A DNA stretch of 46,363 bases from positions 1-46,363 of the forward strand of contig VFZY01000021.1 of the NCBI GenBank assembly GCA_016870915.1. Direction: 5' to 3'. The translations under genes were made by a program, and so were the position numbers. Source of the DNA: Acidobacteriota bacterium (lineage in GTDB: Bacteria > Acidobacteriota > Terriglobia > Bryobacterales > Bryobacteraceae). Below, one piece after another: positions 1 to 46,363 of this stretch (position 1 is the stretch's first letter; each line of letters begins with the position of its first letter). The notes under the pieces were generated by a model. That model saw only the letters and a program-made list of their open reading frames with translations, did not search any database and was not told the origin of the DNA.

Positions 1-1041
1 GTCGGTGAGGCGGAAGGCTCCCACCCAGCCGGAAATCCCAGCCTCGCTGACGGCGGGTCCGGCGATGATTTTGTCTTCGAAGATCACCGGCGGCATCGTG
101 AAGGCTTCTCCGATACTCGAGTTGGCGGCACGCCGGGCCCAGATCAAGCTGCCGGATTCCATGCTGAGCGCTACCAGGTAGCCGTCCACGGTTCCGCGAA
201 CCAGGTAGCCATCCTTGATGGCCACGCCCCGATTGAATTGCCAGGCTTCCTTGGCGCGGGGCACCCATTCGTGTTTCCAGATCAATTCGCAGTTGCGGGC
301 GTCGATGGCCGCCGTCGTGCGGAGTCCAGTGAGATACATGCGCCCCTGATAGACGATGGGCCCCGTTTGAAAATTGCTCTGTTCGCCGAACTGAAAGAGG
401 CAGGCCACACGCAGTTGGGCGGCGTTGGCCGGCGTGATTTGCGCCGACTGCACGAACCTCGCTCCGGAATAGTCGTGCGTGTGATACAGCCAATCGCTCT
501 TCGACGAGTAAGCGTTGTTCAGCTCCGCTTGGGATGGCCCGGCGCCCTGACGCGGAGTGGCGCTTGGCTCACCGGGGATGAAAGCGGGAGGAGTCAAGTT
601 CCGGCCCTTGGAACCGGCGGGGGGAGCTACGCTGCCCGTCGTCATCCACGGCGCGCCCTCCTTTAACTCCTCGTCACCCGGCGAGTGGCCGTTGTATTGC
701 AAGATGTAGGCAGTCACGTCGAGCGCCTGACCGGCGGGAAGAAGACCCCCGCCGGGGGGCATCCTCTGAACGTTGCGCCAAAGCCAGTAGGGCTGCCTGG
801 CCCCCCGATTCTCCAGGAACGACGCGCCCGCCAGCGGTAGCGCCACGCCGTTGGCAAGATCGGAGCCATGGCAGTTCTTGCACAGCGCCGCGTAGTGCTT
901 CTCGCCGCGTTGCGCCTGCGCCTGGCTGAATCCTCCGGTGCTCGCCGGGACAGCAGTATGCTGGGCGAGAAGCGGACTGAGCAACGCTAGACACAATCCA
1001 CACACCTTTCGGAATACCCGCCAACGAATAGCTTCCTTCAT
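1..1041 (-). CDS. Cytochrome c / PQQ-dependent quinoprotein dehydrogenase, partial (C-terminus off the left edge)
   Basis: Translating the minus strand from the ATG at 1039-1041 gives 347 residues with no stop before the window edge. Seen: a signal peptide (residues 1-26, ending LLSPLLAQ), then a single-heme c-type cytochrome domain with CKNCH at 54-58 and a probable axial Met in MPPGGG near 94. From about 190 the sequence turns into a PQQ-dehydrogenase propeller: SDWLYHTHDYSGARF followed by the ITPANAAQL motif, then blade strands such as GPIVYQGRMYL. Known: periplasmic quinoproteins of this kind oxidise alcohols or sugars and pass electrons to heme c. The heme is N-terminal here, whereas classical type II quinohemoprotein alcohol dehydrogenases carry it C-terminally. 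It starts 12 bp after the lactonase stop, so it is probably the last gene of the dipeptidase operon. The substrate cannot be told from the sequence. Confidence 0.85.
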   Translation of the reverse strand, partial: MKEAIRWRVFRKVCGLCLALLSPLLAQHTAVPASTGGFSQAQAQRGEKHYAALCKNCHGSDLANGVALPLAGASFLENRGARQPYWLWRNVQRMPPGGGLLPAGQALDVTAYILQYNGHSPGDEELKEGAPWMTTGSVAPPAGSKGRNLTPPAFIPGEPSATPRQGAGPSQAELNNAYSSKSDWLYHTHDYSGARFVQSAQITPANAAQLRVACLFQFGEQSNFQTGPIVYQGRMYLTGLRTTAAIDARNCELIWKHEWVPRAKEAWQFNRGVAIKDGYLVRGTVDGYLVALSMESGSLIWARRAANSSIGEAFTMPPVIFEDKIIAGPAVSEAGISGWVGAFRLTD

Positions 1042-1053
1042 GGCTCTCTCCCC

Positions 1054-1842
1054 TCAGTACGTGCGTGTGCCGGGCGCAAGCGTCGGCACGTGGTACACCG
1101 ATGTTCGGGCCGTGATGTAGAGGCCGTGGAATCCCTCACCCCAGGCGAGATTAGCCGGCGCTTCCGGTGTCTTGATCACACCCAGCAGGCTTCCGGCCGG
1201 GTCCATCACCTGGATGCCCTCTGCCGTCGCCAGCCACAAGGCGCCGTCTTCACTGGTCTTGATCCCATCCGCGGCAACCGCGGCCACGGTCTTCCCCGCG
1301 CCCAGCAATCCATCAGGCGCAATCGGGTACTCGCGCAGCGCCTTGCCCCGGTAGTCCGCCACGTAGAGCCGCTGCTGGTTGGGGCTCAGCGTCACGCCGT
1401 TCGGGCCGACGCAATCCTGGGCCACCACGCGGGTCTGGCCCTGCCGCGTGATCTGATAGACGCGGCCCTTCGGCAGGTCTGTGAAGTAGATGCTGCCGTC
1501 GATGGCATAGACCAGATCGTTCGGCCCTTCAAGGCCGCCGGCCGCAAGCACGGTAATCGTGCCGTCTTTCTCCGTTCGCGTCACACGGCCCGCCTCGCAG
1601 GTGAGCAGGCGCCCCTGGTGATCGAAGGTCAGGCCATTGGCGCGATTGCTGCTTTCGCGAAACACCGTGGCCGCCCCGCGCCGCCAATGAATGATGCGGT
1701 GGTTCGGGATGTCGCTGAACAACAGAAACCCGCGGCGGCTGAACACAGGCCCCTCGGTGAACCGGTAGCCATCGGCGATCTTGCGAATGGGCGCATCCTG
1801 CCGGATCAGTTTCAGGAACGATGGTTGGCGTACGTCGATCAT
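1054..1842 (-). CDS. SMP-30/gluconolactonase family lactonase
   Basis: A 262-residue six-bladed propeller of the SMP-30/gluconolactonase/LRE family, which hydrolyses sugar lactones using a divalent metal. The expected metal and active-site residues are present by motif: E30 in TEGPVF, N108 in GPNDL, N148 in GPNGV and D192 in ADGIKTSEDG. No signal peptide is visible, so the product is probably cytoplasmic, unlike its operon neighbours. The start lies 2 bp after the stop of the TAT-exported protein and the stop is 12 bp before the quinoprotein start, so the genes are surely co-transcribed. Inference: a sugar or polyol oxidised by the quinoprotein could yield a lactone that this enzyme opens. 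The exact substrate is unknown. Confidence 0.88.
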   Translation of the reverse strand: MIDVRQPSFLKLIRQDAPIRKIADGYRFTEGPVFSRRGFLLFSDIPNHRIIHWRRGAATVFRESSNRANGLTFDHQGRLLTCEAGRVTRTEKDGTITVLAAGGLEGPNDLVYAIDGSIYFTDLPKGRVYQITRQGQTRVVAQDCVGPNGVTLSPNQQRLYVADYRGKALREYPIAPDGLLGAGKTVAAVAADGIKTSEDGALWLATAEGIQVMDPAGSLLGVIKTPEAPANLAWGEGFHGLYITARTSVYHVPTLAPGTRTY

Positions 1843-1844
1843 CG

Positions 1845-3068
1845 CTAGGACCCTTCCCCCGGCGCGAAGTAGCTCTTCACCGGCGCCTTGTAGGCGATCT
1901 TCAAATCGGGGGTCTCAATCTTCTTGCCGCCCCGATGGCCGCTCTCCATCAGGAATGAGAGCGCGCCCGTCGTCAGCAGCGTTCGCTCCACCGCGTACGG
2001 CCGCGAGCCGGTGGCGATCATCTGCGTGATGCCGTGCACCAGCATGCTGAAGTTGTTCGAGTTCTCAATGGGGATGTAGCAGAGCGCCGCTTCGGGCTCA
2101 GGCTTTCCGCGCGTGCGTGCGGCAACCAGGTACTCGCTCACCTTGCCGCCCAGGGCAAGTGCGGCTGCCCGGAACCCGTCGCGGTACTCGATCAGACACA
2201 GCACCGGCTCCTTCACATCCTCCGGCTTGCCCGGTTCCACCTGCCGCCCCCGCGCCAGCGCGGCGTCCAGCAGCGAACGGTCCCACAGCTTCTCGGAGGC
2301 CGCGCGCCACACCTCGGCGCCCTTCAGCAACTGCACCGAACGCACGCCTGTCTCGCCGCCCCTGCGCCGCTCGGCAATGGCCTGCATCGCCTCCAGAATG
2401 TGGAACAGTCCGCCGTCGGCCACCCAGCCGCCGCCCACGCCCAGAACGCTCTCGAAGGCGCTGTCCGGCGGCGGGTCAAAGCTCGGCCGGCGGAATGTCA
2501 CCGAAACCGAGGAGCCGGCCATCAGCGGAAACTTCAGCTTGCGCGACCAGTCGTACATCCGACGCGCCTTGGCCCAGTCATAGGAGAGATGCTTGTCCAC
2601 GAACACCGGGCATGAACGGCCCGAGGCTTCAAACACCTTCACCACCTGTTCGAAGTACTCAAACCGCGGATACAGTTGCTGGTTCTTCTCGTTGTGGGGA
2701 TAGTTTCCGTGTTCGCACACCAGGATCACGCCGTCCACGCTCAGCTTCCCGGCGCCGCCAACAGTCACCGCCTCGGCAATCGACTTCGCCACCGGCACGC
2801 GGTACGCCGAGGCCAGGCGGTTCCCAATGTCGGCCGGATGAATCTGGTCCATCCAGAGCGAGGCAACCTCGAACGGAGGCTCATGGTACTTCTCGCCGAT
2901 CCAGTAGCCTTCGAGAAACCTCGTGATGAAGTTGTCGGAGTGCGAACGCACATGGTACGTGCTCGACAGGCAGGCGATCTTCTTGCGAGCCGTCTGCGCC
3001 GTCGCCACTGGCGTGGCGGCCGCGGCGGCCAGAAAGTCGCGGCGGCGGATTGAGTTCCAGGTTGTCAT
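1845..3068 (-). CDS. TAT-exported conserved protein of unknown function
   Basis: A 407-residue protein with a clear twin-arginine signal (SIRRRDFLAAAAATPVATAQ), so it is probably folded in the cytoplasm and exported. The mature part looks like a globular alpha/beta protein, with motifs such as VDGVILVCEHGNYP, PVFVDKHLSYDW and PLMAGSSVSVTFRRP. I recognise the general type as a conserved secreted hypothetical, but I cannot assign a reaction. Its start overlaps the dipeptidase stop by 4 bp (ATGA at 3065-3068) and its stop is 2 bp before the lactonase start, so translation is probably coupled. The context suggests a role with the dipeptidase or quinoprotein, for example a periplasmic oxidoreductase-like or binding protein. 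That is inference only. Confidence 0.75.
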   Translation of the reverse strand: MTTWNSIRRRDFLAAAAATPVATAQTARKKIACLSSTYHVRSHSDNFITRFLEGYWIGEKYHEPPFEVASLWMDQIHPADIGNRLASAYRVPVAKSIAEAVTVGGAGKLSVDGVILVCEHGNYPHNEKNQQLYPRFEYFEQVVKVFEASGRSCPVFVDKHLSYDWAKARRMYDWSRKLKFPLMAGSSVSVTFRRPSFDPPPDSAFESVLGVGGGWVADGGLFHILEAMQAIAERRRGGETGVRSVQLLKGAEVWRAASEKLWDRSLLDAALARGRQVEPGKPEDVKEPVLCLIEYRDGFRAAALALGGKVSEYLVAARTRGKPEPEAALCYIPIENSNNFSMLVHGITQMIATGSRPYAVERTLLTTGALSFLMESGHRGGKKIETPDLKIAYKAPVKSYFAPGEGS

Positions 3069-4249
3069 CGTGCGGCCACCTCCTCGTTGGCCTTCATCAC
3101 TCGGATGAGGTTCAGTCCCATGATCTTGCGGATGTCCGCATCGGAGTATCCCTTCTCCGCCAGCGCCCGCACCAGCGCCGGATACTTCGAGACATCCTCC
3201 ATGCCCACCGGCACCATGCCGGAGACGCCGTCGAAGTCGGAGCCCAGACCAACATGGTCGGCGCCCACCAGCCGGGCTACATGGTCGATGTGATCCTCAA
3301 GCCGTGCCAGCGGAACCTTGGGCATCTTCTCAAAGTACTTCTTCTGAACGCCCCGGATCAGTTCCCAGCGCGAGGGGTCCTTGGGCCGCGTTTCGAGGAT
3401 GGTCTTGATCTCCCGGTCGCGCGCCTCGCGGTTCCGGATGTAGACGTCGTAGGCAGCCTCGTCAAGATAGCCCGCGTGGAAGTTGATGCACATGACACCA
3501 CCCTTGGAGGCAATGGCCCGGATGATCTCATCGGGCATGTTGCGAGGAATGGGCGCGATAGCCTTCACCGAGGAGTGCGAAGCGATTACCGGCGCGCGGC
3601 TGGCCGCCACCGTGTCGAGAACGGCCTTGTCGGAGATATGCGAGACGTCGGGAATCATGCCCAGGCGGTTCATCTCGCCGATGAGTTCGCGTCCCGCTTC
3701 GGAGAGGCCGCCGTGGCGGGGCGTGTCCGTCATCGAATCCGCATAGATGCTGTTGCGGAAATGGGCCAGCGTGATGTACCGGATGCCCAGCCGCGCAAAC
3801 TGGCGCAGCACAGGAAGGCTGTCATGGAACAGGTGGCCCCCTTCCAGGCTGGCAAGCGCCGCGATGCGCCCCGCCTTGTGGATCCGCAGGACGTCCGCCG
3901 AGGTGCGGGCAAATTCGACATCGCGCGGAACGCGCTTCAGTTCCTCATGCAGGGCGTCCAGCACCTCCATCGAACGTGGCATCCACTGCGCCTGGGGATA
4001 ATCCTGAGGCTGCGCGAACACGCCAAAGAACACCGCCCCCATGCGCCCCTTGCGCATGCGCGGCAGGTCGAGCTCATAGTAGCCGTGCTCGTCCGCCAGA
4101 CGGTAGCCTTCGTCAAGGAAGTAGCGGGGCGTGTCGATGTGGGCATCGAAGATGAGGATGTCGCGAAGCAGCCGTTCGACGCGGGCATCCAGGGCCCCCG
4201 GAGCTTGCGCCGCGAGTGCCAGCGGGAAAAGGCAAAGCAGTCTGTGCAT
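3065..4249 (-). CDS. Membrane dipeptidase (peptidase family M19), secreted
   Basis: A 394-residue renal-dipeptidase family zinc peptidase. Known: M19 enzymes cleave dipeptides, including those with a C-terminal D-residue, using a binuclear zinc site. Seen: a signal peptide (MHRLLCLFPLALAAQ), the HxD pair H37/D39 (FDAHIDT), bridging E136 (SLEGGH), H204 (DVSH), H225 (ASHSS) and a C-terminal GSDFDG motif, so the metal site looks intact. The reading frame stays open far upstream through the antisense of the collagen-like gene. The ATG at 4249 is chosen because it begins the signal peptide and the family homology. It is the first gene of a four-gene operon. A possible -10 (TACCAT) ends 8 nt before the start. 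Confidence 0.92.
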   Translation of the reverse strand: MHRLLCLFPLALAAQAPGALDARVERLLRDILIFDAHIDTPRYFLDEGYRLADEHGYYELDLPRMRKGRMGAVFFGVFAQPQDYPQAQWMPRSMEVLDALHEELKRVPRDVEFARTSADVLRIHKAGRIAALASLEGGHLFHDSLPVLRQFARLGIRYITLAHFRNSIYADSMTDTPRHGGLSEAGRELIGEMNRLGMIPDVSHISDKAVLDTVAASRAPVIASHSSVKAIAPIPRNMPDEIIRAIASKGGVMCINFHAGYLDEAAYDVYIRNREARDREIKTILETRPKDPSRWELIRGVQKKYFEKMPKVPLARLEDHIDHVARLVGADHVGLGSDFDGVSGMVPVGMEDVSKYPALVRALAEKGYSDADIRKIMGLNLIRVMKANEEVAAR

Positions 4250-4257
4250 TGACCGCG

Positions 4258-4263
4258 ATGGTA
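4258..4263 (-). promoter_or_regulatory. Possible -10 element of the dipeptidase operon, leaderless type
   Basis: On the minus strand the hexamer TACCAT (4 of 6 matches to TATAAT) is followed by exactly 8 nt and then the ATG at 4249. There is no Shine-Dalgarno sequence before this start. The same layout occurs at several other first genes in the window. Weak on its own and supported by the pattern. Confidence 0.3.
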
Positions 4264-4310
4264 TCAAGATACGCGAGGTAACGGGGGATAGATGATACGC
4301 TATGTAGACT

Positions 4311-5869
4311 ATGGAAGCTTCCATGCTCGGAAGGTGCCTGCTACGGCTGGCTCTGTTGCTTCCCCCCGGAATCGCCTGCGCACAGGAGCCCCCCGTTCCC
4401 CCGGCCCGAAGGATTGCCTTGCAGTACTCGGTGTCGCCCAATCTCTTGCCGCTGGGCGGTACGCCCCGTGTCTTCATCAGTCTCACCAACGTCAACCGTG
4501 ACTCCGACCAGCCCATACAGCCCGGCGACACGTTCACCATGGCATTCGAGCTGGGTGAAGGCCGGCTGCTGAGCCTGCCCGCAACCGTGGCAGTCCACTC
4601 CGGGTCGCTTGACCCGACGCTGTTCAGTTCAACGTCACGCGGGGCGAGAGCGCGAACCAGATCCTGGTGCGATACGACGGGCCGCCGCAGGCCTTCGCCT
4701 ACGGCGACAGCATCAACCTGGTGGCCCAGGTGGCATCTCGAACCACGGTGAACACCAGTTCGGTGTTCTTCCGTCCGCCGAACACGGAACGGTATGTGGA
4801 GCCCCTTGCCAACTTCGTCAAGCTGGCCACGGTGGACTTCGCCACGGGCCCGGCGGGGCCGCAGGGTCCGCCCGGGCAGGAGGGCCTGCCTGGACCGGCG
4901 GGTCCCTCGGGCCCCCAAGGTCCACAGGGCCTCGAGGGCCTGCGCTGGCGAGGGAACTTCTCGGTAGGCGTCACCTATGGCCGCGGCGACGTGATCCAGT
5001 TGAACGGCGGCGGCTTCGTCTGCGCGTCCGAAGCCTGCGTCGTGCCCCCGGCAACACCGGGCGATACCAGTTGGAATCAGTTGGTGCAGGGTGGCACCGG
5101 TCCGCAAGGACCGCCGGGACTCACCGGGGCCGCGGGTGCAGCGGGACCGCCAGGACCTGCCGGCATCCCGGGTCCGCCCGGAGCCACAGGAACCACGAGA
5201 CCAGCAGGACCCCAAGGGCCGCCCGGAGCTATAGGAACAACGGGACCGGCCGGACCCCAAGGGCCGCCCGGAGCCATAGGAGTAACCGGACCGGCCGGAC
5301 CCCAGGGGCCGCCCGGAGCTACGGGAACAACGGGACCGGCAGGACCCCAAGGGCCGCCCGGTGCCACAGGAACAACCGGACCAGCCGGACCCCAAGGGCC
5401 GCCCGGAGCCACGGGAACAACCGGACCAGCCGGACCCCAAGGGCCGCCCGGAGCCATAGGACCCGCCGGACCTACGGGAGCTACAGGACTGCCCGGGCCC
5501 GTCGGGCCCCAGGGCATCCCGGGCCCCGTGATCGGGGTATTTCCCATCGACACCACCATCCGTCAGAATGGCAGCGTCATCGCGGACAGTTCGACTGCGA
5601 TGGTCTTCTACTACGACAACGTCACATCGGCCGGCGGCACACTGAATCTGCCGACATGCAACTCGCCCGCCGCCGCGGGGCGGCGCATCACGGTGTTCGC
5701 CGTGAACATGCAGTTGGGCGCACTGCCTCCCAACCGGTTCGTGCTGGCGGCCAAGCCAGGCGAGTTGATCCACCGCAACGGGTTCGCACCGGCAGGGGTG
5801 ATAACGGGACTGTCGAGTTTCGTGGAAGTCATCTGCAACGGCACCGGCGTCTGGTCCACGTTGCGCTAG
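4311..5869 (+). CDS. Collagen-like secreted protein, interrupted by a frameshift near 4624
   Basis: The gene reads in one frame from ATG 4311 (or 4323) to about 4625, then continues one frame over from about 4613 to the stop at 5869. The joined protein is about 519 residues. Seen: a signal peptide ([16 protein letters not shown]), an N-terminal beta-rich domain (about 90 residues), a short Gly-X-Y block, a module resembling carbohydrate-binding modules of the 5/12 type ([20 protein letters not shown]), a long Gly-Pro-rich triple-helix block at about 5095-5530 and a C-terminal domain ([13 protein letters not shown]...) that may trimerise. Inserting one C in TTC-AG at 4623-4627 restores a natural protein ([14 protein letters not shown]), so the break is either a sequencing error or a recent mutation. 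Known: bacterial collagen-like proteins are cell-surface or extracellular. Its stop overlaps the convergent comM by 4 bp. Confidence 0.8.
5198..5467 (+). repeat. 45-bp tandem repeat encoding collagen Gly-X-Y units (6 copies)
   Basis: Six consecutive 45-bp units encode [11 protein letters not shown](I/T)G followed by TT, VT or PA. Units 3-5 are identical in protein sequence and differ only at a few synonymous bases. In the first unit the leading Gly codon GGA reads AGA (5198-5200), so an Arg interrupts the Gly-X-Y register. Such repeats expand and contract by slippage, so copy number may vary between strains. Confidence 0.9.
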
Positions 5870-7386
5870 CTCCAGTAGGAACGGTCGAGGCTGCGGTACT
5901 GAACTGCTTCGGCGATATGGCGCGCCTGGACCGCGGGCGCCGCGGCGAGGTCGGCGATGGTGCGGGCTACCTTCAGGATGCGGTCATGGGCCCGGGCCGA
6001 GAGGCCCATCTTGCGGACGGCCATTTCGAGGGTTCGCTCACCGGCATCCTCGAGGGCGCACAGATCGCGGAGGTGGTGGCTGGGGATGCCGGCGTTGGTG
6101 AAGCCGCGGGCGGCCTGGATGGCGCGGGCGGCCTGGACCCGTTCCGACATCTCGGCGGAGGAGGCTCCGGATTCGCGGCCTCGCAGTTCCTTGTAGGCAA
6201 CGGCGGGGACTTCGACGTGGAGATCGATGCGGTCGAGCAGGGGGCCGGAGATCTTGCCAAGGTAGCGCTGGATGATGGCGCCGGTGCAGCGGCACTCGCG
6301 GGTGGTATCGCCGAAGAAGCCGCAGGGGCAGGGGTTCATGGCCGCCACCAGCATGATGCGGGCCGGGAAGGTGAGGGTCATGTTGGCCCGGGCGAGGCTG
6401 ACCGAGCCTTCCTCCAGCGGTTGGCGCAGGAGTTCCAGCACGTTGCGGGCGAACTCCGGAAGCTCATCCAGGAACAGCACCCCGTTGTGGGCCAGGCTGA
6501 CTTCGCCGGGGCGGGCCATGCCGGCGCCGCCGCCGATGAGGCCGGCATCTGAGACCGTGTGGTGGGGCGAGCGGAAGGGGCGGCGGGTGAGCAGACCGGC
6601 ACCCTCCGGCAGCACGCCGGCCACGCTGTGGACCTGGGTGGTCTCGACCGCCTCCTCGAAGCCGAGCGGGGGCAGGATCCCGGCCAGCCGGCGGGCCAGC
6701 ATGGTCTTGCCGGAGCCGGGCGGGCCGACCATCAGGACGTTGTGGGAGCCGGCGGCGGCCACCTCCAGGGCGCGCTTGGCGGTCTGCTGGCCGCGGACGT
6801 CGGCGAAGTCCGGGATGTCGCCGGGCTGGCTGGACGTGGCCGGGCGGGCGGCCGAGGCGGGGGCCAGCGACCCAGGCCGGTTGAAGAGGCCGACCACCTC
6901 CCCGAGGTGGCGGACTCCGTAGACCTTGATGCCGTCGACGACCGCCGCCTCGAGGGCGTTCTCGCTGGGCACGATCAGGTTTGGAATCCCTTGTTTACGG
7001 GCACACACGGCGATGGAGAGGGCGCCGCGGACGGCGCGCACGGCGCCGTCGAGCGAGAGCTCACCCACCACCAGGAAGTGGTCACTGTAGGTGACCGTTC
7101 CCATGGCGCCCAGGATGCCCAGGGCCATGGGCAGGTCGAAGCCCGCACCCTCTTTCCGGACGTTGGCCGGGGCGAGGTTGATGGTGACCGACTTGGATGG
7201 ATAAACGAACCCGGAGTTCGACAGGGCGGACTTGATTCGCTCCCGGCTTTCGCGGATGGCCGTATCGGGCATGCCGACGGTGACGAAGTCGCGATTGCTG
7301 CCACCGGGGTACATGTCAACCTCGACGTCGATGAGGTGAGCGTCGATGCCGTAGACCGCGGCGCTACGGGTGCGAAACAGGGCCAT
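5866..7386 (-). CDS. comM: YifB/ComM family Mg-chelatase-like AAA+ ATPase
   Basis: A 506-residue protein of full family length. Known: ComM is a hexameric helicase that drives branch migration during natural transformation, and orthologues are widespread. Seen: an N-terminal Lon-like/ChlI domain (residues 1-170, with [19 protein letters not shown] and [12 protein letters not shown]), a linker, Walker A GPPGSGKT at 221-228, Walker [11 protein letters not shown] at 303-312, the NPCPCG motif at 351-356 with CRCTGA soon after (possible zinc-binding cysteines), and the C-terminal Mg-chelatase helical domain. It lies 48 bp downstream of the NHL gene on the same strand, so it may be read through from that operon. 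Presence of comM suggests, but does not prove, DNA uptake ability. Confidence 0.95.
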
Positions 7387-7434
7387 GAAAGTTAGTGGCC
7401 CTGGAGCGTGGAAGTTCTCCTGGTTTCTCCGTTG

Positions 7435-8508
7435 TTACTTCCTCCCGGGCCTTAGAATGCGGATGCGGTGGGCTTCGCTGTCACCCACGTAGAGCACACC
7501 GGCGCGGTCGATGAAGACGCCGTGGGGGCGGTTCATGCGGCAGGCGAGGGGGTCGCCGTCGGGCCCGTCGCCACGCTCGCCGGTGCCGGCGACGGTGGCG
7601 ATGGTCTTCTTCTTCAGGTCGATGCGGCGGACGGTGTGGCTTTCGGTGTCGGCGATGTAGACGCCGCCGTCGGGGGACCAGGCGATGCCTTTGGGCCCGG
7701 AGAGGCTGGCCTGGAGGGCGTCGCCATTGCGGAGGCCCTTCTCGCCGGTGCCCGCGATGTGGTGAATGGTCCTGGTGGCCCAGTTGATGCGGTAGACCTT
7801 GTTGCCTTCGCGGAGGGCGAGGTAGAGGTTGCCCGAGGGATCGACATCGAGGGCGCGCGGGCCATCGAGCGGGGTGCCGGCGAGTTTGGCTCCGTCGGGG
7901 GTTGGCTTGCGGTCGCCGGTGCCGGCCCAGGTGGAGATGGCGCCGGACTTGAGATCGACGCGGCGGATGCGGTGGTTGCCGATATCGCAGACCAGCAGCG
8001 AGCCATCGGGCGCGAAGACGATGGAGTGAGGCTGGCGGAACTGGGCCTGGACAGCGGGTCCGCCATCGCCCGAAAAGCCGGGCTTGCCGGTGCCGGCGAC
8101 GGTGGTGATGACGCGGGTTCGCGCATCGACGCGGCGGATGAGATGGTTGAGCATCTCGACGAAGAACATGTTGCCGGCCTTATCGAAGCGGATCTCGTAG
8201 GGTTCATTGAGGTCGGCCGAGGTGGCAGGGCCGCCGTCGCCGGAATAGCCTTTGCGGCCGGTGCCGGCGACCGTGGTGATGACACGGGTCTTCATGTCGA
8301 TGCGACGGATGACGTGGTTGCCGATTTCGCAGACGTAGAGGGCGCCATCGGGGCCGGTGACCAGGCCATACGGGTTGTTGATGGCGGCGGCGGCCGCCAT
8401 GCCGTTATCTCCCGAGTAGCCGGGCTTGCCGTTGCCGGTGATGGTGACGAGGGGACTCGCCGCGAGGGCCGCGGCCGCGGTGGCGAGGAGCAAAGTGGCT
8501 GCGCGCAT
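7435..8508 (-). CDS. Secreted NHL-repeat beta-propeller protein
   Basis: A 357-residue protein with a signal peptide (MRAATLLLATAAAALAAS) and about six NHL repeats. The repeats alternate TVAGTG(K/R)xGxSGDGGPA loops with GPDGALYVCEIGNHVIRRID-type strands. Known: NHL propellers mostly act as binding scaffolds, and some bacterial members are lyases or lactonases. No catalytic residues can be assigned here. It starts 1 bp after the cupin stop, so translation is probably coupled and the two products may act on the same material. The internal repetition is visible at DNA level. Acidobacterial genomes carry many such proteins, so the substrate cannot be inferred. Confidence 0.88.
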   Translation of the reverse strand: MRAATLLLATAAAALAASPLVTITGNGKPGYSGDNGMAAAAAINNPYGLVTGPDGALYVCEIGNHVIRRIDMKTRVITTVAGTGRKGYSGDGGPATSADLNEPYEIRFDKAGNMFFVEMLNHLIRRVDARTRVITTVAGTGKPGFSGDGGPAVQAQFRQPHSIVFAPDGSLLVCDIGNHRIRRVDLKSGAISTWAGTGDRKPTPDGAKLAGTPLDGPRALDVDPSGNLYLALREGNKVYRINWATRTIHHIAGTGEKGLRNGDALQASLSGPKGIAWSPDGGVYIADTESHTVRRIDLKKKTIATVAGTGERGDGPDGDPLACRMNRPHGVFIDRAGVLYVGDSEAHRIRILRPGRK

Positions 8509-8509
8509 G

Positions 8510-9730
8510 TCAGGCCACCTTTGCGCGAAGAGCCTCGGCGTCCGGGTTGCCGGGGCCGAAGTGTTTGAGCATCACCAGGTTTTCGGTGGCGCTGCGGTTG
8601 ACGATGGTGACGCCGTTGGCGGCCGCTTCGGCGGTGACGAACAGTTCGTCCTGCGTCATTTGGCCGTAGCGGATGAGGGACGGTGTTTCGACGGTGTGAG
8701 CGCCGACCGAACCCCAGCCCTGGACGACGATCATGCCGTAGGCGGCGGCATCGGCGATGGTGACGGAGCGGCCGGGATGAACGGTAAGTTCCTTGGCCGA
8801 ATAGTAACCGGTGGAGTAAACTACCCATTGATCCGAGTAACCGGCATCGGCCATGGCGGCCGGGTCACCGGCGGGCGTGGGATGGAAGAGGCGGCTCTTG
8901 GCGAATTCGGGATCGACGTTTGAGTCCCAATCGAGCATGGAGAGGATGTAATCGAGGTCGCGGTGGTGTTCCGGGGGAACATCCTTGACGAGGAGGTCCC
9001 ACGGGACGGCGCGGCCTTCGACCAGGGACTGGAACATGCCGAAGACGTCGGAGTTGACCTGCGGCTCGTAGGTGACGAGGGAGCCGGGGGCATGGAGAAT
9101 GCCGGCATCGATCTGCCAGCCGGTGCCGGGCTGGAGGCGGTATGCCTTGGAATGATAGAGGATTCCGTTATCGCCTTCATTCCAGCGTTCGAGGCAGCGG
9201 CGGATGTCGTCCTGCGTGGTGCCCGGTTCGAGGCCCATGAAGGTATACGGGAAATTGTTGTCCTTGAAGTTGTATTGGGGCGGGAAGTAGTACGCTTCCG
9301 GTTTGCCTTTCTGGCCGACGCGGCGGGCGAACTCATCGCTCTGGTGCATGTGGTGAGGGATGGGCCCGAGGTTGTCGAAGAACTTGCAGAGCAGGTTCCA
9401 GCCGCCTTCGCGGGCCATGACGGCGGAGCCCAGGAAGCGGTCGCCGATGGTGTCGATGGCTTCACGCAGGAGGACGCGTTTGCCGTGAACATCGATGTAG
9501 CTGAGCCCTTCATCCTGGGGCGTACCAGGGCCATTGGCGGCGTTGGTGGTGGAGGAGAACCAGCGTTCATCGATGCCGCCGCGATGGGCGCCGAGGGCGT
9601 AGAGGTCGCGCGGGTCCAGTTTGAGGCGTCCGCCGGGCATGAGGAAGGAGCGCGGGACCCAGCACGGGGCGAGGCGCACGATGCCGGCGCCTTCGGAGAG
9701 CGCCTGATTGAGAAGATCGAGATTGGACAT
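8510..9730 (-). CDS. Cupin protein related to class I mannose-6-phosphate isomerase
   Basis: A 406-residue cytoplasmic protein (no signal peptide) with a ManA-like jelly-roll layout. The metal site is likely HHMHQ at 126-130 and E145 in GKPEAYYFP, followed downstream by the WQIDAGILHAPGSLVTYEPQVNSDVF segment that in ManA-type enzymes carries the final His ligand. The C-terminal second cupin half ends at about residue 400. Known: the family isomerises mannose-6-phosphate and fructose-6-phosphate, but many divergent members act on other sugars or have unknown roles. A good Shine-Dalgarno (AAAGGAA) precedes the ATG. It sits between an exported amidohydrolase and an exported NHL protein. Not ManA itself: the usual N-terminal motifs are weak. 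Confidence 0.75.
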   Translation of the reverse strand: MSNLDLLNQALSEGAGIVRLAPCWVPRSFLMPGGRLKLDPRDLYALGAHRGGIDERWFSSTTNAANGPGTPQDEGLSYIDVHGKRVLLREAIDTIGDRFLGSAVMAREGGWNLLCKFFDNLGPIPHHMHQSDEFARRVGQKGKPEAYYFPPQYNFKDNNFPYTFMGLEPGTTQDDIRRCLERWNEGDNGILYHSKAYRLQPGTGWQIDAGILHAPGSLVTYEPQVNSDVFGMFQSLVEGRAVPWDLLVKDVPPEHHRDLDYILSMLDWDSNVDPEFAKSRLFHPTPAGDPAAMADAGYSDQWVVYSTGYYSAKELTVHPGRSVTIADAAAYGMIVVQGWGSVGAHTVETPSLIRYGQMTQDELFVTAEAAANGVTIVNRSATENLVMLKHFGPGNPDAEALRAKVA

Positions 9731-9757
9731 GGTGGGTGATTCCTTTGGATTGGCGGC

Positions 9758-11038
9758 CTATCGGCGGCGGCGGCCTCCGCCGAGGGTACCGTCCCAGGCA
9801 GCATCGCTTTGGGATTCGTAGCGTTTGGGAAGTTTATCCCAATCGTCGCGGGTGATTCCGTTGAGGTCCCAGACGACCATGCCGTCACGGACGGTGAGTT
9901 CGGCCACGATGCGCTGGGCGCCTTTCATGCGGGCTCCGTTGACGTCGACGAAGCCGAAGCTGCCCTTTTCGACGCGGAGGACGGAGACGTCGGCGACGGC
10001 TCCCACGGAGAGGTGGCCGAGTTCCTCGCGCTTGATCTGGCGGGCGGGCGCCCAGGTGGATTTGGCGATGACGTCTTCGAGGGAGACGCCGATGTTGAGG
10101 AACTTGGACATGACGTTGGTCATATCCTTCATGCCGGCGTTCATGGAGCTGACGTGAAGGTCGGTTGAGATGGAGTCCGGCGCGAAGCCCTGCCGGATGG
10201 CGGGGACGGCCTGGCGGAAGAGGAAGCTGCCGCCGCCGTGGCCGGCATCGAAGAGGACGCCGCGTTTGCGGGCTTCCAGAAGATAGGGCATGAGCTTGCC
10301 GTTGTCGTCGATCATGGGGACGGCGCCGAGGTAGGTGTGCGTGTACATGTCGCCGGGGCGGAGTTTCTTCGTGACGAGTTCCTGGAAGGGGCGTTCGGAG
10401 CGGAAGTCGCCGAAATCGACCATGAGGGGGACGTTGGCGAGGCGGGCGGCTTCGATGCCGCGGTCGACGGCGACCCATTCGGGGCCGCGGTAGTGGGCGG
10501 TCTTGATGCCGACGGCGACGTCTTTGTGCTGGAGGACCATGTTGGCGGTGGACTGGGAGTCCATGTCGGTGTTGTCCTGCTCATTGGCGCCACCCATGCC
10601 GCGGCCGGCGATGTTGATGAGAGCGAGAATGCGGGTGCGGGCGCGATCGATGACGCGGTCGCGGAAATCGGGGAAGTTGCGCCAGCCGGAAGTACCGGCA
10701 TCGACCATGGTGGTGACGCCGCTGCGGAAGGCGTGGCCGTCGGGATAGACGCTCCAATCGCCGGTGTAGGCGTTGCGCATGCCGGTGCCGGCGTAGACGT
10801 GGACGTGAATATCGATGAGGCCAGGGGTGACATAAAGACCGGTGGCATCGACGGCGCGGCGGGCCGAGGAGGCGGCGATTCCCTGCCCCACGGCGGCGAT
10901 GCGTCCGTCCCGGATGGCGATGTCGCGCACGGCATTGATCCGATTTTTGGCATCGATGACGTGACCGTTGCGAAGGAGCAGGTCATATTGTTGAGCGCCG
11001 AGGGCGCCGGTAAGAACGAGCAACAGAGCCAGCTTCAT
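9758..11038 (-). CDS. Exported amidohydrolase/deacetylase-family metallohydrolase
   Basis: A 426-residue amidohydrolase-superfamily enzyme with a signal peptide (MKLALLLVLTGALGAQ). Metal-site residues by motif are H78 and H80 (DIHVHVY), a probable carboxylated K179 (VGIKTAHYRG), H234 (YTHTYLG), H267 (DAGHGGG) and D293 (STDLHVSS). The layout is that of the deacetylase group that includes N-acetyl-D-amino-acid or acetyl-ester hydrolases rather than ureases or dihydroorotases. It overlaps the stop of the upstream serine hydrolase by 4 bp (ATGA at 11035-11038), so translation is coupled. The C-terminus ends in GGGRRRR, an unusual basic tail. Substrate inferred only by family: an N-acyl amino acid or similar amide. 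Confidence 0.87.
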   Translation of the reverse strand: MKLALLLVLTGALGAQQYDLLLRNGHVIDAKNRINAVRDIAIRDGRIAAVGQGIAASSARRAVDATGLYVTPGLIDIHVHVYAGTGMRNAYTGDWSVYPDGHAFRSGVTTMVDAGTSGWRNFPDFRDRVIDRARTRILALINIAGRGMGGANEQDNTDMDSQSTANMVLQHKDVAVGIKTAHYRGPEWVAVDRGIEAARLANVPLMVDFGDFRSERPFQELVTKKLRPGDMYTHTYLGAVPMIDDNGKLMPYLLEARKRGVLFDAGHGGGSFLFRQAVPAIRQGFAPDSISTDLHVSSMNAGMKDMTNVMSKFLNIGVSLEDVIAKSTWAPARQIKREELGHLSVGAVADVSVLRVEKGSFGFVDVNGARMKGAQRIVAELTVRDGMVVWDLNGITRDDWDKLPKRYESQSDAAWDGTLGGGRRRR

Positions 11039-13539
11039 GGATTCACCTCCAGATGATTGGCCAGGCGGCCACTTTCGACAAGCTTGCGGCCTCCGGCTTC
11101 CACGGTGGCATTAGGAAAGAAGAACCAGCGGCAGAAACCGCCTCTGACCGCGCCACCGAGTTCTTCATTATCACCCAGGCTGAGGCGCACCATGCCGGCG
11201 CCATAAGCGAAGTAGGGGAGGACGCGTCCTGCGGGGCGCGCGAGCAGAGGATGGAAGCCGAGACCGAATTCCCGGAAGCGGCGCGCGGCGGGGCCGCCCT
11301 GAGCGAGCGCGGCTTCGACGGCGGCGAGGTTGGCGGCGGCGGAGAGCGCGGTGACGACGCCGTTGCGAAACTCCATGCGGATGCCGGTGGCGGTGACAGA
11401 GCCGAAGCGGGCTTCCGGGATGACGATGACGCCGTTGGCCGTGGATTCGAGCGGTGCGACGCGGACGGCGCCGGCGGGGAGTTCGACCTCCCGATCAATG
11501 CGGACGCGGGCCTGCTTCATGCGTTCGGGCGAGGCGTCGCCATCCTGCCGGGTGAAGGGGCGGCCGCGGACTTCAAACGTGATGTCCGTGCCGTCCGGCG
11601 TGGTGACGCGGACAGGGCCGGAGGCCAGGAGCGCGATGGCCTTATCCTGGCTGGCGGCGAGTGCCGGAGCGGGGGTGTCGAGGGCCTTCTCGTAGAGTGT
11701 GTCGAGCGCGGGGAAGTGTTCACCGAAGAGGCCGTCGGCGTAGACGCCGCCTTGTTGCCAGTGGAAATGAACTTCCCGATTCGCTCCGCCTTTGTCGAGC
11801 CAGGCGGTGAGGGCGGCGGCGTTTTCGGGGAGCATCTGGCGGCCGTCTTCCTGGACGGGGAGCCAGATGTAGGCGGTGGCGGTGGCGAGGCTTGGGGCGA
11901 AGGGCTTTGAGATGTCGACGCGTTCGGGGCGGGCTCCGATGGATTGCGCGTGGCTTTCAAGGAGCGCGGCGGTGGGGTGGAAGTTGCCGGGCTCATAGGG
12001 GATGAGGACGTGTTCTCCGGGCTGTAGTTTGATGGCGGCGGCGATGCGGCGGGTGAGGTTGTCGTGGGAAACGGCGGGATCGGCACGTTGGAAGGTGACT
12101 TCCTGCACGGTGAAGCCGGCGATGGAGCCATCGGGCCCGTGGTGGAAGTTGATGAGTTCGTTTTCGAAGGGGCCCTGGCGGGTGGTGAAAGTGTCGTGCT
12201 GGAAGTGTTCGAGGGCGTGGAGACGATTCATCCAGGCGAGGTGGAGGCGGCCGTCTTCGAGGCGGATGCGGGCGGCGCCGTAGGCGGGATGATTGAAGGC
12301 TCCGGCGAAGGCGATGAGGGGGAGGGAGGGTGCGGTGTCGCGGAGGCGCTGGGCATCGCGCTTTTCGATGCGCTCGCGATCCTGGCGTTCGAAGCGGGCG
12401 GCGAGTGTGGCGTAGTGGGCGTCCCAATCGCGGTGGTGGAGGTTGAGCATCTCATCGAGCAGATTGTTGGTGATGGCCTCAGGCACATTGGTGCCGTTGC
12501 GATTGGCAAGGACAACGATGCCGGTGTTCGAAGCGGGGTGGAGGGTGACGAGGGCCCGAAAGCCTTCAAGGACGCCGGAGTGGGCGACTAACATTTGGCC
12601 CTTGTAGTGCTGGATGAACCAGCCGAGGGCGTAGGTGCGCTGGGTCGTATCGGGGTTGAGCAGGCGCTCGCGTTCGGTCATGCGGATGACGGTATGAGGG
12701 GCGTGGGTTTCGGCGAGGGCGGCGGAGGAGATGAGACGGCGGCCTGAGGGGTCGAGACCGCCGGTGAGTTGGAAACGAACCCAGTAGGCGAGGTCGCGGA
12801 CGGAGGCGTTGATGCCGCCGGCGGCTCCGACGTTGTCGTAGTTGATCCATTGGCCGGGTGTGGGCCGGTTGTCGAGCAGGCGGTGGGGGATGGCGCGATC
12901 GGCGGTGGCGGTGGCGGTGGCGTGGCTGGTGGAGGCGTTGCGCATGTCGAGAGGGAGGAAGATGCGGGTGCGAAGGAAGTGGTCCCAGGTGGAGTTGGTG
13001 ACGGCTCCGATGAGCTCGCCGGCGGCGATGAACATGATGTTCTGATACTGGTACTCGCTTCGAAAGGGCTTGGTGAGTTTGACGTGGCCGATGCGGCGGA
13101 CGACTTCGGCGCGGGAGAGCGGGGTGCGTGCCCAGAGGGCGTCGTGACGGGCGAGCCCGGTGCGGTGGGAGACGATGTCGCGGAGGGCGGCGTTCTCGGA
13201 AGCGAAGGGGTCCGAAAGTTGGAACGAGGGGAGGTGTTTGCGGACAGGGTCATCCCAGTGGAGGCGGCCCTCGTCGGCGAGCATGGCGAGAGCCGTGGTG
13301 GCGAAGGCCTTGGTGGTGGAGGCGATCTGGAAGATGGATTCGGGGGTGATGGGATCGGGCTTGCCTTGTTCACGCAGGCCGTGGCCTTGCAGATAGAGGA
13401 TCTGGTTGCCGCGGACGATGGCGATGGCGGCGCCGGGGGTTTGCAGAGTGTTGAGAGATTGGGTGGCGAGTTCGGCGATGCGCGCAGGAGTGGGGACGGT
13501 TTGGGCGAGGACGGCGGCGAGGAGGAGGTGGAGGGCCAT
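11035..13539 (-). CDS. Class C beta-lactamase-like serine hydrolase fused to an M29 aminopeptidase-like domain
   Basis: An 834-residue exported protein. The start at 13539 (MALHLLLAAVLAQTVPTP) is preferred over upstream in-frame codons because it begins the signal peptide and lies 7 nt after a TACAAT box. Residues 20-370 are a serine beta-lactamase/D-aminopeptidase (S12-type) domain with S74-T-T-K77, Y165-Q-N167 and H320-S-G322, all catalytically intact. Residues about 375-490 look like the DUF3471-type domain found after such enzymes. Residues about 500-834 resemble leucyl aminopeptidase family M29 (VRVAPLESTANGVIVI, REFGLGFHP, LSLGDN), but most expected metal ligands are replaced. Known: S12 enzymes hydrolyse D-amino-acid peptides, esters or beta-lactams. 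Inference: an active serine hydrolase carrying a dead M29 domain as a binding module. First gene of a four-gene operon. Confidence 0.85.
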   Translation of the reverse strand: MALHLLLAAVLAQTVPTPARIAELATQSLNTLQTPGAAIAIVRGNQILYLQGHGLREQGKPDPITPESIFQIASTTKAFATTALAMLADEGRLHWDDPVRKHLPSFQLSDPFASENAALRDIVSHRTGLARHDALWARTPLSRAEVVRRIGHVKLTKPFRSEYQYQNIMFIAAGELIGAVTNSTWDHFLRTRIFLPLDMRNASTSHATATATADRAIPHRLLDNRPTPGQWINYDNVGAAGGINASVRDLAYWVRFQLTGGLDPSGRRLISSAALAETHAPHTVIRMTERERLLNPDTTQRTYALGWFIQHYKGQMLVAHSGVLEGFRALVTLHPASNTGIVVLANRNGTNVPEAITNNLLDEMLNLHHRDWDAHYATLAARFERQDRERIEKRDAQRLRDTAPSLPLIAFAGAFNHPAYGAARIRLEDGRLHLAWMNRLHALEHFQHDTFTTRQGPFENELINFHHGPDGSIAGFTVQEVTFQRADPAVSHDNLTRRIAAAIKLQPGEHVLIPYEPGNFHPTAALLESHAQSIGARPERVDISKPFAPSLATATAYIWLPVQEDGRQMLPENAAALTAWLDKGGANREVHFHWQQGGVYADGLFGEHFPALDTLYEKALDTPAPALAASQDKAIALLASGPVRVTTPDGTDITFEVRGRPFTRQDGDASPERMKQARVRIDREVELPAGAVRVAPLESTANGVIVIPEARFGSVTATGIRMEFRNGVVTALSAAANLAAVEAALAQGGPAARRFREFGLGFHPLLARPAGRVLPYFAYGAGMVRLSLGDNEELGGAVRGGFCRWFFFPNATVEAGGRKLVESGRLANHLEVNP

Positions 13540-13546
13540 GGGAGAT

Positions 13547-13552
13547 ATTGTA
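13547..13552 (-). promoter_or_regulatory. Probable -10 box (TACAAT) of the serine hydrolase operon, leaderless type
   Basis: Minus-strand TACAAT (5 of 6 matches to the consensus) is followed by 7 nt and then the ATG at 13539. That would place the transcription start at or within a base of the start codon. No Shine-Dalgarno sequence is present, and no convincing -35 was found. Confidence 0.5.
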
Positions 13553-13653
13553 GTTCCGGGGTGACGGCGGATGGCGGGAGACACTACGGGCGGTGTGGTT
13601 GGCGGGGCGGGTGTGGTGGCGGTTGGATGATGGGTCATTTGTGGGGTTGCGGG

Positions 13654-14321
13654 TTACTCCTTGATGGGCTTTGGGGGTAAAAGTGGGGCTTGGCCGGGGC
13701 CGGGCTGGAGGGTTGTGTTGGGAGGGGTGGAAACGAACCTGAGGATGCCGGGGGAGCCTGGGGCGAAGGTGTCGAGGATGTTGAAGGGTTCGGGTGACGG
13801 GGTGGGACGCTGTTTCATGGACCGGCGTTCTTCGAGGGCCTGGCGGTGGAGTTTTTCGAGTTCGGCTCGGAGGAGGCGGGCGTGGCGGTGGGCGCGGCTG
13901 CGTTCGCGGAGCGCGGTGACGTAGCTGGGGCAGGTGTTGAGGCGGATGTAGGTGTTGGCGAGGACCTGGTCTTCGGTGGGGTTCTTGTTGCCGTGGCTGA
14001 TGAGGTTGGCGCGGGCTTCGGCGTGGTTGGAGATGAGGAGGGCTTCCTCGAAACGCTCGGCGCGTTGGATGTGCCAGAGTTCGGAGGCGAGTTGATCGAT
14101 GAGGGGGCGGTGGATTTCGGGGATGAGGTAGTGGTCGTGGAGGTCCTGGCGGAGCTGGTCGAAGTCTTCCTGGGATTCCCAGGGGAGGACTCGACCTTTG
14201 GCGTAGAGGCCGTGTTGGAGGGAGTTTTGGGCGGACCGGGCTTTGCCTTGGGGGGTGACGGGTCCGGTTGAGAGGGCGCCGTTGGCGCGGGAGGTGTTGG
14301 ATTGACGTGTGGTGCGGACAT
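13654..14321 (-). CDS. Conserved hypothetical protein, start region apparently frameshifted
   Basis: The main frame encodes RQSNTSRANGALSTGP...ARSAQNSLQHGLYAKG, a charged helical middle (DFDQLRQDLHDHYL, LRAELEKLHRQALEERR) and a Pro-rich tail (about 220 residues). I recognise the ANxALSTGPxTPxGKARSxxNxLxHGL signature as a hypothetical family that, as I recall, is common in Acidobacteria and Planctomycetes. The function is unknown. The main frame has no ATG or GTG near the homology start. The ATG at 14319-14321 gives MSAP and then leaves frame. Removing two bases of the GTGTG run at 14307-14311 would give MSAPRQSNTSRANG, the expected kind of start. So there is either a 2-bp insertion or a rare start codon further upstream. 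The mRNA is strikingly C/A-rich. Confidence 0.6.
13666..13727 (+). other. Potential G-quadruplex tract (8 G-runs)
   Basis: The plus strand has G-runs of three or more at 13666-13668, 13673-13677, 13684-13687, 13695-13698, 13702-13704, 13710-13712, 13720-13722 and 13724-13727, with every loop 7 nt or shorter. It overlaps the 3' end of the hypothetical gene, where it is the template strand and encodes the Pro-rich tail. Confidence 0.55.
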
Positions 14322-14341
14322 CCTCGTGGTTGAGGATGTCC
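14316..14341 (-). repeat. Perfect 10-bp inverted repeat enclosing the likely start codon
   Basis: GGACATCCTC (14316-14325) and GAGGATGTCC (14332-14341) are perfect reverse complements separated by 6 nt. On the minus strand the candidate ATG of the hypothetical gene (14319-14321) lies in the second arm, so folding of the mRNA would hide it. No T-run follows, so it is not a standard terminator. Confidence 0.7.
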
Positions 14342-14393
14342 GGAAAATCGTTGAAAGTAGGGTGCCCGCACCCCGTTGCGATGCGGCGCGAGT

Positions 14394-14399
14394 TATGAT
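14394..14399 (+). promoter_or_regulatory. Possible -10 (TATGAT) and leader hairpin of the lipoprotein gene
   Basis: TATGAT matches 5 of 6 bases of the -10 consensus. It is followed by a roughly 48-nt leader containing a perfect 7-bp hairpin (GAACACC 14405-14411, GGTGTTC 14417-14423) and a GAAGGTG Shine-Dalgarno before the ATG at 14454. No good -35 was found. Confidence 0.35.
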
Positions 14400-14453
14400 A
14401 TCCAGAACACCCAGACGGTGTTCGCCACAATACTCCATGTCCGAAGGTGCAAG

Positions 14454-15284
14454 ATGATGAATCGTTTCGCTGAAATGGCCGCGCTGGCCTCTCTCTCACT
14501 GGCTCTGATTTCCTGCTCTTCCGGCGGACCGGCGCCGGTCGCCAAGGGCTCCCCCGAGTTCTACTGGCAAGCGGCGCGGGAGACTTTCAATGGTGGTGAC
14601 GCGCAGAAGGCGTCCGATCATCTGAAGAGCCTGCTCAAGGGGAAAAACGAGTTCACCACGCGTGCGCAGGCATGGCAGGCGATTGTCCTGGCGGGCATGG
14701 CTGCGGGGCAGCTTGAAATGGCTGAGACGTTCGAGACGGGCAACAAAGTGAACAAATCGAACCCGACGCCCTTCCGCAAGAAGATGTCGGACTACCGGAC
14801 TCTGGCCAACCAGACGGTGCTCGCGTTCGCCGAAGCCTACGGCGCCTTCGTCAAGGACAGCACGGGCGACAAGGTGACCGTTGAGTTGCCATTCCCGCCC
14901 GGGACCAGCGGCAAGCCGGCGGAGTTGGACAAGCTGGCGAGCGGCATTCTGCTGGCGGATGCCGACATTGAAGCTCTGGCCCGCCGGGTGCAGGCCCGCA
15001 ACGTAATTTTGACCGTGGCCGATGCGGTGGGCGCCACAGGCGATGCTGCCAAGGCCAAGGAACTCTTGCGCCTTGGGACCATGGAAGTGCCCAAGACGCA
15101 GTTCATGCTGGCGATGGCCAAGGCGCTCAACAAACAGGCGGACCTGTACGGCAAGCGCAAGCTGGATCAGCCGGACAAGGCGAAGTTCCTCCTGGCCCAG
15201 GCCCAGCAGGCGCTGGCGGCGGTTCCCGAGGGCAAGGAGAAGAAGGAAGTCGCCGAGGACCTGAAGAAAAAGACCAAGATCTGA
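14454..15284 (+). CDS. Putative lipoprotein with TPR-like helical repeats, function unknown
   Basis: A 276-residue protein. The ATG at 14454 (or 14457) follows a Shine-Dalgarno-like GAAGGTG and starts a lipoprotein signal with lipobox LISC, so C21 is the likely lipidated residue. The mature protein is almost wholly helical, with segments such as WQAARETFNGGDAQKASDHLKSLLKG and LLAQAQQALAAVPEGKEKKEVAEDL that resemble tetratricopeptide-type repeats. No catalytic motif is visible. Known: such lipoproteins often serve as periplasmic scaffolds. The gene is 78 bp upstream of yvcK on the same strand with an inverted repeat between them. The downstream neighbour gives no clear hint of its role. Confidence 0.8.
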   Translation: MMNRFAEMAALASLSLALISCSSGGPAPVAKGSPEFYWQAARETFNGGDAQKASDHLKSLLKGKNEFTTRAQAWQAIVLAGMAAGQLEMAETFETGNKVNKSNPTPFRKKMSDYRTLANQTVLAFAEAYGAFVKDSTGDKVTVELPFPPGTSGKPAELDKLASGILLADADIEALARRVQARNVILTVADAVGATGDAAKAKELLRLGTMEVPKTQFMLAMAKALNKQADLYGKRKLDQPDKAKFLLAQAQQALAAVPEGKEKKEVAEDLKKKTKI

Positions 15285-15302
15285 CAGTTGTAGGCGCGGA
15301 TT

Positions 15303-15351
15303 TCGTGCGATCCTGAAGTTGAATCTTCCGTTGTGCCTGGGGATCGCACGA
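15303..15351 (+). repeat. Perfect 11-bp inverted repeat before yvcK
   Basis: TCGTGCGATCC (15303-15313) and GGATCGCACGA (15341-15351) are exact reverse complements with a 27-nt loop. The pair sits between the lipoprotein stop and the yvcK ATG at 15363. There is no T-tract. It could be an operator, an mRNA-stability hairpin or a weak terminator. Confidence 0.6.
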
Positions 15352-15362
15352 CAAACCGCATC

Positions 15363-16414
15363 ATGGCCGGGCGTAGCGCCGAGAACAGAGAGCAAGCAAT
15401 CAAGGGTCTAACCAAGGACCCGCTCCGCATCGTTTCGATTGGCGGCGGTACGGGGCTATCCACGCTTCTTCGGGGGCTGAAGCACTACGGGCTGGGTCCA
15501 TCGCCGGAGGTGGAGATCACGGCCGTGGTGACGGTGACCGACGATGGCGGAAGTTCCGGGCGGCTGCGGCGCGAAATGGACGTGCCGGCGCCGGGGGATA
15601 TCCGCAACTGCATGGTGGCGTTGTCGGAAGACGAAGCCGTCCTTTCGAAGCTTTTTCAGTACCGCTTTGCTTCCGGCCGCGGGTTGAAGGGGCACAGCTT
15701 CGGCAATCTGTTTCTTTCGGCGCTGACGCAGGTGATGGGCGATTTCGCGGGCGCCGTCAAGGAGTCATCCGGAATCCTGGCCAGCCTGGGGCGGATCTAT
15801 CCTTCGACGGCGTCCCATGTCACCCTGCGGGCGGAGATGATGAATGGCTCCGTGATTCGCGGCGAAACCAAGATCAGCCGGTCGAAGGCCGGCATTCGCC
15901 GCATTGCAATTGAGCCGCATGCCAAACCGCTCAAGGAGACTCTGGAAGCCATCGCCAACGCGGATTTGATCACGCTGGGCCCCGGGTCGTTGTATACCAG
16001 CGTGATTCCCAATCTGCTGGTGGAAGGCATACCGCGGGCCATCCGGAGGTCCCGGGCGATCAAGGCGTACTTCGTGAACCTGATGTGGCAGCCCTATGAG
16101 ACGATGCAATACACGGCATTTGACCATGTGGAGGCCATAGAGCAGCACTCGGGGAAAGGCCTGGCGATGTGGCGGTGGTCAACACGCGGCCCATTGGCGG
16201 GGCTCTGCGCAGGCACTACGCGGCGGCCAAGGTTTTCCCAGTGCAAGTGGATCTGCCGCGCTTTTCCGAGCGGCATGTTTCGGTGATCGGAACAGATCTG
16301 TTGGCTTCCGGCGGATTGGTGCGTCACAATCCCGCGGCCATCGCGCGGGTTGCCTACGATCTTGCCCGGCAGGGCAGGGAACGTCTGCTACTCCAGGCCC
16401 GCCCCCGCGGATGA
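15363..16414 (+). CDS. yvcK: YvcK/CofD-family gluconeogenesis factor, frameshifted near 16165
   Basis: Seen: the N-terminal motif IVSIGGGTGLSTLLRGLK, VTVTDDGGSSGRLRR, a PAPGDIRN segment and DLITLGPGSLYTSVIPNLL, all typical of the YvcK family. Known: YvcK binds UDP-sugars and is needed for growth on gluconeogenic carbon sources and for normal wall synthesis in Bacillus. After HSGKGLA at 16164 the frame leaves the family and ends at 16286. The next frame supplies the true C-terminus, DVAVVNTRPIGGALRRHYAAAKVF..., to the stop at 16414. One missing base near 16164-16166 explains this, giving an intact protein of about 351 residues. The start is ATG 15363. A GTG at 15333 is in frame but would put the inverted repeat inside the gene. 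The last 27 bp overlap the convergent monooxygenase gene. Confidence 0.82.
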
Positions 16415-17593
16415 AGCGGTGGGGGGCCGGTTCACCGCCACCGAGTAGTGGAAAAAGCCGATCATCATCTCTTCCCACGTCTGGTCGCCCCAGCGCACTT
16501 CCTTCGTGGGGTCCGGGTTGTACTTGTTGTTGGGCGAATTGTCGAAGTGGGCCACGCATTCGATCCGCGTGCCGGCCGGCAGCGTGAGGGGCTTGGCAAG
16601 TTCATAGCTGAGCTGCCAGTTGAAGTCGTACTTGGGCACATTCAGAAGAACCTCGCTCCGGCCGTCAGGGAAGACGGCGGTGTACTTGAAGTCCTTGCCC
16701 CGGACGTGCATATGCGGCGCCATGCCGTCCAGTGTGATCTCCTGCCTGGCGACGAACTGCGAGACCACTTCATGGTTGGGCGCCATGGCTGGAATCTTAA
16801 ACGCGAAGTTCATCGCACGGCCTACAATCGACTGGCGCACCGGCGGATTTTTCGCGAACCGGAGCCCGACATAGCTGCGATCCTTCACAGCGGTGCCGTT
16901 GGGCGTATAGTGCAACTGGAAATTGAACACCGTACCGGCCTTGACCAACCGCGCTGTGCCGGGTTCGAATTGAATCGGGCGCGCCCCGGGGGCAAACCCG
17001 ATGAGCATGTTGCCGCCTTCCCCTCGGCCCTGGGGCTCTCCAGGGGACAGCATGAACACAATGATGTGGTGCACAACGCCGCGCTTATCCGCGCGAACCT
17101 CGGCTGCCTCCACCCACCTGTCTTCGGTGAAGCCGGTGGGGACGCGGAAGTACTTGTAGGGTACGGTGCCGGAAGCCGGCACTTCGAAATCGGCGCCGAT
17201 GTCGAAGACCACATCCGGCTTGCCGATGGACCAGCCGTCGTCGAATTTCGGCGCGGGTGGCAGATGCGCCGGTTCGCCTTCGGGCGCGCCGGCGGCGGCC
17301 CACTGCACCAACGTGTCTTTTTCAGCCGGCGATAGGCGGCGGTCGTTCTTGAAGTGGCCGTGGGCGGGGTCGGCGCTCCAGGGCGGCATCTTCTCGTTCA
17401 CCACGGCGTCGCGGATGGCCTTGGCCCAAGGCCGGATCTCCTTATAGGACGTGAATGCCATCGGTGCGGCCTCACCGGCGCGGTGGCACACCACGCAGCG
17501 GTTGTTGACGATTTGAGCGACGTCCTTGGTAAAGGTGGGCGTGGCCGCGGTAAGCGCGGTAGCCATGGCAATCCCCGTGATGAGTGTACGCAT
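16388..17593 (-). CDS. Cytochrome c fused to a copper type II ascorbate-dependent monooxygenase-like domain
   Basis: A 401-residue exported protein (signal peptide MRTLITGIAMATALTAATPT). Residues 20-110 are a c-type cytochrome domain with CVVCH at 33-37 and a likely axial Met in KMPPWSA (M69). Residues 120-390 match the two-lobed fold of peptidylglycine/dopamine monooxygenases. All six copper ligands can be matched: H175, H176 (VHHIIVFM) and H228 (LHYTPNG) for one copper, and H294, H296 (PHMHVRG) and M376 (WEEMMIG) for the other. Known: the animal enzymes hydroxylate C-H bonds using ascorbate. Inference: here the fused heme could supply electrons. The substrate is unknown. A GAGAG Shine-Dalgarno precedes the ATG. 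It is convergent with yvcK and divergent from glmU. Confidence 0.85.
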   Translation of the reverse strand: MRTLITGIAMATALTAATPTFTKDVAQIVNNRCVVCHRAGEAAPMAFTSYKEIRPWAKAIRDAVVNEKMPPWSADPAHGHFKNDRRLSPAEKDTLVQWAAAGAPEGEPAHLPPAPKFDDGWSIGKPDVVFDIGADFEVPASGTVPYKYFRVPTGFTEDRWVEAAEVRADKRGVVHHIIVFMLSPGEPQGRGEGGNMLIGFAPGARPIQFEPGTARLVKAGTVFNFQLHYTPNGTAVKDRSYVGLRFAKNPPVRQSIVGRAMNFAFKIPAMAPNHEVVSQFVARQEITLDGMAPHMHVRGKDFKYTAVFPDGRSEVLLNVPKYDFNWQLSYELAKPLTLPAGTRIECVAHFDNSPNNKYNPDPTKEVRWGDQTWEEMMIGFFHYSVAVNRPPTASSAGAGLE

Positions 17594-17717
17594 AAAGCTC
17601 TCAAGAATATCTTAACCGTGTCTCCCCGCGGGGACAATGGGGTGCCGTGATGTTGGATAGCCGGGCCATTCCCAAGCCGGGGTCTATTCGTCCTATCGGT
17701 ATGGGGGGAGCGGGCGA

Positions 17718-17723
17718 TAAAAT
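17718..17723 (+). promoter_or_regulatory. Probable -10 box (TAAAAT) of glmU, leaderless type
   Basis: TAAAAT (5 of 6 matches to TATAAT) is followed by 8 nt and then the glmU ATG at 17732. No Shine-Dalgarno fits this start, so a leaderless message is likely. No clear -35 is seen at 16-18 bp. Confidence 0.5.
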
Positions 17724-17731
17724 GAATAGAA

Positions 17732-19141
17732 ATGAGCGGCTCTGTACACGTAGTCATCCTCGCGGCGGGCCTGGGCACCCGGATGCGCTCAAAGAAAGCC
17801 AAGGTCCTGCACCGGGCCGGGGGGCTGACGCTTGTCGAACATGTGGTGCGCGTGGCGCTGGAAGTGGCTCCGCCGGGGCAGGTTACCGTGGTGACGGGCC
17901 ACCAGGCGGACATTGTTGAGCAGGTGCTCGCCCCGTACGGCGTGCGCTTTGCCCGGCAGACTGAGCAGCGTGGCACCGGCCACGCCGTGATGTGTTGCCG
18001 GGACGCGGTGGCAGGCGCCGGTCCCGAAGACCTGCTGGTGATCCTCTACGGCGATTCTCCGCTTCTCTCCGCTGCCACCGTGCGGCGTCTGGTGGAGCGG
18101 CAGCAGGCCAGCCAGGACGCGGGCATTGTGATCACCACCACGCTCGACGACCCCACCGGCTATGGCCGTGTGCTGCGCGACAGCGCGGGCCACATCCAGG
18201 CGATTGTGGAACAGAAGGCCTGCACACCCGAACAGGCCGCGGTTCGCGAGATCAACTCGGGCATCTACGCTTTCCGCAATGCGTTGGTCTGGCGCCACAT
18301 CGGCGAAATTGGCACCAACAACCCGGCTGGCGAGTACTACCTTACGGACATTGTCGAGATCCTGCGCGCCCAGGGCCACGCCTTTTCGATTCTGCATCTG
18401 GACGACGCGGCCGAGGTGATGGGCATCAACACGCGCGTGGAACTGGCCCTTGTGGACCGTATTTTCCGCGAGCGTAAGGCCACCGAACTGATGCTGGCGG
18501 GCGTCACGATCGTGAAGCCGGAAACGGTGACCATCGACACTGGTGTCGAGGTGGGGCAGGACACGGTGATCGAACCGTTCGCGCAGCTTCTGGGCACCAC
18601 CGTCATCGGCTCGGATTGCCGCATCGGTGCGTGTTCCATTGTCGATAGCTCGGCGATTGCCGACGGCGTCGATATTGCGCCTTTCACCATGGTGGGCACC
18701 TCCACGGTGGAGTCAAACGCTCACATAGGCCCGTACGCCCGCCTGCGCATGGACAACCATGTGGAGGCGGGCGCCCATATCGGGAACTTCGTCGAGTTGA
18801 AGAAGACCCGGCTTGGCGCGGGATCTAAATCGATGCACCTGGCGTATCTGGGCGATTCCGTGATCGGCCGCAAGGTCAACGTGGGCGCCGGCACCATCAC
18901 CTGCAACTATGACGGCCGGAAGAAGCACCAGACAAGAATCGGCGACGGCGCGTTCGTCGGCAGCAACTCGACGCTGGTGGCGCCGGTGGAACTGGGCGAA
19001 GGCAGCTACGTTGGCGCGGGCAGCGTGATCACGCACCAGGTGCCTCCTGAGGCGCTGGCCGTGGGCCGGGGGCGCCAGGTGGTGAAGGAACGCTGGGCCG
19101 CACGCCGGAAGGCAAAGGAGCCCGCGGGCTCTACGAAGTGA
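17732..19141 (+). CDS. glmU: Bifunctional GlmU: GlcNAc-1-phosphate uridylyltransferase / glucosamine-1-phosphate acetyltransferase
   Basis: A 469-residue protein of normal length. Known: it makes UDP-GlcNAc for peptidoglycan and lipopolysaccharide in two cytoplasmic steps. Seen: an N-terminal nucleotidyltransferase domain with [18 protein letters not shown] (10-27), [11 protein letters not shown] and LYGDSPLL, then a C-terminal left-handed beta-helix of hexapeptide repeats (about residues 250-455) with the acetyltransferase segment [13 protein letters not shown] holding the catalytic His and ITCNYDG. The uridylyltransferase and acetyltransferase residues look complete. It is monocistronic: its stop overlaps the convergent ilvD stop region by 11 bp. 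Confidence 0.97.
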
Positions 19142-20792
19142 TGGCGCCCTGCGAGGCCGACGACACCATTTTGCAGTACTTGGCGAAAACGCCGGAGGCG
19201 TAGCGCGGCGCGGGCGGGTTCCAGGACTTCAAACGCTCCCCCACTTCTTCCGCCGGAACCTCAAGGTCAATGGTGCATTGGGCGATGTCAATGGCGATGA
19301 TGTCGCCTTCGCGCACTGCCGCAATCGGGCCGCCGGCCGCGGCTTCTGGAGCCACGTGACCGATCATGAAGCCACGCGTGGCGCCGCTGAATCGGCCATC
19401 GGTCAGCAGGGCCACCGATTCACCGAGTCCTGCCCCCATGATGGCTCCCGTGACGCCAAGCATTTCGCGCATTCCGGGTCCGCCCTTGGGACCCTCATAC
19501 CGGATGACCAACACGTCACCGGCCTTGATTTCACCGCGAGTGACGGCGTTCATGGCAGCTTCTTCATGATCGAAGACCCGGGCGGGGCCGCGATGGCCTG
19601 TGCGCGCAATGCCGGTGACCTTGATGACACAGCCTTCGGGGGCGAGTGTGCCGCGCAGGATCACCAGTCCGCCCGATTTCTTAATGGGGTTATCGAGCGG
19701 CCGGATCACCTTCTGCGTGGGGTTCTCCTTGGCGTCCGCCGCCTCTTCCGCCAGCGTGCGGCCGGTGACCGTGATCGCGGAACCATCCACATAACCGCCG
19801 TCCACCAGCCGCTTGGCGATCACCGGAATGCCGCCCGCCACGTCTACATCGGCGGCGACGAAGTTGCCGGCCGGTTTCAGGTCCACCAGCAACGGTGTGT
19901 TGGCGCTGATGGCCTGGAAGTCGTCGATTTCCAGAGGCACCTGGGCATCGCGAGCCATGGCCAGCAGGTGCAGCACGGCGTTGGTTGAGCCGCCGGTGGC
20001 GGCCACCGATGCGATGGCGTTGTCGAATGCCTTCCGGGTAGCGATGTCGCGCGGCTTCAGGTCCTTGCGCACGGCGTTCATCACGACCTGGCCGCAATAG
20101 GTGGCGACGGTGTCCTTGCGCGGGTCCACTTGCGGTACCGACGCGGTGTTCATGGGCGACAGGCCGATCAGTTCCATCACCGTTGCCATGGTGTTCGCCG
20201 TGAACTGTCCGCCGCACGCACCGGGGCCCGGGCATGCATGATCTTCAATCGCCAGCAACTCAGCGTCCGAGATCTTGCCGGCGGCGCAGGCGCCAACGGC
20301 TTCGAACACATCCTGAATGGTGAGATCGCGGCCGTTGTACTTGCCGGGCATGATGGTGCCGCCGTAGAGCAGCACGCTCGGCACGTTCAACCGCAGCATC
20401 GCCATGGCGGCCGCCGGAATCGTCTTGTCGCACGCCACCAGGCAGACCAGACCGTCGAACATGTAACCGCGGGTGGTCAGTTCGATCGAATCGGCGATGA
20501 GGTCGCGGCTGACCAGGGACGCTTTCATGCCCTCGGTGCCCATGGTGACACCGTCGCTGATGGCGATGGTGTTGAACTCCATGGGCGTGCCGCCCGCTTC
20601 GCGAATGCCCTGCTTCACACGCTCTGCGAGCGCGCGCAGGTTGTAGTTGCAGGGCATGGTTTCAATCCAGGTGTTGGCGACGCCGATGATGGGCTTGCGC
20701 AGGTCCTCGTCGGTGAAGCCGATAGCCTTCAGCATGGAGCGCGCCGGGGCACGATCCCGTCCCTGGGTGATGGTGTAGCTGCGTAGTGACAT
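19131..20792 (-). CDS. ilvD: Dihydroxy-acid dehydratase
   Basis: A 553-residue enzyme of the IlvD/Edd family. Known: it dehydrates 2,3-dihydroxy-isovalerate and 2,3-dihydroxy-3-methylvalerate in valine and isoleucine synthesis. The iron-sulfur cysteines by motif are C48 (MPCNYNL), C121 (ACDKTIP) and C193 (CPGPGACGG). This spacing and the ACDK motif fit IlvD rather than the sugar-acid dehydratase Edd. The motifs [10 protein letters not shown] and [23 protein letters not shown] are also present. No other branched-chain biosynthesis gene is nearby. It lies 38 bp downstream of the rhomboid gene on the same strand, and a weak -10-like TACACT in the gap may allow separate expression. Confidence 0.96.
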
Positions 20793-20830
20793 GGTGGGAA
20801 AGTTTCAGTGTAACAGGCGGTCGCCGGTGG

Positions 20831-21664
20831 TCAGCGCGCGGAAAAGACCCGCAGAATCACCAGCAACAGGCAGGCCAGGGCGATGGCGGCCGAAACACCG
20901 CCCAGCATGCGCCACAGGCGTTCACGGCCCGGATTTCGCAGCGAAGGTTCACCGGCAAGCATGGCGATTCCGTAGCCCCCGGCCAGGCCGCCAATGTGCG
21001 CCGCGTTGTCGATGGGGAACATGGGCAGAAGGCCGAACATGATGCTGTAGATGGCCCAGCGGACGAAGAAGCCGCGCATCTCACGCACCATGGCCGACCC
21101 GGAGCGCGTGCCAAGGGCAATCATCGCCCCGATGAGTCCCATGATGGCCGCCGAGGCGCCCACCGAGATACTGGCCGACCACAGCGCGCTCAGCGCGAAA
21201 CCGCAAACTGTGGAGAAAACGTAGAACACCACCAGGCGAGCCGTGCCAAAGTATTCTTCCACGACGCCCGCCAGATCCCACAGCGCCCAACTGTTCATGA
21301 AAATGTGGAACAACCCGCCGTGCAGAAAACCGGCCGTGATCAGACGCCACCACTGGCCGCTGGCCTGGAGCGCGGCCCAATCCACCTTGGCGCCAAACAG
21401 GAGCAGCAGATTCGGGTGAATATCCGCCGTGGCCGGGCGCTCGAATTTCACGTTGCCGGCCATGCTGGCCACGTAGAGTCCGAAGTTCAGTGTCAAGATG
21501 ATAACCGCGGTCAGATTGGCCTGCGGGATGAGGCCGCCCAGGATCTCGCCGGGGTTGCGGACATCGACGGCGCGGGGTCCAACTTCAGCCTGGCAATAAG
21601 GACAAACGCGGTCGCTGGTGGTGATGAACGCCCGGCATCCCGGGCACATGCGGCGGTGATCCAC
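20831..21664 (-). CDS. Rhomboid-family intramembrane serine protease with N-terminal zinc ribbon
   Basis: A 277-residue membrane protein. Residues 6-27 form a small zinc ribbon (CPGC ... CPYC). A first membrane helix at about 50-68 precedes the rhomboid core. Core motifs are FLHGGLFHIFMNSWAL (H115, H120, N124), the catalytic Ser in VGASAAIMG (S171) and the catalytic His in AAHIGG (H223), so it is a probable active protease of the inner membrane. Known: rhomboids cleave transmembrane helices, and the substrates of most bacterial ones are unknown. The start is taken as GTG 21664, which sits 8 nt after a TACAAT box. ATG 21649 is the alternative. Last membrane helix near 252-272. Confidence 0.92.
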   Translation of the reverse strand: MDHRRMCPGCRAFITTSDRVCPYCQAEVGPRAVDVRNPGEILGGLIPQANLTAVIILTLNFGLYVASMAGNVKFERPATADIHPNLLLLFGAKVDWAALQASGQWWRLITAGFLHGGLFHIFMNSWALWDLAGVVEEYFGTARLVVFYVFSTVCGFALSALWSASISVGASAAIMGLIGAMIALGTRSGSAMVREMRGFFVRWAIYSIMFGLLPMFPIDNAAHIGGLAGGYGIAMLAGEPSLRNPGRERLWRMLGGVSAAIALACLLLVILRVFSAR

Positions 21665-21672
21665 TACTGTTC

Positions 21673-21678
21673 ATTGTA
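21673..21678 (-). promoter_or_regulatory. Probable -10 box (TACAAT) of the rhomboid-ilvD unit, leaderless type
   Basis: Minus-strand TACAAT is followed by 8 nt and then GTG at 21664. This spacing supports the GTG start and a leaderless message. No Shine-Dalgarno is present. Confidence 0.45.
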
Positions 21679-21752
21679 GAACGCGGTCCGGCTGTGGCCA
21701 GAGAACGCGGGTTCCAGCCCGCCGGGCTACGGGATTCGATAAGCTGGAACAA

Positions 21753-22505
21753 GTGAGCACCCCTCCTTTTCAACTGCCGGGCCGGACTGCGCTCATCACC
21801 GGCGGGGCCAGTGGTATCGGCGAACAGACAGCGCGGGTCTTCCGGGACGCCGGCGCCCATGTGATTATCTGCGACATCGATGGCGCGCGGGCGGAAGCCT
21901 TGGCGGCCGAACTTGGCGATGCTGAAACTCGCGTCTGCGACATCACCAACGAGGATCAGGTGCGCGCGATGTTCGCGGGCATTCCGAAGCTCGACATCCT
22001 GGTGAACAACGCCGGAATCGGGCATGTGGGCACGGTGGCGGACACCGAGCTGGCCGATTTCCAGCGCCTTTTCCGGGTGAACGTCGAGGGCATGTTTCTT
22101 GTGACCAAGCATGCCATTCCGCACTTGCTCGCCTCTCACGGGTCCATTGTGAACATTGGGTCCGTGGCGGGTCTCATCGGAATCAGGAAGCGTTTCGGAT
22201 ACTGCGCCACCAAGGGCGCCGTGGTCGCGATGACCAAACAGATCGCCGTCGAATACCCCACGCAACTGCGTGTGAACTGCATTTGTCCAGGCACGGTGGA
22301 CACGCCGTTCGTGGAAGGCTACCTGGAGAAGTACCACAAGCACGAAAAGGAAAAAGTGCGCGCCGAGATCAATGCCCGCCAGCCCATTGGACGGCTGGGC
22401 AACCCGCGCGAGATCGCCTATCTGGCCCTCTATCTCAGTTCTGAAGAGGCGGGCTTCGTCACCGGGTCGGTGGCCACCATCGATGGCGGTTGGACTGCTG
22501 CGTAA
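21753..22505 (+). CDS. Short-chain dehydrogenase/reductase
   Basis: A 250-residue classical SDR with a GTG start. Seen: the cofactor motif TGGASGIG (16-23), D41 in IICDIDG favouring NAD over NADP, NNAG at about 88-91, the catalytic Ser in NIGSVAG, YCATK as the Tyr-Lys pair, and the C-terminal DGGWTAA. The substrate is not predictable, since closest themes in this group include sugar-alcohol, 3-oxoacyl and hydroxy-acid dehydrogenases. The last eight codons are repeated at 22511-22534 after the stop, with only synonymous differences. It is followed 42 bp later by the phosphofructokinase, possibly in the same transcript. Confidence 0.92.
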   Translation: MSTPPFQLPGRTALITGGASGIGEQTARVFRDAGAHVIICDIDGARAEALAAELGDAETRVCDITNEDQVRAMFAGIPKLDILVNNAGIGHVGTVADTELADFQRLFRVNVEGMFLVTKHAIPHLLASHGSIVNIGSVAGLIGIRKRFGYCATKGAVVAMTKQIAVEYPTQLRVNCICPGTVDTPFVEGYLEKYHKHEKEKVRAEINARQPIGRLGNPREIAYLALYLSSEEAGFVTGSVATIDGGWTAA

Positions 22506-22510
22506 GAACT

Positions 22511-22534
22511 GACGGCGGCTGGACCGCCGCGTAA
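22511..22534 (+). repeat. Second copy of the SDR 3' end (coding relic)
   Basis: Bases 22482-22505 (the last eight codons of the SDR, reading D-G-G-W-T-A-A-stop) recur at 22511-22534 with the same translation. The two copies differ at four bases, all third codon positions and all T in the live gene versus C in the relic. The relic is in a different frame from the gene, so it is not translated as part of it. Confidence 0.75.
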
Positions 22535-22547
22535 AGGTTTTCAAACC

Positions 22548-23735
22548 ATGTCAAAACGAATCGGTATTCTCACGGGCGGGGGCGATGTCCCCGGGTTGAA
22601 CAGCGTCATCAAGTCAGTGACCTACGGGTCCACGGAACTGGGCTGGAACGTGACGGGTCTGCGCCGCGGATGGGAAGCCCTCACCCACATCGACTTCGAT
22701 GACCCGGCCAGCGTGAAGCGCTATGTGGAACCGCTGGACCGGCAGGTGACGCGCAACATTGATCGCACGGGCGGAACGCACCTGCACAGTTCCCGCACCA
22801 ACCCGGCCAAAATGAAGACGCTGCCGAAGGTGTGCCATGGGCAGACGTTCCCCGCCACAACGCGCATCGACAAGAAGACCAACGAGGAGTATGTCACCTA
22901 CGACATCAGCTCCCATGTGTTGAGGAACATCGGGAAGCTGGGGCTCGATTATCTGGTGGCCATCGGCGGCGATGACACGCTCAGCTACGCGGCCCACCTG
23001 GACCGGTTGGGTTTCAAGGTGGTCGCCATCCCCAAGACCATGGACAACGATGTGCGGAACACCGAGTACTGCATCGGTTTTTCCACCGCCATCAGCCGCG
23101 CGATGAACGCCATTGAGCGCCAGCGCACCACCATCGGATCCCATGAGCGCATCGGCATCTTCCGCATCTTCGGACGCGATGCCGGCTACACGGCGCTCTA
23201 CACCGCGTACGCCACCTCCATCCGCTGCGGCATTCCGGAGTACCACTTCGATCACACCAAGATGGTTGAACTGTTGCTTAAGGACAAGCGCGATAACCCG
23301 AGTTCGTACTCGCTGGTGGTGCTGTCGGAAGGCGCGAACTGGGTGGGTCACAAGCTCACCGAGTATGGTGAGCCGGATGCCTACGGCCATCGCAAGAAGA
23401 TGAGCGTGGCCGAGGACTTCTCCGATGCGCTTCGAAAGATCGAGAAGGAAGAAACGGTGGTGAGCGACCTCACCTACGACCTGCGCGGCGGCGCGCCGGA
23501 CTTCGTGGACCGTCTGGTGGCCACCACCTTCGCCTCCATGGCCATCGACGCCATTCGGGACGGCTTGAGCGGACGGATGACAGCCATCAACCACGGCGTC
23601 TACTCGCTTGAGCCCATTCCGGACCCGGCACTCGGGCCGCGCAAGGTGGACGTTGAGTCCATGTACAACACCGAGCGGTACCGGCCGCGCTACGACCGTA
23701 AGCTCGGGCTGCCCATCTTCCTCACCAAGCCGTGA
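22548..23735 (+). CDS. 6-phosphofructokinase, probably pyrophosphate-dependent
   Basis: A 395-residue PfkA-superfamily enzyme that phosphorylates fructose-6-phosphate in glycolysis. The phosphate-binding loop reads GGDDT (140-144) and the catalytic loop PKTMDND (162-168). Known: ATP-dependent enzymes usually have Gly at the second-Asp position of the first motif and PGTIDND in the second. Asp together with Lys marks pyrophosphate use, which also makes the reaction reversible. By these two residues I infer PPi dependence. The family motif GRDAGYTALY and the substrate loop RIGIFRIFGRD are present. An AAAGG precedes the ATG. The methyltransferase start overlaps its stop by 4 bp. Confidence 0.9.
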   Translation: MSKRIGILTGGGDVPGLNSVIKSVTYGSTELGWNVTGLRRGWEALTHIDFDDPASVKRYVEPLDRQVTRNIDRTGGTHLHSSRTNPAKMKTLPKVCHGQTFPATTRIDKKTNEEYVTYDISSHVLRNIGKLGLDYLVAIGGDDTLSYAAHLDRLGFKVVAIPKTMDNDVRNTEYCIGFSTAISRAMNAIERQRTTIGSHERIGIFRIFGRDAGYTALYTAYATSIRCGIPEYHFDHTKMVELLLKDKRDNPSSYSLVVLSEGANWVGHKLTEYGEPDAYGHRKKMSVAEDFSDALRKIEKEETVVSDLTYDLRGGAPDFVDRLVATTFASMAIDAIRDGLSGRMTAINHGVYSLEPIPDPALGPRKVDVESMYNTERYRPRYDRKLGLPIFLTKP

Positions 23736-24370
23736 TGCACTGGCTGCGGCGCCTCCTCGGGGCGAAGCCCGCCCCGCCACCGCTTGCCGAGATCAAGCAG
23801 GCGTTCGAGGACGCCGCGGGTGACGAGGAGCACTTCCCGTCCACGATCGACCCGCGGATCTATCACGTTCAGTTGTTGGTACGGACCTTCGGGCCGCTTG
23901 ACGGGCTGCGGGTTCTTGACGCCGGATGCGGCAAGGGACGCTTTGCCCGCGTCTTGCGGGACCGCCATCCGGCGGGCCAATACCATACTCTGGACTTGTC
24001 CGAAGCGATGCTCCGCCGCGTCCCTGAAGGCATGCACCGGTGCTGCGGCACACTCACCGGGCTGCCCTATCGCGGCGGCACCTTTGACGCGGTCTACGCC
24101 ACCGAGTCTTTGGAACACGCTGTGGACATCGACGCCGCCGTGGCCGAACTATGCCGCGTGCTCAAGAAGGGCGGCAAGCTGGTGATCATCGACAAAAACC
24201 GCGCCCACTGGGGAAAGCTTAAAACGCCGCCCTGGGAACGGTGGTTCCGGCGCGGTGAGTTGGAACAGCTTCTGGCGCGCCACTGCGCCCGTGTGTCAAG
24301 CAAGCCGGTCTCCTATTGGGAAGACGTGCCTCCCGATGGACTGTTCCTGGCGTGGATCGCCGAACGCTGA
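23732..24370 (+). CDS. Class I SAM-dependent methyltransferase
   Basis: A 212-residue protein with a standard Methyltransf_11-type fold: VLDAGCGKGRFARVL is the SAM-binding motif I, LDLSEAMLRRV motif II, FDAVYATESLEHAVDIDAAVAELCRVLKKGGKLVIID the later motifs. The target (small molecule, lipid or protein) cannot be told. The start is GTG 23732 (GTGA overlap with the phosphofructokinase stop) or ATG 23735, so it is translationally coupled to that gene. There is no obvious pathway link between the two products. Confidence 0.88.
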   Translation: MMHWLRRLLGAKPAPPPLAEIKQAFEDAAGDEEHFPSTIDPRIYHVQLLVRTFGPLDGLRVLDAGCGKGRFARVLRDRHPAGQYHTLDLSEAMLRRVPEGMHRCCGTLTGLPYRGGTFDAVYATESLEHAVDIDAAVAELCRVLKKGGKLVIIDKNRAHWGKLKTPPWERWFRRGELEQLLARHCARVSSKPVSYWEDVPPDGLFLAWIAER

Positions 24371-24452
24371 CTGTATAGAATCCGGCACCCTCGCCGGATA
24401 CTGAACAGCATCGGCGTGGCGCAGGAACCTGATTCTCTTTTGGTTTCAATGA

Positions 24453-24470
24453 GTTATGCTTTGGCATAAC
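24453..24470 (+). repeat. Perfect 7-bp hairpin/dyad upstream of the ECF sigma factor
   Basis: GTTATGC and GCATAAC are exact reverse complements with a 4-nt loop (TTTG), 19 nt before the ATG at 24490. A GGAACC at 24424-24429 resembles an ECF -35 element. A second small dyad, TCCGGC/GCCGGA, lies at 24381-24398. The central dyad could be an operator or an mRNA hairpin. Confidence 0.5.
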
Positions 24471-24489
24471 GGTTGCACTATTCCGGCGC

Positions 24490-25017
24490 ATGTTGACCAT
24501 GTGCTCTGACGAACAACTGCTTGGAATGATCGGCTGCGGGGAAAAGGACGCCTTTGAAGAACTGTACCGGCGCTACGCTCCCATGATCCGCAATGTGCTG
24601 AGGACGTACCTGTTTTCGGCCGAGGACTTGCTGGACCTGCTGCAGGAGGTGACTCTCCAGCTCTGGCAGAAAGCGGCCGCGTTTGATCCTTCACGCGGGA
24701 ATGCGCGTGGCTGGATCGCCATGATCGCCCGCAGCCGCGCTCTGGACTACCTGCGGGGACGCCGCCGCGCGCCGCTGCCCGAGGCCATTGAGGATGACCT
24801 GCCCGCCACTGCGGCCGCACCCTGCCAGGCGTCCGCTCTTGCGATTCGCCAGGCAGTGGCCCAATTGCCCGGAAGCCAGCGTGAACTTGTGACTCTGGCT
24901 TATGTCCAAGGGATGAGCCACAGCCAGATCGCGGCACGGCTGAACCGCCCTTTGGGCACCGTGAAGACCCAGATCCGCGCGTCAATGAGCCAGCTCCGCT
25001 CCGCGATGGTAGCCTAG
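24490..25017 (+). CDS. ECF-type sigma-70 family RNA polymerase sigma factor
   Basis: A 175-residue two-domain sigma factor. Region 2 covers about residues 20-92 (EELYRRYAPMI, LLDLLQEVTLQLWQKAAAFDPSRGNARGWIAMIARSRALDYLR) and region 4 about 118-170 (LPGSQRELVTLAYVQGMSHSQIAARLNRPLGTVKTQIR, a clear helix-turn-helix). Known: ECF factors redirect RNA polymerase to stress or envelope regulons and are usually held by an anti-sigma factor. No anti-sigma gene is adjacent here: the next gene is convergent, overlaps the stop by 4 bp and encodes a GH3 enzyme. Control may therefore be transcriptional, through the upstream dyad, or by a partner elsewhere. The start may also be ATG 24499. Confidence 0.9.
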   Translation: MLTMCSDEQLLGMIGCGEKDAFEELYRRYAPMIRNVLRTYLFSAEDLLDLLQEVTLQLWQKAAAFDPSRGNARGWIAMIARSRALDYLRGRRRAPLPEAIEDDLPATAAAPCQASALAIRQAVAQLPGSQRELVTLAYVQGMSHSQIAARLNRPLGTVKTQIRASMSQLRSAMVA

Positions 25018-26780
25018 CGGATCACGCTGGCCAGGCCGGCGCCCAGCGCGGCGACACCCGGAATGCTGACGGGTGTGCGACCCTGAATCGCGATCTCACC
25101 GGCCAGCGCCCGCGCCACCGCCAGTTCGGCCGGCGGCACGGTGGAAAATGTGGCCATCAGCGCGGCGGCGTTGGGGACAATGCGCAGCAGATAAGGATTG
25201 CCCATGGCAATGAAGATCACGGGCGCGCGCCCGGCCAGCAGCGCCTGCACAAAAGGATGATAAGCACCGCGAAGCGTCCCATCGCCACCGTTGGCCGAGG
25301 GCGCGACGAACGCCGCCACGGCCACCGCTGAACAGGTGGCCGACTCGGCTGCCATCCGCATCAGGCCGGCCTCAGGCATTGAGGCATCAAGCCAGGTGGA
25401 CCGAAGTGCGGGAACCCTCGCCTTCAACTCGTCGATCAGCGTTCGCCCAAGCTGCGAATGGCGGCTCTCCGCCAGGGTGAAGAGGCACGCCCGGGGGGCG
25501 TCGCGAAGCGGCACAACGGACCCTTCATTGCGCAGCAGCGTCAGCGCCCGGGCCGCCACTTGCTCGGCGAACGTGACCTCGTCCGGATCGTCCAGAACGT
25601 CACTCAACTGATCGGTGTCCACCAGTTTCCGGCGGAACAGCCCCACGCGGGCCTTGGCCGCCAGCACGCGGATCGCGCTCTCATCGATACGTTTGGCGGA
25701 AAGGCGGCCCGACTTGACAGCAGCGGCCACGGCGTCAACGGCAGCCGCCGGGCGCGGTGGCATCAGGAGCAGGTCGGCCCCGGCCTCAATGGCGCGTACC
25801 GCCGCCTCACCGCCCGGGAACTGCCGGGTCAGCGCCTGCATGTCCATGGCATCGGTGATAATCAACCCCCGAAAACCCAGTTCCTCGCGCAGAACGCGGC
25901 CAAGGATGCGCGGTGATATGGTGGCGGGAACCGGGTCCGGATCCAGGGCCGGTACGGTGACGTGCGAAGTCATCACCGAATCGGCGCGCGCCGCAATGGC
26001 GGCCCGGAAAGGAGCCAGTTCCACACGGTCCAGACGGTCGCGGCCGCCTGCGATGGTCGCCATGCCCAGATGGGTATCGACATTCGTGTCGCCGTGGCCG
26101 GGAAAATGTTTGGCCGAGACCAGCACGGGTGAGCCGGGGTTCTCATGCGCTCCTTCGATAAACGCCCGCACGTGGCTGGACACCGCCTCCGGATCCTCGC
26201 CAAAGGACCGTATGTTGATAATCGGGTTGTCCGGGTTGTTGTTGACGTCAGCCGATGGGGCGAAGATCCAATGGATGCCCAAGGCGCGCGATTCACGCGC
26301 CGTCGCCGCGCCCAGGGCCCGGGTGAACTTAAGGTCATTCACCGCGCCGAACGCCATCAGATGCGGGTGGCGAACCGTCCCGGAGACCCGCATCGACGCG
26401 CCTCGCTCAAAGTCGGCGCCGGCGATCAGCGGGATCTTCGCCAGCCGCTGCATGCGATTGAGAAACGCGGCCACGGCATGGGGTTCCGCATTCTGGACCG
26501 TGCCGTTTGAGACCCGGTTGAGCAGGATCAGCCCGCCCACGCCGGTGTCACGCACCAGTTGCACGAACTCGCGGGCCTGCCGCGAGCGCGGGTGCGGAGT
26601 TTCACCATGGAACGGGATCATCACCAATTGGGCAATCCTCTGGTGCAGCGTCATCTTCCGCAGCAAGGCGCGCACGTCACTGGAGGGCCCGGCGGGTTTA
26701 GCGGCCGCGCGCGGCTTTCGGGCTGGCGCCGCCCAAGCCATCAGAGCCGCCAGGAAGCAGACCAGCAGACGTCGCGCCAT
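25014..26780 (-). CDS. Glycoside hydrolase family 3, NagZ-like, exported
   Basis: A 588-residue enzyme with a signal peptide (MARRLLVCFLAALMAWAAPA). The N-terminal barrel holds the KHFPGHGDTNVDTH motif (224-237), whose His/Asp pair acts as the acid/base in NagZ-type beta-N-acetylhexosaminidases, and the nucleophile Asp in IITDAMDM (D310). A C-terminal GH3_C-like domain spans about 410-588. Known: such enzymes release GlcNAc from muropeptides or chitin fragments. The extra C-terminal domain and the export signal differ from the cytoplasmic single-domain NagZ. It lies 25 bp after the response regulator stop with its own GGAAGAG ribosome site, so the two form an operon. Confidence 0.92.
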   Translation of the reverse strand: MARRLLVCFLAALMAWAAPARKPRAAAKPAGPSSDVRALLRKMTLHQRIAQLVMIPFHGETPHPRSRQAREFVQLVRDTGVGGLILLNRVSNGTVQNAEPHAVAAFLNRMQRLAKIPLIAGADFERGASMRVSGTVRHPHLMAFGAVNDLKFTRALGAATARESRALGIHWIFAPSADVNNNPDNPIINIRSFGEDPEAVSSHVRAFIEGAHENPGSPVLVSAKHFPGHGDTNVDTHLGMATIAGGRDRLDRVELAPFRAAIAARADSVMTSHVTVPALDPDPVPATISPRILGRVLREELGFRGLIITDAMDMQALTRQFPGGEAAVRAIEAGADLLLMPPRPAAAVDAVAAAVKSGRLSAKRIDESAIRVLAAKARVGLFRRKLVDTDQLSDVLDDPDEVTFAEQVAARALTLLRNEGSVVPLRDAPRACLFTLAESRHSQLGRTLIDELKARVPALRSTWLDASMPEAGLMRMAAESATCSAVAVAAFVAPSANGGDGTLRGAYHPFVQALLAGRAPVIFIAMGNPYLLRIVPNAAALMATFSTVPPAELAVARALAGEIAIQGRTPVSIPGVAALGAGLASVIR

Positions 26781-26805
26781 GCGTCTCTTCCGTTCCCCGC
26801 CGGGG

Positions 26806-27261
26806 CTAGCCGCTCTTTCGCTGGTTCTTCGACGCCGCCGTCTGGCGGGACGCCGGCTTCCGGGCTGGTTTCACATTCACCAGCCGGTTCACCGCGCGAA
26901 CCAGGTGTGACACTTCGTTGGCATTTTTCTGAATGACGGTGCTGGCGCCGGAGTCGCGCTCATTGAGCCCGATCGAATCCGCATAGCCGGAGATCAGGAT
27001 CACCGGAACGGCGGGCCGTTGTTCGTGTAGGCGCCGTATCAGTTCCACGCCGTTGATGCGGGGCATCTTGTAATCAGTCACCAGCAGGTCACATTCAAGC
27101 CATGCCTGGTTGTTCAGGGCCTCTTCCGGGGACGATGCGGCGACCGTCCTATGTCCCAACTCCTCGAGCACCGAGCGCCGGGCGGAAAGCCCCATCTTGT
27201 GATCATCGACCAGAAGAATTAAGAGGGGCTTCTTCGGCCGTGACGATGAGAGCGAACGCAT
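26806..27261 (-). CDS. Single-domain response regulator (receiver only)
   Basis: A 151-residue CheY-like receiver. The acidic pair D19-D20 (LLVDDHKMG), the phosphorylation site D63 (VTDYKMP), S/T-equivalent S95 (LISGYAD) and a conserved Lys in VIQKNAN are visible. There is no DNA-binding output domain, only a basic tail (KPARKPASRQTAASKNQRKSG). No histidine kinase is adjacent. Known: such stand-alone receivers work through protein contacts. It is first in an operon with the GH3 enzyme. A TTGACA at 27299-27304 (minus) with TAACTT 18 bp downstream may be its promoter, leaving a very short leader. Confidence 0.88.
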   Translation of the reverse strand: MRSLSSSRPKKPLLILLVDDHKMGLSARRSVLEELGHRTVAASSPEEALNNQAWLECDLLVTDYKMPRINGVELIRRLHEQRPAVPVILISGYADSIGLNERDSGASTVIQKNANEVSHLVRAVNRLVNVKPARKPASRQTAASKNQRKSG

Positions 27262-27274
27262 GAAGACTCTCGCG

Positions 27275-27304
27275 AAGTTAGCAGACAGCGCAAGACGTTG
27301 TCAA
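27275..27304 (-). promoter_or_regulatory. Possible promoter of the response regulator-GH3 operon
   Basis: On the minus strand a perfect -35 (TTGACA, 27299-27304) and a weak -10 (TAACTT, 27275-27280) are spaced 18 bp. The start codon follows at 27261. Confidence 0.35.
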
Positions 27305-27376
27305 ACACTGTGTATCGAACTGAAACAAGGCGAGATTTTTTGCTTGACAGAAAAACGCCTGCTTCGTCCCGAGCCG

Positions 27377-28519
27377 CTACTCCACTTCGCGCGGTGCGTT
27401 GTAGCCAGCCTTGGCCACAATGGAGTACTTGACGGGTTTGCCCTTTTCGTCGGTCACCTTGAGCGGTTCGCCGGTGGCCGGGTTCACCAGGTCCACTTTC
27501 AGGCGGCGAAACTTGCCATCCTTTACCGTGTTCGAGGGCTGGTAGCCCAGTGAGTACTGGTTCCTGAGAGACTGATGAATCGCGCCGAAAATTCCCGGAA
27601 ACTCACCGTAGAACCGGGGGAAAAACGACATCCCGCCGGTCTCCTTGGCGAAGGTGCGCATCTGGTTGTCGGCCTGCAGGAAATCCAGACGCGCGATGGA
27701 GCCCATGTAGCCGCGGGCGTCGTACCATTCACGCAGCGCCTGCATCAGCCCCACGCCGTAGATGGGCACACCTGCCGTCTGCAGGGCCTTGCGAGTCTTG
27801 TCGAACGTGAGCTTGCTGAACGTGTCGATTCCGCTCGCGATGAGCACAATCGCCTTGCGCCCTTCAATCTCCGACATGCGCTCCGCGGTGTCCACCAGCG
27901 CATCGTACAGGTTCGACTCTGAGTAAGCGGCGATGCGCAGGCGCTGCATCGCTTCATACGCCTTGCGCTTGTCGGTGGAGAAGTCCGAAAGGATTTCCGG
28001 CCGCAGGTCATATGCCACCACCGCCACGTAGTCTTCCGGCTTCAGCGTTTCCAGAAAACCGTAAGAAGCGGTCAGCGTCTGATACCAGGTTTCGCCCCAA
28101 TACTGCTGGAACAGGTTGCTGAACTCGATCACCAGACACACCGTCATCGGTGCTTCGCCCATGGCGAACTGCGTTACCTTTTGCGGAACATTGTCTTCGA
28201 GAATTCTGAAGTTGTCACGGGGGATGCCTGGGATGAACCGGCCGCGGTTGTCGAGCACCGCCACATCCACCGTCACCGTGGTGACATCGCTCTTGAACGT
28301 CGCCAAGCCTTCCGGCAGGTCGTCCTTCTTCTTGTTGAGTTTGGACTTGATCTGCTGCTGTTCCGGCTCCGGCGGCGCATCCTTCTTCCGGGGGCGGGCC
28401 ACCGTGTCGCTCGACTCTTTCCTCGGCCCCTGTTGGGCCGAAAGAAATTGCGAAAAGAACGTGGCCGAACCCATAACCGCCGTGGCCGCCAGCAGCCGGA
28501 CGAACTTGGAAGAACCCAT
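27377..28519 (-). CDS. VWFA-related protein of the acidobacterial type (TIGR03436-like)
   Basis: A 380-residue exported protein. The ATG at 28519 is chosen because it begins a signal peptide (MGSSKFVRLLAATAVMG...LSAQQG) and follows an AAGGGAG ribosome site. The frame stays open upstream only as an antisense shadow. Seen: a charged linker (about 30-75), an N-terminal beta domain (TVDVAVLDNRGRFIPGIPRDNFRILEDNVPQKV) and a von Willebrand A-like domain (APMTVCLVIEFSNLF, SNLYDALVDTAERM, RKAIVLIASGIDTFS). The classical MIDAS DxSxS reads EFSNL, so the first metal ligand is Glu instead of Asp. Known: this group is expanded in Acidobacteria and has unknown function. It is divergent from the Gfo/Idh/MocA gene. 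Confidence 0.9.
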   Translation of the reverse strand: MGSSKFVRLLAATAVMGSATFFSQFLSAQQGPRKESSDTVARPRKKDAPPEPEQQQIKSKLNKKKDDLPEGLATFKSDVTTVTVDVAVLDNRGRFIPGIPRDNFRILEDNVPQKVTQFAMGEAPMTVCLVIEFSNLFQQYWGETWYQTLTASYGFLETLKPEDYVAVVAYDLRPEILSDFSTDKRKAYEAMQRLRIAAYSESNLYDALVDTAERMSEIEGRKAIVLIASGIDTFSKLTFDKTRKALQTAGVPIYGVGLMQALREWYDARGYMGSIARLDFLQADNQMRTFAKETGGMSFFPRFYGEFPGIFGAIHQSLRNQYSLGYQPSNTVKDGKFRRLKVDLVNPATGEPLKVTDEKGKPVKYSIVAKAGYNAPREVE

Positions 28520-28559
28520 GGAAGACTCCCTTTGGCGCGAATCTGCCGCGCTACCGACG

Positions 28560-28565
28560 AATATA
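28560..28565 (-). promoter_or_regulatory. Possible -10 (TATATT) of the VWFA gene
   Basis: Minus-strand TATATT lies 40 bp before the ATG at 28519. The leader holds an AAGGGAG Shine-Dalgarno. The -35 region is weak. Confidence 0.3.
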
Positions 28566-28602
28566 TCAGATCGTGCGGAACACGCATTCCATGCCGTGGG
28601 CC

Positions 28603-28608
28603 TATAAT
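28603..28608 (+). promoter_or_regulatory. Probable -10 box (TATAAT) of the Gfo/Idh/MocA gene, leaderless type
   Basis: A perfect TATAAT is followed by 7 nt and then the ATG at 28616, so transcription should start at or next to the A of ATG. There is no Shine-Dalgarno. Confidence 0.6.
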
Positions 28609-28615
28609 CGTTTCG

Positions 28616-29914
28616 ATGGACCTTACTCGCCGCAGACTCTTGACCACCGGTATCGCCGCGGCCGCCGCCGCAGTTCCCCAGGCCCGCTCCGCCAATGACC
28701 GTATTCAGGTGGGGGTTGTTGGCTGTGGCGCCCGGTCCCATGAACTGATGAGGCACCTGCTGGCGAATCCCGGCGTGGCTATCACCGGAGTTGTCGACGC
28801 CTACAAGGGCCGCGTGGAGCGCGCGCTGGACCGGGTGGGCCCCGCCGCCCGCTCCTATCGCGATTACAAGGAAGTGCTGGCCGACAAGTCGATCGACGCC
28901 GTGGTCATCGCCACGCCGGATCACTGGCACAAGACCATGGTCATGGATGCCATCAGTGCTGGCAAGGACGTCTATTGCGAAAAGCCGCTCACCTACCGCG
29001 CCTCCGAAGGGAAGGAGATCATCGATGCCGCCGCCCGCACCGGCCGCATCGTGCAGGTGGGCAGTCAGCCGGTGAGTTCGAACACGCAGCAGAAGGCGCG
29101 CGAAATCATCCAGAGCGGCAAAATCGGCAAGGTCACCCTGGTGCGCGCGGCTTATAACCGCAATACTGCGTCCGGCGCCTGGATTTACCCCATTCCGCCC
29201 GATGCCTCGCCCAGCACTGTCAACTGGGACATGTTTCTGGGCCCGGCGCCCAAGCGCCCCTTCAGCCTGGAGCGCTTCTTCCGCTGGCGCTGCTACAAGG
29301 ACTATTCGGGCGGCATCTCAACCGACCTCTTTGTCCACCTCTGTACCACCATCCATTTCCTGATGAACGCCCGCATGCCTTCCCGCGTGGTGGCCATGGG
29401 CCAGTTGTACCGCTGGAAGGACCGCGAGGTGCCGGACACCATCAACGCGGTGCTCGAGTACCCGGAAGGCTTCGCCGTCAACCTCAGTTCAACGTTCAAC
29501 AATCAGATGTCGGGCGAAGGCGCCTTCCAGTTCCTGGGTACCGAAGGCAGCGTGACGCTGGGTGGCGGACTGGATGTGCATCCGGAAGACGCCGTGGAGG
29601 ACAACCGCTGGATTGTGGAAAGCTGGGCGAAATCGATGGAAGAGGCGTACTTCAGGAATCCCAAGGTTCGCGCCAACGAAGCCCCGCACGCCCGGAAGCC
29701 GAAAGGCCAGGTGCAGCACTTCAAGTCCGAAGGGCCCGATTCGACGGTGACCCACTTTGCCGGCTGGCTCAACTCCATCCGCACACGCCAGCAGCCCTGG
29801 GAGAATGCGACGGTGGGGCATCGCGCCGCCGCCTGCGCGCACATGGTGAACAAGTCCGCCGCTGAAGGCAAGCTGGTGGAATGGGACTTCTCGGCCGACG
29901 ATATCAAGGGCTGA
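28616..29914 (+). CDS. TAT-exported Gfo/Idh/MocA-family oxidoreductase
   Basis: A 432-residue protein. The ATG at 28616 gives a twin-arginine signal (MDLTRRRLLTTGIAAAAAAVP) and sits 7 nt after TATAAT. The upstream open frame is not coding. The NAD(P)-binding Rossmann domain covers about 28-150 (VGVVGCGARSHELM, IDAVVIATPDHWHKTM, the EKPLTY motif). The C-terminal alpha/beta substrate domain follows. Known: exported members use a tightly bound nicotinamide to act on sugars, for example in glycan side-chain removal. The substrate is unknown here. It is convergent with the DUF1501 gene, 25 bp away. Confidence 0.92.
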   Translation: MDLTRRRLLTTGIAAAAAAVPQARSANDRIQVGVVGCGARSHELMRHLLANPGVAITGVVDAYKGRVERALDRVGPAARSYRDYKEVLADKSIDAVVIATPDHWHKTMVMDAISAGKDVYCEKPLTYRASEGKEIIDAAARTGRIVQVGSQPVSSNTQQKAREIIQSGKIGKVTLVRAAYNRNTASGAWIYPIPPDASPSTVNWDMFLGPAPKRPFSLERFFRWRCYKDYSGGISTDLFVHLCTTIHFLMNARMPSRVVAMGQLYRWKDREVPDTINAVLEYPEGFAVNLSSTFNNQMSGEGAFQFLGTEGSVTLGGGLDVHPEDAVEDNRWIVESWAKSMEEAYFRNPKVRANEAPHARKPKGQVQHFKSEGPDSTVTHFAGWLNSIRTRQQPWENATVGHRAAACAHMVNKSAAEGKLVEWDFSADDIKG

Positions 29915-29939
29915 ATCAGGGGCTGAAATCCCGCCGCCC

Positions 29940-31364
29940 TTAGATGATCTCCTTGATCACCTGTCCCTGGATCTCCGTCAGGCGCTCCTTGCGGCCAAGG
30001 TGCATGAAGCTGAGCGCGTCCTGATCCAATCCAAGCTGATGCAGAATCGTCGTGTGGATGTCGCGGAAGTGGTACGGCTTCTCCACCGCCCGCAGCCCGA
30101 TCGCATCCGTGGCGCCCACCACGGTGCCGCCCTTGATTCCGCCACCGGCCATCCACATCGTGAAGCCCAGGTTGTGGTGGTCCCGGCCCTTGCCGCCCTG
30201 TGCCTCCGGCGACCGGCCGAACTCGCCGCCCCACACCACCAGCGTCGACTCCAGCAAGCCCCTGCGCTTCAGGTCGCGCATTAAGGCCGCCACCGGCTGG
30301 TCCGTCTGCCTGGCCATCCGCAGGTGGTTTTCCTCGATATCCGAATGCGCGTCCCACTGCAGATCGCCCGGGCCCCCGCCGGAGACAGCCACCACGAACC
30401 GGACACCGCGCTCCACCAGCCGGCGGGCCATCAGCAGACGCCGGCCGTAGTCGTCGGTGTGCTCCTGGCCAACCCCGTACAGGTCCAGCGTTTCCTTCGG
30501 TTCGTTCGACAGGTCGAAGATTGCCGGGGCCTCTGTCTGCATGCGGAATGCCGTCTGGTAGACGCTCATCCGGGCCTCGAACTCAGAGTCGTCCGCCGCC
30601 AGATTGGCTTCGTTCAGGCCGCGGATGAGATCCACGGTCTTGCGGCGCGTGGCGAGATCGACCCCCTTGGGCAGTTCCAGATTCAGCACCGGCTTCTTGC
30701 CGGGCCGGAACAGCGCCGGCTGATAGATGGCCGGCAGGAATCCGTTGGTGTACATCGGGGTACCGGCTTCAAGCGCCCCGTGCGGGTCGGGAAGCACCAC
30801 GTACGCCGGCAGAGACTGCGACTCACTGCCCAGCCCATAAATCGTCCAGGAGCCCATGGACGGGAACCCCGGAATCACCCGGCCCGTCAGCAACTGATAC
30901 TGCGCCGCCGAGTGCACCACCATGTCGGCGTGGCAGGAACGCACCACCGCGACGTCATCCATGATCTGCGCCGTGTACGGAAGCAGATCGGAGACGTCTA
31001 TGCCCGCCTGTCCGTGCTTCTTGAAGGTCCGCTTGGTGCCCAGGAGCTTGGCGTCTTTGGCGATGAACTGGTACTTGGCCTCGCCAAACTCGGCTGGGCG
31101 TGTCTGGCCGTGCAACTCGTTCAGCAACGGCTTCGGATCGAACGTCTCCATGTGGCTGGGTCCGCCCGCCATGAACAGGAAGATCACCGACTTCGCTTTC
31201 GCGTTCACGGGGTTGTGCGGGCGCTTGGGGGCCAGCGGATTCACGTAGGCCGCGCTGGCTTCTCCGCGCGCCACCATCGATGCGAAAGCGAGCGAGCCAA
31301 AGCCGCAAAAACAGTCCGTCAGGATCTCGCGGCGTGTACGGGCAATGCGAACGTGTTCAGACAT
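29940..31364 (-). CDS. DUF1501 protein (sulfatase-like fold)
   Basis: A 474-residue protein with a TAT-like N-terminus (RTRREILTDCFCGFGSLAFASM). Seen: KSVIFLFMAGGPSHMETFDPKP, RSCHADMVVHSAAQYQLLTG, a long middle segment, VVWGGEFGRSPEAQGGKGRDHHNLGF and PYHFRDIHTTILHQLGL. The His/Asp-rich motifs resemble metal ligands of the alkaline phosphatase/sulfatase superfamily. Known: DUF1501 genes nearly always pair with DUF1549/DUF1553 genes in Planctomycetes and Acidobacteria, with no established reaction. Here it lies 18 bp downstream of that partner with a GGGAAGAG ribosome site between them. Confidence 0.92.
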   Translation of the reverse strand: MSEHVRIARTRREILTDCFCGFGSLAFASMVARGEASAAYVNPLAPKRPHNPVNAKAKSVIFLFMAGGPSHMETFDPKPLLNELHGQTRPAEFGEAKYQFIAKDAKLLGTKRTFKKHGQAGIDVSDLLPYTAQIMDDVAVVRSCHADMVVHSAAQYQLLTGRVIPGFPSMGSWTIYGLGSESQSLPAYVVLPDPHGALEAGTPMYTNGFLPAIYQPALFRPGKKPVLNLELPKGVDLATRRKTVDLIRGLNEANLAADDSEFEARMSVYQTAFRMQTEAPAIFDLSNEPKETLDLYGVGQEHTDDYGRRLLMARRLVERGVRFVVAVSGGGPGDLQWDAHSDIEENHLRMARQTDQPVAALMRDLKRRGLLESTLVVWGGEFGRSPEAQGGKGRDHHNLGFTMWMAGGGIKGGTVVGATDAIGLRAVEKPYHFRDIHTTILHQLGLDQDALSFMHLGRKERLTEIQGQVIKEII

Positions 31365-31382
31365 GGATATCTCTTCCCGGCG

Positions 31383-33410
31383 CTAGTTCAGATAGAGGAA
31401 TGCGTTGGTATTCAGCATGGCGAGCGCGAACTCGCGCAGCGGCTGATTCTTGAGAAACTCAATCCCCGTGCGTTCTTCCTTCAGATTCGGTGCGCGGCCC
31501 GCTGCCAGGCGGTAGGCAAGCCGCACGGTTTGCCCGGGCGACGCCCCTCCTTCCTTGCGCAGCCGCTCGGCGAACGCCTCCGCCATGCGGTTTGAAAAGT
31601 CGCCGTTCAGCAGTTCCAGAGCCTGCGGCGCATGCGTGCTCGCGTCGCGCTTGGCGCAACTGATCTGAAGGTCGGGTGCGTCGAACACTTCCATGAACGG
31701 CAGTCGGAAGTTCCGCTTATAGATCAGATACACCGTGCGCCGGTTGTGCTCGGTGGCATCGGGCGTCACGGCCCACTGCGACGGTTTGTAGAGAAGCTGC
31801 AACAGATCCTCTTCCACCGGAACAAGGATGCTCGGGCCGCCCTGTTTGGCGTTGAGCAGACCAGCCGCGGCCAGCGCACCGTCACGAATTTCCTCGGCGG
31901 CCAGCCGGCGGCGGTTGAAGCGCCACAGCAGTTTGTTCTCGGGATCTTTCTCCCGCGCGATGGTCGAGGCGGCCACGTTCGATGCCTGCTGATACGCATT
32001 GCTCATCAGGAGCATCTTATGAACCCGCTTCATCTTCCAGCCGCCGGAAACAATCTCGTTCCCCAGGTAGTCCAGCAACTCCGGGTGCGATGGGCGCGCG
32101 CCCATCCGGCCAAAGTCGTTCGGCGTGGTCACAATGCCTTGGCCGAAATGATACTGCCATATGCGATTGGCCAACACACGGGCGGGCAGCGGGTTGTCGG
32201 CGCTCATCAGCCAATCCGCCAGTTTGGTGCGCGGCTGCGCCGTTGCCGGCGGCAACTCAGGAGTATTGTCGGGCAGCAGAACACCCAGGGGCCGCATCCC
32301 AACGCGGTCACCTTTCTTCGCGTAGTCGCCGCGCGCCAGCAGATGCACCGGGCTGGCCTTGGACTCATCGCTCTTGACGGAAAACAGCGCGGGCAGGGGC
32401 TCTGGCATCTTCGCCTCGGTCTCCTTGATGCGCTTCTCCATCGCCGTCCGTTCTTCGCCCTTCATGCCCCGCATCTTGGCGCGCAGTGCCTTCACTTCTT
32501 CTTCAACGGCCTTGGTCTTCGCTTTCCATACCGTTTGCTCGGCGTCCGTTGCCAGAGGAATGTCCTGCTCCTCGGTGCCGGCGAAATAGGCCTGAATGCG
32601 ATAGTAATCCGAATGCCGGATCGGGTCGAACTTGTGATCGTGGCAACGGGCACAGCCAAGCGTAACGCCCAGCAGCGCGGACCCCACCACGTTCGTCATC
32701 TCCGTCAGCACTTCATTGCGGCTGCTTGCCACTTCCTGATTGCCTGCGTTTTTCCGCAGCGGACCCAGGCGCTGGAAGCCCGAGGCTACTCGATACTCCT
32801 CGTGCTTCGGGTTGATCTCATCACCCGCCAATTGTTCCCGCACAAATTGATCGTAGGGCTTGTCGGCGTTGAAGGAATGGATTACGTAGTCGCGATAACG
32901 CCAGGCGTCCCGGCGGTGGGTGTCGTACTCGAATCCGTCGGTCTCCGCGAAACGGACCACATCCAGCCAGTGCCGGCCCCACTGCTCTCCAAAGCGGCTG
33001 TCGTCGAGAAGGCGGTCCACCAGGCGTTCCCACGCGCCGGGCTTGGTATCCCGCACAAAAGCGTCCACTTCGGCCGGCGTTGGGGGCAAGCCGGTCAGGT
33101 CGACAGTCACCCGCCGGATCAGCGTCACACGATCCGCCCGCGGAGCCGGGCGCAGCCCCTCCTTCTTCAACCGGGCCAGGATAAACGCATCGATCGCGCT
33201 GCTTGCCCAGGCGCGGTCAGCCGGAGCGGTGAACGTGGGCACCTCCGGATTCTTCCGCGGCTGAAACGACCAGTGCCGGCGCTCCAATGCCGAATACTTG
33301 CCGAGCGGGGCAAAGCCTTCCGCGCCGCCCAGCAGCGCGGCCGCGGCAAGAGCCGCCACCGCCACACGAGCGGGCTTCGTCAACGGTCTGTGTCCTTGTT
33401 GGGTGCGCAT
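31383..33410 (-). CDS. DUF1549/DUF1553 protein (planctomycete cytochrome-associated type)
   Basis: A 675-residue exported protein (signal at about 14-32). DUF1549 covers about 70-285 and includes RRVTVDLTGLPPTPAEVDAF and the heme-like motif CARCHDHKFDP (C253, C256, H257). A charged coiled segment spans about 295-345 (VEEEVKALRAKMRGMKGEERTAMEKRI). DUF1553 covers about 400-665 (NPLPARVLANRIWQYHFGQGIV). The N-terminal cytochrome c domain often present in larger members is missing, so electrons would need an outside source. Known function: none established. It is first in a two-gene operon with the DUF1501 gene and has a perfect TATAAT upstream. Confidence 0.92.
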   Translation of the reverse strand: MRTQQGHRPLTKPARVAVAALAAAALLGGAEGFAPLGKYSALERRHWSFQPRKNPEVPTFTAPADRAWASSAIDAFILARLKKEGLRPAPRADRVTLIRRVTVDLTGLPPTPAEVDAFVRDTKPGAWERLVDRLLDDSRFGEQWGRHWLDVVRFAETDGFEYDTHRRDAWRYRDYVIHSFNADKPYDQFVREQLAGDEINPKHEEYRVASGFQRLGPLRKNAGNQEVASSRNEVLTEMTNVVGSALLGVTLGCARCHDHKFDPIRHSDYYRIQAYFAGTEEQDIPLATDAEQTVWKAKTKAVEEEVKALRAKMRGMKGEERTAMEKRIKETEAKMPEPLPALFSVKSDESKASPVHLLARGDYAKKGDRVGMRPLGVLLPDNTPELPPATAQPRTKLADWLMSADNPLPARVLANRIWQYHFGQGIVTTPNDFGRMGARPSHPELLDYLGNEIVSGGWKMKRVHKMLLMSNAYQQASNVAASTIAREKDPENKLLWRFNRRRLAAEEIRDGALAAAGLLNAKQGGPSILVPVEEDLLQLLYKPSQWAVTPDATEHNRRTVYLIYKRNFRLPFMEVFDAPDLQISCAKRDASTHAPQALELLNGDFSNRMAEAFAERLRKEGGASPGQTVRLAYRLAAGRAPNLKEERTGIEFLKNQPLREFALAMLNTNAFLYLN

Positions 33411-33433
33411 GGGTACACTTCGAGAGCGTCTCC

Positions 33434-33439
33434 ATTATA
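33434..33439 (-). promoter_or_regulatory. Probable -10 box (TATAAT) of the DUF1549/DUF1501 operon
   Basis: Minus-strand TATAAT ends 23 nt before the ATG at 33410. A CTGACT hexamer 18 bp upstream is a weak -35. The predicted leader is about 17 nt. The same 97-bp gap holds a short CAGT triplication and nothing else I can identify. Confidence 0.5.
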
Positions 33440-33507
33440 CCCCCTCACTGCCGCATCAGTCAGTCAGTACTGGCTGGTACGCTACACGCCGCCGGCACGC
33501 CGTTTGA

Positions 33508-34539
33508 TCAGATCTCCACCAGCACTTTGCCCGCGCTGTCCGCATACCGGCTGGCAATATCGAAGGCCTGCCCAATCTGCTCCAGGGGCCGGCTATGCGT
33601 CAGCATCGCGCCCAGCATCTTCGGGTGCTCCCTCAGCAATTGGACGGCAAGGCCGGTCTCATGATTTGAGCGCCGCGAACTGAAGAATTCAATCTCTTTG
33701 CGCCGCATCACATGGAATTCCAGCGACACGCGCAGAGTCGAAGGAATCCCCGTGATCACCACGCGGCCCGCATAGCGTGTGGCGTGAAGACACTGGTTGA
33801 TCGTCTCGCCTTTCGTTGCGCAGTCCAACGCCATGTCCACGCCACGCCCCCCCGTCGCCCGCAACACTTCCGCCACCGGATCCGCCTGGGCCGGGTCAAT
33901 CACGTCGGTTGCGCCGTACAACCAGGCCATCTCGCGACGGTGCGCCAGGGGCTCAACCGCGAAGATTTGCCCTACGCCACGGAACTTGAGCGAAGCGATG
34001 GTCAGCAGCCCAATCGGTCCGGCGCCGAAAACCAGCGCCGTTTCACCCAGGCCGGGACGGGCCCACTTGAGAGAATGCAGAGCCACCGCCAGCGGTTCGA
34101 ACAGAGTCGCCTCCGCATGGCTCAACCCGGCGGGGGCGGGCAGCACGTTGCCGGCTGGCAGATTCACGTAGTCCCGGAAGAAGCCCGGGTCACCGGGCAT
34201 GCTGAGGAATCGGAGATGGGAACAGACGTTGTGGTGCCCGGTAAGGCAGTGCTCGCAGTGATAGCAATAGACGGCGGGCTCAAGGATCGCCGCGTCACCC
34301 GCGGACCAGCCCGATACGCCCTCGCCCAAGGCGACGATCTCACCCGCCGGTTCGTGCCCCAGCACCATCGGGTAGACACAAGGAGTGTCCCCGATCTGGC
34401 CCTCGTCGTAATAGTGGACATCGGATCCGCAGATGCCGACCGCTCGAACCCTCACCTGGATCTCGCCAGGCGCGGGCGGCGGAAGTTCTCCTGGAATCAG
34501 CCGGAACTCGCGCAATCCTGCCAGTTCGGCGATACGCAT
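33508..34539 (-). CDS. Zinc-dependent medium-chain alcohol dehydrogenase (sorbitol/threonine dehydrogenase-like)
   Basis: A 343-residue MDR enzyme, start at ATG 34539 (MRIAELAGLREFRLI). The catalytic zinc ligands are C37 (GICGSD) and H62-E63 (GHEPAGE), with a further Glu in LFEPLAVALHS. The structural zinc site C92-C95-C98-C106 (YCYHCEHCLTGHHNVC) is intact. The nucleotide fold starts at VFGAGPIGLLTIAS. The FEPLAVALHS motif and size fit the polyol dehydrogenase branch (sorbitol, xylitol, threonine), so a sugar alcohol is the likely substrate. That is inferred from family only. It lies 20 bp downstream of the zinc-ribbon gene on the same strand. Confidence 0.92.
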   Translation of the reverse strand: MRIAELAGLREFRLIPGELPPPAPGEIQVRVRAVGICGSDVHYYDEGQIGDTPCVYPMVLGHEPAGEIVALGEGVSGWSAGDAAILEPAVYCYHCEHCLTGHHNVCSHLRFLSMPGDPGFFRDYVNLPAGNVLPAPAGLSHAEATLFEPLAVALHSLKWARPGLGETALVFGAGPIGLLTIASLKFRGVGQIFAVEPLAHRREMAWLYGATDVIDPAQADPVAEVLRATGGRGVDMALDCATKGETINQCLHATRYAGRVVITGIPSTLRVSLEFHVMRRKEIEFFSSRRSNHETGLAVQLLREHPKMLGAMLTHSRPLEQIGQAFDIASRYADSAGKVLVEI

Positions 34540-34559
34540 CGATTGGGCGGGCAAAGCGG

Positions 34560-35033
34560 CTACTTCTTGAAGAGGTTGTCGAAGGCAGCGCGCGCTTCGC
34601 TGGGTTTGGTGGGCGCCTGGAAGTTCACCGTGGCAGGGCGTGCGCCGTTGCCTGAGGGCGACACGTCGCGGGCCACGGTCACCCGGGCCGAAAAGAACTC
34701 GCACTCGTTTGCCTGATCCTTGTAGGGCAGGCGCGCGGGAATCGGCTTCAGGCACTGGAACCGCGTGGACGGCTCAAAGTGAGTGCACTGCTTGCAGCAG
34801 TGAAGCGGCGAGGAACACTTGGGACAGTTGGTCTTGAAGTCGGTGCCCGGCATCAGCGGTGTGGCGCAATTGAAGCAGCGGGACGCGGTGACGTTTTCCA
34901 CCATGCGCGGCAGGCGGGGGCCGGTGATGTCGATGGGGGGCTTGGGGCCCTGGTGGCGGGGGCGGTCGTCGCGCCGTGGTTGCGCGTCGGAGTCCATGTA
35001 GCCGCGTTGCTTGTATTTGCGGTCGTCATCCAT
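34560..35033 (-). CDS. Small zinc-ribbon protein, function unknown
   Basis: A 157-residue protein starting at ATG 35033 after an AAGGAG ribosome site. The N-terminal 45 residues are charged and probably disordered. The core has three CxxC pairs (C53/C56, C70/C73, C80/C83) plus C79, C94 and C111, fitting two zinc ribbons (CFNCATPLMPGTDFKTNCPKC, CCKQCTHFEP). No signal peptide, so cytoplasmic. I do not recognise a named family. Such proteins often bind nucleic acid or other proteins, which is inference. It is first in a unit with the alcohol dehydrogenase. Confidence 0.75.
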   Translation of the reverse strand: MDDDRKYKQRGYMDSDAQPRRDDRPRHQGPKPPIDITGPRLPRMVENVTASRCFNCATPLMPGTDFKTNCPKCSSPLHCCKQCTHFEPSTRFQCLKPIPARLPYKDQANECEFFSARVTVARDVSPSGNGARPATVNFQAPTKPSEARAAFDNLFKK

Positions 35034-35374
35034 GGGTGGGTTCTGCTCCTTCGAGAATACGTTGAGCGAAGTGTCTATTCTGCTTATCGTGCTGAAACGT
35101 TCGAAACTCAAGCCGCTACACGCGAAATGCCGCGCTGCCGGGAATCCTCGCGAAGGAAGTCAGGGAGAGGAAAGTTCGGGGCAGGAGGTTGATTGTCGCG
35201 GACACCCATCCGCCGCACTTCTTGGCGCTGGCGAAGGCGGCCGCTTCCGCCTATCCAGTATGTACCACGGATCGCGACAGAAATCCAGCGTTTTGTTTTC
35301 CGCTGCCGGAAGGCCCGGTTCTTGGGCGTGATACCCTGAGACTTCAAGCCCATCCCGGGCTGCACACTTTACAT
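35034..35374 (+). other. 341-bp divergent intergenic region upstream of thrS
   Basis: No gene, tRNA or repeat element is seen. The thrS frame stays open back to 35189, but this extension has no homology-like content and the TGS domain begins at 35375. The last 65 bases contain four alternating complementary blocks: GCCC 35313-35316, GGGC 35324-35327, GCCC 35348-35351, GGGC 35357-35360. Blocks 1-2, 2-3 and 3-4 could each pair. No T-run follows. A weak -10-like GATACC/TACCCT lies at 35330-35336. Confidence 0.5.
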
Positions 35375-37315
35375 ATGAGCGACTTGAGGATTACTCTGCC
35401 CGACGGCAGCCAGCAGGCCGTGCCTGCGGGTACCCGCCCACTGGATATCGCCGCCCGTATCTCGCGGCGCCTGGCCGATGACGCCATTGTCGCCCGCGTC
35501 AATGGCAACCTGTGGGACCTTACGCGGCCCATCGAGGAAGATTCAACTCTTGAGATTCTCACCACGAAGAATTCCGAGTCGCTCGAGGTCTATCGCCACT
35601 CAACCGCCCACCTGCTGGCCGCGGCCGTTCTGGAACTCTACCCGGAAACCAAGCTCGGCATCGGCCCGCCCATCGAAAACGGATTCTTCTACGACTTCCA
35701 GCGGCCAGCGCCATTCACCCCCGAGGATCTCGACAAAATCGAAACCCGGATGTGGGAGATTCAGCGCCGCTCCCTTCCCTATGAGCGGAAACTGGTGAAC
35801 AAGGCCGAGGGCCTCCAGAAGTATCGCGACCTCGACGAGCCCATGAAGTGCGAACTCATCGAAGAACGCGCCGGCGAGATCTTTTCCGAGTACACGCTCG
35901 GGCCGCATTTCATCGACTTCTGCCGTGGTCCGCATCTTCCCGACACGTCCCGGATTAAGGCCTTCAAGTTGCAATCCATCGCCGGGGCCTATTGGAAGGG
36001 TGACGAGAAGCGCCACCAGATGCAGCGCATCTACGGCACCGCGTGGTTCTCGAAGAAGGAACAGGATGAGTACCTCCAGCGCCTGGAAGAAGCTCGCAAG
36101 CGCGACCACCGGAAGCTGGGCCAGGAACTCGAGCTCATCAGCATTGAGGAACTGGCCGGGCCCGGCCTGGTCTTCTTCCTGCCCAAAGGCGCCCTGGTCC
36201 GCAAGCAGCTTGAGGACTGGATGCGCGACCAGTATCTGAAGCGCGGCTACTCCCTGGTGGTAACGCCGCACGTCATGCGGCGCAAACTGTGGGAGACCTC
36301 CGGCCACGCCAACTTCTACAGCGACAACATGTTCGTTCCCATGGAACTGGACGACGCCGAGTACCAGTTGAAGCCGATGAACTGTCCCGGCCACATTCTG
36401 ATCTACAAGCACAAGATGCGCAGTTACCGCGATCTGCCGGTGCGGCTGGGCGAACTCGGAACGGTCTACCGCTATGAGCGCTCAGGCACCTTGCACGGCC
36501 TGATGCGTGTGCGCGGCTTCACGCAGGACGATGCGCATATCTTCTGCACCCCGGATCAGATCGAACAGGAAGTGGTGAGCTGTCTTGAGTTCGCCGTGGA
36601 TGTCCTCAATACCTACGGATTCCACGAATACGAAGCCGAGCTTTCCACCTGGGACGGCGGCGCCAACGGCAAGTATGACGGTGCGCCCGAACAGTGGGCG
36701 CTGGCCGAACGGGCTCTGGATTCCGCCGTGGCGCGCGCCGGCCTGAAGGTGAAGGTGATGGCCGATGAGGCCGCTTTCTACGGCCCCAAGATCGATGTCA
36801 AGCTGGTGGATGCCATCGGCCGCAAATGGCAGCTCTCGACCGTCCAGTTCGATTTCACCCTGCCTCGGCGCTTCGGCCTCGAATACGTCGGCGAGGATGG
36901 CAGGAAGCACCAGCCTCTCATGGTGCACCGTGCCCTCTACGGCTCCATGGAGCGCTTTTTCGGCATCCTCATTGAGCACTATGCCGGTGCGTTCCCCGTC
37001 TGGCTCGCCCCGGTGCAGGCAGCCGTGCTCCCCATTACGGACCGTCAGTTAGAATACGCCCGCGACGTGGCCGCTCAGTTGACCTCGGCCGGCGTGCGTG
37101 TTCATCTCGACGACCGTTCCGAGAAAGTGAATCTCAAGATCCGCGAGGCTCAGTTGCAGAAGGTGCCCTACATGCTGGTTGTGGGTGATCGTGAAGCTCA
37201 GGCCGGTGCCGTGAGCGTGCGGCATCGCAAGCACGGCGATCAGGGCGCCCAGCCGCTGGCCGATTTCATCGCGCGCATCACGGCCCAGATCGCCTCCCAC
37301 TCCACCACCGAGTAA
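35375..37315 (+). CDS. thrS: Threonyl-tRNA synthetase
   Basis: A 646-residue class II synthetase of normal bacterial length. Known: it charges tRNA-Thr in the cytoplasm and edits Ser-tRNA. Seen: an N-terminal TGS domain (residues 1-62, LRITLPDGSQQAVP), the editing domain with HSTAHLLAAAVLELYP and CRGPHLPDTS, the class II core with KPMNCPGHILIYKHKMRSYRDLP (zinc Cys), GTLHGLMRVRGFTQDDAHIFC, and the C-terminal anticodon domain from about 545. The ATG at 35375 matches the normal start. It has no good Shine-Dalgarno. The HpaI-type aldolase begins 5 bp after its stop. Confidence 0.97.
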   Translation: MSDLRITLPDGSQQAVPAGTRPLDIAARISRRLADDAIVARVNGNLWDLTRPIEEDSTLEILTTKNSESLEVYRHSTAHLLAAAVLELYPETKLGIGPPIENGFFYDFQRPAPFTPEDLDKIETRMWEIQRRSLPYERKLVNKAEGLQKYRDLDEPMKCELIEERAGEIFSEYTLGPHFIDFCRGPHLPDTSRIKAFKLQSIAGAYWKGDEKRHQMQRIYGTAWFSKKEQDEYLQRLEEARKRDHRKLGQELELISIEELAGPGLVFFLPKGALVRKQLEDWMRDQYLKRGYSLVVTPHVMRRKLWETSGHANFYSDNMFVPMELDDAEYQLKPMNCPGHILIYKHKMRSYRDLPVRLGELGTVYRYERSGTLHGLMRVRGFTQDDAHIFCTPDQIEQEVVSCLEFAVDVLNTYGFHEYEAELSTWDGGANGKYDGAPEQWALAERALDSAVARAGLKVKVMADEAAFYGPKIDVKLVDAIGRKWQLSTVQFDFTLPRRFGLEYVGEDGRKHQPLMVHRALYGSMERFFGILIEHYAGAFPVWLAPVQAAVLPITDRQLEYARDVAAQLTSAGVRVHLDDRSEKVNLKIREAQLQKVPYMLVVGDREAQAGAVSVRHRKHGDQGAQPLADFIARITAQIASHSTTE

Positions 37316-37319
37316 CCCC

Positions 37320-38099
37320 ATGACACCATCACGAACACTCCGAATCTGGCGCGAAGGCGGCTTTGTAAGGGTTGCCGCGGTCGGCCGCGTGGTTGAGCCC
37401 TGGTTCACAGAGGTTCTGGGCCGCCTGGGCTTCGACGTCATCTGGCTGGATCTGGAACACCGGCCCTGGGGCTACGATGTCATCGACCCCATTTCCCTGG
37501 CCTGCCGCGCCACCGGAGTCGATCTCATGGCGCGCATTCGCAAGAGCGGTTACGACAGCCCGATGCGCGCGCTTGAGTTTGGCGCCAACGGTCTGATGGT
37601 GCCCCACTGCCGCGGCCCTGAGGAAGCCAGGCAATGGGTGGATTGGATCAAGTTTCCCCCCATCGGCCGGCGCGGCCTGGATGGCGTGGGGGCCGACGCA
37701 GACTTCGGCTTGGCGTCCACCGCGGAGCACCTTGAGTTCGCCAACCGCGAAACCTTCATCGCGCTTCAGATCGAAGACCGCGAAGCCGTGGACCGCATCG
37801 ACGAGATCGCGGCCGTGCCCGGCTTCGACATGCTCTTCATCGGCCCGGGCGATCTCAGCCTCAGCCTTGGCGTTCCCCTCCAGTTCGATCATCCCGTGAT
37901 GGAAGACGCCCGGCGGCGCATTGCGGACGCGGCGGCCCGGCACGGCAAGTATTGGGGCACCACGTCGGGCACACCCGAAGCCGCGCAGCGCGCCATCGAT
38001 CAGGGTGCCCGCATGGTCACCTGCGGCAGCGACCACGGGTTCCTGATGGGTGGAGCCAGGAATGCCTGGGCCGGATTCAAAGAGGTGTCCAGGCGATGA
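37320..38099 (+). CDS. HpcH/HpaI-family class II aldolase
   Basis: A 259-residue barrel enzyme. Family residues: E46-H47 (WLDLEHRPW, with His as the likely general base), R72 (ARIRKS), metal ligands E152 (QIEDREAV) and D178 (FIGPGDLSLSLG), and the GANGLMVPHCRGPEEAR loop. Known: the family cleaves 2-keto-4-hydroxy acids, giving pyruvate and an aldehyde. Members act on sugar-acid and aromatic breakdown products. It starts 5 bp after the thrS stop and overlaps the D-aminoacylase start by 4 bp (ATGA at 38096-38099), so it is probably co-translated with both neighbours. Confidence 0.9.
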   Translation: MTPSRTLRIWREGGFVRVAAVGRVVEPWFTEVLGRLGFDVIWLDLEHRPWGYDVIDPISLACRATGVDLMARIRKSGYDSPMRALEFGANGLMVPHCRGPEEARQWVDWIKFPPIGRRGLDGVGADADFGLASTAEHLEFANRETFIALQIEDREAVDRIDEIAAVPGFDMLFIGPGDLSLSLGVPLQFDHPVMEDARRRIADAAARHGKYWGTTSGTPEAAQRAIDQGARMVTCGSDHGFLMGGARNAWAGFKEVSRR

Positions 38100-39601
38100 G
38101 CCGGACCATTCTGCGAAACGCCGTCCTCTTCGACGGCCGCGGCAACGCGGGCGTTCCCGGTGAAGTCCTGATTGAGGATGGGCGTATCGCCGCCGTGGGA
38201 CGCCTGGACCACGCAGGCGAAGCGGAGACCATCGATTGCATGGGCCAGGCTGTGACGCCCGGCTTCATCGATCTGCACAGCCACTCCGACTTGCAGGTGC
38301 TCGACGGGCGGCGCGAGAAGAGCGCTCAGGGAGTCACCACGGAAGTAGTAGGCAACTGCGGTTTCTCGCCCTATCCGTGTGGACAGCATGCCGCCGATCT
38401 CCGTGAATTCGCCAATGGCATCTTCTGCGGCGGCGCCGAATGGCGCTTTGAAGGCGCGCGCGACTATCTGGAATCGGTTGACCGGCAATCGGACCAGGTG
38501 GGTGTCTTCTCCCTGGTGGGCCACGGCAGCCTGCGCGTGGCGCTGTTTGGCAACCGGCAGGGTGCGCTCGAAGCCCGGGAACTCGATCTGCTCGAAGGCA
38601 CGCTCGATGACGCGCTGGCCGCCGGTGCCTGCGGATTCTCCACGGGACTCATGTATGCGCCCGGGTCCAGTGCGCCCTTTGACGAACTGGAGCGGCTGTG
38701 CCGTGTGGTGGCTCGCCGTGACAAGCTCTACGCCACGCACATGCGCAGCTATTCGTTCGGTCTCATCGAGTCGATCGATGAGCAACTGGAACTGGCGCGC
38801 CGCACCGGCTGCCGGCTCCAGATCTCACACTTGCAGACCGTGGGACCAAAGAATTGGGACCGCCAGCGCACCGCGCTCGATCGCATCGAACGCGCCAGGG
38901 AAGAGGGCATCGACGTCGAGTTCGACATCTATCCCTATCAGGCGGGAAGCACCGTGCTGACGCAGTTCTTCCCCCAGCGGCTGCTCGATGGCGGAACTCC
39001 GGCCATGCTCGCCAGGCTCCGCCACCGCGACGAGCGGCGCCGCCTGTGCGAGGAAGCCGTCAGCCAAATGGCGCAGCGCTGGTCCGATGTCTTTATCGTT
39101 TCCGTGGAATCGGAGGCGAATCAGGAGGTCGTTGGCCTGAACCTGGAAGAGATCGGCCGGCGCCGCGCGGTGGATCCGGTGGAAGCGGCGGCGGATCTGC
39201 TGATTGAGGAGGCCGGGGCGGTCAACATCGTCTCGTTCAATCAGAGCGAGGACAACCTGCGCCAACTGCTCACCCACCCGCTCTGCTCGGTGATCAGCGA
39301 CGGCTTCTACGTCAAGGGCCGCCCGCACCCGCGGCTCTACGGAACGTTCCCGTTCCTGATGGGAACGGTGGTGCGCGAACGGCAATGGATGAGCCTGCCC
39401 GAAGCCGTGCACAAGGTGACAGCGAAACCGGCGGCGCGCCTGGGTGCGGGCAATCTGGGCTCCTTGACGGTGGGCGCGCGGGCGGACCTCACCATCTTCG
39501 ACCCGGCCGCCGTGGCGGGGCCCGCCACCTACGAAGCGCCCGAGCAGAACCCGGTGGGCATCACCGCCACCTATCGCGCCGGCCGCCGCGTGGCCCGTTA
39601 G
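38096..39601 (+). CDS. N-acyl-D-amino-acid deacylase (D-aminoacylase)
   Basis: A 501-residue amidohydrolase-superfamily enzyme. The ATG at 38096 overlaps the aldolase stop. Seen: H61 and H63 (DLHSHSDL), the metal-bridging cysteine typical of D-aminoacylases, C88 (GNCGF), later His in ATHMRSY and ISHLQTVG, an Asp in VISDGFYVKG, and the C-terminal small domain LGSLTVGARADLTIFDP. Known: the enzyme releases D-amino acids from N-acyl forms using zinc. No signal peptide, so it acts in the cytoplasm. Inference: it uses imported acyl-D-amino acids or dipeptide-like compounds. Confidence 0.92.
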   Translation: MSRTILRNAVLFDGRGNAGVPGEVLIEDGRIAAVGRLDHAGEAETIDCMGQAVTPGFIDLHSHSDLQVLDGRREKSAQGVTTEVVGNCGFSPYPCGQHAADLREFANGIFCGGAEWRFEGARDYLESVDRQSDQVGVFSLVGHGSLRVALFGNRQGALEARELDLLEGTLDDALAAGACGFSTGLMYAPGSSAPFDELERLCRVVARRDKLYATHMRSYSFGLIESIDEQLELARRTGCRLQISHLQTVGPKNWDRQRTALDRIERAREEGIDVEFDIYPYQAGSTVLTQFFPQRLLDGGTPAMLARLRHRDERRRLCEEAVSQMAQRWSDVFIVSVESEANQEVVGLNLEEIGRRRAVDPVEAAADLLIEEAGAVNIVSFNQSEDNLRQLLTHPLCSVISDGFYVKGRPHPRLYGTFPFLMGTVVRERQWMSLPEAVHKVTAKPAARLGAGNLGSLTVGARADLTIFDPAAVAGPATYEAPEQNPVGITATYRAGRRVAR

Positions 39602-39624
39602 CCGGGCTACACTCGAAAATACCG

Positions 39625-39630
39625 TACAGT
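39625..39630 (+). promoter_or_regulatory. Possible -10 (TACAGT) of the TonB-dependent receptor gene, leaderless type
   Basis: TACAGT (4 of 6 matches) is followed by 7 nt and then the ATG at 39638. No Shine-Dalgarno is present. Weak alone, supported by the same layout elsewhere in the window. Confidence 0.35.
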
Positions 39631-39637
39631 TCTCACC

Positions 39638-42600
39638 ATGCAGCGCGCGATCCTATCACTCATTGTGTCCGCGGCCGGCCTGCTTGCCCAGTCAAGCGCG
39701 GGCGGCGGAAGCATCCAGGGCATCGTCAAGGATGCCACCGGCGCCGTGGTGCCGCAGGCTCGGGTCACCATCACGGCGCTGGCTACCAACAGCGTGGTTC
39801 GCACGGAGTCGAACGCCGGGGGATTCTTCCTCACGCCGCCCATGAATATCGGCGCCTATCGCGTCCGCATCGAGTTCGAAGGCATGAAGACGTGGGAGAC
39901 CGAAGTGCGCCTGGAAACCGGACGAATCAGCGAGTTGAACGCCGTCCTCCAGCCCGGCCAGGTGAGCGAAACCGTGCAGGTCACGGCGAGCGCTCCCCTT
40001 GTCACCACCACCGAGGCCACCGACGCCTCCACGCTCGACGCGCAGCGGATCAAGGAGATTCCCGTCAACGGCCGCAACCTCAACGTGCTGCTTGAAACCG
40101 TGGCGCCCGGCGTCGAGGCCATCAATGACGTGAACGGCGGCATCCGGGTCAGCGGCCTCATGACCTACTCGACGGACTACGTTCAGGATGGCGCCAACGC
40201 CAACAATCGCGAGTTCGGCGGATCGGCTAACCTGCAGGGCCTGGAATCGATCGGCGAGGTGCGCGTTGAAACCAGTACGTCGTCGGCGCGGTACACCCGT
40301 CCCACGTCGGTGATCGTGAGCACGAAAAGCGGAACCAACCGTTTGCTGTTCAGCGTCTTTGAGACCCACCGGAACAACGCCTTCGGCGTAGCCCGCGCCC
40401 GTCAGGATGTGAACCTCGATGGCCGGCCCTACAGGGTGCCGAAGCTCATCCGGAATGAGTTCGGCGGCACCGTCGGCGGCCCGGTAGTCATTCCGAGCTT
40501 CGGCGCCAATGGCCGCAAGGCCCTGTACGACGGGCGCGATCGCACGTTCTTCTTCTATAGCCGCGAGGGCACCGAGTTCGTGCAGGGCGTGACGCGTGAG
40601 TTCCGCGTGCCCACCGCCGAGATGCGCGGCGGCGACTTCAGTTCGCTGTTCGACAACCAGGGCCGCCGGCTCCAACTCTATGACCCCGATACGACCCGCC
40701 AGGAACTGATCAACGGCCGCTTCATCGCCGTGCGCGACCCGTTCAGCAACAACCGCATCCCCATCGAGCGCCTGAATTCGTTCGCCAAGAGGATCTATGA
40801 AATCACGCCGCTCCCCACCGACATCACTAATCCCCTGGTTTCGAACAACCTGAAAGTGGTGGTGCCCATCAACAGCCTGCCGAACCTGAGCGACAACCCG
40901 CAAGTGCTCAAGATCGACCACAACTTCACGCCGAACGACAAATTCTTCATCAAGATGAACGGCGGGCTTCGTTCGGCCCACTTCCTTGGAACGGGCGGCG
41001 CCACCGGTGCACCCACCTTGAACAACGAAGCCAACATGACCTACCTGCCAATGCGTGGGCGGGCCGTGGCCCTGAGCCTCATCCATACCTTCTCACCCAC
41101 CTTCTTCGTCGAGACACTGGCCAACCGCACCTGGCAGTTGACCCGTACCGTCACCGGGCCCGAGGACAGGAATTGGGCCGCGGAACTTGGTCTTCCGAAC
41201 CCGCTCAACGAGATCGGTTGGCCGGAGATCACCAATACCGGCTTCATGAGCTACGTCGAAGGCGACAACCGGCGGCAGCTCTACAGCATGATTTCGAACG
41301 CCGAGCAGAACTATAAGCTGGTTCGCCGGCGGCACTCCCTGGGTTGGGGCTGGCGCTGGCACGCGGAAAAACAGAATCTGCTTCCGGATCAGGGCGCCAT
41401 CTCCGGAGCGCCCTCATTCAACAGCCTGGCCACCGCGCTCGAATCCTCTACCCTCGGCACCACCATCAATCCGGGCACCACGCCGCAAACCGGCTTCGAC
41501 GGCGCCAACTTCTTTCTGGGCTACGCCGGCAACTACCGCGTGGGCTTCAAACGCGGCATCATGCGCGTGCGGGAACAGAACTGGGGCCTCTACTTCGAGG
41601 ACACCTGGCGCGTGAATGACCGGCTCACCCTGTTTCCCGGCGCGCGCTGGGACATCAACCCCGCCTTCTACGAAAAGGATGGCCAGTTGACCGCCTTCGA
41701 TCTGCAAAGCCGGTCCATCATGATGCCGGAGAATCTGGATCACTACTACAAGCTGAACGCCACCACGCCGAAAATCGTGCAGTCATTTCAGGCAGTGGGC
41801 GTGAAGTTTGCCAGCGCCGGCGAACTTGGCAAACCCAAGCAGCTTTTCCCATCGAACCTCTTCGACATCGGCCCGCGCGGCGGCTTTGCCTACAACCTCC
41901 AGCGAGGCGAGAAGCCATGGGTACTGCGCGGCGGCTACGGGCTCTACATTTCCGCTGTCCCCATGCGCACCCTGCTCGCCCAGTTCAGCGGTCTGGCGCC
42001 CTTCAGGGCCAACTTCTCCTGGAATCCCAACGCCGCCAACCAGAGCCCCGACGGCATTGTAAATTACCTGCTGCGCAACCAGCCGTTGGTAAGGGCGGGC
42101 GTCAACAGCGCCGGGGTCATCGATGTCGACGACCCGGCCACCGTAGGCCGGGGCCAGGGTGTGGTGGGCATGGACGGCCGCCAACCCAGCCTCCGCATCC
42201 ACGAGTGGAACCTGGCTCTTGAAAAACAGATCTCGAAAACCACCGTGGTTCGCCTGACCTACAAGGGGAAGCGCGGCGTCAATTCCGATCAGCTCTACAA
42301 CATCAACGCTCAGCCGCCGGACTACATCTGGTACCTCACCACCGGGCGTGCGATTCCTGGAGGAGAATTCTCCGGTGTGCTACGCCGGCCCTACGACCGC
42401 AACGCCTACACCGATGTCCGCATCCTTCAGCGCAGCGGCATCATCAATTCGACAACATGGGTGGCTGAGATCGAGCGGCGGTTCCGCAACGGGCTGGGGT
42501 TCCAGCTTTTCTACACGCTGACCAACGCCTTGCGCCTGGCGGGCAACTCCTTCCGCGATGACGTCGTGCCCACTCAGGCAAACTTCCTGCCCGGCACCGT

Positions 42601-43417
42601 ACCCACCGATTTCAAGGAGTTGAACCGCTTCCTCTTCTACGACCGCGATACCGCCGTCCCCAAACATCGCGTGCGCTGGAACTGGAGCTACGACATGCCC
42701 TTCGGCCGGCGCGGCCACTTCTTCAAAGGCGTTGGGCGGACACTCGATAACCTCATCGGCGGCTGGAAGCTCTCGGGCACCGGCACCGTCGTAAGCACCT
42801 GGTATGTGATGCCCACCGGCAACTGGGGCGAGATGGGCAACTTCGAGGTGTACCGCAACCGGCATAAGGTGCTTGATTGCCAGCAGACGCCAATCACATC
42901 GTCCAACTTTGCCGACGAGCGTTGCATCGAAGGCTACCTGTGGTTCAACGGCTACATCTCCGAACGGCTCATCAACGCCCGCAACGCGGCGGGCCTTCGC
43001 ATCGGAATCTTCGGACTGCCGGACAACTACAAGCCCGCGCAGAAACCCATCAACCCCTGGCCCAAGGGCGGTCTCCCCACGGATCCCAACAACGCCGACT
43101 ACGATACCAACGTCGTCTACCTGCCGCTGCTCACCGGAGGCGTCGTTCGGGTGAACTATGACACCGGGCTTCACCCGTGGCGCAACCAGTCCCGCCTGGG
43201 ACCCTTCAACTGGACCATGGATTCCAGCCTCATGAAGACCTTCCTCATCACGGAAAACCGCGTGAACCTCCGGCTCACCGTCGACATGTTCAACGTGTTC
43301 AACGTGCAGGGGCTGAACGTCCCCGCCGCCAACGGAATTGCCAGCCTGCAGAACTCCTACGGTGGCTTCGGCATCCGTCCGCGCCAGTTGCAGGTTGGAG
43401 CGCGGCTTCAATTCTAA
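39638..43417 (+). CDS. Oar-like TonB-dependent receptor with carboxypeptidase-regulatory-like domain
   Basis: A 1259-residue outer-membrane protein. Signal peptide MQRAILSLIVSAAGLLAQ, then a CarboxypepD_reg-like beta sandwich (about 25-105, GGSIQGIVKDATGAVVPQARVTITAL), a plug domain (about 115-270, SAPLVTTTEATDASTLDAQRIKEIPVNGRN) and a long beta-barrel to the C-terminal QVGARLQF. The terminal Phe is the usual outer-membrane insertion signal. Known: these receptors take up large ligands such as oligosaccharides or peptides using TonB energy. They are greatly expanded in Solibacter-like genomes. The ligand is unknown. The secreted NHL/TIGR03437 gene starts 14 bp after the stop, so the two are co-transcribed. 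Confidence 0.93.
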   Translation: MQRAILSLIVSAAGLLAQSSAGGGSIQGIVKDATGAVVPQARVTITALATNSVVRTESNAGGFFLTPPMNIGAYRVRIEFEGMKTWETEVRLETGRISELNAVLQPGQVSETVQVTASAPLVTTTEATDASTLDAQRIKEIPVNGRNLNVLLETVAPGVEAINDVNGGIRVSGLMTYSTDYVQDGANANNREFGGSANLQGLESIGEVRVETSTSSARYTRPTSVIVSTKSGTNRLLFSVFETHRNNAFGVARARQDVNLDGRPYRVPKLIRNEFGGTVGGPVVIPSFGANGRKALYDGRDRTFFFYSREGTEFVQGVTREFRVPTAEMRGGDFSSLFDNQGRRLQLYDPDTTRQELINGRFIAVRDPFSNNRIPIERLNSFAKRIYEITPLPTDITNPLVSNNLKVVVPINSLPNLSDNPQVLKIDHNFTPNDKFFIKMNGGLRSAHFLGTGGATGAPTLNNEANMTYLPMRGRAVALSLIHTFSPTFFVETLANRTWQLTRTVTGPEDRNWAAELGLPNPLNEIGWPEITNTGFMSYVEGDNRRQLYSMISNAEQNYKLVRRRHSLGWGWRWHAEKQNLLPDQGAISGAPSFNSLATALESSTLGTTINPGTTPQTGFDGANFFLGYAGNYRVGFKRGIMRVREQNWGLYFEDTWRVNDRLTLFPGARWDINPAFYEKDGQLTAFDLQSRSIMMPENLDHYYKLNATTPKIVQSFQAVGVKFASAGELGKPKQLFPSNLFDIGPRGGFAYNLQRGEKPWVLRGGYGLYISAVPMRTLLAQFSGLAPFRANFSWNPNAANQSPDGIVNYLLRNQPLVRAGVNSAGVIDVDDPATVGRGQGVVGMDGRQPSLRIHEWNLALEKQISKTTVVRLTYKGKRGVNSDQLYNINAQPPDYIWYLTTGRAIPGGEFSGVLRRPYDRNAYTDVRILQRSGIINSTTWVAEIERRFRNGLGFQLFYTLTNALRLAGNSFRDDVVPTQANFLPGTVPTDFKELNRFLFYDRDTAVPKHRVRWNWSYDMPFGRRGHFFKGVGRTLDNLIGGWKLSGTGTVVSTWYVMPTGNWGEMGNFEVYRNRHKVLDCQQTPITSSNFADERCIEGYLWFNGYISERLINARNAAGLRIGIFGLPDNYKPAQKPINPWPKGGLPTDPNNADYDTNVVYLPLLTGGVVRVNYDTGLHPWRNQSRLGPFNWTMDSSLMKTFLITENRVNLRLTVDMFNVFNVQGLNVPAANGIASLQNSYGGFGIRPRQLQVGARLQF

Positions 43418-43431
43418 CCAGGGTCACCACC

Positions 43432-46032
43432 ATGGCAAGGTTGCTCTTTTCAATTCTCCTGCCGGCGCTTCAGGCGCAGGAATGCCGCATCACTCCCATC
43501 ACACCCTTGCAGCCGCCGGCGCGCATTGAGGAAGGGGAACGCGCCACGGAGTCCCAGACATTCCAGGGCGTGTTCGGGCAAGTGGCGGTGGGCCCGGACA
43601 ACACGGTCTACTTCGCCGACGCCGTGAACCGGGTGCGCCGCGTGGTGAATGGCCGCGTCGTCACGGTGGCCGGCAACGGAGCGCGCGCCGAGGATCTGGC
43701 CGAATGGCCCGCGATCGAGACCGCGATGCCTCCCGTGGGCTTCGTCCTGATTTCGCCCGCGGGCGTGCCGCACTTCACCGCCGTGGGCCGGCTGTGGCGC
43801 GTCGTGGGCGGCCGTATCCAGGCTGTCGCCGGGTCCGGACGGCCGGGGTTCAACGGCGAGGACGGCCCTGCCACCACCATCAACTTGGGCTCGATTGTCC
43901 ACGCGGAGTTCGCCTCCGATGGTTCCCTGCTGCTGATCGACGGCTTCAACCGCGTGCGCCGCGTCGGCGCCGATGGCCAACTGCGCACCGTGGCCGGATC
44001 GTCCCGCCTGGGCGCCGTGACAGGCGACGGCGGACCCGCTGTGAACGCCACCCTTTCCAATCCGCGGCAAGTGTACCAACTGGGCGATGGCGCCTTCTGG
44101 ATTCGGGATCTGGCCGGCCGCCAGCTTCGCATGGTCGACCGGGCAGGCACCATCCGCACGGTGAACGCGAACTTCGATACCGCTGTCTCGCTCATGCGGT
44201 TGAACGACGGGAGGCCGGCGGCCATCACCGCCAACCGTGTCTATCCCGTCCAGGCGAATGGCAGCATCCAGACGGGCGGCGCGCCGTATTCGCCGTTTAC
44301 CGGGGCGCCCCTTGCCACGGGTCCCGATGGCGCGCTGTACTTCCTGGGTTCGGAGCGGCCGGAGATGCGCAACCCGCTGGTACGGTTGGCCCCCGCCGCA
44401 GGCCAGACCCTTGTCGCCGGGGCGCCCGTCGTGGCCAACGTCGACGGCCAGGCCCCGCCGTTTGGCTTCTGGTTGCGGCGGACCAACAGCCTCATCTACT
44501 CAGCCGCCGTGGACGGGAAGACCGGCATCGTCGAAAGCAGGCCGGGGCAAAGCGCACGATTCCTGGTGGGCGGCGGAGGAGATATCGGTGACCCCGATGG
44601 CAAGGATGCCACCTCCATCGCTTTCTTCGGCGTGGCGTCGTTCACCGCGGATGGGGCTGGACGCATTGTGGTTGCCGACACGTCCCGGCAAAGGCTGCTG
44701 GTGGTGGATGCCAGTGGCAAGGTGGCCGTGCTGAAGGATGCCTCGGGAAGCCCGGTGCTCTTCGCTCCCTTGGGCGCATTCGGATCCCTGATGCGTATCG
44801 CGGCCGATAACGACGGAAACATCTATTGGTATGCTCAGGGAGCCACGCCCACCGGCGGCGTGTTCTCGGCCGAACTCGCCGTCTGGCGACGCTCAGACTC
44901 CTCGCTGCGCCGCATCCCGGTGCAGGGTTTGGCCGCGCTCTTCACACTGGATGACGGCGGAGCGGCGGTCATCGCCGGGAATTCGGCCACCTTCCGGTCC
45001 GTGTTCCGCGTGCTGCCGGACAGGCTGGGCTCCGTGGTGGAGCCGTATCGCATGCTGCCGCTGACATCGGTGGCCATGGATGGCGCCACGCCCTATTTCA
45101 CCGCGGCCAGCCGTCTGTTCCGCGGCGGCCCCGGGTCCATTGAGATGCTGGATGTGCAGTTCATGGCGAACGGCGCGGCTTTCAACCCGGCGTTCGTGAT
45201 GAACTCACCGGATGGCCCGCTGGTTCGATTGGGTGACAGCGGCTTCTATCGGATTGGTGGGTCGTGCCGCTGGATTCCGCAGCCCCGCGTGGACGCCGTG
45301 GTGAATGCGGCGGGCTTCGACCACCCGGGCATCACATCGCCGCGCCAGCTTCTCTCTGTCTTCGGACCTGGCTTCGGACCCGGGAGCGGGCAGGGTTTTC
45401 TCCCCGACGGCACCCTGCGGGCCATGCCGCAACAGCCGCCCTATCCGGCTCTCCTGCTGGGTTCGTTCACCGGCGCCATTCCGAACGCCACCCTCACCGG
45501 CACACCGCTTTCGGTCATTCATGCCAACGCGCAGCAAACTACGCTGCAGGGCGTTGCGGCGACCCCTGCTTCCGGTGAGTATCTGCTCTACTTCGCATGG
45601 CAGGGGCTCACCTTGATGTATCCCCGGCCCATTCTGGCCCGCGCCGCCGCGCCGTCGCTGTTTCAGGCGAATGGCGCCGCCGCGGGCGTCAATGAGGACG
45701 GCTCCATTCACTCCGCCTCCAACCCCGCCGCCCCGGGCACCGTCCTGCAACTCTACGGCACCGGCCTGGGTGCCACGGACTACGTGTCGGCGGCGGGCGA
45801 GTTCTACTCCCTCACCGTGCCGGCGCGGCATACCGGCGCCGTGACGGCGCTGATCGACGGGCAGCCTGCCGTGGTGGACTTCGCCGGCGGCGCACCGGGC
45901 GCGGTGATTGGCGTCAGCCAGATCAACGTCGTGCTGCCCCGGGCTCTGGCCCCAGGCCCGCACACCATTCAAGTGCAGGTGGACGGAGTGCCCGCGCCGG
46001 GCGAATCGGTCGCCGTGATCTACTCCAAGTAA
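43432..46032 (+). CDS. Secreted NHL-type propeller protein with Solibacter-type C-terminal domain (TIGR03437-like)
   Basis: An 866-residue protein. The start is ATG 43432 (MARLLFSILLPALQAQEC), which begins a signal peptide. The frame is open upstream only by overlap with the receptor gene. Residues about 30-620 hold propeller repeats (AVGPDNTVYFADAVNRVRRV, TVAGNGARA, GSGRPGFNGEDGPATTINL). The last about 230 residues begin VVNAAGFDHPGITSPRQLLSVFGPGFGPGSG and continue through GTVLQLYGTGLG and GVSQINVVLP, the hallmark of the C-terminal family described in Solibacter. Known: its function is undescribed, though it sits at the end of secreted proteins, so an anchoring or sorting role is plausible. 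The pairing with a TonB receptor suggests a surface partner. Confidence 0.88.
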   Translation: MARLLFSILLPALQAQECRITPITPLQPPARIEEGERATESQTFQGVFGQVAVGPDNTVYFADAVNRVRRVVNGRVVTVAGNGARAEDLAEWPAIETAMPPVGFVLISPAGVPHFTAVGRLWRVVGGRIQAVAGSGRPGFNGEDGPATTINLGSIVHAEFASDGSLLLIDGFNRVRRVGADGQLRTVAGSSRLGAVTGDGGPAVNATLSNPRQVYQLGDGAFWIRDLAGRQLRMVDRAGTIRTVNANFDTAVSLMRLNDGRPAAITANRVYPVQANGSIQTGGAPYSPFTGAPLATGPDGALYFLGSERPEMRNPLVRLAPAAGQTLVAGAPVVANVDGQAPPFGFWLRRTNSLIYSAAVDGKTGIVESRPGQSARFLVGGGGDIGDPDGKDATSIAFFGVASFTADGAGRIVVADTSRQRLLVVDASGKVAVLKDASGSPVLFAPLGAFGSLMRIAADNDGNIYWYAQGATPTGGVFSAELAVWRRSDSSLRRIPVQGLAALFTLDDGGAAVIAGNSATFRSVFRVLPDRLGSVVEPYRMLPLTSVAMDGATPYFTAASRLFRGGPGSIEMLDVQFMANGAAFNPAFVMNSPDGPLVRLGDSGFYRIGGSCRWIPQPRVDAVVNAAGFDHPGITSPRQLLSVFGPGFGPGSGQGFLPDGTLRAMPQQPPYPALLLGSFTGAIPNATLTGTPLSVIHANAQQTTLQGVAATPASGEYLLYFAWQGLTLMYPRPILARAAAPSLFQANGAAAGVNEDGSIHSASNPAAPGTVLQLYGTGLGATDYVSAAGEFYSLTVPARHTGAVTALIDGQPAVVDFAGGAPGAVIGVSQINVVLPRALAPGPHTIQVQVDGVPAPGESVAVIYSK

Positions 46033-46363
46033 ACGCTAGCCCGCTTTTCTCACGGCATCTGATCGCAGCCCAAACTGACGCCGCGGACAAGCTCGAAATG
46101 ACTCGTGCGGATCCTCCGCGGGTGTCTCGGTCAGAAATTTGCGGCAAAATGGCTGCCGCATACCGTCGCTCGGAGCACCCGAAGGGTGAAAATGGGCCGT
46201 CCATACGCGCTTCTCCGGTCCGCTGCAAAAATGCGGAATGAATAAGTCCGGTGTTTGCTTCACGCAGTTTTTTCAGCAGCGCAGGTTCGCGTGAACTTGC
46301 GCAAACTGGGCCTGCCAGGGGTAGCTCGTCGCCAGTGACAAAACGATCCGGCGCACACTGACA
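46033..46363 (-). other. Right-edge region with a possible 3' end of a minus-strand gene
   Basis: This 331-bp stretch has no complete gene I can support. On the minus strand from the right edge a frame reads VSVRRIVLSLATSYPWQAQF followed by AQVHANLRC and a stop at 46273-46275 (29 residues). It looks protein-like and may be the C-terminus of a gene beyond the window. A small dyad, TGCGGC/GCCGCA, lies at 46140-46160. The remaining bases show no other signal. Confidence 0.25.

Follow-up and report, generated by a model that had tools for sequence, protein, structure and literature searches.

What does an M29-like domain do once most of the residues that hold its metal have been replaced, and what is its role on a serine hydrolase? 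The question is raised by a gene in the stretch of acidobacterial DNA analysed here (46,363 nucleotides, hereafter the window), in which a first-pass annotation had proposed a dead peptidase kept as a binding module on an active hydrolase. That interpretation is partly supported by our results. The gene encodes 834 residues on the minus strand, from an ATG at 13539 to a stop at 11035 (11035..13539); an alternative ATG upstream, at 13638, would yield a protein of 867 residues. The protein consists of a start that resembles a signal peptide by eye, an S12-type hydrolase, a DUF3471 domain and an M29/NicX-fold domain. All features given below lie on the same strand.

The S12 domain (residues 24–358, 12466..13470) is a clear member of the PF00144 beta-lactamase-family serine hydrolases (E = 7e-60, 203 bits). 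The SxxK, YxN and HxG/KTG motifs, which were read directly in the sequence, are represented by STTK (residues 74–77, 13309..13320, with the presumed nucleophile Ser74 and Lys77), YQN (residues 165–167, 13039..13047) and HSG (residues 320–322, 12574..12582); the front half carries the S12 motifs, as had been annotated. It is followed by DUF3471 (PF11954, residues 401–484, 12088..12339, E = 3e-13). The window protein differs from other S12 hydrolases carrying DUF3471 in its C-terminal fusion partner, which spans residues 488–834 (11038..12078) and is supported by an AF2 model, fold searches and hhalign. This domain was modelled with confidence (pLDDT 95.5, pTM 0.93). The full-length model had a pTM of 0.57 and a poorly predicted DUF3471, and no domain arrangement was obtained.

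The C-terminal domain is homologous to M29 peptidases. Alignment of the domain profile with a profile of three M29-type proteins by hhalign gave a probability of 98.0 (E = 1.8e-13), and the AF2 model matches AmpS, AmpT and PepS (1zjc, 2ayi, 4ics) with Z scores of 21.3–22.2 over 306–313 residues. The single sequence scores 17.7–20.5 bits against PF02073, the window domain reaching 20.5, under the Pfam cut-off of 27; at E ≤ 0.01, the model is matched by 73 of the 80 family members described below (best 2.9e-12). Compared with the three peptidases, the window domain is shorter, and most family members have signal-like N-termini.

In the passages of PMC7023490 used here, the essential M29 residues are E, E, H, Y, H and D, corresponding to E253, E319, H348, Y355, H381 and D383 of AmpS. 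Transferred through an M29-type row of our alignments (L043), these positions fall on A691, E757, R785, E792, R804 and F806. Five of the six are replaced, and only E757, at the position of the bridging Glu, is kept. A691 (11467..11469) is found in PAGAV, E757 (11269..11271) in REFGLGF, R785 (11185..11187) in MVRLSLG, and R804 (11128..11130) and F806 (11122..11124) in CRWFF, all at the positions that had been annotated. The last strand can be aligned in more than one register: the His and Asp of the M29 HxD motif fall on R804 and F806 by L043, on F802 and R804 by another M29 row (L126), and on C803 and W805 by NicX. Residues 802–806 (FCRWF) contain neither His nor Asp, so the loss of ligands stands in each register.

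Whether these losses reflect decay was assessed at the family level. A first scan of genome contigs with the single sequence gave no match, and a scan with an alignment identified 125 loci, 80 of which were kept. Alignment A2 consists of the window and 79 of these loci; L122 was excluded, its domain being split over two frames, and L072 and L088, which are cut by contig ends, were retained. The earlier alignment A1 had excluded partial or divergent sequences (L009, L040–L043) and weak matches (L010, L011). Most rows derive from metagenome-assembled genomes, and near-copies are not independent. The 80 sequences represent at least four phyla (Acidobacteriota, Gemmatimonadota, Bacteroidota and Pseudomonadota).

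The replacements are fixed throughout the family, and the same substitutions recur in other genomes. R785 is invariant (79/79), and R804 is found in 75 of 79 sequences (Y in 3, Q in 1). The first Glu position, A691, is occupied by either A (47) or V (33) in the 80 sequences, and the position of F806 by N (42), F (29), L (7) or C (1) in 79; for R804 and F806, these figures apply to the L043 register. Moreover, the family shows a new set of nearly invariant residues, namely H591, H593, W594, R660, E686, R693, E698, R756, E757, Y779, S787, N791 and E793. H591, H593 and W594, each conserved in 80/80 sequences, belong to a family motif, HFHW (residues 591–594, 11758..11769). E757 is likewise found in 80/80 sequences, E793 in 79/79, S787 in 77/79 and D790 in 73/79. 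As a counterpoint, the invariant HxH, together with E757, E793 and D790, could make a new metal site.

Since the losses are fixed and the new residues are nearly invariant in 80 sequences, the domain is not decaying. A peptidase domain that had died, was under weak constraint and stayed fused by chance would account for the replacement of five catalytic residues, and a copy from another genome (L041) does look degraded. Such decay is nonetheless highly improbable and was dismissed in view of the strong conservation, which reaches 97–100% at 19 polar or aromatic positions in 80 sequences from four phyla. Contrary to the description "dead peptidase", the site is not eroded but carries other nearly invariant residues.

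Nor does M29 give the closest fold match. The best solved match to the AF2 domain model is NicX, the Fe(II)-dependent 2,5-dihydroxypyridine 5,6-dioxygenase (7cn3, 7cup), which aligns over almost the whole domain length (7cn3_C, Z 26.5, rmsd 3.4, 300 aligned residues); entries of the fold search under rank 9 (Z about 8 and lower) were left unused. The NicX stretch S302/N306/E308/GG aligns with S787/N791/E793/GG of the window domain, a pattern found in the family. Of the Fe(II) ligands H265, S302, H318 and D320, only the Ser is kept, as S787. H265 is replaced by E757, and H318 and D320 fall within FCRWF; the substrate residues E177 and H189 correspond to Q665 and E686. In contrast to NicX, most members of the present family appear to be exported, and they are frequently linked to hydrolases.

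Positions of the NicX active site are conserved more than expected by chance. At seven positions that correspond to residues of the NicX active site, conservation averages 0.91, compared with 0.59 for random columns, and 7 of 20,000 random draws reach the former value; with the last strand in its other register, the mean is 0.95, a value reached by none of 20,000 draws. N306 was excluded from the final test, as none of the source passages used names it as an active-site residue. Adding NicX L104 and H105, which map to variable positions, makes the result less significant (p = 0.016, or 0.006 in the alternative register). The placement of HFHW at L104–H105 was dropped, because a joint alignment puts these residues at 564/565. 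For the six M29 positions, conservation does not exceed that of random columns (p = 0.11).

These comparisons bear on a relocated metal site, in which H591 and H593, together with E757, S787, D790 or E793, would bind a new metal, perhaps iron, the metal of NicX. The conservation of these residues is consistent with such a site, as are the top fold match to an iron enzyme, the location of S787 at the position of the iron ligand S302 and that of E757 at the position of H265. However, an arginine (R785) occupies the position of the M29 His ligand and another (R804) lies in or beside a further ligand position, NicX H318 and D320 have no His or Asp counterpart in residues 802–806, and HFHW does not align with L104–H105. 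We consider a relocated site quite unlikely, and the domain is probably metal-independent.

A solved M29-fold protein whose metal site is broken, CgnE, takes part in crocagin biosynthesis, where it is proposed to recruit its peptide to the oxygenase CgnC. According to the passages of PMC10070186 used here, CgnE belongs to a peptide-binding pair, CgnB/CgnE, and comes from a family that lacks additional domains, unlike the fused domain of the window. The AF2 domain model matches CgnE (6zsu) with a Z score of 11.0 and CgnB (6zsv) with 10.3. The window domain and CgnE have in common an M29-related fold and a lost metal site, but the pair is structurally more distant than the proteins above, and the residues lost in CgnE are not the same.

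The fusion to an S12 hydrolase recurs outside the window, in L050 and L052, the latter belonging to the Bryobacterales strain F-183. Among 80 rows, fused partners are S12 domains in 3, class-A beta-lactamase-like domains in 11, an M19 dipeptidase in one and an amidohydrolase (Amidohydro_2) in one, and 64 rows have no detected fused hydrolase. The latter were defined by the lack of an S12 or class-A profile match in the same open frame and of any M19 or amidohydrolase; the N-terminal extension was scanned with Pfam in 6 of the 64, and no hydrolase was found. S12 fusions were identified by Pfam in the window protein and L050 and by our own profile in L052; all 11 class-A-like fusions were found with our own profile, and Pfam PF13354 matched L061 and L062. 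A tree obtained by a quick method requires 10 architecture changes, with gain and loss not distinguished, and its starred branches force at least 3 changes for S12 and at least 4 for class A.

S12 genes also lie next to family genes. In 79 loci (1.09 Mb), 15 of 18 S12 genes are either fused to the family gene or located beside it on its strand; a stricter Pfam search found 18 S12 genes in the entire 6.6-Mb genome that carries the window. The counting profile was seeded with some of the counted genes; Pfam confirmed L051, L072 and L095, but not L075 and L097. Two of 13 adjacent matches are weak (L091 and L098; 1e-8 and 7e-8), and among the three S12 genes located elsewhere, that of L103 overlaps with the end of the open frame of the family gene. 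Neighbour clustering was dominated by antisense shadow frames and was used solely for picking neighbours. In the window, an amidohydrolase gene (9758..11038, PF07969/PF01979) starts within the stop of the fused gene, as evidenced by an ATGA overlap; it has no full-length relative in 80 loci. The cupin-like gene of the window has one full-length relative (L082), and comparison of the window neighbourhood with the 80 loci revealed no conserved partner. In L066, both neighbouring hydrolases of the close relative L058 are missing; the domain is intact, and 21 checked residues are identical in all eight rows compared (the window, L045, L050, L052, L058, L066, L075 and L101).

Binding by the domain is possible. 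By analogy with CgnE, it might hold a peptide or peptidoglycan fragment and present it to the serine hydrolase; its fusion and adjacency to several hydrolases would suit a pure pseudo-enzyme of this type. In the form originally proposed, as a module on an active hydrolase, this role fits poorly with the 64 of 80 rows without a detected fusion and with the intact domain of L066, and the count of nearly invariant polar residues is high for mere binding. We regard a purely binding function as doubtful, and lean slightly towards a catalytic step of the domain's own.

On balance, we favour, by a little, a remodelled, probably exported M29/NicX-fold domain that works with amide hydrolases and in which the metal site was replaced and the replacement then fixed. 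Because it keeps its own conserved residues and has become linked several times to amide-cutting enzymes of different kinds, the domain is probably reused rather than dead. The old pocket would have been kept, with Arg, Glu, Ser, Asn and Tyr residues that are nearly invariant as its new lining, a location suggested by the alignments; the family also has the new HFHW motif. The pocket may handle a small ligand bearing a carboxylate or an amide, for instance a D-amino-acid dipeptide or similar product, without the ancestral metal centre. The domain would act on, or hold, a substrate or product of an amide hydrolase that serves as its partner; this partner is mostly unfused and, in the window, is an S12-type enzyme tethered via DUF3471. 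By eye and by a hydrophobicity count, the N-termini of most members resemble Sec or lipoprotein signals, and the family, like the window protein, is probably mostly exported. More tentatively, the family might represent a new class of exported, metal-independent enzymes on the M29/NicX fold, derived from the scaffold of a two-metal peptidase or an iron dioxygenase in which ligands gave way to arginines; these enzymes would catalyse a second step on the products of penicillin-binding-type and other amide hydrolases, and would have been fused to them independently several times.

The family spans at least four phyla, and none of the NCBIfam models matched more than a single one of the 80 members. 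M29 is the sole recurrent Pfam match, which puts members at risk of being annotated as aminopeptidases even though the residues for that chemistry are gone. A search of open-access literature for the family or the fusion returned nothing relevant among the matches listed. The domain would offer one more example for asking which functions the M29/NicX scaffold takes on after metal loss. That it was fused repeatedly, with S12, class-A-like, M19 and amidohydrolase domains as partners, hints at a single shared class of substrate, for which the fused proteins offer natural two-domain constructs for testing.

On the minus strand, the reading frame 11035-13539 codes for an S12, DUF3471 and M29/NicX-fold protein of 834 residues, in which Pfam detects PF00144 (residues 24-358, E=7e-60) and DUF3471 (residues 401-484, E=3e-13). 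The S12 motifs STTK, YQN and HSG, as well as the M29-like positions named in the first-pass annotation, were found where that annotation had placed them. The PF02073 match in the C-terminal third of the protein is below threshold (20.5 bits for the single sequence against Pfam M29; cut-off 27). Profile-profile comparison of the 80-row family (the window protein and 79 further loci) with three M29-type proteins, two of which reach 525 and 403 bits with the Pfam M29 model and the third of which is locus L043, yielded a probability of 98.0 (E=1.8e-13); comparison with ten ligand-complete M29-like proteins, one of them from the same genome, yielded 95.9. The domain is a remote relative of M29. In a fold search with an AlphaFold2 model of the domain (pLDDT 95.5, pTM 0.93), the closest solved structure found was NicX (Z 26.5, rmsd 3.4, 300 aligned), followed by AmpS, AmpT and PepS (Z 21.3-22.2), with CgnE (Z 11.0) and CgnB (Z 10.3) among lower matches. 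The M29 name originally proposed thus holds at the fold level, but the closer structure is a ring-opening dioxygenase.

The M29 residues E, E, H, Y, H and D, all described as essential in LmAmpII (PMC7023490), map via the L043 row to A691, E757, R785, E792, R804 and F806. The corresponding columns contain A in 47 and V in 33 of 80 sequences, E in 80/80, R in 79/79, a mixture (E in 26/79), R in 75/79, and N 42, F 29, L 7 and C 1 (n=79), respectively. The register of the last strand varies with the alignment row used (802/804 for L126, a further M29-type protein, 803/805 for NicX and 804/806 for L043); neither His nor Asp occupies these positions in the window protein, whichever register is chosen. 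The NicX iron ligands are described as H265, S302, H318 and D320 (PMC7910607). H265 aligns with E757 and S302 with S787, so that only the Ser is retained.

Conservation at the six M29 positions alone is no higher than in random columns (p=0.11). The seven NicX-mapped positions have a mean conservation of 0.91 versus 0.59 for random columns, with 7 of 20,000 draws as high, and none of 20,000 when the alternative register is used; adding NicX L104/H105 weakens the test, to p=0.016 in the first register and 0.006 in the alternative one. R588, H591, H593, W594, R660, E686, R693, E698, R756, E757 and Y779 are invariant (80/80), as are R785, N791 and E793 (79/79). The picture suggested by the alignment is one of metal-site residues replaced rather than eroded. 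A degraded-looking copy of the domain, featuring an in-frame stop and missing motifs, sets L041 (G168 C86) apart from the remaining family.

Neither the full set of defining ligands of M29 peptidases nor that of NicX-type dioxygenases was found when sought in the domain, which should therefore be filed under neither; it forms a separate family inside the M29/NicX fold group. Taken alone, the sequence is compatible with binding, catalysis or a relocated metal site. Ligand motifs are complete (GGE, GEFAIGTN, HIAFG or HMAFG, THID) in the M29-like loci L124 (same genome, C54), L131 and L132, which constitute a second M29-like family in these bacteria. In 3/3 the gene is followed by a 390-405-aa gene.

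Fusions, called from stop-free open frames, involve S12 enzymes in 3/80 rows (the window, L050 and L052), class-A-like enzymes in 11/80, an M19 dipeptidase in 1/80 (L045) and an amidohydrolase in 1/80 (L075); no fused hydrolase was detected in 64/80. Misassembly as the source of the window's fusion type is unlikely, given the stop-free frames and the L052 fusion, the source record of which is titled "nearly complete genome". Class-A partners retain SxxK, SDN and KTG. Their omega-loop stretch reads R(P/S)TxxLIA in 10/11 cases, the pattern being unmatched in L058. Since this is unlike the ExxLN of the beta-lactamase omega loop, a role as penicillin-binding-type peptidases is more likely for the partners than one in resistance. 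An M19 membrane dipeptidase gene, of the same enzyme family as the L045 partner, lies a few genes downstream in the window (3065 to about 4250, minus strand); its open frame spans 902 aa, of which the stretch before about residue 510 looks non-coding by eye.

L058 and L066 are collinear (75-85% DNA identity), apart from two segments missing in L066: 1436 bases comprising nearly the entire S12 gene, and 861 bases corresponding to the class-A catalytic domain. The signal-peptide stretch is retained in L066, as is the M29/NicX-fold domain in its entirety, with 21/21 checked residues present. As L066 is placed within a class-A clade of the tree, loss of the hydrolases is the simpler reading, and the intact domain seems to be useful in the absence of both.

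S12 genes are directly upstream in 7/11 class-A fusions (L044 being too close to a contig end to show). Six of these seven share a clade, so the rows do not count as independent cases. In the 1.09 Mb around the 79 members, 18 S12 genes were found, 2 of them fused, a further 13 next to the family gene on its own strand and 3 elsewhere; about 3 would be expected from the density in the window's own genome (18 in 6.6 Mb, Pfam, E<=1e-10), the detection methods being not quite alike. The domain may be exported and metal-independent, serving as a pocket protein or as an enzyme built on the M29/NicX scaffold, and is tethered in the window protein to its S12 partner. The pocket would handle a small molecule bearing an amide or carboxylate, from a pathway common to S12, class-A-like, M19 and amidohydrolase enzymes. 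CgnE, described as a metal-less M29 fold within a peptide-binding pair (PMC10070186), provides a precedent.

Other neighbouring genes include two on the minus strand of the window that have no Pfam match. One, upstream of the fusion gene at 13654-14499 and on the same strand, features a STGPVTPQGKARSAQNSLQHGL stretch. The other (8510-9730) encodes a 406-aa protein with a cupin- or homogentisate-dioxygenase-like look; L082, itself a locus of the M29/NicX-fold family, carries a relative with 53% identity some 5 kb away from its family gene. In Bacteroidota, the gene immediately upstream of the family member in L081 (6440-7792) matches alkaline ceramidase (an amidase) weakly and below threshold, and members of its cluster also adjoin family genes in L082, L084 and L086. 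In L112, from a Gemmatimonas MAG, the family gene has an FmdA/AmdA formamidase/acetamidase gene (3933-5009, plus strand) as its immediate downstream neighbour.

Matches at E<=1e-5 occur in 27/237 genomes of the window's taxonomic family. The 29 matches include two with an in-frame stop (G113, G168), two short ones (G164 C1026, G190 C39) and the remote M29-type L043 (G164 C696). The genome scan found 125 loci, of which the 80 kept derive from Acidobacteriota, Gemmatimonadota, Bacteroidota, Pseudomonadota and one record labelled KSB1, as named in record titles, mostly of MAGs. On visual inspection and a crude hydrophobicity count, most members have Sec- or lipoprotein-like N-termini, and those of L077, L078 and L085 lack a signal-like appearance; the sub-clade of L077 and L085, with L078, is possibly a cytoplasmic branch. 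In L077 and L085, a uroporphyrinogen-III synthase (HemD) gene is directly upstream of the family gene.
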